From assembly GCA_016932815.1 (NCBI GenBank), contig JAFGCC010000020.1, positions 1 through 64,000 on the forward strand: a DNA stretch of 64,000 bases. The letters are read 5' to 3'. Within the stretch, counting starts at the first letter, position 1; each line of letters starts with the position of its first letter. Positions 1-64,000 of the stretch are shown one piece after another. A program made the translations under genes and the position numbers. This DNA comes from Microcaldota archaeon (GTDB taxonomy: Archaea; Micrarchaeota; Micrarchaeia; Anstonellales; Bilamarchaeaceae). The notes beneath the pieces are model-generated. The model had not been told where the DNA came from and did not search any database. It saw nothing but the letters and a program-made list of their open reading frames with translations.

Positions 1-41
1 CATATAAGACCGTCGCTCTAACCAGCCTGAGCTATGGGCCC
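1..41 (-). tRNA. tRNA 5' portion, probably tRNA-Ile(UAU), truncated by window edge
   Basis: Minus strand reads GGGCCCA-TA-GCTC-AGGCTGGTTA-GAGC-G-ACGGT-CTTATAT-G; loop CTTATAT gives anticodon UAU with A37. The 3' half lies outside the window. Confidence 0.7.
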
Positions 42-100
42 GTTTAGGAGATTGTTTTAGCTCCAACACATTTTTAAACGTGCCCAAGGAGCCAGTCGAA

Positions 101-322
101 TTACGAATTAGAGAGACAAACCCCAATGCCTGCCACTATTCCTACTACCTCTTCCATTGCCTTGCTTACCTGGGTGCTTATTTTGGTTTTTTCTTTCATG
201 CTATCTTCCTCCTTTTTCTTATTCCGTTCTCTGCATTTGCATCTGTCCATTTCACCAATCACCACATTTATTGCGGCTTTTGCAAGCATTGGGAGCATGT
301 CTTCGTATGCCTTTGGCACCAT
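101..322 (-). CDS. hypothetical small protein
   Basis: 73-aa ORF with a TATA-like box (TTTAAAAAGG) upstream on the minus strand; competing plus-strand ORFs look less protein-like. Confidence 0.45.
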   Translation of the reverse strand: MVPKAYEDMLPMLAKAAINVVIGEMDRCKCRERNKKKEEDSMKEKTKISTQVSKAMEEVVGIVAGIGVCLSNS

Positions 323-363
323 GAGACGGTGAAAATATCACCGCTCTTTTTACGCAACCCTCC

Positions 364-411
364 TTTTTAAAGGTAGTTACGTGCCGCGCAAAAACCGGCA
401 ACCTTTAAAAA
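364..411. promoter_or_regulatory. symmetric divergent promoter: perfect 11-bp inverted repeat TTTTTAAAGGT / ACCTTTAAAAA
   Basis: Exact inverted repeat 364-374 and 401-411, each arm a BRE/TATA-like element facing a divergent ORF (101-322 - and 433-915 +). Confidence 0.6.
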
Positions 412-432
412 CCTAAGAACAGGATACCACCC

Positions 433-915
433 ATGGGCCTAATAGATTTCCCTGCGTTCGCCGAGAAGGTGCTCTCCGCGGTAAAGGGCAAGCTCACCGT
501 GAAGGAAGAGGGCATACTAAGGCGGCTATTTAGCCGGGTGAAAAAGAGGAACAACATCCTGGCAGCAGGCCTCCTCTCCGCGCTGCAGGCGGGAGGCTCA
601 TCCAAGGAGGACATAAAGGTATTCTCCGAACTCCTAGAAAAAGCAAACGAGCGCATACTAGAAGGCAAAAAGCCCTTCACGATTGCGGACGATAGGGAAC
701 TCTCAAAGATATTTGAGCGGGCAAACCTCCCAAAAAAGGCGGAGGCCAAATTCAACCACAACGTAAAATCCGACGAGGACGACCTGCTGGTTTCAAGAAT
801 AACCGAATCAATCCACATAAGCGAGAAGAAAGGATTGAGGCGCTTCGTCCCGGAAAAGAGCGCGGCAAAAAAAGAGGAAGCCGCGGAAAAAGCAGCAACA
901 AAACGGAGAGCGTGA
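433..915 (+). CDS. hypothetical protein
   Basis: 160-aa charged ORF, first gene of an apparent operon with 920-1456 and NAD kinase. Confidence 0.75.
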   Translation: MGLIDFPAFAEKVLSAVKGKLTVKEEGILRRLFSRVKKRNNILAAGLLSALQAGGSSKEDIKVFSELLEKANERILEGKKPFTIADDRELSKIFERANLPKKAEAKFNHNVKSDEDDLLVSRITESIHISEKKGLRRFVPEKSAAKKEEAAEKAATKRRA

Positions 916-919
916 GGAG

Positions 920-1456
920 ATGAAGCTCAAGCTCACCCCCCAACTTTCATATTTCATCGGCCTCTGGAAGGAGAAGAGGGGCAAGGAGGGAATAGGCGTT
1001 TACGGGGACGAGGAGTTCCTCTCAATTTTCGCAAAGGCCGCCCTTGAATTCAAACTGACAGAACCCAACAAGCTCCTTACCGCGCAGGAAGAAGGGGAAG
1101 AGGAGCAGGGAACGCTCTATTTCTACAACAGCGCATACCGCAAGTTCTTCCAGGGCATAATAAACGATGAATTAGAGAGGTTCAAGTACCGAAACGAGTA
1201 TAGCGCAAGCTTCCTGGCCGGGCTCTTTGATGCGACAGGCGGAATCTCAAAAGACGGCAAGGTATTCCTCTCAAGGTGCACCCAGAAAGACGAGATGGTG
1301 CTCTACCGCCTGGGATTCAACCCCGTAAAGAGGATGGGCAAGTTATACTTCACAAAGCCCCTCAAATTCCTAGCCTATATAGGCCCCTTCACAAAGAAAT
1401 ACGGGGACCACCCAATCCTAAAGAAGATACAAAAGGGCGCAGCGCAAGTGGAATGA
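920..1456 (+). CDS. free-standing LAGLIDADG-like protein
   Basis: Two LAGLIDADG-like motifs: LSYFIGLWKEKRGKEGI and SFLAGLFDATGGISKDG. Confidence 0.7.
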   Translation: MKLKLTPQLSYFIGLWKEKRGKEGIGVYGDEEFLSIFAKAALEFKLTEPNKLLTAQEEGEEEQGTLYFYNSAYRKFFQGIINDELERFKYRNEYSASFLAGLFDATGGISKDGKVFLSRCTQKDEMVLYRLGFNPVKRMGKLYFTKPLKFLAYIGPFTKKYGDHPILKKIQKGAAQVE

Positions 1457-1506
1457 AAAGGGTTATATTCTTTCTTTGCCCCACACAAAAGCAAGGTGCG
1501 CAAAAG

Positions 1507-2199
1507 ATGAAGGCCAGAATATTCCACAACGCGAAGAAGAAATGGGCGGCCGCCCTCGCAAGGGAGGTCGGGGCATTCCTGGGGCAGAAGGGAATCGCGC
1601 TGGGGGCGAAGAAGGCCGATTTCACCGTGGTAATCGGGGGAGACGGCACCATTCTCTACAACCGCGACATCCTAGAAGGAGCGGTATTCGGGATAGGCAG
1701 CAAGAGGAGCTTCATCTGCCAGTGCACAAAGGAGAACTGGGAAGAAGCACTCTCCGCCTTCATAGCCAAGCCCGCATACGAGGAGCGCATGATGCTATCC
1801 GTATCGGTGGGCAAGAAAAAATACAGCGCGCTAAACGACGTTGCAATCCTCTCAAAGGCGCACGAAGTCCTAACCCTGGCAGTGGATATCGGAGAAGACA
1901 GCTGCACCTTTGATGCGGATGGAGTGGTGCTATCCACCCCCACAGGCTCAACCGCCTATGCCTACGCGGCAGGAGGCCCGGTAATAGAGCCCACCCTAGA
2001 AGTATTCAGCATCGTCCCGGTTGCACCGGACAAGCGCCTCTTTGACCCGATGGTAATCTCGTCTTCGCACAAGGTGGCAATATCCTCACAGAGCCCCGCG
2101 CACATGGTAATAGATGGCGCAAAGCCCATCCTCCTAAAGAAGGGGGAGGCTGTGAGGATTTCCAAGAACAGTAAAAAAATCCTCTTTGCCATAAAGTGA
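1507..2199 (+). CDS. nadK: NAD kinase
   Basis: VVIGGDGTILYN and STPTGSTAYAYAAGGPVIEP motifs; start trimmed to MKARIFHN. Confidence 0.92.
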   Translation: MKARIFHNAKKKWAAALAREVGAFLGQKGIALGAKKADFTVVIGGDGTILYNRDILEGAVFGIGSKRSFICQCTKENWEEALSAFIAKPAYEERMMLSVSVGKKKYSALNDVAILSKAHEVLTLAVDIGEDSCTFDADGVVLSTPTGSTAYAYAAGGPVIEPTLEVFSIVPVAPDKRLFDPMVISSSHKVAISSQSPAHMVIDGAKPILLKKGEAVRISKNSKKILFAIK

Positions 2200-2202
2200 G
2201 CC

Positions 2203-5200
2203 TCACTTTTTCTTCCATAGGTATGCAAATGCCACAATCACCACGGCGGCGAGTATGAAGGGCATGATATTTGCGGCTTCCTCCGAAACCTGCGCGCCCC
2301 GCCCATAGCCTTCAACCTCGAAGTATTCTTCCTCCGATTCGAAGGAATAGGAGAGTTCCCCGCTCCCTTCAACCACGATTGTGTTCGCGCCGGGGAGCAC
2401 CTCATGCTCGCTCTCAATTCCGCCAAGGCTCACGCGCAAGAGCGCAGGGCCATCCCCCTCCCAATAAACCTCAATGGTGGTGTTGTATTCTGTGATGTGC
2501 GGCTCCACGTACGCCTTTTCGTAGAACACAAAGTGCGTGAAATCCGAATACCCCGAATGCTCCGGGGCATACATCGCATAAGCATGGGTGGGAAGCGCGG
2601 TAAAGTCCCCCTTGTGCGTAACCCTCAGCGTGTATTCCAGCTCAACTCCCCCTTCAAGCGAATTGAGGAAGAATACTGCCCTATCCTCCCGTGCTTCCAT
2701 CCGGTATCCCCCATAATAATGCCAGTACCTGCCCGCTTCCTCGCGCACTATCTCTGAGCCAAGGGGAATCGGGTCCTCAATTGCAACGTATTCTCCGCTC
2801 CCATTTACTGTGAGCTTTACCTTTATCTCATCTCCAACACGCGAAACAGTCCTCTCGTATTCGCGCGAAACCGCTATTTCCCCTTCGGGTATCTCATCTG
2901 AGTAGTGCGCAATCCCGAGAGTATAGTATAGGGGCCCGAATCCGTCGCGCTCAAGTGTTAGCTTATGGCTCCCATCAATAAGCGCAATTTCCACGCTGCC
3001 AACGCCCTCATCCCCCATCCTTCCCTCATAAACTTTCTCCCCGTCCAGATAAACCGTTGCAATGTAATCCGAGCGCAATTCCCCGCTCACTTTCGCATAT
3101 TCCGTCAAAGCGAGAACCGTGCGCGCGGTATCCTTTGTGCTAACCCAGTACCTGCCCTTTTTCTCAAGCATGAGCCAGTTGACGCACTTCCTCGCATATT
3201 CCATCTCGCCATTTTTGGCAAAGGCTTCTAGCGCATAGGAAGTAAGCTCGGTGTCGCTGTGGTACCAGCGGTATCCCTCATCGTATTCAAGCCTGCAGTA
3301 ATCCCCGAAGCACTCAAGAGAGGAAATGAGCCCTGAGCACTCCCCGTCCGTGCACTTTGATAATTCGCCAAACACCCCCTCTGGATACGAGGATGCTTCC
3401 CCCCCGGCAATCCTGTTCAACACGAAGAGGGCATACGGGCTTTGCGCACCCCTTAGCCATTTGAGCCCGGATTCGTAAACCTCAAAATCAACGGAAATTC
3501 CCGCATTTTCCGCAATGAAGAGCCCGTCCATCACGTATGCGCTAATGCGCTCATCCTGCCCGTTAAACCAGCCCCAGCTGCCATCAGTGTTCTGGTGGGC
3601 GTATATGCGCCCTAGGCCGTCGTCTATCAATGCGGAGAGGTTCTCTTCCCCCGCGTATTCTAGCCCAAGTTCATCAAGCGCATAAATAAGCACGACATCC
3701 GGAAGGAACCCGCTCATAGTCTGCTCTATGCACCCATAAGGATAGCTAACAAGGTAGTCCAGGCTCTCGAAAGCCGAGGCCAAAACCGATGAATGCAGCG
3801 AAAGCGAGACCTCCGCACCTTCTGGCGAATCGTAATCAACGCTCCCAGAATCATCCACTGCCCCGGATTCTCCTTCGAACACTTCTATTCCCATTTCCTT
3901 TATCTGGAGAGGAAGCTTTACCGCGTCCCCTTCGCCGCCTTCAACCCAAAGCAGGAGCTCCCCATCCCCCCTCCCAATTGCCTTGAGCGGGAAATACGCG
4001 GTAACATCTTCCCCGCTCTCCAGGCTTAAGTATCGCACCGGGCTCCCCAGAACCTCTATTCCCCCCGCGGTTTCCAAAGTGGCCTTGAAAGTAACCCTCT
4101 CATTCCCGTAATTAAATAGGGTTGCGGGGATTGCCGCAACGTCCCCGACCACCAATGCCGCAGGAGGGCTCAGCCTGCCTATTACGTCCTTTGTGACTAT
4201 TGCGGAACTAGTTCCCATGCCCACGCTCGTTCCCCTGGAAGCGACCGCGGTTATGTTCCATGTGGTAAGGGTGTCTGGTATGTGCCAGACCACTTCCGCT
4301 TCCCCACCTTCTAAAAACACATAAGGAATCCAGAGCGCGGTTTCTATGAACTTCTCGCGCACCCTTATCTCGTCCTTGGTCGGAGAAGGCGCATCCTGCG
4401 CGGATTCTTCCACAATGCCCCCTGCCGCATAAACCAGCCCGTCTGAGCGGTATGGGTAGATGTTTGAGTCCCAGCTAAAGAGGATGGTGTAGTCTTCAAG
4501 CGGATAGCCATAGAAATACGAATAGACGTCCCTCCATTGCGCATCCGAGAGGTCTATTATCGCCTGGTCCACGATTGCTACCGAGGCTGTTGCATCTGAA
4601 GCCTCCCCCCCGCTTTGCGCGCTTATTTGGATCGTAGCGGTGTCTCCTGGCCCATATACCTCGTTGTGCCCAAGCCCCACTTCCAGCCATTCTTCGCCGC
4701 GCACAAGGTAATTGGCGTACCCGGAATACCTTTCCCCGCCTTTTATCGCATAGAAATTTATGCTGCTAGTCTCCCCCGCCTCCATGTAAAGCGAATTCAC
4801 CCCGGGCTCTATTTCAAAGAATGAAATCCCAAGCCCTCCTCCTTCGGAGATTGCAATGAGCCTGCCCGCAACCGGGGAGGTTAGGGTAACTTCCATCCGT
4901 TCTCCCGCAGAGTATTCCTCCTTGTCCAGCGAAACTTCCAGGTAGCTCCAGCTCCAATAGCTCCATTCCGAAACATAGAAATACTCAAATGCCTCCGCTG
5001 AGCCGGCTTCTGCGTAAACTACGTATTGCCCGGTTTCGGTTGGGGTAAATGAGAAGCTGTATTGCCCATCCTGAGTTTCAAATTCATCTTCGAAGATTGG
5101 AGTTGCGTTCTCCATCCATTCATTCCTGCTCCGGTAATAATAGTAATCCTCCTCGTGGTATATGCGTATGCTCCCGGAAGTGTCAAGCGCCTCCTCGTTT

Positions 5201-6528
5201 TCGTCGTAGGAGAGGATTGTAACCAGGCCGCTCTCGTTTGCCTGCATATCCTCTGCAATTATGTTGAGGTTTTCCTTTTCTAAGACCGCAACGACCAGTG
5301 ATTCCTCGCTCACTACCTCACTATCGTCGGCAACTTTCACGCCTATCTCGTACATCCCGGTCTCGTTTGCCCCCCTCCACTCAATTTTGCCCGTTCCGTT
5401 TACGGTATATACGGTTCCCTCCGCAACCTTCACTTTGTTGTAGTAGGGTATGCACATGCAATCAAGGTAGTAAGGCGACCAGTAATAAGGGGAAGCGTAA
5501 ATCTCAAAATCCGCCTGGGCGGATGCGCTCTGCCCAAAATAGTATTGGGTATCCACTTCAACCCAGATTGTTTCGTTTACAACGAACCTCTCCTTGTTAG
5601 CAGAAAGCGACACCTTTATCTCGGGCCGCTTGTATTCTTGCACCTCAAAGGAATGCCAGCCCACGTAATCCTCCCCCTTGCGCATGGAAACCGAATACCT
5701 CCCTAGTGCAGCCTCCTCATCCAGCACGAAATCCAGGCTTACGCGAGAGTTCACAACCCCCACGGGCTTAGAATAAACGACTCCGTAGTCCGGGTCGCGT
5801 ATTTCCACATCCACTTCCCCTTCTATCGTTTCGTAGGAATCCCCGTTGTCCAGGAAAATTACCGACGAAAAATGCACCGTTTCCCCAGGCTGGTATAGCT
5901 CCTTGTCGCTAAAAGCGTAGGCCGCATAATCCTCATAATAATACATCTCCCTCTCGTAAATAGGGTAATCGTAGCTGTATATCTCCATGCTGGTTTCTTC
6001 TCCCACGTATTCTGCGGAAATCGCACTCAGGTTTTCCGTTTCAAAATTGAATATCCCCCATGCCCCGGAAACGGTTTCCACGATTGTCTCGTTTTCCTCT
6101 TTCCCATAATGCAGGAAAATGTTCCCCCCTTCTATCGCGCTCCCATCCTCCTTGTACAAGAACAGTCCCTTCCCCTCCTTTCCTATCGCTGCGGCAATCC
6201 CTATTGAAGTTACCCTGAATTCCTCCTCTTCGTCTTCTAGGTCGTCGCGCACCCTCACGGTGTAATCCCCAGAAGGCAGCGAGAATTCAAACGATTCGTA
6301 GGAGTAGCGGTAATACCCCCATTCGTCCCTCCCGCTCCCTTGCACCGCGCGCAATTCCGAATATGCCTCTTCCCCCCCTTCTGCGTAAATTGTAAAGACA
6401 ATGGTGCCTTCGGCTCCGCTTACCCCTATTTCTATGTTCTCATAGGGAGCGTATTCTGAGGCGGCGTCAATCCAGAGTGCATTTGCGCACCCTGCCAAAA
6501 TAAGCAATGCGAGGAAGAACCTGTTCAT
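2203..6528 (-). CDS. alpha-2-macroglobulin-like secreted/membrane-anchored protein with thioester motif
   Basis: N-terminal signal peptide MNRFFLALLILAGCANA, MG-like beta domains, thioester motif PYGCIEQTMSG, C-terminal TM anchor plus KKK. Confidence 0.88.
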   Translation of the reverse strand: MNRFFLALLILAGCANALWIDAASEYAPYENIEIGVSGAEGTIVFTIYAEGGEEAYSELRAVQGSGRDEWGYYRYSYESFEFSLPSGDYTVRVRDDLEDEEEEFRVTSIGIAAAIGKEGKGLFLYKEDGSAIEGGNIFLHYGKEENETIVETVSGAWGIFNFETENLSAISAEYVGEETSMEIYSYDYPIYEREMYYYEDYAAYAFSDKELYQPGETVHFSSVIFLDNGDSYETIEGEVDVEIRDPDYGVVYSKPVGVVNSRVSLDFVLDEEAALGRYSVSMRKGEDYVGWHSFEVQEYKRPEIKVSLSANKERFVVNETIWVEVDTQYYFGQSASAQADFEIYASPYYWSPYYLDCMCIPYYNKVKVAEGTVYTVNGTGKIEWRGANETGMYEIGVKVADDSEVVSEESLVVAVLEKENLNIIAEDMQANESGLVTILSYDENEEALDTSGSIRIYHEEDYYYYRSRNEWMENATPIFEDEFETQDGQYSFSFTPTETGQYVVYAEAGSAEAFEYFYVSEWSYWSWSYLEVSLDKEEYSAGERMEVTLTSPVAGRLIAISEGGGLGISFFEIEPGVNSLYMEAGETSSINFYAIKGGERYSGYANYLVRGEEWLEVGLGHNEVYGPGDTATIQISAQSGGEASDATASVAIVDQAIIDLSDAQWRDVYSYFYGYPLEDYTILFSWDSNIYPYRSDGLVYAAGGIVEESAQDAPSPTKDEIRVREKFIETALWIPYVFLEGGEAEVVWHIPDTLTTWNITAVASRGTSVGMGTSSAIVTKDVIGRLSPPAALVVGDVAAIPATLFNYGNERVTFKATLETAGGIEVLGSPVRYLSLESGEDVTAYFPLKAIGRGDGELLLWVEGGEGDAVKLPLQIKEMGIEVFEGESGAVDDSGSVDYDSPEGAEVSLSLHSSVLASAFESLDYLVSYPYGCIEQTMSGFLPDVVLIYALDELGLEYAGEENLSALIDDGLGRIYAHQNTDGSWGWFNGQDERISAYVMDGLFIAENAGISVDFEVYESGLKWLRGAQSPYALFVLNRIAGGEASSYPEGVFGELSKCTDGECSGLISSLECFGDYCRLEYDEGYRWYHSDTELTSYALEAFAKNGEMEYARKCVNWLMLEKKGRYWVSTKDTARTVLALTEYAKVSGELRSDYIATVYLDGEKVYEGRMGDEGVGSVEIALIDGSHKLTLERDGFGPLYYTLGIAHYSDEIPEGEIAVSREYERTVSRVGDEIKVKLTVNGSGEYVAIEDPIPLGSEIVREEAGRYWHYYGGYRMEAREDRAVFFLNSLEGGVELEYTLRVTHKGDFTALPTHAYAMYAPEHSGYSDFTHFVFYEKAYVEPHITEYNTTIEVYWEGDGPALLRVSLGGIESEHEVLPGANTIVVEGSGELSYSFESEEEYFEVEGYGRGAQVSEEAANIMPFILAAVVIVAFAYLWKKK

Positions 6529-6643
6529 ACGGAAGCTCCTGCGCCAACCAATTTAAAGATTTCATATGCTTTTGCGCAATCTCCCCCCTGCAAATCCTAA
6601 CTATTTATTACCTTTTTGTGCATTCTTAATGCGGTGTGGGACA

Positions 6644-6910
6644 ATGGACAAGAGAATACTAAAAGACGGCTTCTTGCAAATCAAGGTTCGAGTATCCGGA
6701 ATGCTTCAAAACCACAAATTTACCCTCAAAAAAGAGAATTCCGCATTCGGAGACTACTACATCCTGGAGACCGAAGTCCCCATAATGGCGGCAGAAATGA
6801 TGAGGGCTGCAAACGAGGTGGAGATGCCGCTGCGCTCTCCCACGGGGCTGTTTTTCCCGCGGGGCAAATCCCCAAAGGATTTCCCTGCAAAAGCAAAGGA
6901 GGCGGAATAG
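6644..6910 (+). CDS. hypothetical protein
   Basis: ORF trimmed to MDKRILKDGFLQIKV; directly abuts the ThyX-like gene. Confidence 0.65.
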   Translation: MDKRILKDGFLQIKVRVSGMLQNHKFTLKKENSAFGDYYILETEVPIMAAEMMRAANEVEMPLRSPTGLFFPRGKSPKDFPAKAKEAE

Positions 6911-8323
6911 ATGCACAAAGAAGGAGAGAAAAAGCACGGGAAAGAGAACGCCCAGGAAGGCGGTTCCACAAAGAGGCGCGTCTATTCGCTAAACGGCTAT
7001 CCTGAGGAAACGGTTTCGGTTGCCTTTGCGAAAACGAGCAGGAGCCCCGAAGCCTTCGACGAAATAATCTCGGAATTGGACAAGGAATCAACGCGCAAGT
7101 TCCACGAGACCTGGGTAATAAAATTCGGCCACGGGAGCGTGGCGGAGCACGCTTCAGTGCACCTGGCAGCCGAGAACGTCTCCCGCCTCGCAGTAGAGTG
7201 CATAGAAGGCAACAGGCTTGGGGCCTACACCGAGAAATCAACCCGCTACCAGGAGCTGGACATTGCGCACACGCACTTCCCAACCGAGCTTGAGGGAACA
7301 GAATACGCGGAACTCTACGAGCAGGCAATAGGCGAGCTGTTTTCCGCCTACGATTCCTGCCTCGCAGGGCTAATAGAATACTACAGGAAAAACACCCCTA
7401 AGAAGGAAGACGAGCCCGAAAAGAGGTATGAGGCGAACCTGAAGCTCATGGCGCTGGACAATGCGCGCTTCCTCCTTCCAAACGCGACGCTTGCGAATGT
7501 GGGAATAACCTTCAACGCAAGGGTGCTAATCCACGCAATAAGGAAGATGCTCTCTTCCCCGATAGATGAGGTGCGCGAAATAGGGCGGGAGATGGAAAAA
7601 GCCGCAAGGGATTCGCTTCCCACTCTCGCAGGGGACCCCCAGCCAAGCAAATACGCAGAAAACGTGCGCATCTCCTTCCACTCCGAGCTCTGGGACCAGA
7701 GGGCGCCTTTCAAGAGCAAGGTGGAGCTTGTGCATTATGAGAAGGAGGCCCTGGACAAGGTCGTTGCCGCATTCTTGTACCGCTACTCCGCACTCTCTTT
7801 TGAAGAGGCCAGGCACAGGGCGCAGAAGATGGGGGTTGCAGAGAAGCGCAAAACCCTTGAGAAAGCGCTTGAGGGAATCTCAAGGGAGCCCCCGCTGCGC
7901 GAATTTGAGCACGCATACTACACTTTCGACCTTGTAATGGACCAGGGGGCTTACTGCGAATTCAAGAGGCACAGGATGCTTACCCTCACCCCGCAGGAGC
8001 CAACCGTGCACCTGGGCTACCTAATCCCAGAAGACATAAAGAAAGCCGGGCTTGAGGAAACCTTCCGCAAGGCCTTGGATGCAAGCACCGAGGCGTTCAA
8101 GAAAATGGAAGCAGACTTCCCATACGCTGCGGGCTACCTAGCAACAAATGCGCACTATAGGCGCTGCCTTGCAACTATGAACCTGAGGGAATTAAACCAC
8201 TTCATACGCCTGCGCTCAAGCCCGTGGGCGCACTTTACGATAAGGGAGGTGGCAAAGGGAATGCTGGAGAAAATACAGAATGCCCATCCAATCCTCACTT
8301 TCTGGATTGAGGCAAAAAGCTAG
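6911..8323 (+). CDS. ThyX-like protein with two ThyX-type domains
   Basis: N-domain GHGSVAEHASVHLAAENVSRLAVECIEGNRLGAYTEKSTRYQ; C-domain EFKRHRMLTLTPQEPT...NHFIRLRSSPWAHFTIREVA. Confidence 0.82.
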   Translation: MHKEGEKKHGKENAQEGGSTKRRVYSLNGYPEETVSVAFAKTSRSPEAFDEIISELDKESTRKFHETWVIKFGHGSVAEHASVHLAAENVSRLAVECIEGNRLGAYTEKSTRYQELDIAHTHFPTELEGTEYAELYEQAIGELFSAYDSCLAGLIEYYRKNTPKKEDEPEKRYEANLKLMALDNARFLLPNATLANVGITFNARVLIHAIRKMLSSPIDEVREIGREMEKAARDSLPTLAGDPQPSKYAENVRISFHSELWDQRAPFKSKVELVHYEKEALDKVVAAFLYRYSALSFEEARHRAQKMGVAEKRKTLEKALEGISREPPLREFEHAYYTFDLVMDQGAYCEFKRHRMLTLTPQEPTVHLGYLIPEDIKKAGLEETFRKALDASTEAFKKMEADFPYAAGYLATNAHYRRCLATMNLRELNHFIRLRSSPWAHFTIREVAKGMLEKIQNAHPILTFWIEAKS

Positions 8324-8368
8324 CCCCCATTCCCCCCTACTGCGCAGGCAGCCCAAATATGCGTTTAT

Positions 8369-10543
8369 CTAGCGGTAAACGTAATTTAGCAGCGCTTCCC
8401 CGGGGCTCCACACCTGGAGGATTTCGGTGTCCCCTCCGTGCTTTTCTATCTCCTTTCTTCCTTTTTCTATTATCTGCCCGAACGTTGCCTTCTCCTGGCC
8501 CTGGCTCCCAATTAGGAGGTCCACAAGCGAGTTGGTGACCTGCCCCCTCCCGGTTGCGGTGTTGCTAATAAAGCGCAAATCCGTGCCCCCCCTTTCTTCT
8601 ATGTAGGAAGCGATGTCCCCGCTGCTCCCGCAGCTTCCGGGGATGAACAAAACGTGCCCCTTTTTCCCCTTGAATATCCCGCTTGGGAAGTTCTTTCCCA
8701 GGCTGTAGCTGTGCCCGCGGAAAGTGATTATCCGGTTTGGGTTCTTCTTTAGCTCCCTTGAAACGAATTTCACATTCTCTTCTTTGGTTTCCCCCATAAA
8801 CAGCACTATCCTCGCAGTGGGCGTTTCGTAGATTAGTTCCCCACCCTCCCCCGTTTTGGGCTTGCCGTATTTTGCAAACCACCTCTTGCTTGCAGGATAG
8901 TGGTCACTCCCCGTATCCTCCTTGTCGAAGACCTGCAATATCTGCAGCTTCCCGTCTTTAGTGTAGAGTGCCGGGTCGAAGTACGCATTCTCCCCCAATT
9001 TCCTAACCTCCGCAAAGTGTTCTTTGATAAGCGGGGCTTCCTCCCCGTATAGCTCGTAGAGCAGGTACTCTATCCCGCTAAGGATTTTTTCCTCCCCGTA
9101 TCCTTTAGCCTCCCCGAGTTTTCTTAGCTTGTCCCTGAACCTGAGGCCAAGCTTGTATTTTGCACTCGGAAGGCCCTTTATCTTGTGCACCGCGTTTGCC
9201 ATGAGGAAGAAGTCGCCGCCATTGAAAAAGTCCTTTTTAAGCGGCCACAGAACAGAATCGATGACTTCCACGGCTTCCTTTTCGGTAAACAGGGAGTTCT
9301 TCCTGCCGTAGAACCGGTCGTAGTTTACCGCCCGCAGCACCAGGTTGCTGCATTCTTTGGTGCCCAGCAAATTGTACCTCTTTAGCAGGTACCCAACCCC
9401 CTTCTTCCCGATTCCCGCTTTGAGCCGGTCGAAGAGCAGGTGGTTGGTGGAAGTGTAAAAATTTTTCGGATCGCTAAGGAGGAGGGTAAAGACCTGCATG
9501 TCCGATAGGCTATTGAGGTACTCCATGCGCTTTGGGGTATCATCGTGCAGTTCGTCCAGGGGCGCCCCGAGGTCGCTTGCCGCCGGGTTCTCAGAGAGCA
9601 TGCTTATGACAAGGTTTTCAAGCTTCCCCTTCCCATGGCAGTATTCTGCGAATTTCCGGGATACCCCAAGGTCCCACATGGACTGGAACGCCCTGGCGCT
9701 TTTGACCTGTTCTGCCACATCCAGCAGTGCGCTTATGATGGTCTCCGGCTTCCGGGCAAACATCTCGCGCAGTTCGTCGTTTGACCTTATGCCCCCCAGC
9801 ACCGCTCTCGTTCCCTTCATGCATATCCGCTTGATTGTGAGCAGGGTTTTCGTGAAATCCTGCGGATTCATGCGGAATACCTCCATCATCCATGCATTTT
9901 CAAAGAGCCTGAAAGCCTCCGGTGCCGCCTCCCCGACCTCCCTTGCAACTCCCACTAGCTCATCCTCATGCTTTTCCAAGAGCTCCTGCAGTTTGCTGCC
10001 TGATAAGACCGTGAGTGCATCCCCTATTTCCATGCTCCCGCCATCCTCGCGCATTGCCTTTGCAACCTCCACAAATGCGCTCCTGTGTTCCCTTAAGGCG
10101 CGCTCGACTTTCGGTTCCTTCATGGCCTCAAAAGCCCAATTCGCCTGCTTCCCGCAGGCTTTTGCAATCTCCACGAACGCCCCGGAATCTTTGTGGAAGA
10201 ACTCCTTGGCCTCCCCGATTGCTTCAAAAGCATCCTCAGTATTTGATTGGGCGGCTATTGCAATCTCCACGAATGCATCCGTATGCGCTACGAACAGCCT
10301 TGCAACATCGGCGTTCCCAAGGGCGGATAATGCCTCATCCGCCCAGTGCCCAGCAGCCTTCCCGATTTCTTCCCGCGCGTCCATTACCTCCCGCAGTTTT
10401 TCCCGCGGATTTTCGGTTTTCATGATTTCGGATATGAGGTTTGCGCTGCAGTAGCGGCCCAGCTCGCCTATTACCTCCTTTTCCGTAATTGCTACTTTGG
10501 GAATCTCTTCTTTTTCCTTAACAGCCTTCTTGAACGCGCACAT
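8369..10543 (-). CDS. large protein with alpha-helical repeats and C-terminal putative caspase-like (His/Cys) domain
   Basis: Repeats around AFVEIAKA; C-terminal FRGHSYSL and LFIPGSCGSSGDIASY. Confidence 0.75.
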   Translation of the reverse strand: MCAFKKAVKEKEEIPKVAITEKEVIGELGRYCSANLISEIMKTENPREKLREVMDAREEIGKAAGHWADEALSALGNADVARLFVAHTDAFVEIAIAAQSNTEDAFEAIGEAKEFFHKDSGAFVEIAKACGKQANWAFEAMKEPKVERALREHRSAFVEVAKAMREDGGSMEIGDALTVLSGSKLQELLEKHEDELVGVAREVGEAAPEAFRLFENAWMMEVFRMNPQDFTKTLLTIKRICMKGTRAVLGGIRSNDELREMFARKPETIISALLDVAEQVKSARAFQSMWDLGVSRKFAEYCHGKGKLENLVISMLSENPAASDLGAPLDELHDDTPKRMEYLNSLSDMQVFTLLLSDPKNFYTSTNHLLFDRLKAGIGKKGVGYLLKRYNLLGTKECSNLVLRAVNYDRFYGRKNSLFTEKEAVEVIDSVLWPLKKDFFNGGDFFLMANAVHKIKGLPSAKYKLGLRFRDKLRKLGEAKGYGEEKILSGIEYLLYELYGEEAPLIKEHFAEVRKLGENAYFDPALYTKDGKLQILQVFDKEDTGSDHYPASKRWFAKYGKPKTGEGGELIYETPTARIVLFMGETKEENVKFVSRELKKNPNRIITFRGHSYSLGKNFPSGIFKGKKGHVLFIPGSCGSSGDIASYIEERGGTDLRFISNTATGRGQVTNSLVDLLIGSQGQEKATFGQIIEKGRKEIEKHGGDTEILQVWSPGEALLNYVYR

Positions 10544-10593
10544 TGATTCAATTAGGGGGCGCCAAACTATTTATTCGTTAGCAAAAGACGCCT

Positions 10594-11046
10594 TCATACC
10601 GGGGAAATCCGCACGCTCCCCCCATCATTCTCAATTAGGAACTCCGTGCCGGTAGCCCCGGAGCAATAAACATCGCAGTGCCCAAGCGAAACCACCGCGC
10701 GCTCCCCGGAAACAGATGCCCCAATTACATCATTTGAGCATTCCAGGGAAACCTCCCATGAAAATTCGAGAGACCGCGAGTTCCCATTCCCCAGGGCGCA
10801 AACCTCATCCGAAGCCCCCTTGAGGGAACCGGCAGTGAGCTTTGCCATCTGCAAGGAGGTGAGTTCTCCCTCCATCTCCTTTATCAAGGAAAGCGCCCCA
10901 AGCGAAAAACCAATCAAAACTATGCCTATTGCAACAATTAGCAGATATTCAATCGTCGCCTGGCCTCTCCTTCCACTTTGCCCTGGGGAAACCACGTGCA
11001 CATCCGCCTTGTGCGGAGGCACACCGTGCCTGTTGCAGCCTCCCAT
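10594..11046 (-). CDS. class III signal peptide (type IV pilin-like) protein
   Basis: RRGQATIEYLLIVAIGIVLIGFSLGAL prepilin motif; true start may be internal. Confidence 0.75.
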   Translation of the reverse strand: MGGCNRHGVPPHKADVHVVSPGQSGRRGQATIEYLLIVAIGIVLIGFSLGALSLIKEMEGELTSLQMAKLTAGSLKGASDEVCALGNGNSRSLEFSWEVSLECSNDVIGASVSGERAVVSLGHCDVYCSGATGTEFLIENDGGSVRISPV

Positions 11047-11298
11047 CTAAGTGCATCTGTTGGAAGTGTCGCAGTTGCCGGATTTGCAGCCATCATCGTC
11101 TAAGCAGGGCTCCCCGGTGTCCCCCTTGGAGGCTTCTTCGACGCTCTCTAGGATGTCGTGCCCCCCTTCCTGCACCTGCTCCCCCGCGTCCTTTCCCAAG
11201 CCCACAAGGTAGGTTGCCGCAATCGCAACAACTGCAACAACCACCGCAAGCATTATCAGCATTTCAGCGGATACCTGGCCTTTCATCGTTCTCACCAT
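11047..11298 (-). CDS. class III signal peptide (type IV pilin-like) protein
   Basis: MKGQVSAEMLIMLAVVVAVVAIAATYLV prepilin motif, Cys-rich C-terminus. Confidence 0.75.
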   Translation of the reverse strand: MVRTMKGQVSAEMLIMLAVVVAVVAIAATYLVGLGKDAGEQVQEGGHDILESVEEASKGDTGEPCLDDDGCKSGNCDTSNRCT

Positions 11299-11317
11299 TG
11301 TTTGATGCTATTTGCAC

Positions 11318-12073
11318 TTACCTTATATAAGTAATGTCTTTTTTGGGCGGGCCGCTCATCTGCTGCTCCACTTCCTTTTCTATTTTCCTAATTACCTTCT
11401 CGCGCCCCTTTGCCTCCTTGTCGAGTTCATCTAGGGAAATCTCAAATCCAAGAAGCTCTGAGAGCTTCTCAATAACGTTCCTGGCGGAAGTGTGGTCAAC
11501 GTAATTGCCGTGGGTCTCGCCCATTATGCAAATCCCGTCCATCTTCCGTAAGGCGGCAAGCCCGGGCAAAAGCCCCGCAACGCCCACTATGGAGCCGCGG
11601 GTTTCCCCGAAGATGATTCCCTTCTCCCTGAAGTCGGCCATCAGCCTCTTGTTGTTCGCCGAGCCGAAAACCCTTCTGTTCTCGGCAACCTTGCCCGTGC
11701 TGTAGCCCCCTATCGTAATCATGAGCGAAACCCCTTTCTTGGAGCAGTAATCCAGAATCGTTTCGGCAACCTCGTATTGCCCCACACTCGATACTGCCTG
11801 CACGTCCCCTATTACAACAAGCAGGTCCCGCACTTTCCCCTTGAGGAGGTAGATGCTGTTTTTTAGGAGCCTTAATCCCCCCTTTTTGCTCATTAGGACC
11901 TGGTGGGGGAAATGCGGCGAATAAACTTCTGCAACCTTGGTTCCCCCCATCTTCTTTATCATGTATTTTGCGGCAACCTGGCCCACAAGCCCGATTCCCG
12001 GGAGCCCGGTAACCATTACCGGGTTGCGCAATTTCCCATGCTTCTTCTTTTCAATTATCGTGGTCTTCTCCAT
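11318..12073 (-). CDS. PAC2-family proteasome assembly chaperone-like protein
   Basis: MVTGLPGIGLVGQVAAKYMI...LLVVIGDVQ...IGGYSTG...GVAGLLPGLA. Confidence 0.88.
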   Translation of the reverse strand: MEKTTIIEKKKHGKLRNPVMVTGLPGIGLVGQVAAKYMIKKMGGTKVAEVYSPHFPHQVLMSKKGGLRLLKNSIYLLKGKVRDLLVVIGDVQAVSSVGQYEVAETILDYCSKKGVSLMITIGGYSTGKVAENRRVFGSANNKRLMADFREKGIIFGETRGSIVGVAGLLPGLAALRKMDGICIMGETHGNYVDHTSARNVIEKLSELLGFEISLDELDKEAKGREKVIRKIEKEVEQQMSGPPKKDITYIR

Positions 12074-12221
12074 CTTGTATCCCCTTCTCCTTTCTCCGAT
12101 AAGTTGCGTATCTATCGTTAGGGTTATATTTGGGTGGGTGGGCAGGATTCGTTTTTGCCCCGCAGTGCTCCAAAAGCAGCGTGTATTCGGTGCACACGGG
12201 GCATTTGCGCATGCGCTTCAT
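12051..12221 (-). CDS. nop10: Nop10, H/ACA RNP protein
   Basis: MKRMRKCPVCTEYTLLLEHCGAKTNPAHPPKYNPNDRYATYRRKEKG; found inside longer ORF 12051-12422. Confidence 0.92.
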   Translation of the reverse strand: MKRMRKCPVCTEYTLLLEHCGAKTNPAHPPKYNPNDRYATYRRKEKGIQDGEDHDN

Positions 12222-12964
12222 TTTTCTTCCTCGGCAGAGAATTCGCAGTCTTTTCCCTTGAGGCCCTTCTCCACGGTCTGCACGATTTTGTCCATCTGCT
12301 TGTTTGCGTCCTTGTAGTCCTCGGCGGACACCCTCACGCGGTATTTGCCAGGGCCAAGGTAATGCGCCCCGATTTTCCCAAGGACTAAGCGCAGGACTCC
12401 CACGCCGTCTGATTCGTAGCATTTTACTTCGAGCACCTTGCTCACTTCTACTATCGGCTTTTTCACCGACTTCTTTACGGTAGCCTCAATCTCGTCTCTG
12501 AGAGCGCCCTTGGCGTCAATCCCGTCGAATGCACTATCCGGGGAATCGCGCACCTCTTCTAGAAAATCGTAAAGCGTTTCGTATTCCTCTAGTATCTCGG
12601 CTTCGAGCTTCTCGAAAGTCTTCTTGGACTTGGATTTCCTTATTGCGACCTCCAAGAGTTTCCTGGCGCGCGTGCCCCTCTTTACTTCCTCAAGCTTGCG
12701 CTTGCGCTCCTCCTCGTTAACCCTCTTTAGGGAAACGTCCACCTGGTGCTTTTCCGCGTCTATCCTGTGGACCCGCACTACCAATGTCTGGTTTAATGAG
12801 ATGAATTCGTGGATGTTCTTTATCCAGCGGGGAGCCACTTCGGAAATGTGCATGAAGGCTTCCAGGCCCTCGTATTCTTTTAGGGTAAGAAATGCCCCAT
12901 AAGGGAGTATCTTGGTTACCGTTGCAAGAACCAGCTCATCTCGCTTGGGCATTTCCACTCCCAT
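12218..12964 (-). CDS. translation initiation factor aIF2 alpha subunit
   Basis: S1-type N-terminus VLATVTKILPYGAFLTLKEYEGLEAFMHISEVAPRWIKNI; start trimmed to MGVEMPKRDE. Confidence 0.93.
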   Translation of the reverse strand: MGVEMPKRDELVLATVTKILPYGAFLTLKEYEGLEAFMHISEVAPRWIKNIHEFISLNQTLVVRVHRIDAEKHQVDVSLKRVNEEERKRKLEEVKRGTRARKLLEVAIRKSKSKKTFEKLEAEILEEYETLYDFLEEVRDSPDSAFDGIDAKGALRDEIEATVKKSVKKPIVEVSKVLEVKCYESDGVGVLRLVLGKIGAHYLGPGKYRVRVSAEDYKDANKQMDKIVQTVEKGLKGKDCEFSAEEEK

Positions 12965-12966
12965 AT

Positions 12967-13134
12967 TCAATCTAACTCTTTTACGACTGTGCCGTTTGTA
13001 ATTATCGCCTTTCCCCCAGAGGAGGATGCGAGCCTCTTTCCACACACCTTGCAGTCAACCGGGCTGGATGCGTTGCTAAATACGTTCTGCTCGTTTCCGC
13101 AAACGCATTTTACCCTTAGGAATTTGCTTGCCAT
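12967..13134 (-). CDS. rps27e: ribosomal protein eS27
   Basis: [55 protein letters not shown], hand-translated; below ORF-track length cutoff. Confidence 0.93.
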
Positions 13135-13141
13135 TGATTAT

Positions 13142-13423
13142 TCACCTTTGTATCTCCACTTTCTTCTTTGTCCGCCCGCGCAGCACCCTGGGGGTTTTCT
13201 TGCTGCACTCTGGGCAAGTTAGCATGAGCTTCTGCCTCTTCCCCTGCTTCTTCACGGTCTTTTCTCCTGCCCTCTTTCCCCCGTGCCCAAGCAGTGAGCG
13301 CTCGTGCTTCCTGTTTCCAATCGCCATGCTCCTTGCCCTTCCCTTGCTTGCAGTCTTCACCTTCATCTTTACGTGCTTCCTGCAGTGCGGGCAATACGCG
13401 TTAACCTCTTTTGGGAATTTCAT
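13142..13423 (-). CDS. rpl44e: ribosomal protein eL42 (L44e)
   Basis: MKFPKEVNAYCPHCRKHVKMKV...LTCPECSKKTPRVLRGRTKKKVEIQR. Confidence 0.93.
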   Translation of the reverse strand: MKFPKEVNAYCPHCRKHVKMKVKTASKGRARSMAIGNRKHERSLLGHGGKRAGEKTVKKQGKRQKLMLTCPECSKKTPRVLRGRTKKKVEIQR

Positions 13424-13441
13424 AAAAACACCTGTCTTCAT

Positions 13442-13984
13442 TCAAGCGAGCAGTTCTGCCATCTTCTCCTTAAGAAGCCATTGAGCCTCAGCCGCCGGCA
13501 GTTCCGCAACTTCCCCCTCATTGAAAGGCCCATAAACGTTTTCGTCAAGGCCTTTATAGGGGCTTATGTTTTTGAGCAGCCTAATCCTTTTAATATTATC
13601 CTTTTTCGGGCCCGTGCCGTTTTCCTCAAAAATGAATGCCAATTGCGCATCGTTCTCCTCGATGTCATGGGAGAGGTGGCCCAGGAAATCCGCCTCCTCG
13701 GCGGTCATGCCCATGGTTTCCTTTTTCCCGCGGAGTGCCAGGAGGACTAGCTTCTCGTTTCTTTTGTTCACGATTGCGCGCGCAATCTTGCGCAGGTTCT
13801 CGTACTCTTTTATCACGAGCAGGTTCTGGGTTTCCAATGCCTCCCCCCTTTTTTCCTCCAGGAACCCTTTTAGCTGGGTATAGAAGTCCTCTTCCACGGG
13901 GCAAAGCTCGCTTGAAGCGATTTCGCTTCGCTGCATTTCCCTTAGCCGTGAATAATTGAGCATCTTAACCCTAACCCAGAGCAA
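13442..13984 (-). CDS. GINS complex subunit-like protein
   Basis: Helical N-terminal A-domain pattern EEDFYTQLKGFLEE...KEYENLRKIARAIVNKRNEKLVLLAL and small C-terminal domain. Confidence 0.75.
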   Translation of the reverse strand: MLWVRVKMLNYSRLREMQRSEIASSELCPVEEDFYTQLKGFLEEKRGEALETQNLLVIKEYENLRKIARAIVNKRNEKLVLLALRGKKETMGMTAEEADFLGHLSHDIEENDAQLAFIFEENGTGPKKDNIKRIRLLKNISPYKGLDENVYGPFNEGEVAELPAAEAQWLLKEKMAELLA

Positions 13985-14129
13985 CTTATGCGGGGAAGTC
14001 CTTAAATACCCCTGCGGCTTTCCCCGCAGTTCCCTCGTTCATGGGCCCTTTCTGGGAGGAACATTTAAATTCATAATAGTCTTATACTTAACCTGCCGTA
14101 TCAGAAGATGGGTGGGAAGGAATTTGGGT

Positions 14130-14795
14130 ATGTCCGCGAGTGGTAAGGCTAGGGAAGTTGAGATTCTCCCGGCCATCCTGGTAAAATCAAGGGAGAGCTT
14201 CCTAGAGAGCGTGGAGAAGGTCACTCCTTTCGTAAAACAGGTCCACGTGGACGTAATGGACGACATATTCGTGCCCAACGAAACAATCGGCCCCGATGAA
14301 TTGAACCCCCTTCCTGCGGGCATTGGCTATTCTTTCCACTGGATGGTGGAAGCCCCGGAGCAGGAAATCGTGAAGATGAAGGGCACCCACATGCACCTGC
14401 TCCACATAGAAACCGTAAAATCCGACGCTCATTTTGAGAGGATGAGGGAAGCGATAAAATCCTCCGGAGGGAGGATGGGGATTTCCCTTAGCCCCGACAC
14501 CCAGCTTAGCGAGGTTCTCCCGTATGCGGATTCGGTTTCCCGCTTCCTTGTGATGTCGGTGGTCCCAGGATTCTACGGGCAGACATACATCCCGGAAGTT
14601 GAGCCCAAGATTGCGAGGCTTCGCGAGGAATGCCCCTCCCACGACATAGAGGTGGATGGCGGGATAACCTTTGAAACCGCAAAAAGGGCCGCGCATGCCG
14701 GGGCGAACATGCTAGCAAGTGCGAGCACCCTGTTCAACGCCTCCGATATCGGAGAGGCAATCAGGGAGATGAAAAGGGCGGCAGAAGAGGCGTGA
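14130..14795 (+). CDS. rpe: ribulose-phosphate 3-epimerase
   Basis: HVDVMDDIFVPN, MSVVPGFYGQTYIPE, IEVDGGI motifs; start trimmed to MSASGKAREVEILPAIL. Confidence 0.9.
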   Translation: MSASGKAREVEILPAILVKSRESFLESVEKVTPFVKQVHVDVMDDIFVPNETIGPDELNPLPAGIGYSFHWMVEAPEQEIVKMKGTHMHLLHIETVKSDAHFERMREAIKSSGGRMGISLSPDTQLSEVLPYADSVSRFLVMSVVPGFYGQTYIPEVEPKIARLREECPSHDIEVDGGITFETAKRAAHAGANMLASASTLFNASDIGEAIREMKRAAEEA

Positions 14796-14799
14796 AGAG

Positions 14800-15657
14800 A
14801 TGGCGTTTGAAAAAACAACGGATATAAAGGAACTCAGGCTTGCGGCAAATTCAATCCGCAGAGACATAGTGGAAATGATTACTGCAGCGGGCTCCGGGCA
14901 TCCTGCTGGCTCCCTGGGGCTTGCAGACGTTTTCTCCGCCCTCTTTTTCGGGGTAATGGAGCATGACCCGCAGAATCCGGGCTGGGAAGGGCGCGACCGC
15001 TTCGTGCTCTCAAACGGCCATGTGTGCCCGGTTTTGTATTCCGCCCTTGCGGAAACCGGGTATTTCCCCAAAGAGGAGTTAATTACATTGCGCAAGATGG
15101 GTTCCAGGCTCCAGGGCCACCCGCACAAGGGCGCGCTCCCTGGAATAGAGAACTCCTCAGGGCCCCTTGGGCAGGGACTGCCAATTGCAGTGGGGATGGC
15201 CCTTGTTGCAAAGCGCGAAGGAAGGCCCCAGAGGGCATACTGCGTGGTATCAGATGGGGAGCAGCAGGAGGGGCAAATCTGGGAAGCGGCAATGCTCGCC
15301 GCAAAATACAAGCTTTCCAACCTGATTGTGACAATGGACCGCAACTACATCCAGATTGACGGGAGCACGATGGAAGTGAACCCGCTTGACCCAATATCCG
15401 ACAAATACCGCGCGTTCAACTGGAACGTGATTGAAGTTGACGGCCATGACATGGAGGCCCTCCTCCTTGCATACTCAAAGGCGCAGAAAGAGCAGGAGAA
15501 GCCCACGATGATTATAGCCAGGACCGTCCCCGGAAAGGGGGTGCCCTTCATGGAGGGCCTGGTGGGCTGGCACGGGAAAGCTCCCAAGGAAGATGATGCG
15601 CAGAAGGCTTACGCGGCACTTGAAGATGAGCGCAAAAAGATAACTGAGGGTGCTTGA
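14800..15657 (+). CDS. transketolase, N-terminal subunit
   Basis: TPP-binding GHPAGSLGLADVFSALFFGVM and VSDGEQQEGQIWEAAMLAAKYKLSNLIVTMDRN. Confidence 0.93.
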   Translation: MAFEKTTDIKELRLAANSIRRDIVEMITAAGSGHPAGSLGLADVFSALFFGVMEHDPQNPGWEGRDRFVLSNGHVCPVLYSALAETGYFPKEELITLRKMGSRLQGHPHKGALPGIENSSGPLGQGLPIAVGMALVAKREGRPQRAYCVVSDGEQQEGQIWEAAMLAAKYKLSNLIVTMDRNYIQIDGSTMEVNPLDPISDKYRAFNWNVIEVDGHDMEALLLAYSKAQKEQEKPTMIIARTVPGKGVPFMEGLVGWHGKAPKEDDAQKAYAALEDERKKITEGA

Positions 15658-15659
15658 AC

Positions 15660-16631
15660 ATGGCAGTCGAATTCATCGAAAACCCGGAAGCAAAAAAATC
15701 CACCCGCGACGGCTTTGGGCGCGCGCTTGAGGAAATAGGGGAAAAAGACGGGAACGCATGGGCCCTTACTGCCGATGTTTCCGAATCCTCGCGCACCCAC
15801 TGGTTTGCAGAAAAATTCCCCGCAAGGTTCGTGCAGGTTGGGGTTGCGGAGCAGAACCTCGCCTCGGTTGCGGCAGGGATAGCAACATGTGGCAAGCGCC
15901 CGTTCATTTCCGCCTTTGGCGCATTCTCGCCTGGGAGGAACTTTGACCAGATTCGCGTTTCAATATGCTATAGCAACCTGCCGGTTGTAATCCACGCATC
16001 GCATACCGGCCTTACCGTGGGCCCGGACGGGGCGTCGCACCAGATTCTAGAAGACGTTGCGCTAATGCGCTCGCTTCCGAACATGAACGTGCTTGTCCCA
16101 TCGGATTTTGAGCAGGTAAAAAAGGCAACCCACGCGCTCTACGAGGCCAAGGCCCCAGGGTATTTGCGCACTTCCAGGGAGAAAGTACCCGTATTTACCA
16201 CTCCGGAAACCCCGCTTTCTTTAGGAGGCTCAAACACCTTCCTAGAGGGCGGAGATGCGGCAATCCTTGCCTGCGGGCCGCTGGTTCCCTATGCGCTTGA
16301 AGCGGCCAGGGAATTGAAGAGTGAAGGCATCTCCTGCTCGGTAGTGGACATGTATTCAATCAAGCCGATTGACCGCGCAAAAATCGAGGAGATGGCAAAG
16401 AAAACCGGCGTTCTCGTAACCGTTGAGGAGCACCAGGTGCACGGCGGCATGGGAAGCGCGGTTGCAGAAGTGTTCTGTTCCTTGAAAATCGATGCGACCT
16501 TGCGCATCCACGGAATGTACGATAGGTTCGGCGAGTCCGGAGGCGCAAAGGAGCTCCTCAAAAAATACAAGCTGGATGCTGCGGGCATAAAGGAAGTCGT
16601 TTCAGAGGAAGTGAAGAAAAATAAGGGCTGA
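15660..16631 (+). CDS. transketolase, C-terminal subunit
   Basis: VGVAEQNLASVAAGIATCGKRPFISAFGAF; SHTGLTVGPDGASHQILEDVALMR. Confidence 0.93.
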   Translation: MAVEFIENPEAKKSTRDGFGRALEEIGEKDGNAWALTADVSESSRTHWFAEKFPARFVQVGVAEQNLASVAAGIATCGKRPFISAFGAFSPGRNFDQIRVSICYSNLPVVIHASHTGLTVGPDGASHQILEDVALMRSLPNMNVLVPSDFEQVKKATHALYEAKAPGYLRTSREKVPVFTTPETPLSLGGSNTFLEGGDAAILACGPLVPYALEAARELKSEGISCSVVDMYSIKPIDRAKIEEMAKKTGVLVTVEEHQVHGGMGSAVAEVFCSLKIDATLRIHGMYDRFGESGGAKELLKKYKLDAAGIKEVVSEEVKKNKG

Positions 16632-16769
16632 GTGCGGATTCCCCTGGCTCATAAGTGTGCTTTCCCGCGTAGTGCAGCCGGCTTCCCCTAAGTTCTCCAC
16701 CAGAACATCTTATAGTTTTAAATTATGCGCGTTCTAGAATTCCTTAGTTTAAACTGTGGGTGGAAGCAA

Positions 16770-17417
16770 ATGAAATTCTTTTTGGATACTGCGAAAGTCG
16801 AGGAAATAAGGGCGGCAACCGAGCTGGGAATCTGCGATGGGGTAACTACCAACCCGACTCTGATTATGAAGTCCGGGCGCAGCCAGGAGGAAGTCGTAAA
16901 GGAAATCGCGCAGATTGTGCGCGGCCCTGTAAGCGTGGAGGTAATAGCAGAAGACGCCCCGGGCATGGTAAAAGAGGCCGAGGAATTTAGCGCCTGGGCA
17001 TCCAACATAGTAATCAAGGTCCCCATGACCAAAGAGGGCATGAAGGCCGTGCGCATCCTCTCTGAGAAGGGAATAAAGACCAACGTAACCCTCGTTTTCT
17101 CTGCCACGCAGGCATTAATCGCCGCAAAGGCCGGGGCAACCTACATCTCCCCGTTTGTGGGAAGGCTCGACGACGTCTCAAGCGACGGCATGGAGCTAAT
17201 TGAGCAGATAATGGACATCCTTGACAATTACGAATTCGAAACCGAGCTAATAGTTGCCTCGGTGCGCGACCCAATCCACGTGGTTGAGGCCGCAAGGCTC
17301 GGCGCCCACATAGCGACAATCCCCGCAGGAGTCCTAGAGAAGATGTGGAACCACCCCCTAACAGACAAGGGAATAGCGCAGTTCCTAGAAGACTACGAAA
17401 AGTCCAAGAAGGAATAG
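16770..17417 (+). CDS. tal: transaldolase (short, FSA/TalC-like)
   Basis: [51 protein letters not shown]. Confidence 0.92.
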
Positions 17418-17499
17418 GCGAGACCTCCGGAGCGTTCCGGATAATCCTGCAGGCAACAACTGCCCCTGGCTTTGGGAACCCAAGGCTGGCGCAGGCATT

Positions 17500-18219
17500 T
17501 TGGCTGATTCAATGGCACAGGCAATTGAGGATACGAGGCACAAATTCGCAAGGCCCAGCAGGATTAGGGGCCCTCACCTGCGCGTTTTTGCAAGGGAAGC
17601 TGACGGGATTCCCTTTAGGAAGGCAATAGCGCGAGCAAACCGCAGGGACCTTGTTTTCGCATCATATAAAAGGCTGGGGGGAGCCCCGGGCTCAAGGGGG
17701 AAAGAGGGGCTTGGAGGGGAGTTTCCCTGCTGGAGCGGAACGATGAGTGCATACGCGGAGCCGGGAATTCCCTTCAACAAAAGCAGGTTTTTTAGCCCCT
17801 CCGAGAGGGCGCTCGCATACACTGACCCTGCCGATAAGAGGGTGTGGCTATTCCCCATACCCATAGCGCTTCTTGGCGAAAAAGATGCGATCCTCATCTT
17901 AGAGCACCCAAATTATTCGCTCGTTGAAGATGATAAGGAGGTTTTCGTGCATCCTCTGGATGCTAGCCTCATAGCCTGCATAAGCGCATTCGCGCAGAAA
18001 GAAGGCTGGTATTTCAGAGAAGAAGGGCACCGAATCCCCTGCGGGGAGGAAATCGGCTACACTTATTTCAACATGGGAACAAGCTACATCCACAGGCTGG
18101 AAGCAAGGGTGGGCCCCGTTGCGTGCGGAGGCTTGTGCGTTGGCAGCAACCCGAAAAGATATGCGGATTTCTGCTGCAACCCCTCCACTCCCCTGGGCAT
18201 CCTAGTTGAATCCCCCTAA
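17500..18219 (+). CDS. hypothetical protein
   Basis: 239-aa ORF, protein-like composition; start uncertain. Confidence 0.6.
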   Translation: MADSMAQAIEDTRHKFARPSRIRGPHLRVFAREADGIPFRKAIARANRRDLVFASYKRLGGAPGSRGKEGLGGEFPCWSGTMSAYAEPGIPFNKSRFFSPSERALAYTDPADKRVWLFPIPIALLGEKDAILILEHPNYSLVEDDKEVFVHPLDASLIACISAFAQKEGWYFREEGHRIPCGEEIGYTYFNMGTSYIHRLEARVGPVACGGLCVGSNPKRYADFCCNPSTPLGILVESP

Positions 18220-18227
18220 GAACACAA

Positions 18228-18342
18228 GGGGGTATGGCGCAAATTCATTCACAAATTGTGGGTTTGATGCCCCGCTGCTCGCAGCGTCCACAATTTGTGA
18301 AGTAGTGACCGAATGAGGCATACCCCACTGCTTGCAGTGGGG
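18228..18342. repeat. nested inverted-repeat / hairpin cluster between convergent genes (terminator or IS/MITE relic)
   Basis: GGGGTATG/CATACCCC outer arms; TTCACAAATTGTGG(248-261)/CCACAATTTGTGAA(288-301) perfect 14-bp arms; CGCTGC-TC-GCAGCG; CCCCACTGC-TT-GCAGTGGGG (coordinates 18xxx). Confidence 0.75.
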
Positions 18343-18351
18343 ACTCTTTAG

Positions 18352-19302
18352 TCACTTTGATTTTCCGGGTTTTTCCTTTTCCCCCTTCTCATCCGTGCCT
18401 TTCTTGCCTTCGGGCACAACCTCTATTTCCATCCCGTCCTGCGCCACAAACGAATCCGCAAAAACCTCCCGCGCTTCTTCTTCAAGCTGCCCGCCCGCAT
18501 TGTACCTCCCGCTAATGTGGGTTAGGGCAAGCCTTTTGGCCTTCGCCTTCTTCGCAATCTTCGCAGCCTCTTTGGCAGTGGAGTGCCCCCTCTCAACTGC
18601 TTCATCTTTCAAATCCTCCCCGAAAGTGGAATCGTGAATCAATAAATCCGCACCCAAAGAAATTTCAGCGGTGGAATCAAGGGGAATCGTGTCCCCCGAA
18701 TAAACGATCTTTAGCCCCTTGCGCACCCGCGAAACCTCGGAGAGCAGTACCTTCTTGCCCTCAACCACGACCTCCCCCTTTTCCTGTATCTCGCGGAACA
18801 TGCGCCCACGGAGCCCAAGCCCCTTGGCTTTCGCCTCGTTGAACTTGTTCTTGTCATCTTCTATGAACGCGAGCCCGAATGCCGCGCGCTTCTGGTGCTG
18901 CACCCTAAAGCCGAGAATAGAATAATCACGCCCCCTATAAAGCTCCCCTTCGCGCATCTCGCGTATGTCCAAAAACGAAGGGTTCCATCCCATGCTAGGG
19001 CTTATTTCTTCTACAATCCGCGAAAACCCGCGAGGGGCAAAAATGAGCAGGCTCTCGCGTTGCGTGTTCATGCGTATGGTCTCAATTAGCCCGAATATCC
19101 CCAAAAAATGGTCAAGGTGCAAATGGGTAATGAAAATCGCCTTCACAGAGCCATAGCCAAGCCCCCGCCTCATCATCTCGCGCTGGCACCCTTCGCCGCA
19201 GTCCCACAAAAAAAGCTCATCGTATTTGAGGGCGATTGAGGGCATCGAGCGCCTTGCGCTGGGAATTGCGCCGCTGGTCCCAAGAAAAGTAACAGTAATC
19301 AT
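18352..19302 (-). CDS. rnz: ribonuclease Z
   Basis: MITVTFLGTSGAIPSARRSMPS...FITHLHLDHFLGIFGLIETI...VYSGDT...LTHISGRY. Confidence 0.93.
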   Translation of the reverse strand: MITVTFLGTSGAIPSARRSMPSIALKYDELFLWDCGEGCQREMMRRGLGYGSVKAIFITHLHLDHFLGIFGLIETIRMNTQRESLLIFAPRGFSRIVEEISPSMGWNPSFLDIREMREGELYRGRDYSILGFRVQHQKRAAFGLAFIEDDKNKFNEAKAKGLGLRGRMFREIQEKGEVVVEGKKVLLSEVSRVRKGLKIVYSGDTIPLDSTAEISLGADLLIHDSTFGEDLKDEAVERGHSTAKEAAKIAKKAKAKRLALTHISGRYNAGGQLEEEAREVFADSFVAQDGMEIEVVPEGKKGTDEKGEKEKPGKSK

Positions 19303-19341
19303 GAAGGAAAATTAAGCAAAGAAGAATTAAAAAGGAGAAAC

Positions 19342-19719
19342 CTAAGCCCGTGATTTGGGCTTAGCCTTGCTCTTTACGATTTTTACCTTGGAAGGAGTGA
19401 GGATGACCAGGTCCGCTGTGAGGAGTGCGATGTCCCCGTTTGCCTTGTCGCAGGTCGCCTTCATCTTCCCGATTATGTTCTTGAGCCTGTTGGGCTGCTT
19501 TGAGAGCGGCTGGACGTTTAGGATGATTATGTTCTTGGAGGTCAATTCCTTTAGGGCAAGGTTCGCGTCCCCTTCGTTCCTAAGGTCAATCCTCTTTACG
19601 TAGAAATCCGCAGGAGGATTTACGGCATCCCCCTCCTCTTCGAGGTCCAGATAGTGCTCAAGGTCCGGAACTTCTTCCTTCTCCTTCCCGCCTAGAATGT
19701 TGTCGAATATGCCCATCAT
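19342..19719 (-). CDS. sepF: SepF-like cell division protein
   Basis: YVKRIDLRNEGDANLALKELTSKNIIILNVQPLSKQPNRLKNIIGKM...DIALLTADLVILTPSKVKIV. Confidence 0.82.
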   Translation of the reverse strand: MMGIFDNILGGKEKEEVPDLEHYLDLEEEGDAVNPPADFYVKRIDLRNEGDANLALKELTSKNIIILNVQPLSKQPNRLKNIIGKMKATCDKANGDIALLTADLVILTPSKVKIVKSKAKPKSRA

Positions 19720-19758
19720 AACACCTGTTTCTTAGAGCAGTTAGCATATTGGATGGGC

Positions 19759-19770
19759 ATATTTAAATAT
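19759..19770. promoter_or_regulatory. palindromic TATA-like element ATATTTAAATAT between divergent sepF and orc1/cdc6
   Basis: Exact 12-nt palindrome upstream of the sepF start. Confidence 0.5.
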
Positions 19771-19845
19771 CTTGTCCCGCACCGCCGTTTCCAGAATACC
19801 GGAACAGAAGCTTTATTAAGTATTTCCGCTAATCTCCCCTCCTAG

Positions 19846-21036
19846 GTGGCGTTCATGCCTTCTTTTGACGAGTTCATTACCGAATCCAAGATTTTTTCCG
19901 ACAGGGACGTGCTCTCTCCGCACTACATCCCGGATACCCTCCACTTTAGGGAGCACCAGATACGCGAACTAATGGGCTCCCTTGCCCCCGCGCTAATGGG
20001 CAAGAAGCCGCGCAACACGTTCATCTACGGAAAAACCGGGACGGGCAAGACTTCCTCGGTTAAGCAGATAACCAAGAAATTTGAGGAAAAAGCCAAGGGC
20101 AATTCCCGCATAGTATACATCAACTGCAGGATACACAACAAGCCGTATCGGGTAATGCTCAAAGTCGCAAAGGCGGTAATGGAGGGCTTTGACAAGCAGG
20201 GCTACGGCCTGCCCCACATATACGAGAGGCTCCTGGAGTGGGCAGGAGAAGGCAAGCAGCTAATAATAGTCCTAGACGAGATAGACATGGTAAAGCACCT
20301 AGATGAACTGCTCTACACATTAACCCGTGCAAACGACGAGCTTGAGGTTGGCGGAGTCTCTATCCTGGGGATTTCCAACAAGCTCCTCTTCAAAGAGGAA
20401 TTAGACCCCAGGAGCAAGAGCAGCCTCTATGAGCGCGAGATGGTGTTCCCGCCTTATACCGCAAACCAGCTCCAGAAAATATTGGAGCAGAGAGTGGAGC
20501 TTGGGATGCACCCGAATGCGTGCAGCAGCGGGGCAGTCAACCTAGCAGGCGCGATAGCGGCGCAGGAATCAGGCGATGCAAGGTACGCGCTAAAAATCCT
20601 CTTCCGCGCAGCCGAAATCGCAGAGGAATCCGCAAAGCCGCGCATTACCGACAAGGAGGTCCAGCAGGCGCGCGACCTGGTGGAATTTGACATAGTAAAA
20701 GAGGCAATAGAAAAGCTCCCAGAAAACCACCAGGCGGTCTTGTACGCGGTTGCGAGGCTGTCCATTTCCGGAAGCAAATACGCAAGGCTGGACGAAGTTA
20801 AGGACGGATACCTCTTCTCAGGAGAAGTCTATGAGGAATACACCGAGCTCTGCAAGAAGCTAAGAAAGCAGTCAAAGACCGCAAGGAGTTACCGGAGCTA
20901 CCTAAACGACCTTGAGATGCTAGGGCTCCTGACTTCGGTTGAGAGCGGAAAGGGGATCCGCGGGCACACCAAGCTAATAAAGCTCGGGCACCCCCCGCAC
21001 GAAGTGATAAAAATAGTCTCAAAGAGCAACGGGTGA
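19846..21036 (+). CDS. Orc1/Cdc6 replication initiator
   Basis: FIYGKTGTGKTSSVKQI, LIIVLDEIDMV, VGGVSILGISNK; C-terminal winged helix; start may be 19855. Confidence 0.93.
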   Translation: MAFMPSFDEFITESKIFSDRDVLSPHYIPDTLHFREHQIRELMGSLAPALMGKKPRNTFIYGKTGTGKTSSVKQITKKFEEKAKGNSRIVYINCRIHNKPYRVMLKVAKAVMEGFDKQGYGLPHIYERLLEWAGEGKQLIIVLDEIDMVKHLDELLYTLTRANDELEVGGVSILGISNKLLFKEELDPRSKSSLYEREMVFPPYTANQLQKILEQRVELGMHPNACSSGAVNLAGAIAAQESGDARYALKILFRAAEIAEESAKPRITDKEVQQARDLVEFDIVKEAIEKLPENHQAVLYAVARLSISGSKYARLDEVKDGYLFSGEVYEEYTELCKKLRKQSKTARSYRSYLNDLEMLGLLTSVESGKGIRGHTKLIKLGHPPHEVIKIVSKSNG

Positions 21037-21042
21037 AGCAAT

Positions 21043-21564
21043 ATGGACATCGTGGATTTCCTATACCAGGCCGGCTCCCTCAAGGACGTTGCGCGCTCGG
21101 GCTGGAAAACGGTGGGGATTGAGCCTGAGAGCGTCTCCGAGCACAGCTACCGCACCGCATTAATCGCATACGTCCTTGCAAAAGAGGCTGGGGTGGAGAA
21201 CACAGAAAAGGCCCTCCTAGCCGCCCTGCTCCATGACATCCACGAGGCGCGCACAACCGACTTGCACTTAGTTGCCAAGAAATACGCAAAAGTGGACGAG
21301 GATTCCGCAAGGAAGGACAGCATGGGCGCATTCGAATATTTCAACTCGCTCTTCTCTGATAAGGCGATAATGGAGATAGTGGATGACGCGGACAAGCTAG
21401 AATGCATAATGCAGGCAAAAGAATACCAGGACCTGGGCAACCCGTATGTAAAAGACTGGATAAAAAACGGGAGCGCCCAATTAAAAACCGAAGCCGCGAA
21501 AAAACTATGCAAAAGGGCCCTGGAAAGGGATTCTTTCAACTGGCTCTTTGAGGCGAGAAAATGA
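21043..21564 (+). CDS. HD-domain hydrolase (YfbR/HDDC2-like)
   Basis: ESVSEHSYRTALIAYVLAKEAG...LLAALLHDIHEARTTDL...VDDADKLECIMQAKEY. Confidence 0.87.
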   Translation: MDIVDFLYQAGSLKDVARSGWKTVGIEPESVSEHSYRTALIAYVLAKEAGVENTEKALLAALLHDIHEARTTDLHLVAKKYAKVDEDSARKDSMGAFEYFNSLFSDKAIMEIVDDADKLECIMQAKEYQDLGNPYVKDWIKNGSAQLKTEAAKKLCKRALERDSFNWLFEARK

Positions 21565-22058
21565 AAACCGCAACGATTGCATTCTGCATCATGGCACTCC
21601 TCTTCCTCTGCGGATGCGTTACGCTTCCCGATGCCTCCAAATGCGAGAGTCTCAACGAGCAGGAAATATTGTCCGGGGCGGGATGGGGCGAAGTCGTGGT
21701 GACAGATGAGAGCTACGTCCTAAAATCCAGGATAGGCTGCTGGCACTCGGTAGCACTTGCGGATGCGGCAAGGGAAGACCCGGGGTCCGCGGCCGCGCAC
21801 TGCACAAAGATCCTGGACCTCCAGCTTGATTACCCTGATTATGAGGACCTCCTAAATTCCGAATTCAATACCTGCGTGGATGCGGTTGCAAGGAGGATGC
21901 GCGACCCGGGCCTGTGCGCCAACATGGATGAAGAAGAATCCGCATTCGAGTACAATAGGTGCGTTGCGCACGCAACGCCTCCGCAGTCAATGTGCACCGG
22001 GGCATTCATACTGTTTGCGGCTGCCGCAACATTGATGGTGCGCGCTGGCAAGAACTAA
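21561..22058 (+). CDS. putative lipoprotein, hypothetical
   Basis: Signal/lipobox MALLFLCGC, Cys-rich mature region, C-terminal hydrophobic segment. Confidence 0.65.
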   Translation: MKTATIAFCIMALLFLCGCVTLPDASKCESLNEQEILSGAGWGEVVVTDESYVLKSRIGCWHSVALADAAREDPGSAAAHCTKILDLQLDYPDYEDLLNSEFNTCVDAVARRMRDPGLCANMDEEESAFEYNRCVAHATPPQSMCTGAFILFAAAATLMVRAGKN

Positions 22059-22128
22059 ATTGGCAAAAAGAGCCCCCGCAAAAAAGCCGCGGGAAAATGA
22101 AAAACAAGCGAAAAACAAAAACGGAAGC

Positions 22129-22425
22129 TTATTCCTTTTCTTCGGTGTCCATGATTTCAAGGGCCTTGCGCACGCTCATTCCCTCGCGTATCCCAAGGTC
22201 CTCCGCCCAGCTTGTGGCACCGCGTATTTTCGCGTTGAAAAATTCCGAATATTCGCGAACCCCGGAAACGAACGCCGCAACGTCGCCTATTTTTTCCGCA
22301 GTGTCCCTGCTCACGTAGCTGCACGCAACGTACCCTCTTTTTGCGCGCACCACAATTAACGGCAGGTTTCCCAAATCCTTCCGAAGGCCCATGTACGTTT
22401 TTTCACCAAACTCCACCGGTTCCAC
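22129..22425 (-). CDS. DUF1805-like protein
   Basis: LPLIVVRAKRGYVACSYVSRDTAEKIGDVAAFVSGV. Confidence 0.75.
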   Translation of the reverse strand: MEPVEFGEKTYMGLRKDLGNLPLIVVRAKRGYVACSYVSRDTAEKIGDVAAFVSGVREYSEFFNAKIRGATSWAEDLGIREGMSVRKALEIMDTEEKE

Positions 22426-22436
22426 GTTACCCGACC

Positions 22437-22688
22437 TCAGATGCCTTCTTCGCGCCTTGCTCTCCGATTGGCAGCCTGCTTCTTCAATTTTTCAGTAATC
22501 CTCCTGTGCTTGCCGCAACTAATGCAATACTGTTCCACGTTGCTAATGAATGCGGAAACGTTGTTCTCATCCCTTAGGTCAGTGCTTATCCTGCTCCTTC
22601 TTTCGTATTCAATTGCCTTGTTTTTGGGAACGGCGCGCCCGCATGAAATGCAGGTAACAAGCCGATCTCTTCCCCTTCTTTTTCCCAT
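22437..22688 (-). CDS. rps26e: ribosomal protein eS26
   Basis: VTCISCGRAVPKNKAIEYERR...VEQYCISCGKHRRITEKLKK paired CxxC pattern. Confidence 0.75.
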   Translation of the reverse strand: MGKRRGRDRLVTCISCGRAVPKNKAIEYERRSRISTDLRDENNVSAFISNVEQYCISCGKHRRITEKLKKQAANRRARREEGI

Positions 22689-22885
22689 GTGAATACCTCA
22701 CTCCTACTATTGCCCTAATTAGTTTAAATATCTTCTTCCTAAAAACCGCGTTTTTGCGTGCATTTGTCCGGGTTTGGGGAAGTTGCAAACAAAAAACGGG
22801 GTGCGCATTTTTTTAGTTGCGCAAAGAAAAATTCTGGAAAAAATGAAAAACGAAATGAAAAGCGAAAACGAATCCAAAAAATAAT

Positions 22886-23068
22886 TCACTTTACGTTTAC
22901 CGCATACCTTCCGGGCGCCTTGACTTCTGCAATCTTCGCGATTTCAGACTTTTCGGCATCAAGCACGATTAAGAGCCCGGAGAACCTCTCGCTCAATTCC
23001 TCCGAGTTGCACGCGGGGCAGGTATTGCTGTCTTCTATTAGCCTTTTGCATTCGCGGCAAGCTTTCAT
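22886..23068 (-). CDS. spt4: transcription elongation factor Spt4 / RpoE2
   Basis: MKACRECKRLIEDSNTCPACNSEELSERFSGLLIVLDAEKSEIAKI...PGRYAVNVK. Confidence 0.9.
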   Translation of the reverse strand: MKACRECKRLIEDSNTCPACNSEELSERFSGLLIVLDAEKSEIAKIAEVKAPGRYAVNVK

Positions 23069-23652
23069 TTTTTGTCCGCCTCCTTCTTGGCCTTGGTTGC
23101 CTTCTTGGCGGGCGCGGCTTTCTTCTCGGATTTCCAGCTCTCAACTCCCAGCCCCTCGGTCCTCATCGTAAGCCCAATCTTGGTGTCGGAAGTGGTGCCC
23201 TTTAGGCTCACAGTGGAAACCTTCACTAGCACCTTGTCGCCTTTTTTTAGCCCCTTGCCCCTCTTGGTTCCAAGGCCCTTGGTTTTCTTGTCGTAGAAGA
23301 ATTTCTCGTTGCCAATCTGGGAGATGTGTATTAGCCCATCAAGCGGGCCGATTGAGGCGAATGCCCCGAATTCCACTATCTCGCGGACCTGGCCCAGGAA
23401 TACTTCGTTTATGTGTGGCAAGAACGAATAAGCGTCGAATTTAACCTTGTAGTAAATCCCGCCGTCTCCGGGGATTACGGTTCCCTGCTCGCCCGCTTCC
23501 ACATTCTCAATTGCGACTATGATTCCCAGTTCCCGAAAAATCCTCCTCTCGTATTTCTCGCGGAGTATTTTCGTTATGGCATCGTTTAGCTTCATTACGA
23601 GCATTCCCGGGGGCAGGCGCACCGTATCTTCGGCTTTTAATTCATAATACAT
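23065..23652 (-). CDS. rpoE: RNA polymerase subunit Rpo7 (RpoE1)
   Basis: MYYELKAEDTVRLPPGML...GDGGIYYKVKFDAYSFLPHINEVFLGQVREIVEFGAFASIGPLDGLIHISQI. Confidence 0.93.
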   Translation of the reverse strand: MYYELKAEDTVRLPPGMLVMKLNDAITKILREKYERRIFRELGIIVAIENVEAGEQGTVIPGDGGIYYKVKFDAYSFLPHINEVFLGQVREIVEFGAFASIGPLDGLIHISQIGNEKFFYDKKTKGLGTKRGKGLKKGDKVLVKVSTVSLKGTTSDTKIGLTMRTEGLGVESWKSEKKAAPAKKATKAKKEADKK

Positions 23653-23716
23653 AATGAGTCACCAATAAGCTTGGTTATTTTAGTTGCGTAAAGCTTAAAA
23701 ATGCCCTTTCCCGCTT

Positions 23717-24064
23717 TCAGCCAAGCTCATTTGCGCTCTTTGCTCCCCTTTCCCTTAGGAAACTTGTGAGGGCGGGATTCCCGCTTTCTTTTGCCACATC
23801 CAGCACGCTTTTGCCTTCCTTATTTACCGCGTTGATTTCGGCTCCTGCCCTGAGCAGGTCCTCAGCATCCCAGAGGAATCCCCTATTGGCTGCGGCAAAC
23901 AGCTTCGCATTCAGGCCATCTCTTATCCCGTGCAGGGTTGCCCTCGTCTTCTCGGTTGCGTTGCATTCCTCCCCAAGAGGGCTCTTTGGCATCCGGGGCT
24001 TTCCTGCCCCTCTTGCGCCTGCGGCATCCTGCTTCTGCAAAAGCGGCTTTTTGTGCATGGACAT
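23717..24064 (-). CDS. ankyrin-repeat-like small protein
   Basis: NAKLFAAANRGFLWDAEDLLRAGAEINAVNKEGKSVLDVAKESGNPALTSFLRERGA. Confidence 0.75.
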   Translation of the reverse strand: MSMHKKPLLQKQDAAGARGAGKPRMPKSPLGEECNATEKTRATLHGIRDGLNAKLFAAANRGFLWDAEDLLRAGAEINAVNKEGKSVLDVAKESGNPALTSFLRERGAKSANELG

Positions 24065-24207
24065 ATTCCCACCGCATTACCTTGGATGCCGATTATTTTA
24101 TAAATTGGGCTTGCCGCGCGGAATCCTCCCTGCCCAGGCTCCATGCCCGCGCTCCCCCATGGCCGTTGAACCAACATTTAAATCACTAGCTTTCCTACTC
24201 AGTTTTC

Positions 24208-25050
24208 ATGCCCAAAAAGGAAAAGGTGCGATTCGGCTCTGCGGGAATCCCCCTGCAATGCAAGGGAAGCAGCCTGGACGCAATTGAGTGCTCAAGGGAA
24301 CTTGGGCTTCGCGCAATGGAGCTTGAATTCGTCCGCGGGGTGAAACTCAAAGAAGAGAACGCGCGCCTCCTAAAACCCGCTGCAAAGGAAGCTGACGTTT
24401 CCCTTTCCTCCCATGCGCCTTATTGGGTAAACTGCTGCTCAGCTGATTTGGAAAAGCGCGAAACGAGCAAGCGCAACATATTCGCGGCGGCGCAGGCGAG
24501 TTCCTGGGCGGGGGCAAGGGTTGCGGTTTTCCATCCCGGCTACTACCAGAAAAAAACCCCAAAGGAATGCTTCATTCTTGCAAAGGAAACTCTGGAGGCA
24601 ACGCTGGATTCCATGGAGAAGCACAAGGTGGAAGGGGTAAAGCTCGGAGCCGAAACCGTGGGCAAGAAATCCCAGTATGGAAGCCTGGATGAATGCATAG
24701 AGCTCCAGCAAAAAATAGACGGGGTAATGCTGGTTTTTGATTTTGCCCACCTGCACGCGCGCGGCGACTGGCCTTTCAAGACCGAAAAGGATTATTCTTC
24801 CCTCTTTTCAAAAGTGGAAAAAGAACTGCCAGGATACCTCAAGGATTTCCATGCGCATTTTTCCTGCATCAACTATTCGGACAAAGGCGAATTAAACCAC
24901 CTCCCCCTAGAAGGCAAAAACCAGCCCCCCTACAAGCCGCTAATGAAGGTGCTAGCAGAAAACGGCTATGGGGGAACGATAATTTCCGAATCCCCTAAAC
25001 TTGAATACGACGCGGTGAAAATGAGGAAGGAATACCTAAAACACTTATAG
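24208..25050 (+). CDS. endonuclease IV-like AP endonuclease / TIM-barrel protein
   Basis: VRFGSAGIPLQCKG, SSHAPYWVNCCS, LGAETVGKKSQYGSLDE, FDFAHLHARGDW, IISESP. Confidence 0.82.
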   Translation: MPKKEKVRFGSAGIPLQCKGSSLDAIECSRELGLRAMELEFVRGVKLKEENARLLKPAAKEADVSLSSHAPYWVNCCSADLEKRETSKRNIFAAAQASSWAGARVAVFHPGYYQKKTPKECFILAKETLEATLDSMEKHKVEGVKLGAETVGKKSQYGSLDECIELQQKIDGVMLVFDFAHLHARGDWPFKTEKDYSSLFSKVEKELPGYLKDFHAHFSCINYSDKGELNHLPLEGKNQPPYKPLMKVLAENGYGGTIISESPKLEYDAVKMRKEYLKHL

Positions 25051-25130
25051 GGAAACAGGAAACCCGCGTGCAGCAGGCATCCGCGCGCATGCCCACCCTT
25101 TAAATTCGTTGTGGCACCCAATCTTTCTTT

Positions 25131-26270
25131 GTGGTCAGTAATAATTCAAAAGACGGAAAACTTCCCCGCACCCTCAGCGAGGCTCTTGCGGATTTGCCTG
25201 CCCGTGAGGCGGCAAGGAGAGCCGAAACCTCCAGAAAGCTAGCAGAGGCAGAACCCAAGTTCACCGAAATCAGCTTTGAAGAAGGCGTTATCCTCTCCCA
25301 CATGCTAAATGGGGAATACGAAGAGGCCGCAGAAAAAGCGAGGAAGCATGGGTTTGATGAACTTGCCAAAGATGCCGCAACCAGCCTGGTAAACGCCCAC
25401 TTCCGAGTCGGGGATTTCCCCTCCGCAGCCAGGGACGCAAAGCGCTATGGGCTAGGCAACCATGCGGCAAACGCGGCGTTGTTCTGGACTTATGCAGAAG
25501 CCAAAAAAGGCACCAGGGAAGATTACATCCGCGCCCTTGGCATCCTAAAAAGATATGCAAAGCTTGCAACCGGCTCCCACCGGCGCAACATCGATGAAGT
25601 GATAGCGGGGATGAAAGAAAGACTTGCGCCTTCCCGCGAAAAAAGCGCACTCCAATCCTGCGGGTACATAATAATTTCGCTTTCCGCGGTGGTCTCAGCT
25701 TGGGCAACTACAGGATTCCTCTTTAGCAATGGCTGCGGATCAGAGGCTGAATATAAGATTCACGAAAAGGCCTTCACAAGGGAAAACCCCGCGGAGCCTG
25801 CCCCTGCCAACTACAAGCCGCTAAGGGAGAAGCTCAGGGAGGAGGCTTTTGCATACATTGAACTTACGATGTACTCAAAGAAACTCGTAAGCGGCATTCC
25901 CCTAAAGGTAACGCAGATGGAAGTCAAAGCGCTTCCCAACCCCAGGGATTTCCATGTGGAGGCTGATGGCAGATGCACGGGCGGAAACTCTTCCGCACTC
26001 TTTAGTGCGACCCTGTTTGGGATGGATAAGAATCATAAGGGCGTTAGCAGGGAAGCGGCAATCTTCCTCCGTTTCGTTTGCAGCCCCGAAGGCTGGATAA
26101 GCAGCTCTGATGAGTGGAGCATACGCAAAATGGGGGAAACGGGCAGCCTGCTCCAGGGAAAGCCCGGAGCCGCGCAGCCTTTCTCCGACAAGCGCTTCCC
26201 GCACAAGAAGGGGATAGCAGTCCCCAAGGCTCCAAAGCACATGCACAGGAAAATGAGGCGCTCCTGCTGA
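25131..26270 (+). CDS. hypothetical membrane protein with TPR-like N-terminus
   Basis: EYEEAAEKARKHG / FPSAARDAKRYG repeats, one TM segment CGYIIISLSAVVSAWATTGFLF. Confidence 0.65.
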   Translation: MVSNNSKDGKLPRTLSEALADLPAREAARRAETSRKLAEAEPKFTEISFEEGVILSHMLNGEYEEAAEKARKHGFDELAKDAATSLVNAHFRVGDFPSAARDAKRYGLGNHAANAALFWTYAEAKKGTREDYIRALGILKRYAKLATGSHRRNIDEVIAGMKERLAPSREKSALQSCGYIIISLSAVVSAWATTGFLFSNGCGSEAEYKIHEKAFTRENPAEPAPANYKPLREKLREEAFAYIELTMYSKKLVSGIPLKVTQMEVKALPNPRDFHVEADGRCTGGNSSALFSATLFGMDKNHKGVSREAAIFLRFVCSPEGWISSSDEWSIRKMGETGSLLQGKPGAAQPFSDKRFPHKKGIAVPKAPKHMHRKMRRSC

Positions 26271-26324
26271 TTATACGGGGAAACCCCCGCACCATTTATA
26301 TTCCTTATATGAGTTCGCGTATCC

Positions 26325-28037
26325 ATGCTTTTTGAGGATGTCGCAAAAGCTTTCGATGAAATAGAGGGAAAGAGCGGCAGGCTGGAGATGACCGACCTCC
26401 TAGCAAGAATCTTCGAAAAAGCAAGCCCCGAAGAAGCAGAGCGAATAGCATACATAACCCAGGGGGAACTGCGCCCGCCCTATGACGGAATCGATTTGGG
26501 ATTGGGGGAAAAATTCGCAATAGAGGCGATAAGGAAGGCTTCGGGCTACCCAAAGAGCACGGTGGAAAAGGAATTTGAAAAGGAGGGCGACCTTGGGGTA
26601 GTAGCGGAAAAACTGTTCTCTGAAAAGAAGCAGCAGTCCCTATTCAGGAAATCCCTCAGCGTATTATCCGTTTACAATTCAATGTTCAAAATTTCCAGGG
26701 CAACTGGCAGCGGCTCCCAGACAATGAAAATCAACAGGCTGGTAGAACTCTACAACAACGCAACCCCGCTTGAAGCAAGGTACGTAACCCGCTTTGTATT
26801 GGGGCAATTGCGCCTGGGAGTTGGAGACCCTACAATACTAGATGCATTGAGCGTTTCCCACACCGGAGACAAATCCCTGAGAGAGGAAATAGAGCGCGCA
26901 TACAACCTATGCTCTGACATAGGCTACGTTGCAAGGCTCTTCATAGAAGACCCGAAGAAAATGAAGGAGTTCAAAATAGAGGTGTTCAAGCCCATAATGC
27001 CTGCACTCGCAGAGCGCCTCCCAACCCCAAAGGAGATAATCGCGAAACTCGGAAAGTGCGCAGTGGAATACAAATACGACGGCTTCCGCATCGCAATTCA
27101 CAAGAAGGGAAACCGCGTGGAAATCTACTCAAGAAGGCTTGAGAAAATGACGCACATGTTCCCGGATGTGGTAGAGGGGGTGCAGAAGCTAAAGCCAAAG
27201 GAAGTCATTTTCGAAGGGGAAGCCCTCGCATTCAACGAGGATGAAAAGCGCTTCTACTCATTCCAGGAAACCATGCATCGGAGGCGCAAATACGGGCTAA
27301 AGGAAGCATCCGGAAAATACCCGCTGCACGTTTTCGCATTCGATTTGCATTATCTTGAGGGAGAAGATTGCACGCAGCTTCCCTACCTGGATAGGAGGAA
27401 GAAGCTGGAGTCCTTCCTCCCAACCGGAGTAATAAAACTCAGCAGGATGCGCATAGTATCCACGCCCAAGGAGCTTGATTCGCTCTTCCAGAACGCGCTC
27501 ACAATGAGGCTGGAGGGGATAATGGCAAAGGATTTGAAAGCAAAATACACAGCCGGGAAAAGGAAGTTCGCCTGGATAAAGCTCAAGAAATCCTATGGGA
27601 AGGAGATGGACACAATAGATGCTGTAATAGTGGGCTACTATAGGGGAAAAGGTTCGCGTGCAAAGTTCGGCTTCGGCGGGATTCTCGTTGCGGTATACAA
27701 TGATGAAACCTCCCGCTTCGAAACGATTGCGAAAGTGGGAAGCGGATTTACCGAAGAGGAAATGGAAAAGTTCCAGAAGATGCTAGATGAGGACAAGGTG
27801 AAGCGCCCGCCCTCCAATTTGGATTATGCAATGGAGCCGGATTTCTGGGTGCACCCCAAATATGTGGTGGAAGTCGCATACGACAACATTACCCGCTCGC
27901 CCACGCACACCTGCGGGAAGGAGGAAGGCAAAGGGCTCGCACTCCGCTTCCCGAGAATGGTAAGAATAAGGGACGACAAGGGCCCGTTCAATTCCACAAC
28001 CACAAAGGAAGTAGAGGAAATATTCAGATTCTCTTAA
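26325..28037 (+). CDS. lig: ATP-dependent DNA ligase
   Basis: VEYKYDGFRIAIHKKGNRVEIYSRRLE (KxDG), FEGEALAF, EGIMAKDLKAKYTAGKRKFAWIKLKK. Confidence 0.95.
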   Translation: MLFEDVAKAFDEIEGKSGRLEMTDLLARIFEKASPEEAERIAYITQGELRPPYDGIDLGLGEKFAIEAIRKASGYPKSTVEKEFEKEGDLGVVAEKLFSEKKQQSLFRKSLSVLSVYNSMFKISRATGSGSQTMKINRLVELYNNATPLEARYVTRFVLGQLRLGVGDPTILDALSVSHTGDKSLREEIERAYNLCSDIGYVARLFIEDPKKMKEFKIEVFKPIMPALAERLPTPKEIIAKLGKCAVEYKYDGFRIAIHKKGNRVEIYSRRLEKMTHMFPDVVEGVQKLKPKEVIFEGEALAFNEDEKRFYSFQETMHRRRKYGLKEASGKYPLHVFAFDLHYLEGEDCTQLPYLDRRKKLESFLPTGVIKLSRMRIVSTPKELDSLFQNALTMRLEGIMAKDLKAKYTAGKRKFAWIKLKKSYGKEMDTIDAVIVGYYRGKGSRAKFGFGGILVAVYNDETSRFETIAKVGSGFTEEEMEKFQKMLDEDKVKRPPSNLDYAMEPDFWVHPKYVVEVAYDNITRSPTHTCGKEEGKGLALRFPRMVRIRDDKGPFNSTTTKEVEEIFRFS

Positions 28038-28125
28038 ATTGGGGGGGAGGAGCCGGGGATGCGCATAAGCGCAGAGCCCCGCTGGCCGCCTTCCACCCAA
28101 GTTACGGGAGCATATTCAAATTTTC

Positions 28126-28476
28126 CTAAACGAACTTCAATCCATTCACTCCTTCGTACTGCCGCCGCTCCGAAGTCAAAAGCAGCGCATTGTTTGAGAT
28201 GCAGATTGAGGCATTCACGATTTCCCTCATCCCCATCTCAATATGCGCATCTTCTGCCTGCTCATAAATCTTCGCGGCACGCACTGCCGCCTTGCGGTCG
28301 AAGTTGAGCATCTCCAGTTTATCTATTACCTTGAGCACGTCCCAGCGCCCCTGCCCCCTTATCACGCTAAGAAGCTCAAGATACGAAACCGAGGTTATGC
28401 AAAGTATGTCCGCTTCCGAATACTGCTTTATCTTCTGCACCGTCTTGATGTCGCCCTTGAAGAAGTCGAGCACCAT
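28126..28476 (-). CDS. PIN-domain (VapC-like) toxin; 5' end uncertain
   Basis: (KICLDTS)MVLDFFKGD...SYLELLSVI...VNASICISNNALLLTSERRQYEGVNGLKFV; homology extends upstream of the ATG with no ATG/GTG/TTG in frame. Confidence 0.78.
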   Translation of the reverse strand: MVLDFFKGDIKTVQKIKQYSEADILCITSVSYLELLSVIRGQGRWDVLKVIDKLEMLNFDRKAAVRAAKIYEQAEDAHIEMGMREIVNASICISNNALLLTSERRQYEGVNGLKFV

Positions 28477-28547
28477 GCTGGTATCCAGGCAGATTTTAGT
28501 CGCCAGAACCCCACCTCCCCGAACCGCGAAGGGGGACAGCTACGGTG

Positions 28548-28763
28548 TCAATCCCCACCGCCCCACCTCCTCAGTTTATAGAGCGCTCTCCGGTCAATGT
28601 CCCTCTCTTTTAGTGAGCCCGCGTGCTCAATTAGCCCTTCGCGGCTAATCCTGCTCTCGTTTAGCAGCATGTCTATTGCCTCGGAAAAGCTCATCGCGTG
28701 CCTCTTTTTGAGGGTGTCCAGGCGGGAGTACACGTCGTCCCGGATGGTGATGACCTTGACCAT
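28548..28763 (-). CDS. VapB-like antitoxin
   Basis: MVKVITIRDDVYSRLDTLKKRHAMSFSEAIDMLLNE, upstream of the PIN gene. Confidence 0.8.
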   Translation of the reverse strand: MVKVITIRDDVYSRLDTLKKRHAMSFSEAIDMLLNESRISREGLIEHAGSLKERDIDRRALYKLRRWGGGD

Positions 28764-28764
28764 G

Positions 28765-28789
28765 TAAATACATTTACTAAATACATTTA
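28765..28789 (-). promoter_or_regulatory. tandem operator-like direct repeat TAAATACATTTA x2, 13-bp spacing, at the VapBC-like promoter
   Basis: Exact 12-bp copies at 28765-28776 and 28778-28789, immediately upstream of the antitoxin ATG. Confidence 0.65.
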
Positions 28790-28915
28790 TATTCCTTTCG
28801 ACGTTAGCCCCCGAACCAAGTTTTAGTTCCTGTATCCTTGTGAATGAACCCCTCCGACGTGAAGCTAAAAGTATTTAAATGCCCTCCTGCCCACCCCTTC
28901 AACAAGGCGATATAT

Positions 28916-29995
28916 ATGGACGACCTGGTAAAATCGGTAGTCGGAGAAAAGGTGCCCGAAGCGTCCCACATGGACGAATCGGACAGCTCGGAGACGATTA
29001 AAATCGTCACAGTCGGTGTAGGTGGTGCGGGAAACAACACCATCAACAGGCTGATAAAGTCCGGGGTAAAGGGAAGCCAGCTTATTGCGGTCAACACCGA
29101 TAAGCAGCACCTAAAGCAGGTCCACGAGAAGGCCAACAAGGTCCTAATCGGGCGCAGCATCACCAAAGGGCTCGGCGCAGGAGGCTACCCAGACCTCGGA
29201 GCAAAATCCGCGGAAGTGGATCGGCCCCTCATAGAAAGGGAACTCGAAGGCGCGCACTTAGTCTTCATCTGCGCAGGAATGGGAGGCGGAACCGGAGGCG
29301 GAGCCGCACCGATTACCGCACAGATTGCAAAGGAGCAGGGGGCAATCACCGTTGCGATGGTGACCTACCCGTTCGCCCTTGAGAGGGCAAGGAGGAAGAA
29401 GGCAGACGAGTCAATCGCAAAGCTCAGGCAGAACTGCGACTCGGTCATCATCCTAGACAACAACCGCCTTGTGCAGTTGGTGCCGAACCTGCCAATGTCC
29501 GAGGCATTCGCGGTTGCAGACGAAATCCTGGCCCGCGCAATCAGCGGGCTTGTATGGACGATTACCCAGCCTTCCCTCATTAACATCGACTTCGCGGACG
29601 TCCGCGCAATCATGCAGGGCGGAGGCGTAGGGTTCATCGCAGTAGGCGAAGGCAAGGGGACCGACAAGGTCACCGGAGCAGCCGATGCGGTAATCAAGAA
29701 CCGCCTCCTCGACGTAGATTTCGAGGGCGCAAAGGGCGCAATCATCCACATTTCCGGTGGAAGCGACCTCTCGCTCGGGGATGCGATCAAGGCCGGTGAA
29801 ATCATCACCGAAAGGATGGACGCAGAGGCCAACGTGAAATGGGGTGCCCGCATAATGCAGAACTACGAGGGCAAGCTCGAAATCGTGGCCATCGTTACCG
29901 GGGTAAAGGGCGCTTCTATTCTCGGAAGGGACTACGAAGCGGAAGAGGAATCCTCCCTCCCCTCCTTCGGCAGCGACCTTGAGATGCTCGGCTGA
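28916..29995 (+). CDS. ftsZ: cell division GTPase FtsZ (copy 1)
   Basis: IVTVGVGGAGNNTINRL, ICAGMGGGTGGGAAP; start trimmed to MDDLVKSVV. Confidence 0.95.
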   Translation: MDDLVKSVVGEKVPEASHMDESDSSETIKIVTVGVGGAGNNTINRLIKSGVKGSQLIAVNTDKQHLKQVHEKANKVLIGRSITKGLGAGGYPDLGAKSAEVDRPLIERELEGAHLVFICAGMGGGTGGGAAPITAQIAKEQGAITVAMVTYPFALERARRKKADESIAKLRQNCDSVIILDNNRLVQLVPNLPMSEAFAVADEILARAISGLVWTITQPSLINIDFADVRAIMQGGGVGFIAVGEGKGTDKVTGAADAVIKNRLLDVDFEGAKGAIIHISGGSDLSLGDAIKAGEIITERMDAEANVKWGARIMQNYEGKLEIVAIVTGVKGASILGRDYEAEEESSLPSFGSDLEMLG

Positions 29996-30025
29996 GCATC
30001 CCTCGGAGCAAAACTCCCAAAAAGT

Positions 30026-30047
30026 CCCGCTTTCTTCGGAAAGCGGG
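30026..30047. terminator. CCCGCTTTC-TTCG-GAAAGCGGG hairpin (UUCG tetraloop) between ftsZ1 and ftsZ2
   Basis: Perfect 9-bp stem closed by a C(UUCG)G tetraloop just downstream of ftsZ1. Confidence 0.6.
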
Positions 30048-30093
30048 CATAACCTTTTTATATCTTCTTTTACAATTTCCATCAGGTGACCCC

Positions 30094-31293
30094 ATGCTAG
30101 ATGGCATCGTAAAAGACGTACTGTCTGAAAAATCCGCATCCTCCTCTGCGGAAAAAGTGGAAGCAGCAGAGCCCGCCCCAGGCGATTTCGAAGAGATTAT
30201 CCGCAATCCCTTAGAGAAAAAACCGGGATTTGAAAATCCGGCTTCCGAACTTCCCCCGTCTTTTAGCGGGAAGAGGGAAGTCGAAGAGAACTCTTCTATC
30301 CGCATCTCCGTAATCGGAGTTGGCGGGGCAGGATGCAACAGCGTAAACCGCATCAAGAAAAACGGGATAAAAAGCGCCCGCACGATTGCGGTAAACACCG
30401 ACAAGCTCCACCTGGGGGTGGTGGAAGCGCATGAAAAACACCTTCTTGGACGCGTAGTCACCCGCGGATTGGGAAGCGGAGGGGACCCTAGCGTGGCCGC
30501 AAAAGCGGCGGACGCGGACAAGGACTCGCTTAGAAAGCTAATCGGGGAAAATGAAATCGTATTCGTATGCGCGGGAATGGGCGGGGGAACCGGGACCGGT
30601 GCCTCGCCCGCAATCGCGAAAATCGCAAAGGAGCAGGGCGCAACGGTAATCGGGGTGGTCACCTATCCCTTTGGCATAGAGCGCTCAAGAATCCACCGCG
30701 CAAGAGACGGGCTCAAGAACCTGATGAGGGAAGCGGACACCGTAATCGTAATTGAGAACGACCGCCTCCTAAGCTACGCGCCCAACCTCCCAATCGACAA
30801 GGCATTCGCGATCGCAGATGAAATCGCATCCCGCGCAGTAAGGGGAATCTCCGACCTCGTAGTCTTCCCAAGCCTCATGAACGTGGATTATGCGGACGTG
30901 CGCGCAATCATGAAAGACGGCGGCCTTGCGATGATTTCAATTGGCAAGGGAAGCGGCACGGGGGCAGGAATGGTCGAAGAGGCGGTTTCTAGCACCCGCA
31001 ACAACCCGCTGCTCCAGGTTTCCTATGAAGGCGCAAAGGGCGCACTCATACACGTTGAAGGAAGCGCAGGCTTGTCCCTTGGGGATGCAACCCAGATTTG
31101 CTGCGGAATAAGCGAGGACTTCCATGAAGATGCGGAAGTGAAGATGGGAGCCAGGGTGAATGACGACCTCTCAGGGATAGCCGTGACCGCGGTAATAACC
31201 GGAGTGAGCGCACCGCATCTCTTTGAGGATGTGCCCAAGGCGGCTGCGCCTATGGAAGCTGCAGAGAGCGAGATTCTAGCTTCCATCCTCTGA
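30094..31293 (+). CDS. ftsZ: cell division GTPase FtsZ (copy 2)
   Basis: ISVIGVGGAGCNSVNRI, VCAGMGGGTGTGASP. Confidence 0.95.
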   Translation: MLDGIVKDVLSEKSASSSAEKVEAAEPAPGDFEEIIRNPLEKKPGFENPASELPPSFSGKREVEENSSIRISVIGVGGAGCNSVNRIKKNGIKSARTIAVNTDKLHLGVVEAHEKHLLGRVVTRGLGSGGDPSVAAKAADADKDSLRKLIGENEIVFVCAGMGGGTGTGASPAIAKIAKEQGATVIGVVTYPFGIERSRIHRARDGLKNLMREADTVIVIENDRLLSYAPNLPIDKAFAIADEIASRAVRGISDLVVFPSLMNVDYADVRAIMKDGGLAMISIGKGSGTGAGMVEEAVSSTRNNPLLQVSYEGAKGALIHVEGSAGLSLGDATQICCGISEDFHEDAEVKMGARVNDDLSGIAVTAVITGVSAPHLFEDVPKAAAPMEAAESEILASIL

Positions 31294-31388
31294 GTCTTCA
31301 TCTTTCCATTTCTTTGCTTTTTGCCTTCTTTCGAGGGCGTTGCCCCCAATGCCCCATTTAAATTCTTTTGCCCCCATAATCTAACACT

Positions 31389-33206
31389 ATGGCCATCCAT
31401 AGGACCCTCTCATTCCCTTGCGTAAAACCGGAGCGCGAAGCAAAGGCCAGAAGGCCCGTGCGCGGATGCAGCCCCCTGCGCAATCCCCCGCCATTTGAGA
31501 AGGCTTACCTTAGGCACCCCGTATCTGAGATATACCATAGCCGCAGGCACAAGGCAAAGGTTCTCCTCTTGGTCCCGCCTTATACGCGCATAGAGAAACC
31601 TTATTCATGGCAGCAGGCCAACTACCTCCTGGGCAGCTCGGCCAACAACCTGAAGCTGGATTCTAAAATCATAAGATGGTTTGAGCAAAACGGGCTCCTG
31701 CTCTCGGAGATGAAGCGCGTTGGCCCCCCAATGGGCCTTTTGCGCATAGGAAGCGCCGCAAAAAAGGCGGGTTGCGAAGTGAGGATAATAGATGCCGCAA
31801 AGGAGGGGTTTGACAACGAGGAAACCCTGATTCCGGAAATCGGGCTCAAAAGATACGGCCTGCCCGTGCGGGACATGATGAGGTGGACGAGCAACTTAAG
31901 CCTGCAGGTAGTGGGAATAGCCGCCTCCTACACCCACCAGTGGGGCAACGTGCGGGAGCTTGCAGAAGAAGTGAAGCGATTAAACCAGCGTGCGGTCGTG
32001 GTCGTGGGCGGAGCGCACGCAACCGGGGATTACCAGAGGGTGCTCCTAGATTCCAGCGTGGATTTCGTGGTGGTGGGCCAGGGCGAGGAAACGTTTGTTG
32101 AGCTAATAAGCGCACTAGAGGGCAGGCGCAGCATAGGAGACGTGCGCGGAATCGCATTCCGCAGCGGCCGGCACAGGGACGAAGTGGTATTCACCGGCCA
32201 CAGGCCGTTTTCGAAGAATCCATCCAACCTAATCCTAGACTACAGCCTCCTGGACCTCTCAAAATACAGCGGCCTAATCCACACCGCGGGAGCCAGGAAG
32301 AAGAGGGACGGGCTCCTAGCTTACGTTTCAACTAGCTCAGGCTGCAACCAGAACTGCGGCTTCTGCGCAATACCGAAAGTGCAGGGGCCCTTCCTGGGAG
32401 CCGGAATCGACCAACTCAATGCCGAACTAGCAGGGCTCAAGAAAAATGGCGTTACCGAACTAATAGTCGAAGACGACAACTGGCTTTACAATCCCATGTG
32501 GGCGCTTGAAACCTGCGCGCTCTTTAAGAAATACGATTTTGCGTGGATGGAAGAAGGCGGGCTCGCCCTCTCAGCCCTCATCGCCCTGAACCTGGGATAC
32601 GGAGCCAGGAACGTAATGGGAAGCGAGCTGGAGAAGCCCTCATTCAAGCACATTCGCGAAGCAATAGGCAAGGGGATAACCGCGGAGCGCCTGATAACGG
32701 CGATGGCGCAGAGCGGCTGCTACTCTGTGTATCTCGCAGTGGAATCCGCAAACGAGGCTGCCATGGAAATTTCCGGCAAGCCCAAAGCCAACATCATGCA
32801 GGAGCAGGCAGCCCAAATCGTGAGGCTCTTTAAGAACCGCGGAATATCGGTAACCGGGGGATTCATGCTCGGCTTCTGCGGCCAGCAGGGAAAAGGCGTT
32901 TATTCAGAATCCGCACGCGAAATGATAAACACGATGGAGTATGCGGGAGAACTCATGCGGGCGGGCATGGATTACGCGAACCCTTTCATAGTAACCCCTC
33001 TTCCGGGAACCAGGATGGGGGAGTTCCAGATGCAGTATGCTTCCACCAATTACGATACCGGCTTCTCCCACGAGCTTGGCACCTTCGACCTCCCAGGCTC
33101 GCTAACAGCCGAGCAGATGGGCCTGCTCCGCCAGATAATGATTGCAAAGATAAACGGGATAGAAAAAATGGAGCGGATGCTTGAAACCGGAAGCTGGCCC
33201 GTCTGA
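31389..33206 (+). CDS. B12-binding-domain radical SAM protein
   Basis: VLLLVPPYTRIEKP N-domain, VVVGGAHATGDY, STSSGCNQNCGFCAIPKVQG (CxxxCxxC). Confidence 0.87.
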   Translation: MAIHRTLSFPCVKPEREAKARRPVRGCSPLRNPPPFEKAYLRHPVSEIYHSRRHKAKVLLLVPPYTRIEKPYSWQQANYLLGSSANNLKLDSKIIRWFEQNGLLLSEMKRVGPPMGLLRIGSAAKKAGCEVRIIDAAKEGFDNEETLIPEIGLKRYGLPVRDMMRWTSNLSLQVVGIAASYTHQWGNVRELAEEVKRLNQRAVVVVGGAHATGDYQRVLLDSSVDFVVVGQGEETFVELISALEGRRSIGDVRGIAFRSGRHRDEVVFTGHRPFSKNPSNLILDYSLLDLSKYSGLIHTAGARKKRDGLLAYVSTSSGCNQNCGFCAIPKVQGPFLGAGIDQLNAELAGLKKNGVTELIVEDDNWLYNPMWALETCALFKKYDFAWMEEGGLALSALIALNLGYGARNVMGSELEKPSFKHIREAIGKGITAERLITAMAQSGCYSVYLAVESANEAAMEISGKPKANIMQEQAAQIVRLFKNRGISVTGGFMLGFCGQQGKGVYSESAREMINTMEYAGELMRAGMDYANPFIVTPLPGTRMGEFQMQYASTNYDTGFSHELGTFDLPGSLTAEQMGLLRQIMIAKINGIEKMERMLETGSWPV

Positions 33207-33352
33207 GGAGCCTCCCGCATAATGGGGCCCAACCCCGATATTCCGCCGTGCCCATTTCCCCTTTCCAGCCCTTTCCCGCAATTTTCCCGCCCAATAGCCT
33301 TCTTTTTAAAGTTTTTCAGATATTAGCTTCCCTTAGTTCGTGGGTGTATTGA

Positions 33353-36352
33353 ATGTTTGAATTCAGTCCGTTTTTGCTGCTATTCTGGGTGTTCGTTGGG
33401 CTTTTTGTGCCCGGCATGCTTTTCTCGCTTGCAATTCTTAAGAAGAAGGAACTCCCCCTATTCGACAAGGCCGCAATAGGCCTTGGGGCGGGGCTTGCAA
33501 TCCCTTCCCTTTTTGCGTTCCTGCTATTCCTAATCGGGGTCCCTTTCAGCTATGAGATGGCAATAGGCTGCATAGCGTTATTCTACATAATATCAATCGC
33601 CCTCTTCGCAAAAGAGAAGGCGTGGGAAGGAATCTCCCTTCCAAAAGACTACAACAAGCTTGCACCCTCGGCGGCACTTGCGCTCATAATGCTCCTCTCT
33701 TTCTGGATAAGAGTCGGGACTTATGGCCCGGTGTTCATGGAGCTTGACCCGTATTTCTACATCCAGCATACCGCACTAATCCTCCAGGACGGGGGCGCGC
33801 CCCTTGAGGATTTCTCGGCCTGGTACCCGTATCCGGTTTCGCATAGGACCATGCCGGAAAAAGCCTATCTTGAAGCCATAGCCTACACCCTATACAACGG
33901 GGGCACAGATTTTGACTTATACCTCCTCTCAACCGTTGCGGGAATGCTCCCGCCCATAATGGCCGCCCTCGCGGTGTTCTTCTTGTACCTGCTGGTTTCT
34001 TCCGAATACAAGCGCATTTTCGGGATAGCCGCAGCGGGCGTTGCGGCGTTCATGCCCATGTTCATAATGAAGCTGATGGCGGGAGAGAGCGAAGTCCAGC
34101 CATACGCGTTTTTCGGAATAGCATTCACGCTTGCAATGTATGCGCTTGCGACAAAAAGGAAGGACCTGGCCTTCGCATTCCTTGGCGGGATTGCACTAAT
34201 GGCAACCTTCCTTGGTTCGGCTTCCGGAGTGGTCATAACGACCGCACTCCTGATATTCATCCTGCTCCAGGCGCTCTTCCTATTCTACATGAAAAAGGGC
34301 CTGCTAGAAACCGTGCAGGTAAACGGGATAATAATCGGGCTTGGCGCGGTTTTCCCCCAGATTCTCCAAAACCTATTCCACGATTCGTTCATCCTAGATG
34401 GAATACTCTCCGGGCAGGTGCTCCTGCTCCTTTGCGCATACGCGCTCTCCTTAGTGCTCTTTGCAATCCAGAAAAACCCCCCGCAGCTTAAGAAGCTGAA
34501 CCTGGATTTGGACCTCAAGCAGGCATACGTTCCCGCTGCCATCATCTTAATCGCGGTGGTCCTGCTAGTCGCATTCACCCCGGTAGGGGGCGTCCTGTTC
34601 TCAATCGTAAAAGGCGTATTGGGAACAGCAGAATTCAAGGTCCCCCTTGAGCGCACGATTGCGGAGCAGGGAGTTGCGGGAGCCGCATTCGAAAGCGAAC
34701 TCGGATTTGCCGCAATGGATTTCAACGGCCTTCCCACACTTGAGCAGCTCCTAGAAAAGTTCTCTTCCGAGAACGTGGTAATCGCCCTCTTTGGGCTCAT
34801 AGTGGGGCTCCTCCAGCACGTATTCGCGTTATTCTCCGGAATCCTGACCGCAGTATCCAACCTCATACTATCGGTAATGGTGTTAGTGCTCAACGCGGTT
34901 TTCGGAACCGGCCTTGAGTATTCGGACAAGAACAACAGCATGCTCATGGTAATAATCTTCGCGGTATTCGCATCCGTCTTGTATTCCGCATTCGGGATGT
35001 TCAAGAAAAAGGAGGAGCGCTTAGCCCTCCTCTTTGCCGCATTCATCTTCCCGGTTTCCATAATCGGCCTGATGAAGACCAAATACGCAATATACCTTGG
35101 CTTCGCAATCGCCGCGGGCCTGGGAGTCTCCCTAGGAGAACTCCAGGGCGTCGTGGACAAGCTAATAGGGAACCTAAAAGACGAGGAGAAGAGGAAGAAG
35201 TACGCAAACTATGCAATGCTCGGCTTTACCCTAATTAGCTTCCTGTTCATATTCTTTGAATGGAACAACGGCCTTGCGGGGAACCTCTTTGCAAGCTCGT
35301 TTACGCAGAGGTTCGGGGACAATCCGGCTGCCCTGCAGGAAAAGATGGAGAACCTGTGCGCGGTAAGCGGGTATTCCCCGGCGTGCGAAGCCGCAGCGGA
35401 CCCCGAAGCCTATGCTTCAGGGGGGATGAAGTACCAATACGACCCGGTACTCTGCGCATACTCAATCTACGCAGACCCCGCAGCGCCCACAGCAGGCGAG
35501 CAGGCATCCGCCTCGCTGCGCTGCAACGTGTTAACTTCGTATTGGATAGAGTTCCTAGAATGGGAGCATGACGAGTCCCCGGAGAATGCGCGCTTTACCT
35601 CCTGGTGGGACTATGGCCACTGGACCAATTATTTTGGCCAGAGGAACACGGTGCTGCGCAACGACCACGCCCGCCACGACATGATACTGGAAGTCGCGCA
35701 CGGCTACATCTACGGAACGCCAGAAGAGCTCAGGCAGTTCATGCTCTCCCACGATTCAGAATACGCCTTCTTTGATAGGGAAATCCTAATCAACAGCGAC
35801 GGCAGTTTCGGCATGAAATTCAGCGCGCTAAACTACCTCGCGTGCTCGCGCAACAACGAAACAGGCGTGGACAACGCCCCCGGGACTTCGGTTTGCGAGA
35901 GCGAGCACACCTGGGAGAGGCTCGCAATCCCGGCAGCCACGCAAGGATGCGTGCTCTCGCCTTTGACCGGGGAGACCGGGCTCCTAGTCTACGATGCCTT
36001 TACCGGAACCCGGAAGTATTGCCTTGGGGAGGAAACGCTCCTTAGCGGGGAGACTATTCCCGCATTGCACAAGCTCAACGAAACCTACGCAAACGGGGAC
36101 CTCAAGCTCCAGAAGGCCTTCTTAAAGCAGATTGCAACCTTATCAGACGGAACGAGGGTACTTGATGTCTACTACACAAAGGACCTCCTCTGGCTTGAGA
36201 ACGGGGAGGCCAAGACCGGCTGGGAGGACCGCACCACGAAGTTCTACGACTCGGTGCTCTACCAGGCGTTCGTGCTAGAAGACGTTGAAGGGTTCACGCA
36301 GGTCTTCAAGACGAGTGACGGGGCGGTAAAAGTCTACAAGATTTCCGAATGA
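33353..36352 (+). CDS. aglB: STT3/AglB-type oligosaccharyltransferase
   Basis: Multi-TM N-terminus; FTSWWDYGHWTNYFGQRNTV (WWDYG). Confidence 0.92.
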   Translation: MFEFSPFLLLFWVFVGLFVPGMLFSLAILKKKELPLFDKAAIGLGAGLAIPSLFAFLLFLIGVPFSYEMAIGCIALFYIISIALFAKEKAWEGISLPKDYNKLAPSAALALIMLLSFWIRVGTYGPVFMELDPYFYIQHTALILQDGGAPLEDFSAWYPYPVSHRTMPEKAYLEAIAYTLYNGGTDFDLYLLSTVAGMLPPIMAALAVFFLYLLVSSEYKRIFGIAAAGVAAFMPMFIMKLMAGESEVQPYAFFGIAFTLAMYALATKRKDLAFAFLGGIALMATFLGSASGVVITTALLIFILLQALFLFYMKKGLLETVQVNGIIIGLGAVFPQILQNLFHDSFILDGILSGQVLLLLCAYALSLVLFAIQKNPPQLKKLNLDLDLKQAYVPAAIILIAVVLLVAFTPVGGVLFSIVKGVLGTAEFKVPLERTIAEQGVAGAAFESELGFAAMDFNGLPTLEQLLEKFSSENVVIALFGLIVGLLQHVFALFSGILTAVSNLILSVMVLVLNAVFGTGLEYSDKNNSMLMVIIFAVFASVLYSAFGMFKKKEERLALLFAAFIFPVSIIGLMKTKYAIYLGFAIAAGLGVSLGELQGVVDKLIGNLKDEEKRKKYANYAMLGFTLISFLFIFFEWNNGLAGNLFASSFTQRFGDNPAALQEKMENLCAVSGYSPACEAAADPEAYASGGMKYQYDPVLCAYSIYADPAAPTAGEQASASLRCNVLTSYWIEFLEWEHDESPENARFTSWWDYGHWTNYFGQRNTVLRNDHARHDMILEVAHGYIYGTPEELRQFMLSHDSEYAFFDREILINSDGSFGMKFSALNYLACSRNNETGVDNAPGTSVCESEHTWERLAIPAATQGCVLSPLTGETGLLVYDAFTGTRKYCLGEETLLSGETIPALHKLNETYANGDLKLQKAFLKQIATLSDGTRVLDVYYTKDLLWLENGEAKTGWEDRTTKFYDSVLYQAFVLEDVEGFTQVFKTSDGAVKVYKISE

Positions 36353-36405
36353 TATGAATGAGGGGCCCTCCTAGTTCCCAAAGGGGTGGGGAGCGCCCCC
36401 TCCCT

Positions 36406-37578
36406 CTAGAACCCAATAAACATGGCGGGGTATTCTTCGGAAACGCGCTCGATTGCGCCAAAGAGCTCGCGCAGCCTCCGCAATGCGGGGGAGAATTCCC
36501 CCCGCTCCATCATCCCGTATACCCCCATCAGGGAAACGTTTCCCCCCGCGTGCTTCTTGAATGATGCGAGCATTTCCGCGCCCTTCTTCCCAAACGAGCG
36601 CTTCCTCTCCCCCATGTAAACGTACTGGTTCCTGCATTCTTTTAGGGCGAAGCGGCACATTTCCCCTAGCGCCTCGGATTCCCTTCCCGAATCCATGAGC
36701 CTTGCAATCTCCATCGCCTTGGATTCTTCAAGCCCCTTTCCCAGGAAATACTCAAGGTATTCCTCTGCGGGCACCGCTGCAACCCCCCTCCTTGCAGCAG
36801 CTTTGGCCTCGTATATCTTCTCGCGCAGGCCGAGCGTTACGTGGTTCCCGCTTGGGAGGATGTCCACTACCCCGGAATCAAAGAGGATGCGCGCAACGCT
36901 TTCCGAGGCGGCCTTGTCCCTGAAAGTGAGCTTGGTTAGCTTCCCTGTTTCCAGGTATTCTCTTATCCTGCCCATGGCCGCGCTTCCCGCTAGCCTGCCC
37001 TTTGGGGCGTGGATTCTGGCTTCAAGCGCGCCCATATTGACCGCCATCCTGGATGAGAGGAGCTCTTTTGCGCTGCTTATGCTAATCGGGATTGGCCCCC
37101 TGCCCGGAGCCTTTTTTTCATCCGAGCCGAATTCTCCTGCAAACCATTGGTAGTACTCCTTCCCGATTCCCTCCTTGTCCATCTCTACTAGGATTTTTGC
37201 GAGCCTTCCCCTTCCATGCTCAAGCTCCTTCTCCTGGTTCTGCAGTACGTATTCGTAGAGTTCCCCCATCCTTGCCCCGCCTTCTGCCATCTCAAAAATT
37301 ATGCTAGCAAGGCTCGAGCACGCCTCTTTTCCCCCTCCGGCGGCATAAACGAAACGCATCGCGCATTTTAGGAAGAGCATCCTCTCCCCCTTATTGGCCA
37401 TCTTGTACTGTGCCCGGATTTTCCTGCACGCAGTTGTCCCGAGAGTCTCCACAAAGCACTTCCTGAACGCCTTCTGCGCCTTATTGGTTTCCGCCCATGC
37501 TTCAAGCCCCTTTGCAAAGCTCCGAGCTTCGTTCCAGCGAAGCTCTTCCTTTGCTTTCTCGGCCTTGTTTCCCGCCAT
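36406..37578 (-). CDS. hypothetical helical protein
   Basis: Long charged ORF; start trimmed to MAGNKAEKAKEEL, near a TATA-like CTTATAAACC on the minus strand. Confidence 0.65.
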   Translation of the reverse strand: MAGNKAEKAKEELRWNEARSFAKGLEAWAETNKAQKAFRKCFVETLGTTACRKIRAQYKMANKGERMLFLKCAMRFVYAAGGGKEACSSLASIIFEMAEGGARMGELYEYVLQNQEKELEHGRGRLAKILVEMDKEGIGKEYYQWFAGEFGSDEKKAPGRGPIPISISSAKELLSSRMAVNMGALEARIHAPKGRLAGSAAMGRIREYLETGKLTKLTFRDKAASESVARILFDSGVVDILPSGNHVTLGLREKIYEAKAAARRGVAAVPAEEYLEYFLGKGLEESKAMEIARLMDSGRESEALGEMCRFALKECRNQYVYMGERKRSFGKKGAEMLASFKKHAGGNVSLMGVYGMMERGEFSPALRRLRELFGAIERVSEEYPAMFIGF

Positions 37579-37722
37579 CGCTTTTCCATAACTACTCTTT
37601 GGTTTATAAGTTTTGCAGTAATTGCGGATTCCCCCCTCTAATTCCGGGCTCCGCTCTTCTGGGGAACGGTGGCGTGCCCATGCAAAAGCTTTTAATTCTC
37701 TATTGAGTAATTGCCGCCACAC

Positions 37723-37828
37723 GGGCCCGTAGCGCAGCCTGGACAGCGCGGCTGCCTTCTAAGCAGTAGGCCGTGGGTTCAAAACATTTTTTGGAAATCC
37801 AGGAAATGTGAAAATCCCACCGGGCCCG
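37723..37828 (+). tRNA. tRNA-Arg(UCU) with ~31-nt intron in the T-loop
   Basis: GGGCCCG TA GCGC..GCGC G GCTGC CTTCTAA GCAGT AGGCC GTGGG TTCAAA [intron] T CCCAC CGGGCCC G; all stems close only if ~31 nt are removed. Confidence 0.88.
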
Positions 37829-37853
37829 TTTATTTTTGGGAGGTGCACTCAAC

Positions 37854-38099
37854 ATGGGAAAAGTAGAGGAAATCATTGAGCTAATGACTGCGGTTATAGA
37901 GGATTCGTCTGTGCCAAAGAACATAAGGAAGGCTTTGAGCGACGCCAAGGAGCGCCTTAGGAGCGATGATGAACTTACCGTGAAAGTGAGTGCCGCCATC
38001 TATTCTCTTGAGTCCGTTGCAGAGGACGTCAATATGCCCCCTCATGCTAGGATGCAGATATGGAGCATAATGAGCGAACTAGAATCCCTCAAGGAGTAG
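37854..38099 (+). CDS. UPF0147-family protein
   Basis: MGKVEEIIELMTAVIEDSSVPKNIRKALSDAKERL...SAAIYSLESVAEDVNMPPHARMQIWSIMSELE. Confidence 0.87.
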   Translation: MGKVEEIIELMTAVIEDSSVPKNIRKALSDAKERLRSDDELTVKVSAAIYSLESVAEDVNMPPHARMQIWSIMSELESLKE

Positions 38100-38101
38100 C
38101 C

Positions 38102-39544
38102 ATGGATTCCCTGAAAGCCTTGGGGATAAGGGTTTCGCTTGATGCGGAGAAGGCGATTTCGGAAAATTCGATAACCTCCGACGAATTGCTCTCCCTCAAG
38201 AAAACCTTCATTTCCCCAGAGGACCTAGAGCCAATACTCAAGAAGAGGGAAGAGGCAAAGGCACAAGAGATGCAGGCCGCGCAGGCTGAAGTTTCCCGCG
38301 CATCGGATTACAAGCCCCTTGCAAAAGAGTACTCCCCGGAGTTTCGCGTGCACGAATCCCTGGATGTTACCGGCAAGTCCCGCACAGAAGGCGGTGTTGC
38401 GGATTTCGTCTCCCACTTCCAAAACCGCTTTGAGCGCATATCCTCCATGCTGCGCACAGTTGGGGGGAAATACCCCGAAGCCGACCTCTATGGAATCTCC
38501 AAGCTAGCGGGGCAGAAAGTCCGCACAATCATCATGGTCTCGGATATCCGCACGACCAAGAAGGGGAACATGCTTCTTGAAGCAGAAGACCTCACAGGGC
38601 AGTTCAAGGTGGTAATTTCCCAGAGGGACGAAGAAGTCTTTGACAAGGCGAAGAACCTGGTCCGCGACGACATAATCCTCCTATTCGGGAAGGTTTCGCA
38701 GGCATTCCTGATTGCCGAGGATTTTGAATGGCCCGACCTCCCCGTTGCAAGGGAAAAAAAGAAAGCCGAGCGCGACCTTGCGGCAGTCTATCTTTCCGAT
38801 TTGCATTTTGGGAGCAAGGAGTTCCTAGGCGACCACCTTGCGCGCTTCTCCGAATGGATAAAGGGAAAAGGCGACAATCCGCACCTTGCCGGAAAAGTCA
38901 AATACCTCTTCATTGCAGGCGACATAGTAGACGGAATCGGCATCTACCCAAACCAAGAAAAAGACCTGACCGAGCTTGACATCTTCAAGCAGTATGGGAT
39001 GTTCGCAAAGTTCGTTGAAGGCCTGCCCGATTACATAGAAGTGGTTGTCTCCCCGGGAAACCACGATGCGGTAAGGAGGGCCGACCCCATGCCCGCATTG
39101 TCCAAGGAGATACTAGGATGCAGTGTTACAAGCATTGGCAGCCCCTCCTATTTTTGCGCCGAGAACAGCGAGCACCTAATCTACCATGGAACGTGCGCGG
39201 ATGGATGGATATCAACCCTCCCGCACCTAAGCTATGATGAGCCGGAAAAAGTGATGATTGAATGCCTAAGAAGGCGCCACCTCTCGCCCATTTTCGGGGG
39301 AAACGCAATCGTCCCGGAAAAGCTCGACTACATGATTATAGAGAAGGAGCCGGACATCGTGCATTTTGGGCACGTGCACAAGAACGGCTATGCGAGGTAC
39401 CGCGGGACTACGATAATCAATTCCGGCACCTTCCAGGACACGACAGATTTCCAGAGGAGGCAGGGGCACATACCCACCCCGGCAAAAGTGCCAATCTATG
39501 AATTTGCCCAAGACAAGCTTAGGACGCTTGACTTTACAAGGTGA
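38102..39544 (+). CDS. polB: DNA polymerase D small subunit DP1
   Basis: OB-fold then AVYLSDLHFGS, FIAGDIVDGIG, VVVSPGNHDAVRR, FGHVHKNGYARYRGTTIINSG phosphoesterase motifs. Confidence 0.94.
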   Translation: MDSLKALGIRVSLDAEKAISENSITSDELLSLKKTFISPEDLEPILKKREEAKAQEMQAAQAEVSRASDYKPLAKEYSPEFRVHESLDVTGKSRTEGGVADFVSHFQNRFERISSMLRTVGGKYPEADLYGISKLAGQKVRTIIMVSDIRTTKKGNMLLEAEDLTGQFKVVISQRDEEVFDKAKNLVRDDIILLFGKVSQAFLIAEDFEWPDLPVAREKKKAERDLAAVYLSDLHFGSKEFLGDHLARFSEWIKGKGDNPHLAGKVKYLFIAGDIVDGIGIYPNQEKDLTELDIFKQYGMFAKFVEGLPDYIEVVVSPGNHDAVRRADPMPALSKEILGCSVTSIGSPSYFCAENSEHLIYHGTCADGWISTLPHLSYDEPEKVMIECLRRRHLSPIFGGNAIVPEKLDYMIIEKEPDIVHFGHVHKNGYARYRGTTIINSGTFQDTTDFQRRQGHIPTPAKVPIYEFAQDKLRTLDFTR

Positions 39545-39550
39545 CCATAA

Positions 39551-42500
39551 ATGGATTATTTTGACGACCTCAAAGTTGGCCTTGATGCGGTCTACTCCCT
39601 TGCGCAGGAGGCACGCTCAAAGGGCCTAGACCCCAAAGAGGAAGTCGAAATACCCATTGCAAAAGACGTTGCGGCGCGCGTAGAGGGGCTAGTGGGCCCC
39701 AGGGGAATAGCATCCGTAATCCGGGATTTGGAGCAGGGGGGCATGTCCCGCCCGGAAATCGCATTCAACGTGGCGGAAAAACTGGCTTCGGGGGACATAA
39801 TACAAGGAGACCGCAGGACGCTAATAGAGCAGGCGATAAGGACAAGTGTCGGCATACTCACCGAAGGGGTGCTCGTAGCCCCCACAGAGGGAATTGCGGA
39901 CGTTAAAATCTGCGAGAACCCCGATGGGAGCGAATATGTAGCCGTACTTTTTGCAGGCCCAATTAGGAGCGCGGGGGGAACGGTTGCCGCCCTCAGCGTA
40001 GCCCTTGCCGACCATGCAAGGAAGCGCGCGGGCGTTGCGGATTTTAGGCCCACGGACACCGAGATTTCGCGCTACGTTGAGGAAGTGAACGTTTATGAGA
40101 ACCGCTGCGTGCACCTCCAGTACAAGCCCCCGGATGAGCACGTTGCCCACATAGTGCGCAACTGCCCAGTCTGCATAGACGGGGACCCCACAGAAGAGGT
40201 GGAAGTGTCCGTGCACAGGGACCTTGAGCGCATACCAAGCAACAGGATAAGGGGGGGCGTGCCGCTTGTAATCTGCGAAGGTATTGCGGCAAAGGCCCCC
40301 AAAGTGCTAAAATTCACCCGCAAGTTCGGGCTGGAGTGGGAATGGCTCTCCGAAGTAATCAAGGTCAAGAAGAAAGCGGACAAGGTTGAGATAAAGCAGG
40401 ATTTTACCTACCTTGAAGGGCTGGTTGCCGGAAGGCCGGTATTCTCCTACCCCATGGGCAAGGGGGGATTCAGGCTCCGCTACGGCCGCAGCCGCACAAA
40501 CGGGATAATGGGCCGCAACGCCCATCCCGCCACAATGGTGCTGCTGGACTCCTTTATCGCAAACGGCACCCACGTGAAAGTGGAGCGCCCGGGAAAAGGC
40601 GCAATCATAACCGCGTGCGATTCCATTGAGCCCCCGGTAGTAAAACTGAACGATGGCTCGGTCGTGAAGCTGCGCACAAGCGAGGATGCAGACGACCTAA
40701 AAGATGAAGTGGAGGAAATCCTCTTCCTAGGCGACATGCTAATAACCTACGGGGATTTCTCCAAGTCCAACCATCCCATGATGCCAGGAGGCTACTGCCA
40801 TGAATGGTGGGTGCAGGAAGCCGGGGAAAAAGGGGTTTTGGAAACCCCGCAAAACGCAAAGGAGGCATTTGAGCTCTCAAGGAAATCCGGAATCCCCCTC
40901 CATCCGGATTACACCTACAATTGGAACGACATATCCTCATCCGAACTATCCTCGCTTGCATCGCTGCTCTTTAGGGGAGAATTAAAGATGGATGCCGGGG
41001 AAATAACCGGGATGGAGCTCCCCGCGGATTCTGCAGAGGCAAAGAGGGCTCTTGAGAAGCTGCTAGTTGAGCACAAGGTTTTGCCGCAGAGGTGCATACT
41101 CCTTGGTGCGGATGAAACCGTTGCGCTCCTCTCTTCAGTGGGAATGCTAAAAGGGAGGGAAGTGGTTTCTGCGGGAAATATCTCCAAGGATTCCCCGGCG
41201 CTTGAAAACGTCTGCGCCCTATCCGGGATAACAATACGCGACAAGGCGCCAACATACATAGGGGCGAGGATGGGCAGGCCCGAGAAGGCAAAAGAGCGCA
41301 TGATGGAGGGAAAGCCCCATGTGCTCTTCCCCACCGCTTCGCCCAAGGACCGCAGCCTCACTAAAAGGTACAAGAGCCTAAAAGCGCGCGACAAGGAGCG
41401 CACGATAAACGTGGAGATTGCACGCTACCGCTGTGAAGGGTGCGGCGCGCCCACAATCTACCCGCGCTGCCATTCCTGCGGCGCGCACGCAAAGCCGGAG
41501 AGAATCTGCCCCAAGTGCAACGAAGTCACAATCCACAAGGAGCACTGCGGCGTGCCTTCCCTATTCTACGACCGCCGCCCAATCCCGTTGGTTGAGCTCT
41601 ACGAAAAAGCCAAGTCCGCAATGGATTATGCCCCCACGGAAGTAAAGGGGGTAAAGGGGCTAGTTAGCGAGGGCAAGATACCTGAGCTGCTAGAAAAAGG
41701 GTTCTTCCGCGCAAAGAACGAGGTTTACGTGTTCCGCGACGGAACCTGCCGCTTCGACGCAACGGATGCGCCAATTACCCACTTTAGGATTTCGGAAATC
41801 GGGCAGACCCCGGAAGGCATAAGGAAGCTCGGCTACGCAACCGACCACCTGGGCAAGCCGATAGAGCATGGCGCGCAGGTAGTGCCCCTGATGTGCCAGG
41901 ACATAATCGTCTCCTCGCATTGCCTAAACTACATGATGAGGGTTGCCGCATTCATAGACGACCTGCTCGTGAACGTTTATGGGATGCCCCCCTACTACTC
42001 CCTAAAAACCCCGGAGGAGCTCCTTGGGCACCTAATCGTGGGATTGTCCCCGCACACTTCCGGAGGGGTGCTTGGCAGGATAATAGGCTACTGCGATGCC
42101 AACGTTGGGTATGCGCACCCGTATTTCCATACTGCAAAACGCCGTAATTGCGACGGCGATGAGGATTGCATAATACTCCTTGCAGACTGCCTCATAAACT
42201 TCTCGCGCTCCTATTTGTCCGAGCGCCGCGGGGGGACGATGGACGCTCCCCTCACCCTCACTCCGCAGCTAAACCCCAGCGAGGTGGACGATGAAGTCCA
42301 TTGCATGGAGGTAATAGAAAAGTACCCCCTGGAATTCTACCGCGCCTGCGAAAAAAACGTTTACCCCGGCGAAATCAAGCTAAAGACCGTGCAGGATTTG
42401 CTAGGAAAAGACGAGCAGTACATGGACCTCCATTTTACCCACGACACCTCCACAATCAACGATGGGCCCATGCGCACGCGATACGTAACCCTGGGTTCAA

Positions 42501-42895
42501 TCCCGGAAAAAATAGAAGCGGAATTCGCATTGCACAAGAAGCTGCGCGCAGTGGACGCAAAGGATGCGGCAATGCGCCTGATTCTCAGCCACTTCATCCC
42601 GGACTTATATGGAAACCTGCGCTCATATTCAAGGCAGACTTTCAGGTGCGTAACCTGCAACACGATTTACCGCAGGACTCCCTTGTGCGGAAAATGCACC
42701 CGCTGCGGGGGCAAGCTCACCCTCACAATACACAAGGGGGGAATAATGAAATACCTGGAAATCTCCAAGAGGCTCGTTGAAGAATACGGGCTCCCCAACT
42801 ACATGGCGCAGAGGCTCCTGCTCCTAGAAGAGGAAATATCAAGCATATTTGAAGACGAGAAGGTAAAGCAGACCGGCCTCTCGGATTTCATGTAG
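39551..42895 (+). CDS. polC: DNA polymerase D large subunit DP2
   Basis: 1114-aa protein; GPIRSAGGTVAALSVALAD, NCDGDEDCIILLAD, LTPQLNPSEVDDEVH; no intein seen. Confidence 0.95.
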   Translation: MDYFDDLKVGLDAVYSLAQEARSKGLDPKEEVEIPIAKDVAARVEGLVGPRGIASVIRDLEQGGMSRPEIAFNVAEKLASGDIIQGDRRTLIEQAIRTSVGILTEGVLVAPTEGIADVKICENPDGSEYVAVLFAGPIRSAGGTVAALSVALADHARKRAGVADFRPTDTEISRYVEEVNVYENRCVHLQYKPPDEHVAHIVRNCPVCIDGDPTEEVEVSVHRDLERIPSNRIRGGVPLVICEGIAAKAPKVLKFTRKFGLEWEWLSEVIKVKKKADKVEIKQDFTYLEGLVAGRPVFSYPMGKGGFRLRYGRSRTNGIMGRNAHPATMVLLDSFIANGTHVKVERPGKGAIITACDSIEPPVVKLNDGSVVKLRTSEDADDLKDEVEEILFLGDMLITYGDFSKSNHPMMPGGYCHEWWVQEAGEKGVLETPQNAKEAFELSRKSGIPLHPDYTYNWNDISSSELSSLASLLFRGELKMDAGEITGMELPADSAEAKRALEKLLVEHKVLPQRCILLGADETVALLSSVGMLKGREVVSAGNISKDSPALENVCALSGITIRDKAPTYIGARMGRPEKAKERMMEGKPHVLFPTASPKDRSLTKRYKSLKARDKERTINVEIARYRCEGCGAPTIYPRCHSCGAHAKPERICPKCNEVTIHKEHCGVPSLFYDRRPIPLVELYEKAKSAMDYAPTEVKGVKGLVSEGKIPELLEKGFFRAKNEVYVFRDGTCRFDATDAPITHFRISEIGQTPEGIRKLGYATDHLGKPIEHGAQVVPLMCQDIIVSSHCLNYMMRVAAFIDDLLVNVYGMPPYYSLKTPEELLGHLIVGLSPHTSGGVLGRIIGYCDANVGYAHPYFHTAKRRNCDGDEDCIILLADCLINFSRSYLSERRGGTMDAPLTLTPQLNPSEVDDEVHCMEVIEKYPLEFYRACEKNVYPGEIKLKTVQDLLGKDEQYMDLHFTHDTSTINDGPMRTRYVTLGSIPEKIEAEFALHKKLRAVDAKDAAMRLILSHFIPDLYGNLRSYSRQTFRCVTCNTIYRRTPLCGKCTRCGGKLTLTIHKGGIMKYLEISKRLVEEYGLPNYMAQRLLLLEEEISSIFEDEKVKQTGLSDFM

Positions 42896-42982
42896 GCTTC
42901 CGCTAATCCAATTTGGGGAATTAGAAAAGCAAAAACGAAAAAGGGGAAAAAACAAAAAAGGAAAAAGGAAATTTCGGGGAAG

Positions 42983-43429
42983 CTATACCTGCTTCCTCGC
43001 CATTGCCCCAAAGTGCGGCAGTTCGTAGTCTTCTCCGTTGAAGACCTTGTACGCTGCATAGAGCCCCGCTATCGCCGCCGCGCAAAGCACGAGGAACGAA
43101 GCAAGCCCGGTAACGCACGCTAGGACCGCAAGCGGGCCGAGCATCCCAAGCACCATACTAATTACCTGTAGCACTCCGAAAACGAACCATGTTGCAAGCC
43201 ATAGCAACATCGACTGCAAGGAGTGGAACTTGACGAACCTGTCGTCTTTTTTTACCAGGTAGATGAGCAGGGGAATTACGAACCCTGCACCCGTAAGGTA
43301 CCCGAATGCGGCAATGAGGTTGCTGTCATTGCCCTTTCCGCCTCCTGCTGCGGGTTTTGGAGCCGCCGCAGGCTTTTCGGCCTCAGGAGCTGCCTGCTCT
43401 GTTGCAGGCTTTTCTTTCTTTTCAGCCAT
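42983..43429 (-). CDS. DUF4870/Tic20-like small membrane protein
   Basis: Ala/Pro-rich N-terminus, then IAAFGYLTGAGFVIPLLIYLVKKDDRFVKFHSLQSMLLWL. Confidence 0.8.
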   Translation of the reverse strand: MAEKKEKPATEQAAPEAEKPAAAPKPAAGGGKGNDSNLIAAFGYLTGAGFVIPLLIYLVKKDDRFVKFHSLQSMLLWLATWFVFGVLQVISMVLGMLGPLAVLACVTGLASFLVLCAAAIAGLYAAYKVFNGEDYELPHFGAMARKQV

Positions 43430-43605
43430 TCATATCACCGTATTCTCAAACTAAATGGGCTGGGATGTTTTTAAACCTTTCTTGGTTGCGCCCCCTGCGG
43501 AAAACCGCTTGCGCGCGCACTGAAAAATGGGCGCGACAGGGGCTTATTGCATTCCGGTTGCGCTTTGGGGAACCCCGTTTGCACAAAGAAAGCTTTTTAG
43601 TGAAC

Positions 43606-43743
43606 CTCCCCGCCCTAAAGGGCAGGGATTCCTGCTTCATTGAGGGCGCTTACGCTTATAGGCGCAGAGGCTTTCCTCTCCACGGGCTTGGCATCCCGCA
43701 GTTCCTGCGGTAGATTTTTATGTATGGAAGCTATCGTTTATAG
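43606..43743 (-). pseudogene. relic of IS605-type TnpB 3' end plus element-end hairpin
   Basis: Minus-strand translation ...NLPQELRDAKPVERKASAPISVSALNEAGIPAL* (stop at 43615), followed by CCCGCCC-TAAA-GGGCAGGG-like hairpin and GGTTCAC. Confidence 0.72.
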
Positions 43744-43930
43744 GCAAGCGGAGAGGGCAGGTTTCCGTTGTTCCGCTGCCAAACGAAATTTTACAGAACA
43801 GGGGGCGGCACAATAATTTTCTCTTCCCATGTGCAGCGCCCAATTCATCCGCGATATGGCCCCTATGGATTTCTTGGCTGCAAGAAGCAAAAAGCGAATG
43901 TTTTATTAAACAAGTATGCCTAGTTTATAC

Positions 43931-46900
43931 ATGAGCGCCCAGGCCACAAAGAGGAAGAGGGAGGCTCCGGAGGAATCCGGCCTGACCTCAGCGGTCTATT
44001 CCAAATCCGAAACCGCCATGGGCGAATCGCTTATTAGCGGAGAAGAGTCCGCGCTCGTGCGCTCTGAGGCTGCCCGCATAATCTCCCAGCTAGAGGGGGA
44101 GGGCGTGGACATCACTGATGCGGGATATTTGCTAATCCAGAAGATGAACGTCAAAAAGGGCGTTCCCAGCGACGAATTCATGGATGGAACGAGGCTCCAG
44201 GAAGTAGTGGAGCTCCCCAACCCCAAAGAGGACAGGGAGCATTTTGCAAGGAAACTCTCGGAATTTGCCCAGGCCCAGCAGGAACTCCCCCCGGAAGAGC
44301 GCTCGCACATCCACGTGGAGGTGCTCGAAAAAGAGGGGATTGCAATAATCACCAACACCTTCTTCCTGCCCGCCCCAATCCTCAAGAAGAAAGAAGAATT
44401 CGCACAGCTCTTTAGGGACATAGAAAAAACTGGCAACGCAGAATCCCTGCTCTGCGCAATAGGCTGCTGGAGTGCGCTAAAAGCAAGCGTGCAAAAGAGC
44501 CTGGAACTATCCTACCGCGTGGAATATTATGGGAGGGCGGGCGAGCGCAGGCTCGCCATGCTCGGTGAAGAGCTAGTCTCCATACACCGCGAGGTTGCAA
44601 AGGAGACCTACTCCCGCCTCAAGCTCCTCTCGGAGGGAACCTCCCCCGATTCTGCGGCAATTACGAATTCCGCAATGCGCACAGAGGAATTGATGAAGAA
44701 GGAGAAGCGCATATACTCAAAGATTGAGGAAATCCAGCTCTCAGCACTCTCAAACCGCCTGCTTGGGAAATGGGCCATGAACAGGATTGAAGCGGGCATA
44801 AAGGAGGGCTATTACACCCAGCTAGAAGTTGCGGCATACGAGGGAGTAAAGCGCGAAATAGAACTCCTCTCACAATCGATGCGCTCGCTATCCACCGCCG
44901 GCATCCAGAAGGTCCTGACAAAGGGGATGGAGGGGCTCAATTCCAAGGAGAAAGAGGCATTTGAGAAGCTAGAATCCCTCGTTGCCCACCTTGAATTCAT
45001 AGCATACAAGGCTGACATGCACGAACTAGACGAGAGGATGCACAAGGAATCCCATGAATACATGCAATCCCCGCGCACCCCTCTTTCCAATTACGCCAAG
45101 CTCAGCAAGATGCCAATGAGCCAGCTTGCAATGCCCAATATAGAGAGGGTTGAGGAAATTTCCTTTAGGGCGAAAAAGCACACGGAGATGCTAAAGAAGC
45201 TTGTGGGCTCCCTAGAAGATCTCACGCATGCAGAGAAATCAAAATACAAAAAAGAGATTGATTCGCTTGCGCAGGAGCTGGAAACCGGGGTGCTCTCTTC
45301 CCTGGAAGCGGCTTCGGCAAAAGCCGACAGGGTGCTGGGGGGCATAGAAGCGCTCCTAGGAGAGCGCGTTCTGGAGAAGCGCGCGGCAGACAAGGACAAT
45401 CCCTGGAACGTCCGGGCTTCAAGCTACGTTAAAATCTACTCCCTCCGCTACAGCCTCGAAGTAATTGCGGCATCCGCAGCCGCAGGCGGGGCGATAGGGG
45501 GGTTCGCCACCCGCAGCCCCGGGGGCGTGTGGGCAGGGGCAAAAGTTGGCGCAAAAGTGGGCGGCCTCATAGTCGCTTCCGCAGGCGCCTTCCTAACCGG
45601 GGAGGCAATGTACCACTACCTTGCAGGGGAGGGAAACATGGAACAGGCGGTAGAGGACATGAGGATTGGCTCAACCTACCTCGCATTTGGGCTGCTGGGA
45701 GCTCCCATGAAGGCATTGAGCATCCCAGTAAAGCTCGCAACCGGAGGGGGGCTTGTAGCTTCCAATTCATTGCTAATCTATGAGCACCTAAAAGCGGGAA
45801 GGTACTGGGAAGTCCCAGAAGACGTCGCTTATGTGGCATTGGGAAGCGTCGCATTCATCCGCACCGCAACCGGGGTTTTCCGCGCAATAAGGCTAGCAGA
45901 GCCGGCAGAGAGCCTGGCAATAGCAAACGCCTCTGGGGCAGCCAAAATCAAAATCGGAACCAAGCTTGCCGAGCGCATGGTAAAAGTGCACAAGGCGGGG
46001 TACAGCCCGGTCTGGGTAGGGGTAAACGCGGGTTTTGCAACCCTCGGCAACTGGGGCGAAATATCAGAATCAATAGACAAAGGCAATTACAACGTTGCCC
46101 TAAGCCAGCTCGGGCGCGGATTCGTGGACATGACGCGCGGCATGGTGACTTTCGAATTCGCGCTTGCCGGAGTTGCCGGAGGCGCCAGGGGAGGCGTGCG
46201 CTTTTTTAGCGCAAGGATTTCCTCTGCAAACGCAAGGGCGGTTGCGATACTCCAGAAAACGGGCCTCTTTGAGCGCGTATCCGACATGGCTTATGGGGCG
46301 GGCTTTGAGGCTTCGGGCACCGAGGCAAGCGCGCGCCTGCTGCAACTGACATTCGCAGAAGGCAGGGTTTCCGCGCGCTACGTGCAAGAATACCTGGGCC
46401 TAAAATCGCTCTCCGAAGCCGGAAAGATTTCCGAAGCGATAAACTCGGACTGGAAGCTTGCGCGCACCCTCCTTAGCAAGGGGAAGAAGGCGGGGAAAGC
46501 TTGGGAGAGGTTTTCTGCAAAGGTGGAGAGGGCCGCGAAATCCCGCAAGGCACGCTTCGGAAAGGCGGCCCTGCTAGTTGGCGCAGTCTATTATCTTGAG
46601 AAGAGGAGCGTGGAGGAGCAGCTTAACGCAAAGGCGCTTGAGCAGGTGATAACCCCCTACGAATTCGAATTCATCTCTTCCGCTTTCGCTTCCGCAAATG
46701 CCCGGATAAAGGTTTCGGAGGTAGGGCAGGAGGATTTCTATAATGCCGTGGGCATTGCAAAGGAAATCTCGGACGAGGTGGATGCCGGAGCAGGCTCTCC
46801 TAGCCTGCAGTTTGGGATGGATTCGCAAAAGCGCCTCTGGGTGCTTTCCGCCTGCGCGTACGCGCTCCTCCTAAACGGGCAGAAGGCAACAAAGGCCCGG

Positions 46901-47353
46901 ATTTCCTCCCTCGCTTCCAAGGTTCATGATGCAACGCAGGAAAACGGCATAAGCCTCGTTTACCGCCCGGTTGCGCAGAGGGAAAAGGGAGGCTCATACA
47001 GCACGCATTTTGGGAGCGTCGCGATGATGGCCTCGATGCTCCTGCGCGATGGCGTGCAGGGGTTCTCGGATGCCTATTCTTATGTTTCCGCGGCAGGGGA
47101 ACAGCCCCCGGAGTTCCTGGATTACGCAATAACTTCCATGTATGCCGCTTCAATTTACGATAAGGGATACGAGTGGGGCTCGGAAGCCGCCTCCTCCGTT
47201 TTTGATGCTACCAGGGAAACCCCGGAGCACGCGACACTAGGATGGGAACTCCTCTTCGCCTTAGGAGCGCTAAACTCCCCAACCCCTTCAAAGAGGGAAG
47301 TGGAAGGGGCATTCGCAGCAAGCAGGAGGCAGGCGGCCCTCTGGGGAGAATAA
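43931..47353 (+). CDS. giant hypothetical protein with glycine-rich membrane segment
   Basis: 1140-aa ORF (alternative start 43916), coiled-coil N-half, AAAGGAIGGFATRSPGGVWAGAKVGAKVGGLIVASAGAFLTG segment. Confidence 0.85.
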   Translation: MSAQATKRKREAPEESGLTSAVYSKSETAMGESLISGEESALVRSEAARIISQLEGEGVDITDAGYLLIQKMNVKKGVPSDEFMDGTRLQEVVELPNPKEDREHFARKLSEFAQAQQELPPEERSHIHVEVLEKEGIAIITNTFFLPAPILKKKEEFAQLFRDIEKTGNAESLLCAIGCWSALKASVQKSLELSYRVEYYGRAGERRLAMLGEELVSIHREVAKETYSRLKLLSEGTSPDSAAITNSAMRTEELMKKEKRIYSKIEEIQLSALSNRLLGKWAMNRIEAGIKEGYYTQLEVAAYEGVKREIELLSQSMRSLSTAGIQKVLTKGMEGLNSKEKEAFEKLESLVAHLEFIAYKADMHELDERMHKESHEYMQSPRTPLSNYAKLSKMPMSQLAMPNIERVEEISFRAKKHTEMLKKLVGSLEDLTHAEKSKYKKEIDSLAQELETGVLSSLEAASAKADRVLGGIEALLGERVLEKRAADKDNPWNVRASSYVKIYSLRYSLEVIAASAAAGGAIGGFATRSPGGVWAGAKVGAKVGGLIVASAGAFLTGEAMYHYLAGEGNMEQAVEDMRIGSTYLAFGLLGAPMKALSIPVKLATGGGLVASNSLLIYEHLKAGRYWEVPEDVAYVALGSVAFIRTATGVFRAIRLAEPAESLAIANASGAAKIKIGTKLAERMVKVHKAGYSPVWVGVNAGFATLGNWGEISESIDKGNYNVALSQLGRGFVDMTRGMVTFEFALAGVAGGARGGVRFFSARISSANARAVAILQKTGLFERVSDMAYGAGFEASGTEASARLLQLTFAEGRVSARYVQEYLGLKSLSEAGKISEAINSDWKLARTLLSKGKKAGKAWERFSAKVERAAKSRKARFGKAALLVGAVYYLEKRSVEEQLNAKALEQVITPYEFEFISSAFASANARIKVSEVGQEDFYNAVGIAKEISDEVDAGAGSPSLQFGMDSQKRLWVLSACAYALLLNGQKATKARISSLASKVHDATQENGISLVYRPVAQREKGGSYSTHFGSVAMMASMLLRDGVQGFSDAYSYVSAAGEQPPEFLDYAITSMYAASIYDKGYEWGSEAASSVFDATRETPEHATLGWELLFALGALNSPTPSKREVEGAFAASRRQAALWGE

Positions 47354-47437
47354 GCGGGCCAGCTTACTTCTAGAACTCCCCGTTTGCGGGCAAATCGTTT
47401 TAAACTCACTATGAGTAAAATTTATAGGTGAAGATTC

Positions 47438-49648
47438 ATGGCAGGACCACAGTACATGGGAAGGGACGCTAAGGGGGCAACCGCACTCAAAGAGACTACT
47501 CTGGAAAAATTGTACAACACTTATGCCAAGCAATTCAGGATTGAATTGAGGGATAAATTCGGAGGGCTTTTCCCGTCCAAGCCGCTAAGCGAATACAGTG
47601 AAGCGGAAATCGCCAACATAAGCGGCGAACTCATGGAATCCAAGGAGTACTGGAAGGCACTAGATGACGCTTACAAGGGTTTTGAAGAGAGCATGAAGGC
47701 CCTTAGTTCCCAGGGAAAGCTGCAGCTAGACGGAATGAAGCTTCCGGCAAACGAGGCAATCGCCAAGGCGGAACTGCTGCTTAGGACCGAATACGCGATG
47801 GCGGCAGAAGGGCTAAACTCGCTTGGGCTAGAAGGCGCCTGGAAGAAATTGGGCAAGGAACTGAAAGCCAACATGAAGGCCAAGAAGGGCAGGAGGCAGA
47901 TGGGGGTGGCCAGGCAGAGCGATTACGAGAAGCTCCTAGAGGACCCGGACCGCTTTGCGCAGAGCTTCAAGGAATCAAAAAACCTCCTGGAGTTCCTAAA
48001 CAAAGTTACGCAGAACGAAGGGATGGCCAGGAAGATTTACCAGAAACTAAGCAAGGGCAGCCCGACAGATTTCAAGCTGCTAGAAGCCGCAGTAAAGCTC
48101 AAAATCGTTCCGGACGTTGCGGAACTCCCAAAGGTCACAATCAGGGGCAAGCTCGCCGACAAGCTCTTTGAGGCGGGCAGGATGAACCTCGCTTCAATGT
48201 GGGGAGGCGTAAAGGGGATGGCCAAGCTCATAAAGATGGTGAGGGAGCAGGCGACCATGGCCGCCCGCGCCGCCGCATTGGGCTCAAGGACAATCCGCCA
48301 GGAAGCATACAGGGAATTCGCTCAGAGCGAGTGGCTCCACAAGGCCACCACAACCAAGCTGGTAATAGGCTTCATCGCACTCTGGGCGCTAAAATCCTGC
48401 GTCGGCTCCAAAGTGGAGAAATCACTCGGGCTTGATTCCACTCCCAAGAAGGACCCGATGAGCGATGCCCTGCGCGGGGTAGCCGCGTCTAACCTCAACC
48501 GCAAGAACATAACGAAAATGCTGGATGCGCTTGAAGTAGAAGGCAGGAAACTCTCCGAAGAAGAGAAGATGCGCGCACTAAGGATTGCAGGGGGAAGCAA
48601 GCAGGACACCTCCGACAAAACCCTCACCGAGTACGTGAAGATTGCCGCAATACTGCAGTTCATGCCTAATAAGAAGGCAAACGAGATTGCGAAACTCTCA
48701 AAGGCGGTTTATGCATACGTGGACCCCAAAAAGCAGGAGGAATTCGCAAGGAAGGCACTTGAGTTTTCCAAGAAAGAGCCAAAGCTGGATGCCGGCGCGC
48801 TCTTTGCAAAAACCATGGCTTCTTCCGAAGCCCTAAAAGGAGCGGTCCTAGAGTCATACTGGGGAAGGGAGTTTTCGCCCAGGCTCTTTGTGGGCTTTGC
48901 AGAAGGGGGCAAGGCTAACCCCAACCTGTCTCCTTTGCGCTCAATGCTGCGCAAGGCCGCAGTGGACAAAAAGATTACCCAGCAGCAGATGGTTAATCTC
49001 GCCAAGATGTTCGCTTCGCTCTACACGGCAACCAACAAGAAGGGGGAGCAGGAAGGCTACGTCCCCAAGACCTACGAATCGGATTTCGAGGCAGCACTAA
49101 ACCTCACTTCCAGGGGATTCACCCCCATGGCAATAAGGGCATCACTCTCCGGGATGAGCGGGTATTTCGACTACTACCAGCAAGGAAAGGCCCAGCAGGC
49201 AATCTCCGAAGTGATGGAGAGGCTCCCCAAGGCGGCAAGCGGCGCGCAGGTGCGCGGGATGCTCCTAGATTACATGCAGGAGCACAAGGGCTGGCTCAAG
49301 AAGGGCTCACTTGCCAGGTACACTTCGTTTGCAATAGGGAAACTGCTAGATGAGAATTCTTCTTTGGAAAAGCTCCTGGACTCTGACAAGCGCAAGGGGC
49401 TTGCTAACTACCTCTCGCGCAGGTATCTCGGAACAAAGGGGGCAGAACTCCTCACATACGAGCAGATAGTGAATGTCGCGGCCGCCCTTGGGAAATACGC
49501 TTCCGCAAACGACGAGAACCTAATGGGGGTGCGCAACTCCAAGACCAGCGTATTCGGGGCAAACAAATTCATGGACGAATTCGTGGACACCATCTACCCG
49601 CCTGAGCCCAAACCCGAAGCCGCGCAGGATGCGGGCCCCGAATCCTAG
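47438..49648 (+). CDS. large hypothetical protein with one TM segment
   Basis: 736-aa Lys/Ala-rich ORF; ATTTKLVIGFIALWALKSCVGSK hydrophobic segment; same strand as preceding giant ORF. Confidence 0.85.
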   Translation: MAGPQYMGRDAKGATALKETTLEKLYNTYAKQFRIELRDKFGGLFPSKPLSEYSEAEIANISGELMESKEYWKALDDAYKGFEESMKALSSQGKLQLDGMKLPANEAIAKAELLLRTEYAMAAEGLNSLGLEGAWKKLGKELKANMKAKKGRRQMGVARQSDYEKLLEDPDRFAQSFKESKNLLEFLNKVTQNEGMARKIYQKLSKGSPTDFKLLEAAVKLKIVPDVAELPKVTIRGKLADKLFEAGRMNLASMWGGVKGMAKLIKMVREQATMAARAAALGSRTIRQEAYREFAQSEWLHKATTTKLVIGFIALWALKSCVGSKVEKSLGLDSTPKKDPMSDALRGVAASNLNRKNITKMLDALEVEGRKLSEEEKMRALRIAGGSKQDTSDKTLTEYVKIAAILQFMPNKKANEIAKLSKAVYAYVDPKKQEEFARKALEFSKKEPKLDAGALFAKTMASSEALKGAVLESYWGREFSPRLFVGFAEGGKANPNLSPLRSMLRKAAVDKKITQQQMVNLAKMFASLYTATNKKGEQEGYVPKTYESDFEAALNLTSRGFTPMAIRASLSGMSGYFDYYQQGKAQQAISEVMERLPKAASGAQVRGMLLDYMQEHKGWLKKGSLARYTSFAIGKLLDENSSLEKLLDSDKRKGLANYLSRRYLGTKGAELLTYEQIVNVAAALGKYASANDENLMGVRNSKTSVFGANKFMDEFVDTIYPPEPKPEAAQDAGPES

Positions 49649-49694
49649 GCAATCCTTTCCTTTTTTATATTATTTCTTATATCCGTAAGGAATT

Positions 49695-51095
49695 GTGGAG
49701 AACGTGAAGATATACAATTCGCTAACCAGGGAAAAAGAGGACTTCGCGCCCGTGGGAGAGGGAAAGCTCTACTTCTACGTGTGCGGGCTAACCCCCTACG
49801 ACCATGCGCACCTGGGGCACGCTCGGACGTACATCTCCATGGACCTAATAAAGCGCTACCTGCTCCACAAGGGCTACAAGGTGTTCCACATCCAGAACAT
49901 AACGGATGTAGAAGACAAGATTTTCGCCCGCGCAAAAAAAATTGGCACATCGCCTTTGGAACTAGCAGAAAAGTTCCAGGATGAGGCGATGGAGGAATTC
50001 GGGAAACTCAACATCCTTAGCGCGGATGCATACCCGAGGGTGAGCGCCCACATCCCGCAGATAATAAGCATGATAGAAAAGATAATTGAAAACGGGTATG
50101 CATACGAAACCGGGACAGGGGTTTATTTCTCGGTTTCCTCTTTCAAAGGATACGGGAAGCTCTCCGGGCAGAAGCTTGACGAAATAAAAAAGGGTGCCAG
50201 GGTGGAGCCCGATGAAACGAAAAAGGACCCGGCTGATTTTGCGCTCTGGAAAAAAGGGGAAGACGTTCTCACATTCGATAGCCCATGGGGGAAGGGCCGC
50301 CCCGGCTGGCACATAGAGTGCTCCGCGATGGCGATGGAATACACAAAGGGAAGGGCGCTTGACATCCACGGCGGAGGCATGGACCTCTCTTTCCCGCACC
50401 ACGAAAACGAGATTGCGCAGGCCGAAGCCGCAAGGGGAGAGCAGTTTGCAAAGTACTGGATGCACACGGGCTTCTTAACGGTAAACGGGGAAAAAATGGG
50501 AAAATCCCTTGGGAACTTCATAGTCATAAATGAAGTGCTGGAGCGCTGCCCGCCCTATGCATTGAGGCTCTTTTTCCTGCATAGCCATTATAGGAGCCCC
50601 GTTGATTACAACGCGGAAGCTGTGTGCTCGGCGCAGGTTGCAGCCGAGAGATTGTTCAACTTCATGGACAAGGCCGGGGAACTTCCCAAAGAAGGCGGGG
50701 CGGAAAACCATGAACTTCGCGCGAAACTCATAGCCGAAAAAGAATCATTCTACTTTGCAATGGACGACGATTTTGACACCCCCTCCGCCCTTGCGCACAT
50801 GTTCGCCTACATGAACGCGTGCTTCTCCGAATTGCGCGGGGAATCCCCGGATTATCCTGCGATTGCGGATGCAAGGGAGGAATTCTCCAAGATGCTCTGG
50901 ATTTTCGGGCTCAAAAAAGAGGAGAAAAAGCTCGGCTCCAAAGAGGGGAAGGAAATAGATTCCCTAATTGCACAGCGCGAAGAGGCAAGGGCGAAAAAGG
51001 ATTTTGCCAGGGCCGATGAGATACGCGGCAAGCTCTCGGAATTAGGCGTGGCCCTTGAGGATACCGATGGCGGGCCCAGATGGAGGCTAAAATGA
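49695..51095 (+). CDS. cysS: cysteinyl-tRNA synthetase
   Basis: YFYVCGLTPYDHAHLGHART (HIGH region), GWHIECSAMA, HTGFLTVNGEKMGKSLGNFI (KMSKS). Confidence 0.96.
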   Translation: MENVKIYNSLTREKEDFAPVGEGKLYFYVCGLTPYDHAHLGHARTYISMDLIKRYLLHKGYKVFHIQNITDVEDKIFARAKKIGTSPLELAEKFQDEAMEEFGKLNILSADAYPRVSAHIPQIISMIEKIIENGYAYETGTGVYFSVSSFKGYGKLSGQKLDEIKKGARVEPDETKKDPADFALWKKGEDVLTFDSPWGKGRPGWHIECSAMAMEYTKGRALDIHGGGMDLSFPHHENEIAQAEAARGEQFAKYWMHTGFLTVNGEKMGKSLGNFIVINEVLERCPPYALRLFFLHSHYRSPVDYNAEAVCSAQVAAERLFNFMDKAGELPKEGGAENHELRAKLIAEKESFYFAMDDDFDTPSALAHMFAYMNACFSELRGESPDYPAIADAREEFSKMLWIFGLKKEEKKLGSKEGKEIDSLIAQREEARAKKDFARADEIRGKLSELGVALEDTDGGPRWRLK

Positions 51096-52279
51096 TGGGA
51101 TGCCATTCCGATAATTTCGGAGCGAAAATCCGCAGCCCCCTGCTGGCAATAATGCTTTTTTCAATCCTCCTTCTTGCAGGCTGCCCCCAGGATAACAGGG
51201 TGCCTCCTGCGCAGGAGGATGATGGGGAAGTAGAATACGTGCAGCCGGAACCGGAACCTGGGCCGGAGCCGCTTGTTACCAAAGTGGGATTCATAGGCCC
51301 CCTAACCGGGGAGAATGCGTCTTTGGGCCAAGAAGCCCTCAATGCCCTCAGGCTTGCGGCATCGGAACTATCAGACAACCTTTATTCGTATGAGATAATA
51401 GAGCAGGATGGAAAGTGCAGCTACACTAATGCAGCCGAGGCCCTAGAATACCTCGTCGATTTTAGGGGCGTGGGCGCGGTTATAGGCGGGCTCTGCCCGG
51501 ATGAAGTGGACGGGATGGCGGCATCCTTGGAAGAGCGGAGCGCCATACTAATTTCCCTCTCCAAAGGAACAATGGACAACGGGCAGGTAATGTCCTTTGC
51601 CCCGCCCGAAGGCTCATCCGCGGATGCCCTAGCATCCTTGTGCGCATCCCGCGGGATGAAGAGGGTTCTCGTAGTAAGCGATGGAAGCGCGGCCGCGCTT
51701 GCAAAAAAATCCCTATTCGAATCCTCCGCCAGGAAAGCGGGGCTCTCGGTCCTGCCCGCGCAGGTATGCGCTTCGGACTTTTCGTCTGCCGCCCTCCTAA
51801 TAAGGGGATACAACCCGGAAGCGATAATAGTCACGGCGCAGGATTCTTCTAATGCCGCAAAGGTGGTAAACACCCTGCGCTCTTATGGGATAAGCGCGAA
51901 GATAGCGGGGGATTCGCTCCTAATCACTTATGAGGCACTCTCCGCAATGGGGGATAATTCCGAGGGCATTTACTCCCTGGATTCCGGCCCGGATTATATG
52001 GAGGGCAGATTAGCCTATTTCCTAAACGAATACTCTTTTGCCTACGGGGAGCCGCATGATGCTGAACTCGTGGTAAATGCCGCAAACGCCCTCTACCTCC
52101 TTGCGCAGGCGCAGGATTTCTATTCCTACCGCGCAACGCCGCAGGATTTTAGGAACTACTGGATTAGCCTCGATAGCTGGGAGGGCTTTGGGGGAGCGCT
52201 CTTTTTTGAGCATGGGGACCGGACTTCGCCTTTTAGGGAGGTAACGGTGTCCGGCGGAAGCGTTGAAATCCTCTCCTAA
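51092..52279 (+). CDS. periplasmic binding-protein (LivK-like) lipoprotein
   Basis: Lipobox SILLLAGC, Pro/Glu linker, VGFIGPLTGENASLGQEALNALRLAASE; exact start uncertain. Confidence 0.82.
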   Translation: MMGCHSDNFGAKIRSPLLAIMLFSILLLAGCPQDNRVPPAQEDDGEVEYVQPEPEPGPEPLVTKVGFIGPLTGENASLGQEALNALRLAASELSDNLYSYEIIEQDGKCSYTNAAEALEYLVDFRGVGAVIGGLCPDEVDGMAASLEERSAILISLSKGTMDNGQVMSFAPPEGSSADALASLCASRGMKRVLVVSDGSAAALAKKSLFESSARKAGLSVLPAQVCASDFSSAALLIRGYNPEAIIVTAQDSSNAAKVVNTLRSYGISAKIAGDSLLITYEALSAMGDNSEGIYSLDSGPDYMEGRLAYFLNEYSFAYGEPHDAELVVNAANALYLLAQAQDFYSYRATPQDFRNYWISLDSWEGFGGALFFEHGDRTSPFREVTVSGGSVEILS

Positions 52280-52367
52280 CCCTTTTTATTCCTTTTTGCG
52301 CATTTTATCCCTCACCAGTTTTATTCCCAGCAGGGTCGGCGCCGTGCTTTCCCCGCAGGATGAAAAT

Positions 52368-52442
52368 GGGCTTGTAGCTCAGCTTGGCTAGAGCACCGGA
52401 CTCTTAATCCGGGTGTCGGGGGTTCGAATCCCCTCAAGCCCG
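52368..52442 (+). tRNA. tRNA-Lys(CUU)
   Basis: GGGCTTG TA GCTC..GAGC A CCGGA CTCTTAA TCCGG GTGTC GGGGG TTCGAAT CCCCT CAAGCCC G; all stems pair. Confidence 0.96.
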
Positions 52443-52469
52443 CTTCTGCCCTTTCGTTTTCCAAATCTG

Positions 52470-52507
52470 TGCAACCTTCGGTTGCATCTCTTGAGCAGAG
52501 CTCAAGA
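52470..52507 (+). terminator. tandem hairpins downstream of tRNA-Lys
   Basis: TGCAACC-TTC-GGTTGCA (7 bp) then TCTTGAGC-AGA-GCTCAAGA (8 bp). Confidence 0.5.
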
Positions 52508-52578
52508 AAGAAAGGGCCGGTTCCCCCAAAGAAAAAGGATTTTGAGGTATTACTCTTTCTTTTTCTTCCCACTCCCGC

Positions 52579-52673
52579 TTTTGGGTTTCGTGTTTTGGAT
52601 TCTGGGTTTTGGGTTTTGTACGGATACGTCTGATAATTTAGGGTTTCCGGTTTCGGGTTCTGGTTGTTTGGAT
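52579..52673. repeat. degenerate TTTGGGTT-type GT-rich repeat
   Basis: TTTTGGGTTTCGTGTTTTGGATTCTGGGTTTTGGGTTTTG ... TAGGGTTTCCGGTTTCGGGTTCTGGTTGTTTGG. Confidence 0.6.
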
Positions 52674-52793
52674 TTTTCCCCAAAGAAAAAGAATTATGGG
52701 CATTATCCCTTTTCCTATTCCTTCTTCCAGTTTTCCAGATGGATGCGCTCTGTTTCCCATGCTCTTTAAAAATCGGAATGCGCTAAGCAGGTT

Positions 52794-53105
52794 GTGGATT
52801 CGAAAACCAGGCTCCTCCACTGGATGCTAAATGCGTCGAGGGGAGGGCCAACGCGCATACGCATACTGCGCACTATAAGCAGCAACCCACAGAATACCCG
52901 CGCACTCGCAATGGAGCTAAAGCTCGACTACAAGACCGTGCAGTCGCACATGGAAATGCTCCTTGGGCATGGGATAATCTACACCCCCAAAAGGGGCTAT
53001 GGCTCTGTTTATTTCATAGGCCCCGAATGGGAAGGCAATGAATTCTTAAATGATTTGCTAAGAGGTAATGACGATGGCAAAAAAAAGCGAAAAAGGAAAA
53101 AATGA
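52794..53105 (+). CDS. winged-helix transcriptional regulator
   Basis: GTG start; TRIRILRTISSNPQNTRALAMELKLDYKTVQSHMEMLLGHGIIYTPKRGYGSVYFIG. Confidence 0.85.
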   Translation: MDSKTRLLHWMLNASRGGPTRIRILRTISSNPQNTRALAMELKLDYKTVQSHMEMLLGHGIIYTPKRGYGSVYFIGPEWEGNEFLNDLLRGNDDGKKKRKRKK

Positions 53106-53523
53106 AGCTCGCGCAAGCACCGCGCCAAAGGCGGCAGCGGGGACGATACTTATAGTCGCCCTCTCAATAGGGATATTCTTAGCGGCAGACGCGCTATTCC
53201 CCTTCCGCGGGCTTGGCGACCGCAGGGAGGTAATGGAATTGATGCAGAGCTTCTTTACGATAACGACAATCCTCTCTTCTGCGATGTTCCTGGTTTCCGT
53301 TTACCTCCTCTACATCTACCTCAAGGATTACCTGGAACTGCGCAGCGGCTTCACCCTCGGCATACTATTGGCGGTGGCCTCGTTCCTCCTCTTCTCAATC
53401 ACTTCAAACCCCATATTGCACATGGTGTTTGGGATATTCGGCAAGGAGGGGATTTTCTCCATAATCCCCATGATTTTCGCAACACTGTCCCTGATAATCC
53501 TTGCATGGGTAAGTTCAAGGTAA
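53068..53523 (+). CDS. small multi-TM membrane protein
   Basis: Four hydrophobic segments; overlaps the upstream regulator gene. Confidence 0.8.
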   Translation: MTMAKKSEKGKNEARASTAPKAAAGTILIVALSIGIFLAADALFPFRGLGDRREVMELMQSFFTITTILSSAMFLVSVYLLYIYLKDYLELRSGFTLGILLAVASFLLFSITSNPILHMVFGIFGKEGIFSIIPMIFATLSLIILAWVSSR

Positions 53524-53626
53524 TCCAGGAATACGCCCGATTACGGGGGAATTTGGGGGATATTCTGGGATTATTCCGGCGAAACTATTTATAAACGGAA
53601 ATCCAGCACAGATGCGGTGTTGGATA

Positions 53627-54319
53627 ATGGATGGAAAAATCATCGCAGCAGCCGCGTTGGTATTAATGTTCAGTGCGGGATTTGCGTTTTTCGGAATTGG
53701 GAGCCTGGGGGAATCCCCCCACGATGGGACCGGATTCATGCGGGGCATGCATTACCAGAACGAAAGCCCCGCCTTGCCCATGGGGGACTGGGGGCAGATG
53801 CCCCGGTGTGATGGGCAAGACTGCGCGCCCATGATGGGGCCGCACGGAATGGGGCACAAGGGAAACCTTACTATGGGCGAGCCCCAGGAAATCCCAGACG
53901 AATGCAGGCAGGCCCTTGAGAGCGGGGAAGCCTCCTCCCTGCTAGAAGAAATCCGCTCCGCAATGGAGGAGCAGGATTTCGAATTTGCAAAAGAGCTTCG
54001 CGAAGAATTAATTGAACTCATGCCAGATGGATGCGCGTTTGCCCAACACAGTATGCCCCAAAAGATGAACGAGCAGGGACGGGAAGCACCTCCCATACAC
54101 GGAATGTCCGAAGAATGCAGGCAGGCCCTTGAGAGCGGGGAATTCTCCTCCTTAATGGGGGAACTGCATTCAGCCTTGGAATCCGGGGATACTACACTGG
54201 CAACCGAACTCAAAGAAGAGATTAGGGAGCTCATGCCAGATGGATGCGCGGGTTTTCCTCTTGCGCATGGGATTTGGGGGGCACACGGATGCCCATTTAG
54301 CGAGGATGAGGCATCCTAA
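53627..54319 (+). CDS. secreted/anchored Met/His/Cys-rich protein with duplicated module
   Basis: N-terminal hydrophobic segment; MPRCDGQDCAPMMGPHGMGHKGN; two copies of ECRQALESGE..SSL...ELMPDGCA. Confidence 0.8.
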   Translation: MDGKIIAAAALVLMFSAGFAFFGIGSLGESPHDGTGFMRGMHYQNESPALPMGDWGQMPRCDGQDCAPMMGPHGMGHKGNLTMGEPQEIPDECRQALESGEASSLLEEIRSAMEEQDFEFAKELREELIELMPDGCAFAQHSMPQKMNEQGREAPPIHGMSEECRQALESGEFSSLMGELHSALESGDTTLATELKEEIRELMPDGCAGFPLAHGIWGAHGCPFSEDEAS

Positions 54320-54354
54320 CCCCCCTCTTATCTTCTTTTTGGGAGTGGCTATAG

Positions 54355-55071
54355 ATGGACAGGGAAGGGGCGGGCACGGTAATGGAGCTGCGCAATGCGT
54401 GGAAGACCTACCGCATGGGAAAGGAAAAGGTGCATGCCCTCTCGGATTTTAGCCTCAAGATACACAAGAACGATTACATGACGATTGTGGGGCCTTCTGG
54501 AAGCGGGAAGAGCACCCTGCTGCACATGCTCGGCCTTCTGGATGTCCCCACAAGGGGAAGCCTCCTTATTGGGGGCAGGGACATCTCAAGGATGGGAATT
54601 GATGAGCGCGCGATAATCCGCGGCAGGAAAATAGGGTTCGTGTTCCAGGTTTTCAACCTGGTTCCTTCTCTTACCGCAATCAGGAACGTCGCCCTCCCAA
54701 TGATGATACAGGGCGTTCCCAAGCAAGTGCGCGAAGAGAGGGCGGCAAGAATACTATCTAGTCTTGGGATGGGGCACAGGCTCGACCACCTCCCAAGCGA
54801 ACTCTCAGGTGGGCAGAGGCAGAGAGTCGCAATGGCCAGGGCACTAGTAAACGACCCGGAGCTAATCCTAGCAGACGAGCCTACGGGCAACCTGGATTCC
54901 AAGACCGGCGAGGAAGTCGTGAAGCTTTTTGACAAATTGCACAAAGACGGCAGGACATTGGTCGTAGTAACGCATGACCCCTCTATTGCGAGGCATGGGG
55001 AGAGGACGGTCTGGATAAAAGACGGAAGGATAGAGCGTGACACTACAAAGGATACTAACAAACCAAAATGA
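54355..55071 (+). CDS. ABC transporter ATPase (MacB/LolD type)
   Basis: [47 protein letters not shown]. Confidence 0.95.
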
Positions 55072-55096
55072 AACAAGGCAAAACGATGGTGTGAAA

Positions 55097-56614
55097 ATGA
55101 AACGAAGTTATTTGTTGTTTGCAGTAATGCTGCTTGGGCTCTCCTTTGCGGGGCTTAGCGTGGATGATTATTCGCTCTCGCCGCAGGTAGTGGAGCCAGG
55201 CGATTCCGGAGTATTGGAGATTACGATTTCCAATGGGGCAGATAGCGACACGGTGGAAAACGTTGCGATAACCGTTTCATCCGCCAGTACCCTGGGAATA
55301 GACCGCAGTTTCCTAGTCGGGGACCTGGAGGCAAAATCCTCGGTCGTGGTGTCGCTGCCCTTTACCGCCTCAGAGAACGTAACGAGCGGTTATTACGTGG
55401 TTGAAGTCCATGCAGTGGGCAGGACCAAGGAGTATTATCTTGACTCCAACAACCAGCTAAAATCCAAGACCGAAACGTTTGAAAAAAGCGCGTCAATACC
55501 AATCCAGATTGTCGAGCAGCCGGTAATCTCGGTTGCAATTTCCGAGAAGGTCGTAGATGAATTGACACAAGAGGAATTCGTCTTCACCAATTCCGGAGGG
55601 GACGCAAAAAGGATACAGGTTACAATCCTCAACGACGGAATAGGGTTCTCCAACATGGGGAAAGTTTACCTTGCCTCTTTAGAAGATGAAGCAACCGTGA
55701 GCGCAACGCTGGATGCGCGCGGAGCAGAAGACGGGGCGGCCAAGCTAAGGCTCCAGCTAACTTACTACAATGAAATCGGGACCGAACAGGCCGAAGTGAT
55801 GGAAATCCCCATCACAGTAAAGAAGGGGGGAGGAAACTTCCTCTTCGTTCAGGATGGGGCGATGCTAGCAGGCGAAAACGGCAAGCTGGATTTGGAACTA
55901 ACCAACGTGGGGCCATCGGTTTCGGATTTGAGCATCACTTCCGGCACCGACGGAGTGAGCCTAAAAGGGCTAAATGAATACACCCTAGGGGACCTTGCAG
56001 AAGGCGAAACCACGACTTTCGAGCTCTCAATCGTCTCGGATTTGGACCCTGGGACGCAGAACGTTGAGTTTGACCTTAGCTGGGAGGAAAACGGGGAAGA
56101 GAGGAGCGGAAGCGTAACGATACCGATAAAGGTAATTCCGGATTCCGCAATAAGCGTATACCTGGAGGCAAAGACCACCCCCCTGGCCGCGAACTCGGAG
56201 AACACGCTCTCGGTTACGGTTTCCAACCTGGGAGTCTATGACATACAGGGGACCACGCTGAGAATCGAGAGCGAGGCTTTCACGCTGGAGACCATACAGG
56301 CAGAGCAGTTTATGGGAGAGCTTGAGAGCGACGATTTTAGCAGCGTCCAGTACGACATAACCGTGGAGAACGTGCCCGCAGGGGAATACCCCGTGCTGGT
56401 TACGGTCTCCTTCAGGGACGCTTCGGGAGAATGGTCGAGTGTGGAGCGGGAAATCCCCATTACGGTAAGGGGATTTGGCTCTTCAATGTCCGAATCCGGC
56501 ATGGGCAGCCGGGGAGGCCTTAATATCCCCGTGATAGCGGGAACCGTCGCAATAGGCGCGGGAGCCTACTGGCTCTGGAAAAAGAGGAAGAAGAAATCGC
56601 ACTATGGAGGGTGA
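55097..56614 (+). CDS. secreted COG1361-like repeat protein with C-terminal TM
   Basis: Signal peptide, repeated Ig-like domains, C-terminal [25 protein letters not shown]. Confidence 0.82.
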
Positions 56615-56620
56615 GGAAGA

Positions 56621-56932
56621 ATGAGGAAGAACTTTTGGCTTGCATTGCTGGCGTTTGCGGTAATCGGGATTTCCTTTGCCGGGCCCATGATGATGCCCGG
56701 AGGGGGAATGGGCGCAGGCCCCGGACAGGAAACCGGCAGCGGGGGGGATGCGGATTCCTCCTATGCCTCTTCATCCTTTGTTGGAGGGGCAAGCCCAGGG
56801 CTTCCCCTTACCGAAGTGGGCATAGGGCTTGCGATACTCGCAGCAGGATACTGGTGGTTTGAAGTGCGCAAAAGCCGCAAGAGGAAGCCCCCGGAAGGCG
56901 AGGAGGATTCCCCGGATGAACGGGAGGAGTAG
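56621..56932 (+). CDS. small signal-peptide plus TM protein, Gly/Met-rich
   Basis: MRKNFWLALLAFAVIGISFAGPMMMPGGGMGAGPG...VGIGLAILAAGYWWFEVRKSRKRK. Confidence 0.75.
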   Translation: MRKNFWLALLAFAVIGISFAGPMMMPGGGMGAGPGQETGSGGDADSSYASSSFVGGASPGLPLTEVGIGLAILAAGYWWFEVRKSRKRKPPEGEEDSPDEREE

Positions 56933-57023
56933 GCAGGGCATGATGGACGCTTCGCTAGCTGCCATGCTCGCGGTATTGCTCATTGCGGCATGCACCTACT
57001 GGTATTTCGGATGGAGGCGCTAG
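56916..57023 (+). CDS. 35-aa single-TM microprotein
   Basis: MNGRSRQGMMDASLAAMLAVLLIAACTYWYFGWRR; overlaps the upstream gene and ends just before the permease start. Confidence 0.5.
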   Translation: MNGRSRQGMMDASLAAMLAVLLIAACTYWYFGWRR

Positions 57024-57024
57024 G

Positions 57025-58239
57025 TTGGAATTCTCGGACCTAATAGAGTACTCCTTTGTGCACCTTAAGCACAGGGGGATACGGACCTGGCTCACCCTCC
57101 TGGGAATAGTGGTGGGCATCTCCTCGTTCATACTGCTAGTGGGCATAGTAGATGGCATGAATGCGAGCATCCAGGAGAAGATGGGCGAATTCGGCTCGGA
57201 CATATTCACAATAAGCCCTGGGGGAAACGCAAGGGAGGGAGGCCCCCCAGGAATGGGCAGCTCAATGTCTGCGGACAAGCTATATTTGGATGATGTTGAG
57301 ACAATTGAGAAGGTGGATGGAGTGGGGACGGTTTCCCCGGTCCTCAGCGTTTCAGTGGAGCTTGAATACAGGGACAAGACCTCCGAGCGCACGGTAACCG
57401 GCGTGGACCTGGAAACCTATGAGGACACCAACGTGATGTCCGACCTGCTGGAGGGAAGGTACCTGGTTTCCTCTGACAAGGGGGCCGTGCTCGTGGGAAG
57501 TTCCCTAATAGAGCGCACGTTCTCAGGGAAAGTGGGGCTCAATTCCCGCATAGAAATAGACGATAAGCAATTCAAGATAATAGGAATCCTAGATGAGAAT
57601 AGCAGCATGGGCGGCATGGGGGGAGGCAGCATATACATTCCCATAGACGATGCGCGGGACTTGGCAGGGGATTCCATAGCTTCGGAGGAAGTGAGCAAGA
57701 TACAGGTAAAGATAGATAATGGATACAACCTGACTGCGGTGGTTGATGATGTGGAGGAGGCCCTGATGGAGGACCATGGAGTCAGCAAAGACGACATGGA
57801 TTTCACGATTACAAGCTCGGTCCTAATGGAAGCGCAAAGGACGGAGATACTAGGAACCCTCACGCTTTTCCTGGGCCTGGTTTCCGCCGTTTCGCTCCTA
57901 GTTGGCGGAATAGGCATTTCCAATACGATGTTCATGAGCGTCCTTGAGAGGACAAGGGAGATTGGGCTGCTAAAAGCGCTTGGGGCGACATCTTCGCAGA
58001 TACGCAACATCTTCCTCGTTGAGGCGGTGGTTATCGGGCTGCTTGGCGGAATACTGGGAATCCTGGCCGGATACCTCCTGCTCCAGGCGGTGTCCCTTCT
58101 TGGCTATGAAGGCCACATTTCAGAATTCATGCTGGCAATATCCTTTGGGGTGTCCCTGGGGGTGGGCGCGGCAGCGGGCACATATCCTGCAAGGTCCGCC
58201 ACGCGGGTTCCGGCAATAGAAGCATTGAGGTATGAGTGA
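57025..58239 (+). CDS. MacB/FtsX-type ABC permease
   Basis: TTG start; LKHRGIRTWLTLLGIVVGISSFI...VGGIGISNTMFMSVLERTREIGLLKALGATSSQIRNIFLVEA. Confidence 0.92.
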   Translation: MEFSDLIEYSFVHLKHRGIRTWLTLLGIVVGISSFILLVGIVDGMNASIQEKMGEFGSDIFTISPGGNAREGGPPGMGSSMSADKLYLDDVETIEKVDGVGTVSPVLSVSVELEYRDKTSERTVTGVDLETYEDTNVMSDLLEGRYLVSSDKGAVLVGSSLIERTFSGKVGLNSRIEIDDKQFKIIGILDENSSMGGMGGGSIYIPIDDARDLAGDSIASEEVSKIQVKIDNGYNLTAVVDDVEEALMEDHGVSKDDMDFTITSSVLMEAQRTEILGTLTLFLGLVSAVSLLVGGIGISNTMFMSVLERTREIGLLKALGATSSQIRNIFLVEAVVIGLLGGILGILAGYLLLQAVSLLGYEGHISEFMLAISFGVSLGVGAAAGTYPARSATRVPAIEALRYE

Positions 58240-59461
58240 CATGAGGATGGGAGACCTTTTAGAATACAGCGTGGAGCACCTCTTCCATAGGAAGCTTCGC
58301 TCATGGCTCACCGTAATCGGCATCCTGCTGGGCATTGCGACAATCGTTGTGCTAGTCTCAATAGGGGATGGGGTAAGTGCCAGCATAAGCGAGAGCCTGG
58401 ATGCTTTTGGGGACGACATGGTAACAGTCACCCCCGGAGGGGGATTTGCCTTCCGCAACATGGAGGAGGTGGATTCGGATTATGGGAAGCTCTACGAAAA
58501 GGACGCTTCCAAGGCAAGGAGGGTAATGGGGGTAAGCGACGTTTCCATGTCGGTTTCATCAAACGTGGAAATCTCCTTTGCGGACAAGGAAACGGCGGCA
58601 TCGGTAACCGCTACGGAATCCAACATATTCACAATGTTCCCCTCCTCCTACCCGCTTGAGAAGGGGAGGTATTTCTCCGATTCGGAGCAGAATGTCGCGG
58701 TAATAGGCTACGGAGTTGCAAACGACATGTTCGGCTCCGATGAGGTTGAAGTGAACAGCTACATCTACCTTGAAAACGAGCGCTACAAGGTCGTGGGGAT
58801 ACTAGAGGAAACAGGCTCTATGTTCTCAGGGGCCGGAGACAGCGCGATATACGTCCCTTTCGAAGACAAGGACTCCCTCTTTAGCGAAGACGACCTTGCC
58901 GAAGGGGAAATCGGGGAAATAACAATCAAGGTTTACGAGGGGACCAACACGACCGAAGTGGGAGAGGGCGTAACCTCCCTGCTCTCACTCTCGCACGGAG
59001 TTGACGAGGACAATCCGGATTTCAGCGTTACCACTTCCGAATCCACATCAGAGAGGATATCGGAAGTTACCAGCACCCTGAGCACCGCGCTCCTGCTAAT
59101 CGGGATGATTTCCGCCATAGTCGGGGGCATAGGGGTTGCGAACACCATGTACATGAGCGTGGTTGAGCGCACAAAGGAAGTCGGAATCCTAAAATCCATA
59201 GGCGCCACATCCCTGCAGATACTAGCCCTATTCATAATGGAAGCGGCAATGGTCGGGGCAATCGGGGGCATAACGGGATTGCTGCTGGGAGCCGGGGTGA
59301 TACAGCTAATAACCTCTCTTGGGATAATGACTCCGTGCCTGAAGCTTGAAGTGGGGCTTGGCGCAATACTGTTCTCCACTTTCGTTGGGGTAGTGGCTGG
59401 GGCGCTTCCGGCCCGCAGCGCATCCAGGATTCCCGCAGTAGAAGCATTATCTTATGATTGA
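58232..59461 (+). CDS. MacB/FtsX-type ABC permease
   Basis: LFHRKLRSWLTVIGILLGIATIV...VGGIGVANTMYMSVVERTKEVGILKSIGATSLQILALFIMEA. Confidence 0.92.
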   Translation: MSDMRMGDLLEYSVEHLFHRKLRSWLTVIGILLGIATIVVLVSIGDGVSASISESLDAFGDDMVTVTPGGGFAFRNMEEVDSDYGKLYEKDASKARRVMGVSDVSMSVSSNVEISFADKETAASVTATESNIFTMFPSSYPLEKGRYFSDSEQNVAVIGYGVANDMFGSDEVEVNSYIYLENERYKVVGILEETGSMFSGAGDSAIYVPFEDKDSLFSEDDLAEGEIGEITIKVYEGTNTTEVGEGVTSLLSLSHGVDEDNPDFSVTTSESTSERISEVTSTLSTALLLIGMISAIVGGIGVANTMYMSVVERTKEVGILKSIGATSLQILALFIMEAAMVGAIGGITGLLLGAGVIQLITSLGIMTPCLKLEVGLGAILFSTFVGVVAGALPARSASRIPAVEALSYD

Positions 59462-59574
59462 TGCGTTGCGCTCTATTCCGTGGCAAAAAGGTGCGAGGCA
59501 AGCCGCACACCCTTGCCGTGCCTGGTTTATAAAACATGGGAGGCATAATTTCCAAATAGAAGAGGAAGCTGAAA

Positions 59575-60258
59575 ATGGAAGGAGAGCGCGAAGGGGAGAA
59601 TACATCGCCCATGAGGCTTACTATCATCCCAGTGGCACACGTTTCCAAAAAAAGCGCGGAGCTTGTGCACAAGACCATCCTGGAGGAAAACCCCGAAGTA
59701 GTCGGATTGGAGCTATGCCGCGAGCGCCTAGCTTCCCTATCGGCTAGGGAGCGCAGGGGAATGGACATTCGCACCGCAATCTCGCACCCCACATCCGCAT
59801 TCTTGTATCTTGCCCAGCAGGCCCTGGGGAAATTCTGGAGGATAACCCCCGGCTCGGAGATGGTCGCAGCGCTCCGCGCAGCGGCACTCTCCAACAAGCC
59901 CGTATTGCTCTTGGATAGGCCAATTAGGCTTACCGCCAGGGAACTAGAGAAAATCCCGCTTGGGGAAAAGCTTGGAATGCTATTCTGGGACATCCCCCTG
60001 GGGCGCAAAAAGGGCGTGAAGCTTGAGCACCTGATGGATCCTGCAGCCCTGCGCCCGCTTCTATCTAGCATGAAGGAAAAATTCCCCAAATCATACGAGG
60101 TTTTCGTGGAATCGCGCAACAGGTACATGCTTGCAATGCTCCTAAAGAGGAACCCGCAGAGCGCGGTAATAGTGGTAGGCGCAGCGCACTCAGAAGGCAT
60201 AAAAGAGTTGGCGGAGCAGTCCGGAGCAAAGATGGAAATAACGATAAAGAGGTATTGA
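59575..60258 (+). CDS. TraB/PrgY-family protein
   Basis: LTIIPVAHVSKKSAELVHKTI, VVGLELCRERLASL, FVESRNRYMLAML, VIVVGAAHSEGI. Confidence 0.87.
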   Translation: MEGEREGENTSPMRLTIIPVAHVSKKSAELVHKTILEENPEVVGLELCRERLASLSARERRGMDIRTAISHPTSAFLYLAQQALGKFWRITPGSEMVAALRAAALSNKPVLLLDRPIRLTARELEKIPLGEKLGMLFWDIPLGRKKGVKLEHLMDPAALRPLLSSMKEKFPKSYEVFVESRNRYMLAMLLKRNPQSAVIVVGAAHSEGIKELAEQSGAKMEITIKRY

Positions 60259-60262
60259 AAAA

Positions 60263-60517
60263 ATGGAATTGCTCTTGCGAAAGAAACAGGCCGCGGTTTT
60301 TTTGTTCCTAAAATCCCATGAGGAGCCGGTTTACCTAACCCAGATAGCCAGGGAGACTAAGACCACTTACGTTTACATAACCAATTTCATCTCCTTCCTA
60401 GCAGATAAGGGAATAGTCTCCATAGCCCCCCGCTCAAAAAAGAAGCTAGTAAGGTTAACCGAGAAGGGGAGGGAAATCTCGGTGCGCATTGAGGCTTTGA
60501 GGGAGGCTCTGGAATGA
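60263..60517 (+). CDS. winged-helix regulator
   Basis: VYLTQIARETKTTYVYITNFISFLADKGIVSIAPRSKKKLVRLTEKGREI. Confidence 0.82.
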   Translation: MELLLRKKQAAVFLFLKSHEEPVYLTQIARETKTTYVYITNFISFLADKGIVSIAPRSKKKLVRLTEKGREISVRIEALREALE

Positions 60518-61122
60518 TAGAGGTTTTCCGCGGCAAGGCCAAAGACCCAAAGGACGCATTGCGCGCAACGCTCGCAACCGGTTACCTGATAGGGAAGTTC
60601 GCGGTGGATTCCCCAGAAGGAGTGGCCTATCCGGGAAACCCCCTAATCCTCATAACGCACGCCCATTGCGACCATGTCTGCGGCCTCAATACCCATAACC
60701 TGGATTATGCGTGCTCAGGGTTCTGCGCAAAGGCGATTGAAGGTTCTATTGAGAGTGCTCTGCTCTGTTCGCACCTTGGGTTATCGCCCCCCAGGCGCCC
60801 GCCCAGGGAAGTCTTGTCCGAAGGGCAGGTGCTAGAAAGCGAAGGCTTCTCCATAGAGGTAATAGAAACCCCGGGGCACGCAGAAGGCGCGCTCTGCTTC
60901 TACATCAGAGAGCACAAGGCGCTATTTAGCGGAGACACTGTTTTTGGGGAAGGCTTCCTCCCATCGCTCTCGCTTCCTACTAGCAGCAAGGAGGCCCTCC
61001 TAGAGAGCTATGAGAAGCTATCCAATTACGAAATACGAAAAATCTATCCTGGGCATGGCTCCCCCTTTGAAGCCGAAGGCTACATAAGGAGCCTAATCCC
61101 GATAGCAAAAGAATTCATATGA
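60514..61122 (+). CDS. metallo-beta-lactamase-fold hydrolase
   Basis: LILITHAHCDHVCGL, IETPGHAEGALCFYI, LFSGDTVFGEG, IYPGHGSPF. Confidence 0.88.
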   Translation: MIEVFRGKAKDPKDALRATLATGYLIGKFAVDSPEGVAYPGNPLILITHAHCDHVCGLNTHNLDYACSGFCAKAIEGSIESALLCSHLGLSPPRRPPREVLSEGQVLESEGFSIEVIETPGHAEGALCFYIREHKALFSGDTVFGEGFLPSLSLPTSSKEALLESYEKLSNYEIRKIYPGHGSPFEAEGYIRSLIPIAKEFI

Positions 61123-61540
61123 CGCGCAGCTTTGCGCTCTTTGATGCCTGCTCCAGGACCTTGTTGTAGTTTAGGTAATGGGAGTATGCGGTGATTTTCA
61201 TTGGCACATCCCCCGCCTTGGTCATGGGGCCGCTGTGCACGCTGACGCTGAACGTCTTGGTTGCACCGGGAGGGAGTTCCCCAAGCCTCTCCTCGTGGTG
61301 CTTCTGCATTGAGGTTACGTCGAATCCCACCTTGTTGCCCCTCCCGATTTCGATATCCACGGAGGTTAGCATCTTCGCGTTTGAGGTGTTCTCCACCGTG
61401 ACGTTCATCCCGATTTTGGAGTCCTTGTGCGCTTTTAGGCGCAGGGGGTTGAATTCGTAGGAAATCCTGAATGCCCCTCCCCGCGCTGCGGGTGCCGATT
61501 CGGCGCTTTTGCTCCCTTTTAGCCAGTCAAGAATTCCCAT
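61115..61540 (-). CDS. hypothetical protein, Ig-like domain
   Basis: SKIGMNVTVENTSNAKMLTSVDIEIGRGNKVGFD...LPPGATKTFSVSVHSGP. Confidence 0.75.
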   Translation of the reverse strand: MGILDWLKGSKSAESAPAARGGAFRISYEFNPLRLKAHKDSKIGMNVTVENTSNAKMLTSVDIEIGRGNKVGFDVTSMQKHHEERLGELPPGATKTFSVSVHSGPMTKAGDVPMKITAYSHYLNYNKVLEQASKSAKLRVI

Positions 61541-61671
61541 AATATCACAAAAAGAGAATTGGCTGATTATCTTTAAAAATCTGTGCGTGCCCGCATTTTC
61601 CGAGGGATTTCCCCTATGGGTTCCACAGTGGCAAATCCACGATATCCCATAAGGAAACCCTATAATGGAAA

Positions 61672-61889
61672 CATTTAAATAGGTGTTGTAATACTATAAG
61701 AAGCTGCGTATTTTGGGGAGGAAAGAAATTGGTCGCCTTGCCAGCCAGCGCGGAACGTTGCGCTGGCCTAATTCTTTTTCTTCTTGTTGAATTGTAAATC
61801 GCATCCACATTTGGGGATATTACTTGCAATTTACAATAGCTAAAAAAGTTTGCGAACTTTTTTATGCCCCGCGGGCGCTCTTGCCCGCG
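61672..61889 (+). ncRNA. candidate structured non-coding RNA unit (TATA-like box, four hairpins, T-run)
   Basis: TATA-like ACATTTAAATAG at ~61671-61682; hairpins 61744-61767, 61791-61837, 61842-61863 (ends in T-run), 61870-61889; no convincing ORF. Confidence 0.5.
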
Positions 61890-61964
61890 AGAGTGAAGCT
61901 TTAAAACTTCCTCTCTAAAGACATACGTACGCTATTGCCCAGATAGGTGCAGGTGGATTGATTT

Positions 61965-62582
61965 ATGGTTGCAATGCTGGACAAGCCCGGAGTGGTCCTG
62001 ACCCTGGTTTTCGGGGCGGTGATAGTGCTCTTTGGGAGCTTTTCCCAGCTCCTGCTAATGTTCGTCTTCTTATTCCTCTCGGTCATGGTGACCAAGTTCG
62101 GCTACCAGGAGAAAAAGGAGATGGGCATATACGAGCATGACCGCAGCTGGGAGAACGTCCTCTCAAACGGGCTAATCCCCACATTGAGCGTGATTGCTTC
62201 GTTCTTCCTGGGCCTTGGCCCGCTTCCTTTCATCTGCTCGGTTTCCGCTGTGGCATCCGACAAGTTCGCTTCGGAATTGGGCGTGCTCGGAGGCTCCCCA
62301 TTGACTCTTGCGGGCTTTGGGGAAGTCAAGCCCGGAACCAGCGGGGCGGTAAGCGTTACCGGGACTCTGATGTCAATCCTGGGCGCAGCCCTCGTGGGAG
62401 TCGCATCGGTTTTCCTCTTTGGGATTACCCCGACTACCGCAATACTAGTGGCCCTTGCCGGATTTGCCGGAAGCGTTGCGGACACCCTCTTTGGGGTGTT
62501 TGAGGAGAAAGGGCTTGGGACCAAGGGCACAACAAATATAATCTGTTCCATAGTAGGAGCATTAATCGGAATGGTGATATGA
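61965..62582 (+). CDS. DUF92-family membrane protein
   Basis: DKFASELGVLGG...GTSGAVSVTGTLMSILGAALVG...GFAGSVADTLFGVFEEKGLGTKGTTNIICS. Confidence 0.87.
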   Translation: MVAMLDKPGVVLTLVFGAVIVLFGSFSQLLLMFVFLFLSVMVTKFGYQEKKEMGIYEHDRSWENVLSNGLIPTLSVIASFFLGLGPLPFICSVSAVASDKFASELGVLGGSPLTLAGFGEVKPGTSGAVSVTGTLMSILGAALVGVASVFLFGITPTTAILVALAGFAGSVADTLFGVFEEKGLGTKGTTNIICSIVGALIGMVI

Positions 62583-62607
62583 GAAATGAGAATAAAATGG
62601 TGATTCA

Positions 62608-63348
62608 ATGAAAGCAGTAATACTTTGCGGAGGGGAAGGAACAAGGCTCCGGCCTTACACGTATACCGTCCCCAAGCCCATGCTCTGGCTGGGCAACCGG
62701 CACATACTAGAATACACAGTAGAGCATCTTAAGAACAGCGGAATAACCGAAATAATACTCTCTGTGGGGTACCTAAAAGAACAAATAATGGACCACTTCG
62801 GAGACGGAGCGGAATTCGGGGTAAATATAGAATATTTCGTGGAGGATTCCCCCCTCTTTACCGCTGGGGCGATATACCCTTACAAGGAAAAATTCAAGGA
62901 GACATTCCTCGTTTTCATGGGAGACCACGTAACCAATATAGACATACCCAAGTTCGTGGAAACCCACCGCAAATCCGGGGCAATAGCCACAATCGCGGCC
63001 AAAAAGCGCAAGATTTCAATAGAATACGGGGTAATAGATTCCTCCGATGAAAAATTCGTGGAGGATTTCAGGGAGAAGCCCGTAATCAACTACCTAATAA
63101 ACACTGGGATGTACCTTCTTGAGCCAAAGGCGCTAGACTACATCGGGGAAAAAGAGGATTTCGCAAAGCACGTCTTCCCCAGGATGCTCGCTTCCAAGGA
63201 GAAAATCGCCCTGCACAAATTCAGCAGGGGCTACTGGATAGATATCGGGCGCGTAAAAGACTATGAGCGCATGCGCGAGCTATTCAGCGTCGCAGACCTC
63301 GCAAGGGGGCTGCCCCCCCTAGAACTGGACAAAGAGCGCGACTACTAA
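62608..63348 (+). CDS. sugar-1-phosphate nucleotidyltransferase
   Basis: MKAVILCGGEGTRLRPYTYTVPKPMLWLGNRHILEY. Confidence 0.93.
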   Translation: MKAVILCGGEGTRLRPYTYTVPKPMLWLGNRHILEYTVEHLKNSGITEIILSVGYLKEQIMDHFGDGAEFGVNIEYFVEDSPLFTAGAIYPYKEKFKETFLVFMGDHVTNIDIPKFVETHRKSGAIATIAAKKRKISIEYGVIDSSDEKFVEDFREKPVINYLINTGMYLLEPKALDYIGEKEDFAKHVFPRMLASKEKIALHKFSRGYWIDIGRVKDYERMRELFSVADLARGLPPLELDKERDY

Positions 63349-64000
63349 GAGCCCAAGGAGCAGTTGTGCGCCAATCATTAGCATGACCAGCTTTTGCTCT
63401 TTTATCCCATTTGAGTATTTCATAATCAACTGGCAGAGGCTGCGCACTTTTCCATCCAGCGGATAGAGCTTCCCATCCTCTCTTAGTTCGCCCCACCAGT
63501 TGCTGCTTGGGAAGCGGTTTGCCAGCTTTATGAAGAAATCCGCCACAAAGAGCAGGAGGATGAGGGCACCAGCACTCTCAAAGTTTCCTATGATTACCCC
63601 GGTTGCGAGGACCGCACCGATTGGAAGAGTCCCAACATCTCCGGGGAACACCTTTGCGGGGAACCAGTTCCTAGGAAGGAATCCAAGGAGCGCACCTAGC
63701 ATCGGAAGGAAGAGGACTAGCATCTCCACGTTCCCATGCAGGAGTGCGAGCAATGCCATGCAGGCGAAAATAACCGCGCCCATCCCCGCTTCCATGCCGT
63801 TGAATCCCGCTAGCATGTTAGTGAGGTTGGATGATACTGCAACCCCCACGGGAACGAGCAGGAGGATGTAGAACACCCCGAAATCCACCACTCCCAATAG
63901 GGGTATCGCCATTGATGTGCTGCCTGCGGCCTTTACCGCAATCAGCGGGACCGCGGAAGCTAAGGGAATGAATGCCTTTGCCCATTGCGGCACATCCAGC
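63319..64000 (-). CDS. GPT/MraY-like glycosyl-phospho transferase, 5' end beyond window
   Basis: NLTNMLAGFNGMEAGMGAV, KVFPGDVGTLPIGAVLA; multi-TM. Confidence 0.85.
   Translation of the reverse strand, partial: LDVPQWAKAFIPLASAVPLIAVKAAGSTSMAIPLLGVVDFGVFYILLLVPVGVAVSSNLTNMLAGFNGMEAGMGAVIFACMALLALLHGNVEMLVLFLPMLGALLGFLPRNWFPAKVFPGDVGTLPIGAVLATGVIIGNFESAGALILLLFVADFFIKLANRFPSSNWWGELREDGKLYPLDGKVRSLCQLIMKYSNGIKEQKLVMLMIGAQLLLGLLVVALFVQF

Follow-up and report, generated by a model that had tools for sequence, protein, structure and literature searches.

The locus and its parts

The window, that is, the whole 64,000-nt stretch of micrarchaeal DNA analysed here, holds near its end an intergenic region that precedes a gene for a DUF92 membrane protein (Table 1). 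An earlier note had described two TATA-like motifs and four inverted repeats in this region, all of which are present as described, and had placed the four hairpins in one unit. This grouping stands only for the first hairpin, which lies within a small RNA gene; hairpins 2 and 3 form a dispersed repeat (repeat B), and nothing links hairpin 4 to the RNA. When the genome of the window and 59 relatives were searched, positions 61660-61780 proved to be conserved across genera and families, whereas positions 61780-61865 are repeated within the same genome, so that the four hairpins are not one unit.

Table 1. Positions of the RNA gene, its parts and neighbours, and a candidate target site in the window.
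Feature	Position	Strand	Remarks
Promoter: purine-rich BRE-like GGAAACA and TATA box TTTAAATA	61667-61681	+	TATA box at 61674-61681
Non-coding RNA gene	61699-61780	+	about 80 nt; 5' end inferred about 24 nt past the start of the TATA box, 3' end inferred at the T-run
Conserved core AATTGGTCGCCTT	61727-61739	+	proposed base-pairing seed; AACUGGUCGCCUU in most members
Hairpin P2, GCCAGCGC-loop-GCGCTGGC	61744-61767	+	arms 61744-61751/61760-61767; hairpin 1 of the earlier note
Pyrimidine/U-rich 3' end CTAATTCTTTTTC	61768-61780	+	probable terminator; A3 alignment columns 119-130 T-rich
Dispersed repeat B (hairpins 2 and 3)	61780-61866	+	copies elsewhere in the same genome; outside the RNA
Hairpin 2, ATTGTAAAT..ATTTACAAT	61791-61803/61825-61837		
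Hairpin 3, TAAAAAAGTT-TGCG-AACTTTTTTA	61841-61850/61855-61864		
Hairpin 4, CGCGGGC/GCCCGCG	61870-61876/61883-61889	not set	leader region of the DUF92 gene
Second TATA-like motif GCTTTAAAAC	about 61898-61907		
DUF92 membrane protein gene	61965-62582	+	downstream neighbour; Pfam PF01940, E 1.1e-37
Candidate ftsZ target CAAGGCGAT	28903-28911	+	before start codon ATG at 28916; 9 bp with the core, one G-U

Repeat B, of about 85 bp, consists of a stem followed by the palindrome TAAAAAAGTTTGCGAACTTTTTTA. Other full copies lie at C20:23442, C4:34302 and C25:200463 and a partial copy at C1:23966, and the 59 relatives give short partial matches at most. Pairing in the first stem is kept among the copies through compensatory changes from T-A to C-G, and every copy directly precedes a gene that has the same orientation. 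The repeat could provide a TATA box in its T-rich arm, or an operator in its palindrome.

A small RNA gene conserved across Micrarchaeota

A covariance model built from 44 diverse members matches the window at 61692-61780 with 60.3 bits. Upstream of the core, a TATA-like 8-mer occurs in 137 of 139 distinct homologs, mostly 55-69 nt away and often preceded by a purine-rich element, as against 82 of 139 in shuffled controls; this peaked position is stronger evidence for a promoter than the mere presence of the motif. Because the TATA box lies at a fixed distance, the RNA is predicted to start at a weakly conserved [A/G]CGNNUUCU element, near 61699 in the window, and the T-rich end after P2 would give an RNA of about 80 nt. 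This length replaces the 150-190 nt that had been proposed earlier. Between 61695 and 61895 the DNA folds better than shuffled sequence on both strands (z -2.9 on the + strand, -5.1 on the - strand), so that the strand cannot be told from folding energy alone.

The 5' leader is variable among members, and the core, P2 and the U-rich end are conserved. The core (written AANUGGUCGCCUU as well in the window) occupies columns 53-65 of alignment A3, each of which carries 1.56-2.0 bits across 91 sequences. The common form AACUGGUCGCCUU is nearly invariant, yet it has no consistent pairing, and the mean unpaired probability of the core is 0.63 compared with 0.46 when leader and core are shuffled. P2 behaves as expected of a structured RNA, as the earlier note had supposed this one to be: 97.5% of its cells in the 91 sequences are paired, 82 cells are double-changed, where shuffles give 15.6 and slid controls no more than 8, and its covariation score is 0.322 against 0.134. 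A more sensitive rescan added divergent members with compensated hairpins, such as GCUGGCUC/GAGCCGGC, GCCCGCUCC/GGGGCGGGC and GCUGGGGGGC/GCCUCCUGGC.

By the covariance model, 253 of 301 Micrarchaeota genomes contain the RNA, as a rule in one copy. It is present in 88 of the 96 high-quality genomes and in 104 of 126 genera, and the 60 relatives of Ca. Micrarchaeum A_DKE all have it. The E-values of this short-calibrated model are rough, and the matches lie many orders below the threshold. The model search covered Micrarchaeota, and restriction of the RNA to the phylum is read from the listed matches to a pattern of first hairpin plus core, which recovers at least 116 loci in GTDB genomes. Among the pattern matches listed, all but two (L058 and L101, bacterial) are archaeal and nearly all are of Micrarchaeota type. 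The bacterial or viral matches were rejected as chance hits: L226 lies inside an open reading frame and is weak, as is L058, and L101 reaches 23.5 bits with the core half only.

A literature search returned no description of this RNA, and non-coding RNA goes unmentioned in a 2022 paper on Ca. Micrarchaeum harzensis. The gene is a small RNA gene, previously uncatalogued and without an Rfam match, and we consider its existence almost certain. A gene kept in nearly all members of a deep phylum of archaea whose genomes are reduced, though absent from Rfam, is probably important to the cells.

Genomic neighbourhood

Sister species have the gene order RNA, rtcA, DUF92, and Micrarchaeum-like genomes have a divergent DUF92 gene upstream, then the RNA, then radA. 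Across 112 loci the next gene, often radA or rtcA, is co-directional with the RNA in 99 and on the opposite strand in 13. The rtcA gene adjoins the RNA in several lineages but not in most, and it is missing from the genome of the window while the RNA is kept (the syntenic place has no rtcA; assembly completeness is 91.5%). Repeat B and a short leader (61780-61965) lie between the RNA and the DUF92 gene, where sister species have rtcA. Because the next gene is variable and sometimes on the opposite strand, and because rtcA can be missing, the RNA is best seen as a unit of its own and not as a leader. Together with a promoter at a conserved distance, this supports the earlier suggestion of an independent, unannotated transcription unit.

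Comparison with known RNA classes

The earlier note could place the RNA in no known family, and the Rfam searches agree. Rfam 15 gave two tRNA matches and nothing else in the whole window, nothing credible in the RNA region at E up to 10, and no credible match at the RNA in 16 diverse homolog loci. A weak tRNA match lies at 37723-37781 (31 bits, gathering cutoff 29) and is unreported by ARAGORN. Archaeal RNase P RNA and SRP RNA are single-copy housekeeping RNAs, as the RNA described here is single-copy, and RNase P RNA bears a superficial likeness to its GGGGAGGAAAG stretch; the genome has its RNase P RNA (RF00373) elsewhere, at C1:29929-30183, as it has its SRP RNA (RF01857), at C8:36460-36721, and the RNA is neither of them. 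C/D box sRNAs are marked by conserved RUGAUGA and CUGA boxes, and the 91 sequences have no such conserved columns and no Rfam match. H/ACA guide RNAs carry a K-turn or K-loop hairpin and a 3' ACA box, and here the P2 loops are short and variable, the 3' columns T-rich and without an ACA column. Y RNAs, which bind Ro60 (TROVE) and are found next to rtc genes, are likewise small RNAs near rtcA, as this one is in several lineages. However, 78 of the 79 genomes of the order have no Ro60/TROVE gene (PF05731, present in one), and most lineages have a gene other than rtcA beside the RNA.

Several other roles and structures were tried and set aside. In five genomes the core is no more complementary to 16S and 23S rRNA than expected by chance, leaving no case for an rRNA guide or chaperone, and nothing above chance pairs with RNase P or SRP RNA. 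An outer stem P1 of purine leader and 3' pyrimidines gains no support from a test that exchanges strands among the sequences (p 0.28). A coding sequence was rejected on loop lengths that differ by non-multiples of three, and an antisense open reading frame at 61614-61829 has no Pfam match.

Candidate mRNA targets

Two complete genomes, A_DKE and Fermentimicrarchaeum, were searched for exact complements of the core. Both have the same 16-mer, GCTGGCAAGGCGACCA, as the longest antisense match outside the RNA gene, and in both it lies at the 3' end of one orthologous gene; the longest matches in 200 shuffles per genome were 15 and 14. The product is a coiled-coil and winged-helix-like protein (weak Pfam hits), and in A_DKE a Nop-domain gene lies directly upstream on the same strand. 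The 16-mer covers the last codons in A_DKE and directly follows the stop codon in Fermentimicrarchaeum. Weak model matches read on the opposite strand turned out to be the end of the same gene in three more families, after the stop in L207 (f4), in the last codons in L343 (f20), and as 12 nt matching the core part only in L344 (f5). The 16-mer falls within the reading frame in A_DKE and G112, and its protein reading is not conserved. Since the site shifts between coding and non-coding sequence and its protein reading is unconserved, it is conserved as nucleotides. Its orientation in all five genomes allows pairing of mRNA and RNA, with duplex energies of -37.3 (A_DKE), -36.2 (Fermentimicrarchaeum) and -27.5 kcal/mol (G066) with the own RNA, against means of -13.8 to -15.5 kcal/mol for shuffled cores.

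A second candidate site was found first in G043 of family f8, in which UCACC has replaced UCGCC in the core (GUCACCUU). The ftsZ leader of this genome contains a perfect 15-nt complement of its own core, AAGGTGACCAGTTCC; that is, RNA and ftsZ site changed together. The site was then tested in the window, A_DKE and Fermentimicrarchaeum, and in each of them AAGGCGAU or CGGCGAUC, complementary to the common core, directly precedes the start codon of ftsZ. Not one of 3000 shuffled cores does equally well over these three genomes, and pairing with ftsZ spans 8-10 bp in three of the four genomes. Because the core resembles an anti-Shine-Dalgarno sequence, some pairing at gene starts is to be expected, and ftsZ ranks 3 among 1180 gene starts in Fermentimicrarchaeum, 31 among 900 in A_DKE and 6 among 62 in the window. 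The 16S rRNA ends in AUCACCUC, which makes GGCGAU a mismatched Shine-Dalgarno sequence, so that pairing with the ribosome does not explain the site; the G043 site overlaps an ordinary Shine-Dalgarno sequence. The window has tandem ftsZ genes (28916-29944 and 30271-31221), and the start codon of the first is preceded by a mismatched Shine-Dalgarno, AAGGCGAT. A wide regulon was rejected, as the number of 5' hits common to A_DKE and Fermentimicrarchaeum is about that expected by estimate.

Proposed function and alternatives

We propose that a trans-acting base-pairing small RNA, conserved phylum-wide, is the best reading of the sequence evidence, and we think it somewhat probable given the independent promoter, the seed-like core, the terminator-like end and the recurring antisense sites. 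The core would be an accessible, conserved seed with predicted complementarity to the 3' end of the winged-helix mRNA in five genomes and to the ftsZ ribosome-binding site in four. With the former it would pair over 16 nt, invading the 5' strand of P2, and this pairing may change the stability of the mRNA or allow the mRNA to titrate the RNA. With the latter it would pair over 8-15 nt, and translation of FtsZ would be blocked. The step from site to regulation is one that we infer, and its direction is a guess. More tentatively, and with doubt outweighing belief, we suggest that one ancient, near-invariant RNA exerts division control phylum-wide, its seed blocking the ftsZ ribosome-binding site and a 16-nt site at the mRNA end of a conserved winged-helix regulator tying the RNA to that regulator. 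If this pairing with ftsZ and one regulator throughout the phylum is true, such an sRNA circuit would be exceptional in its age and stability, and it would offer a handle on division control in host-dependent DPANN archaea.

It is unusual for an sRNA to have a seed so strongly conserved across a phylum, and such conservation would fit a protein-binding site too. The RNA could accordingly be a housekeeping RNA whose invariant core binds a protein, as a scaffold or part of a ribonucleoprotein, with no mRNA pairing. Its near-universal, single-copy occurrence in a phylum of reduced genomes fits this idea, as does a core stricter in conservation than most sRNA seeds. We nonetheless find it unlikely, because it leaves unexplained why the longest antisense match falls in the same gene in two genomes and recurs in three more families, or why the ftsZ site of G043 changed to match; moreover, Ro60, the partner of Y RNA, is absent from 78 of 79 genomes. 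A related idea is that the 16-nt element is a protein-binding motif in DNA or RNA that occurs both in the RNA gene and at the end of the winged-helix gene, for example as an autoregulatory site of the winged-helix protein. The same 16-mer does stand at both places, and the gene encodes a winged-helix-like protein (by weak Pfam hits), but the mRNA element is antisense to the RNA in all five genomes, G066 retains only 12 nt complementary to the core, and the ftsZ sites follow the core and not a fixed 16-mer, all of which make this idea improbable.

P2 and the T-run could also be read as the terminator of a cis-acting leader, a riboswitch or attenuator with CUGG/CCAG as antiterminator, and the mostly co-directional next gene, often radA or rtcA, would agree with this. 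Yet the downstream gene differs by lineage and can lie on the opposite strand, the RNA stays where rtcA is missing, and there is one copy per genome. The antiterminator, in which CUGG would instead pair with the 5' strand of P2, is not conserved and is disfavoured as well, because CUGG is kept while CCAG varies (L187, L190, L191). Such a leader is therefore very improbable. That the locus holds nothing other than chance hairpins, a decayed gene or a repeat is true of hairpins 2 and 3 as far as the repeat goes; it is refuted for hairpin 1 by the conservation of the first 120 nt through the phylum with compensatory changes, and we give it next to no credence.

For the base-pairing sRNA that we favour, comparable systems exist in bacteria and archaea. 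Bacterial trans-acting sRNAs of the Hfq/ProQ type carry a terminator hairpin and U-tail behind an exposed seed, and form short pairings with ribosome-binding sites. The micrarchaeal RNA has the same plan of seed, hairpin and U-tail, but with an archaeal promoter and a chaperone that is putative at most, and to our knowledge it is rare for bacterial sRNA seeds to be conserved phylum-wide. As to how the micrarchaeal RNA may work, the closest model is an archaeal intergenic RNA, sRNA162 of Methanosarcina mazei, in which a single-stranded linker is reported to pair with an mRNA encoded in trans, thereby masking the ribosome-binding site of a gene for a transcription factor (PMC3510493). No homology between the two RNAs is seen, and sRNA162 is described for one methanogen whereas the near-invariant core described here spans a whole phylum. 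The sites proposed for the micrarchaeal RNA are also others, namely a gene 3' end and ftsZ.

Altered, missing and divergent copies

Two families have altered cores, CUGGCUACCUU in f8 and UCGCCCUGCCCGC in f24. If the pairing is true, these cores predict the complements AAGGUAGCCAG and AGGGCGACCA, respectively. Genus g28 of family f8 (G052, G055 and G080-G082, with genomes of 0.5-0.6 Mb) has no convincing copy of the RNA, which suggests loss with extreme genome reduction. The homolog at L197:1501-1587 (G186) has leader, hairpin and end intact around a scrambled core, GUCUUUUGCUCUCAUU, which may be an assembly error or a loss of the seed. Possible divergent versions of the RNA occur in family f19 at L210:1501-1532 and L212:1501-1530 (CGCCACCGCCAGUCC..GGACUGGCCUAAUUCU), where the core is mostly lost and the hairpin and 3' end are retained.
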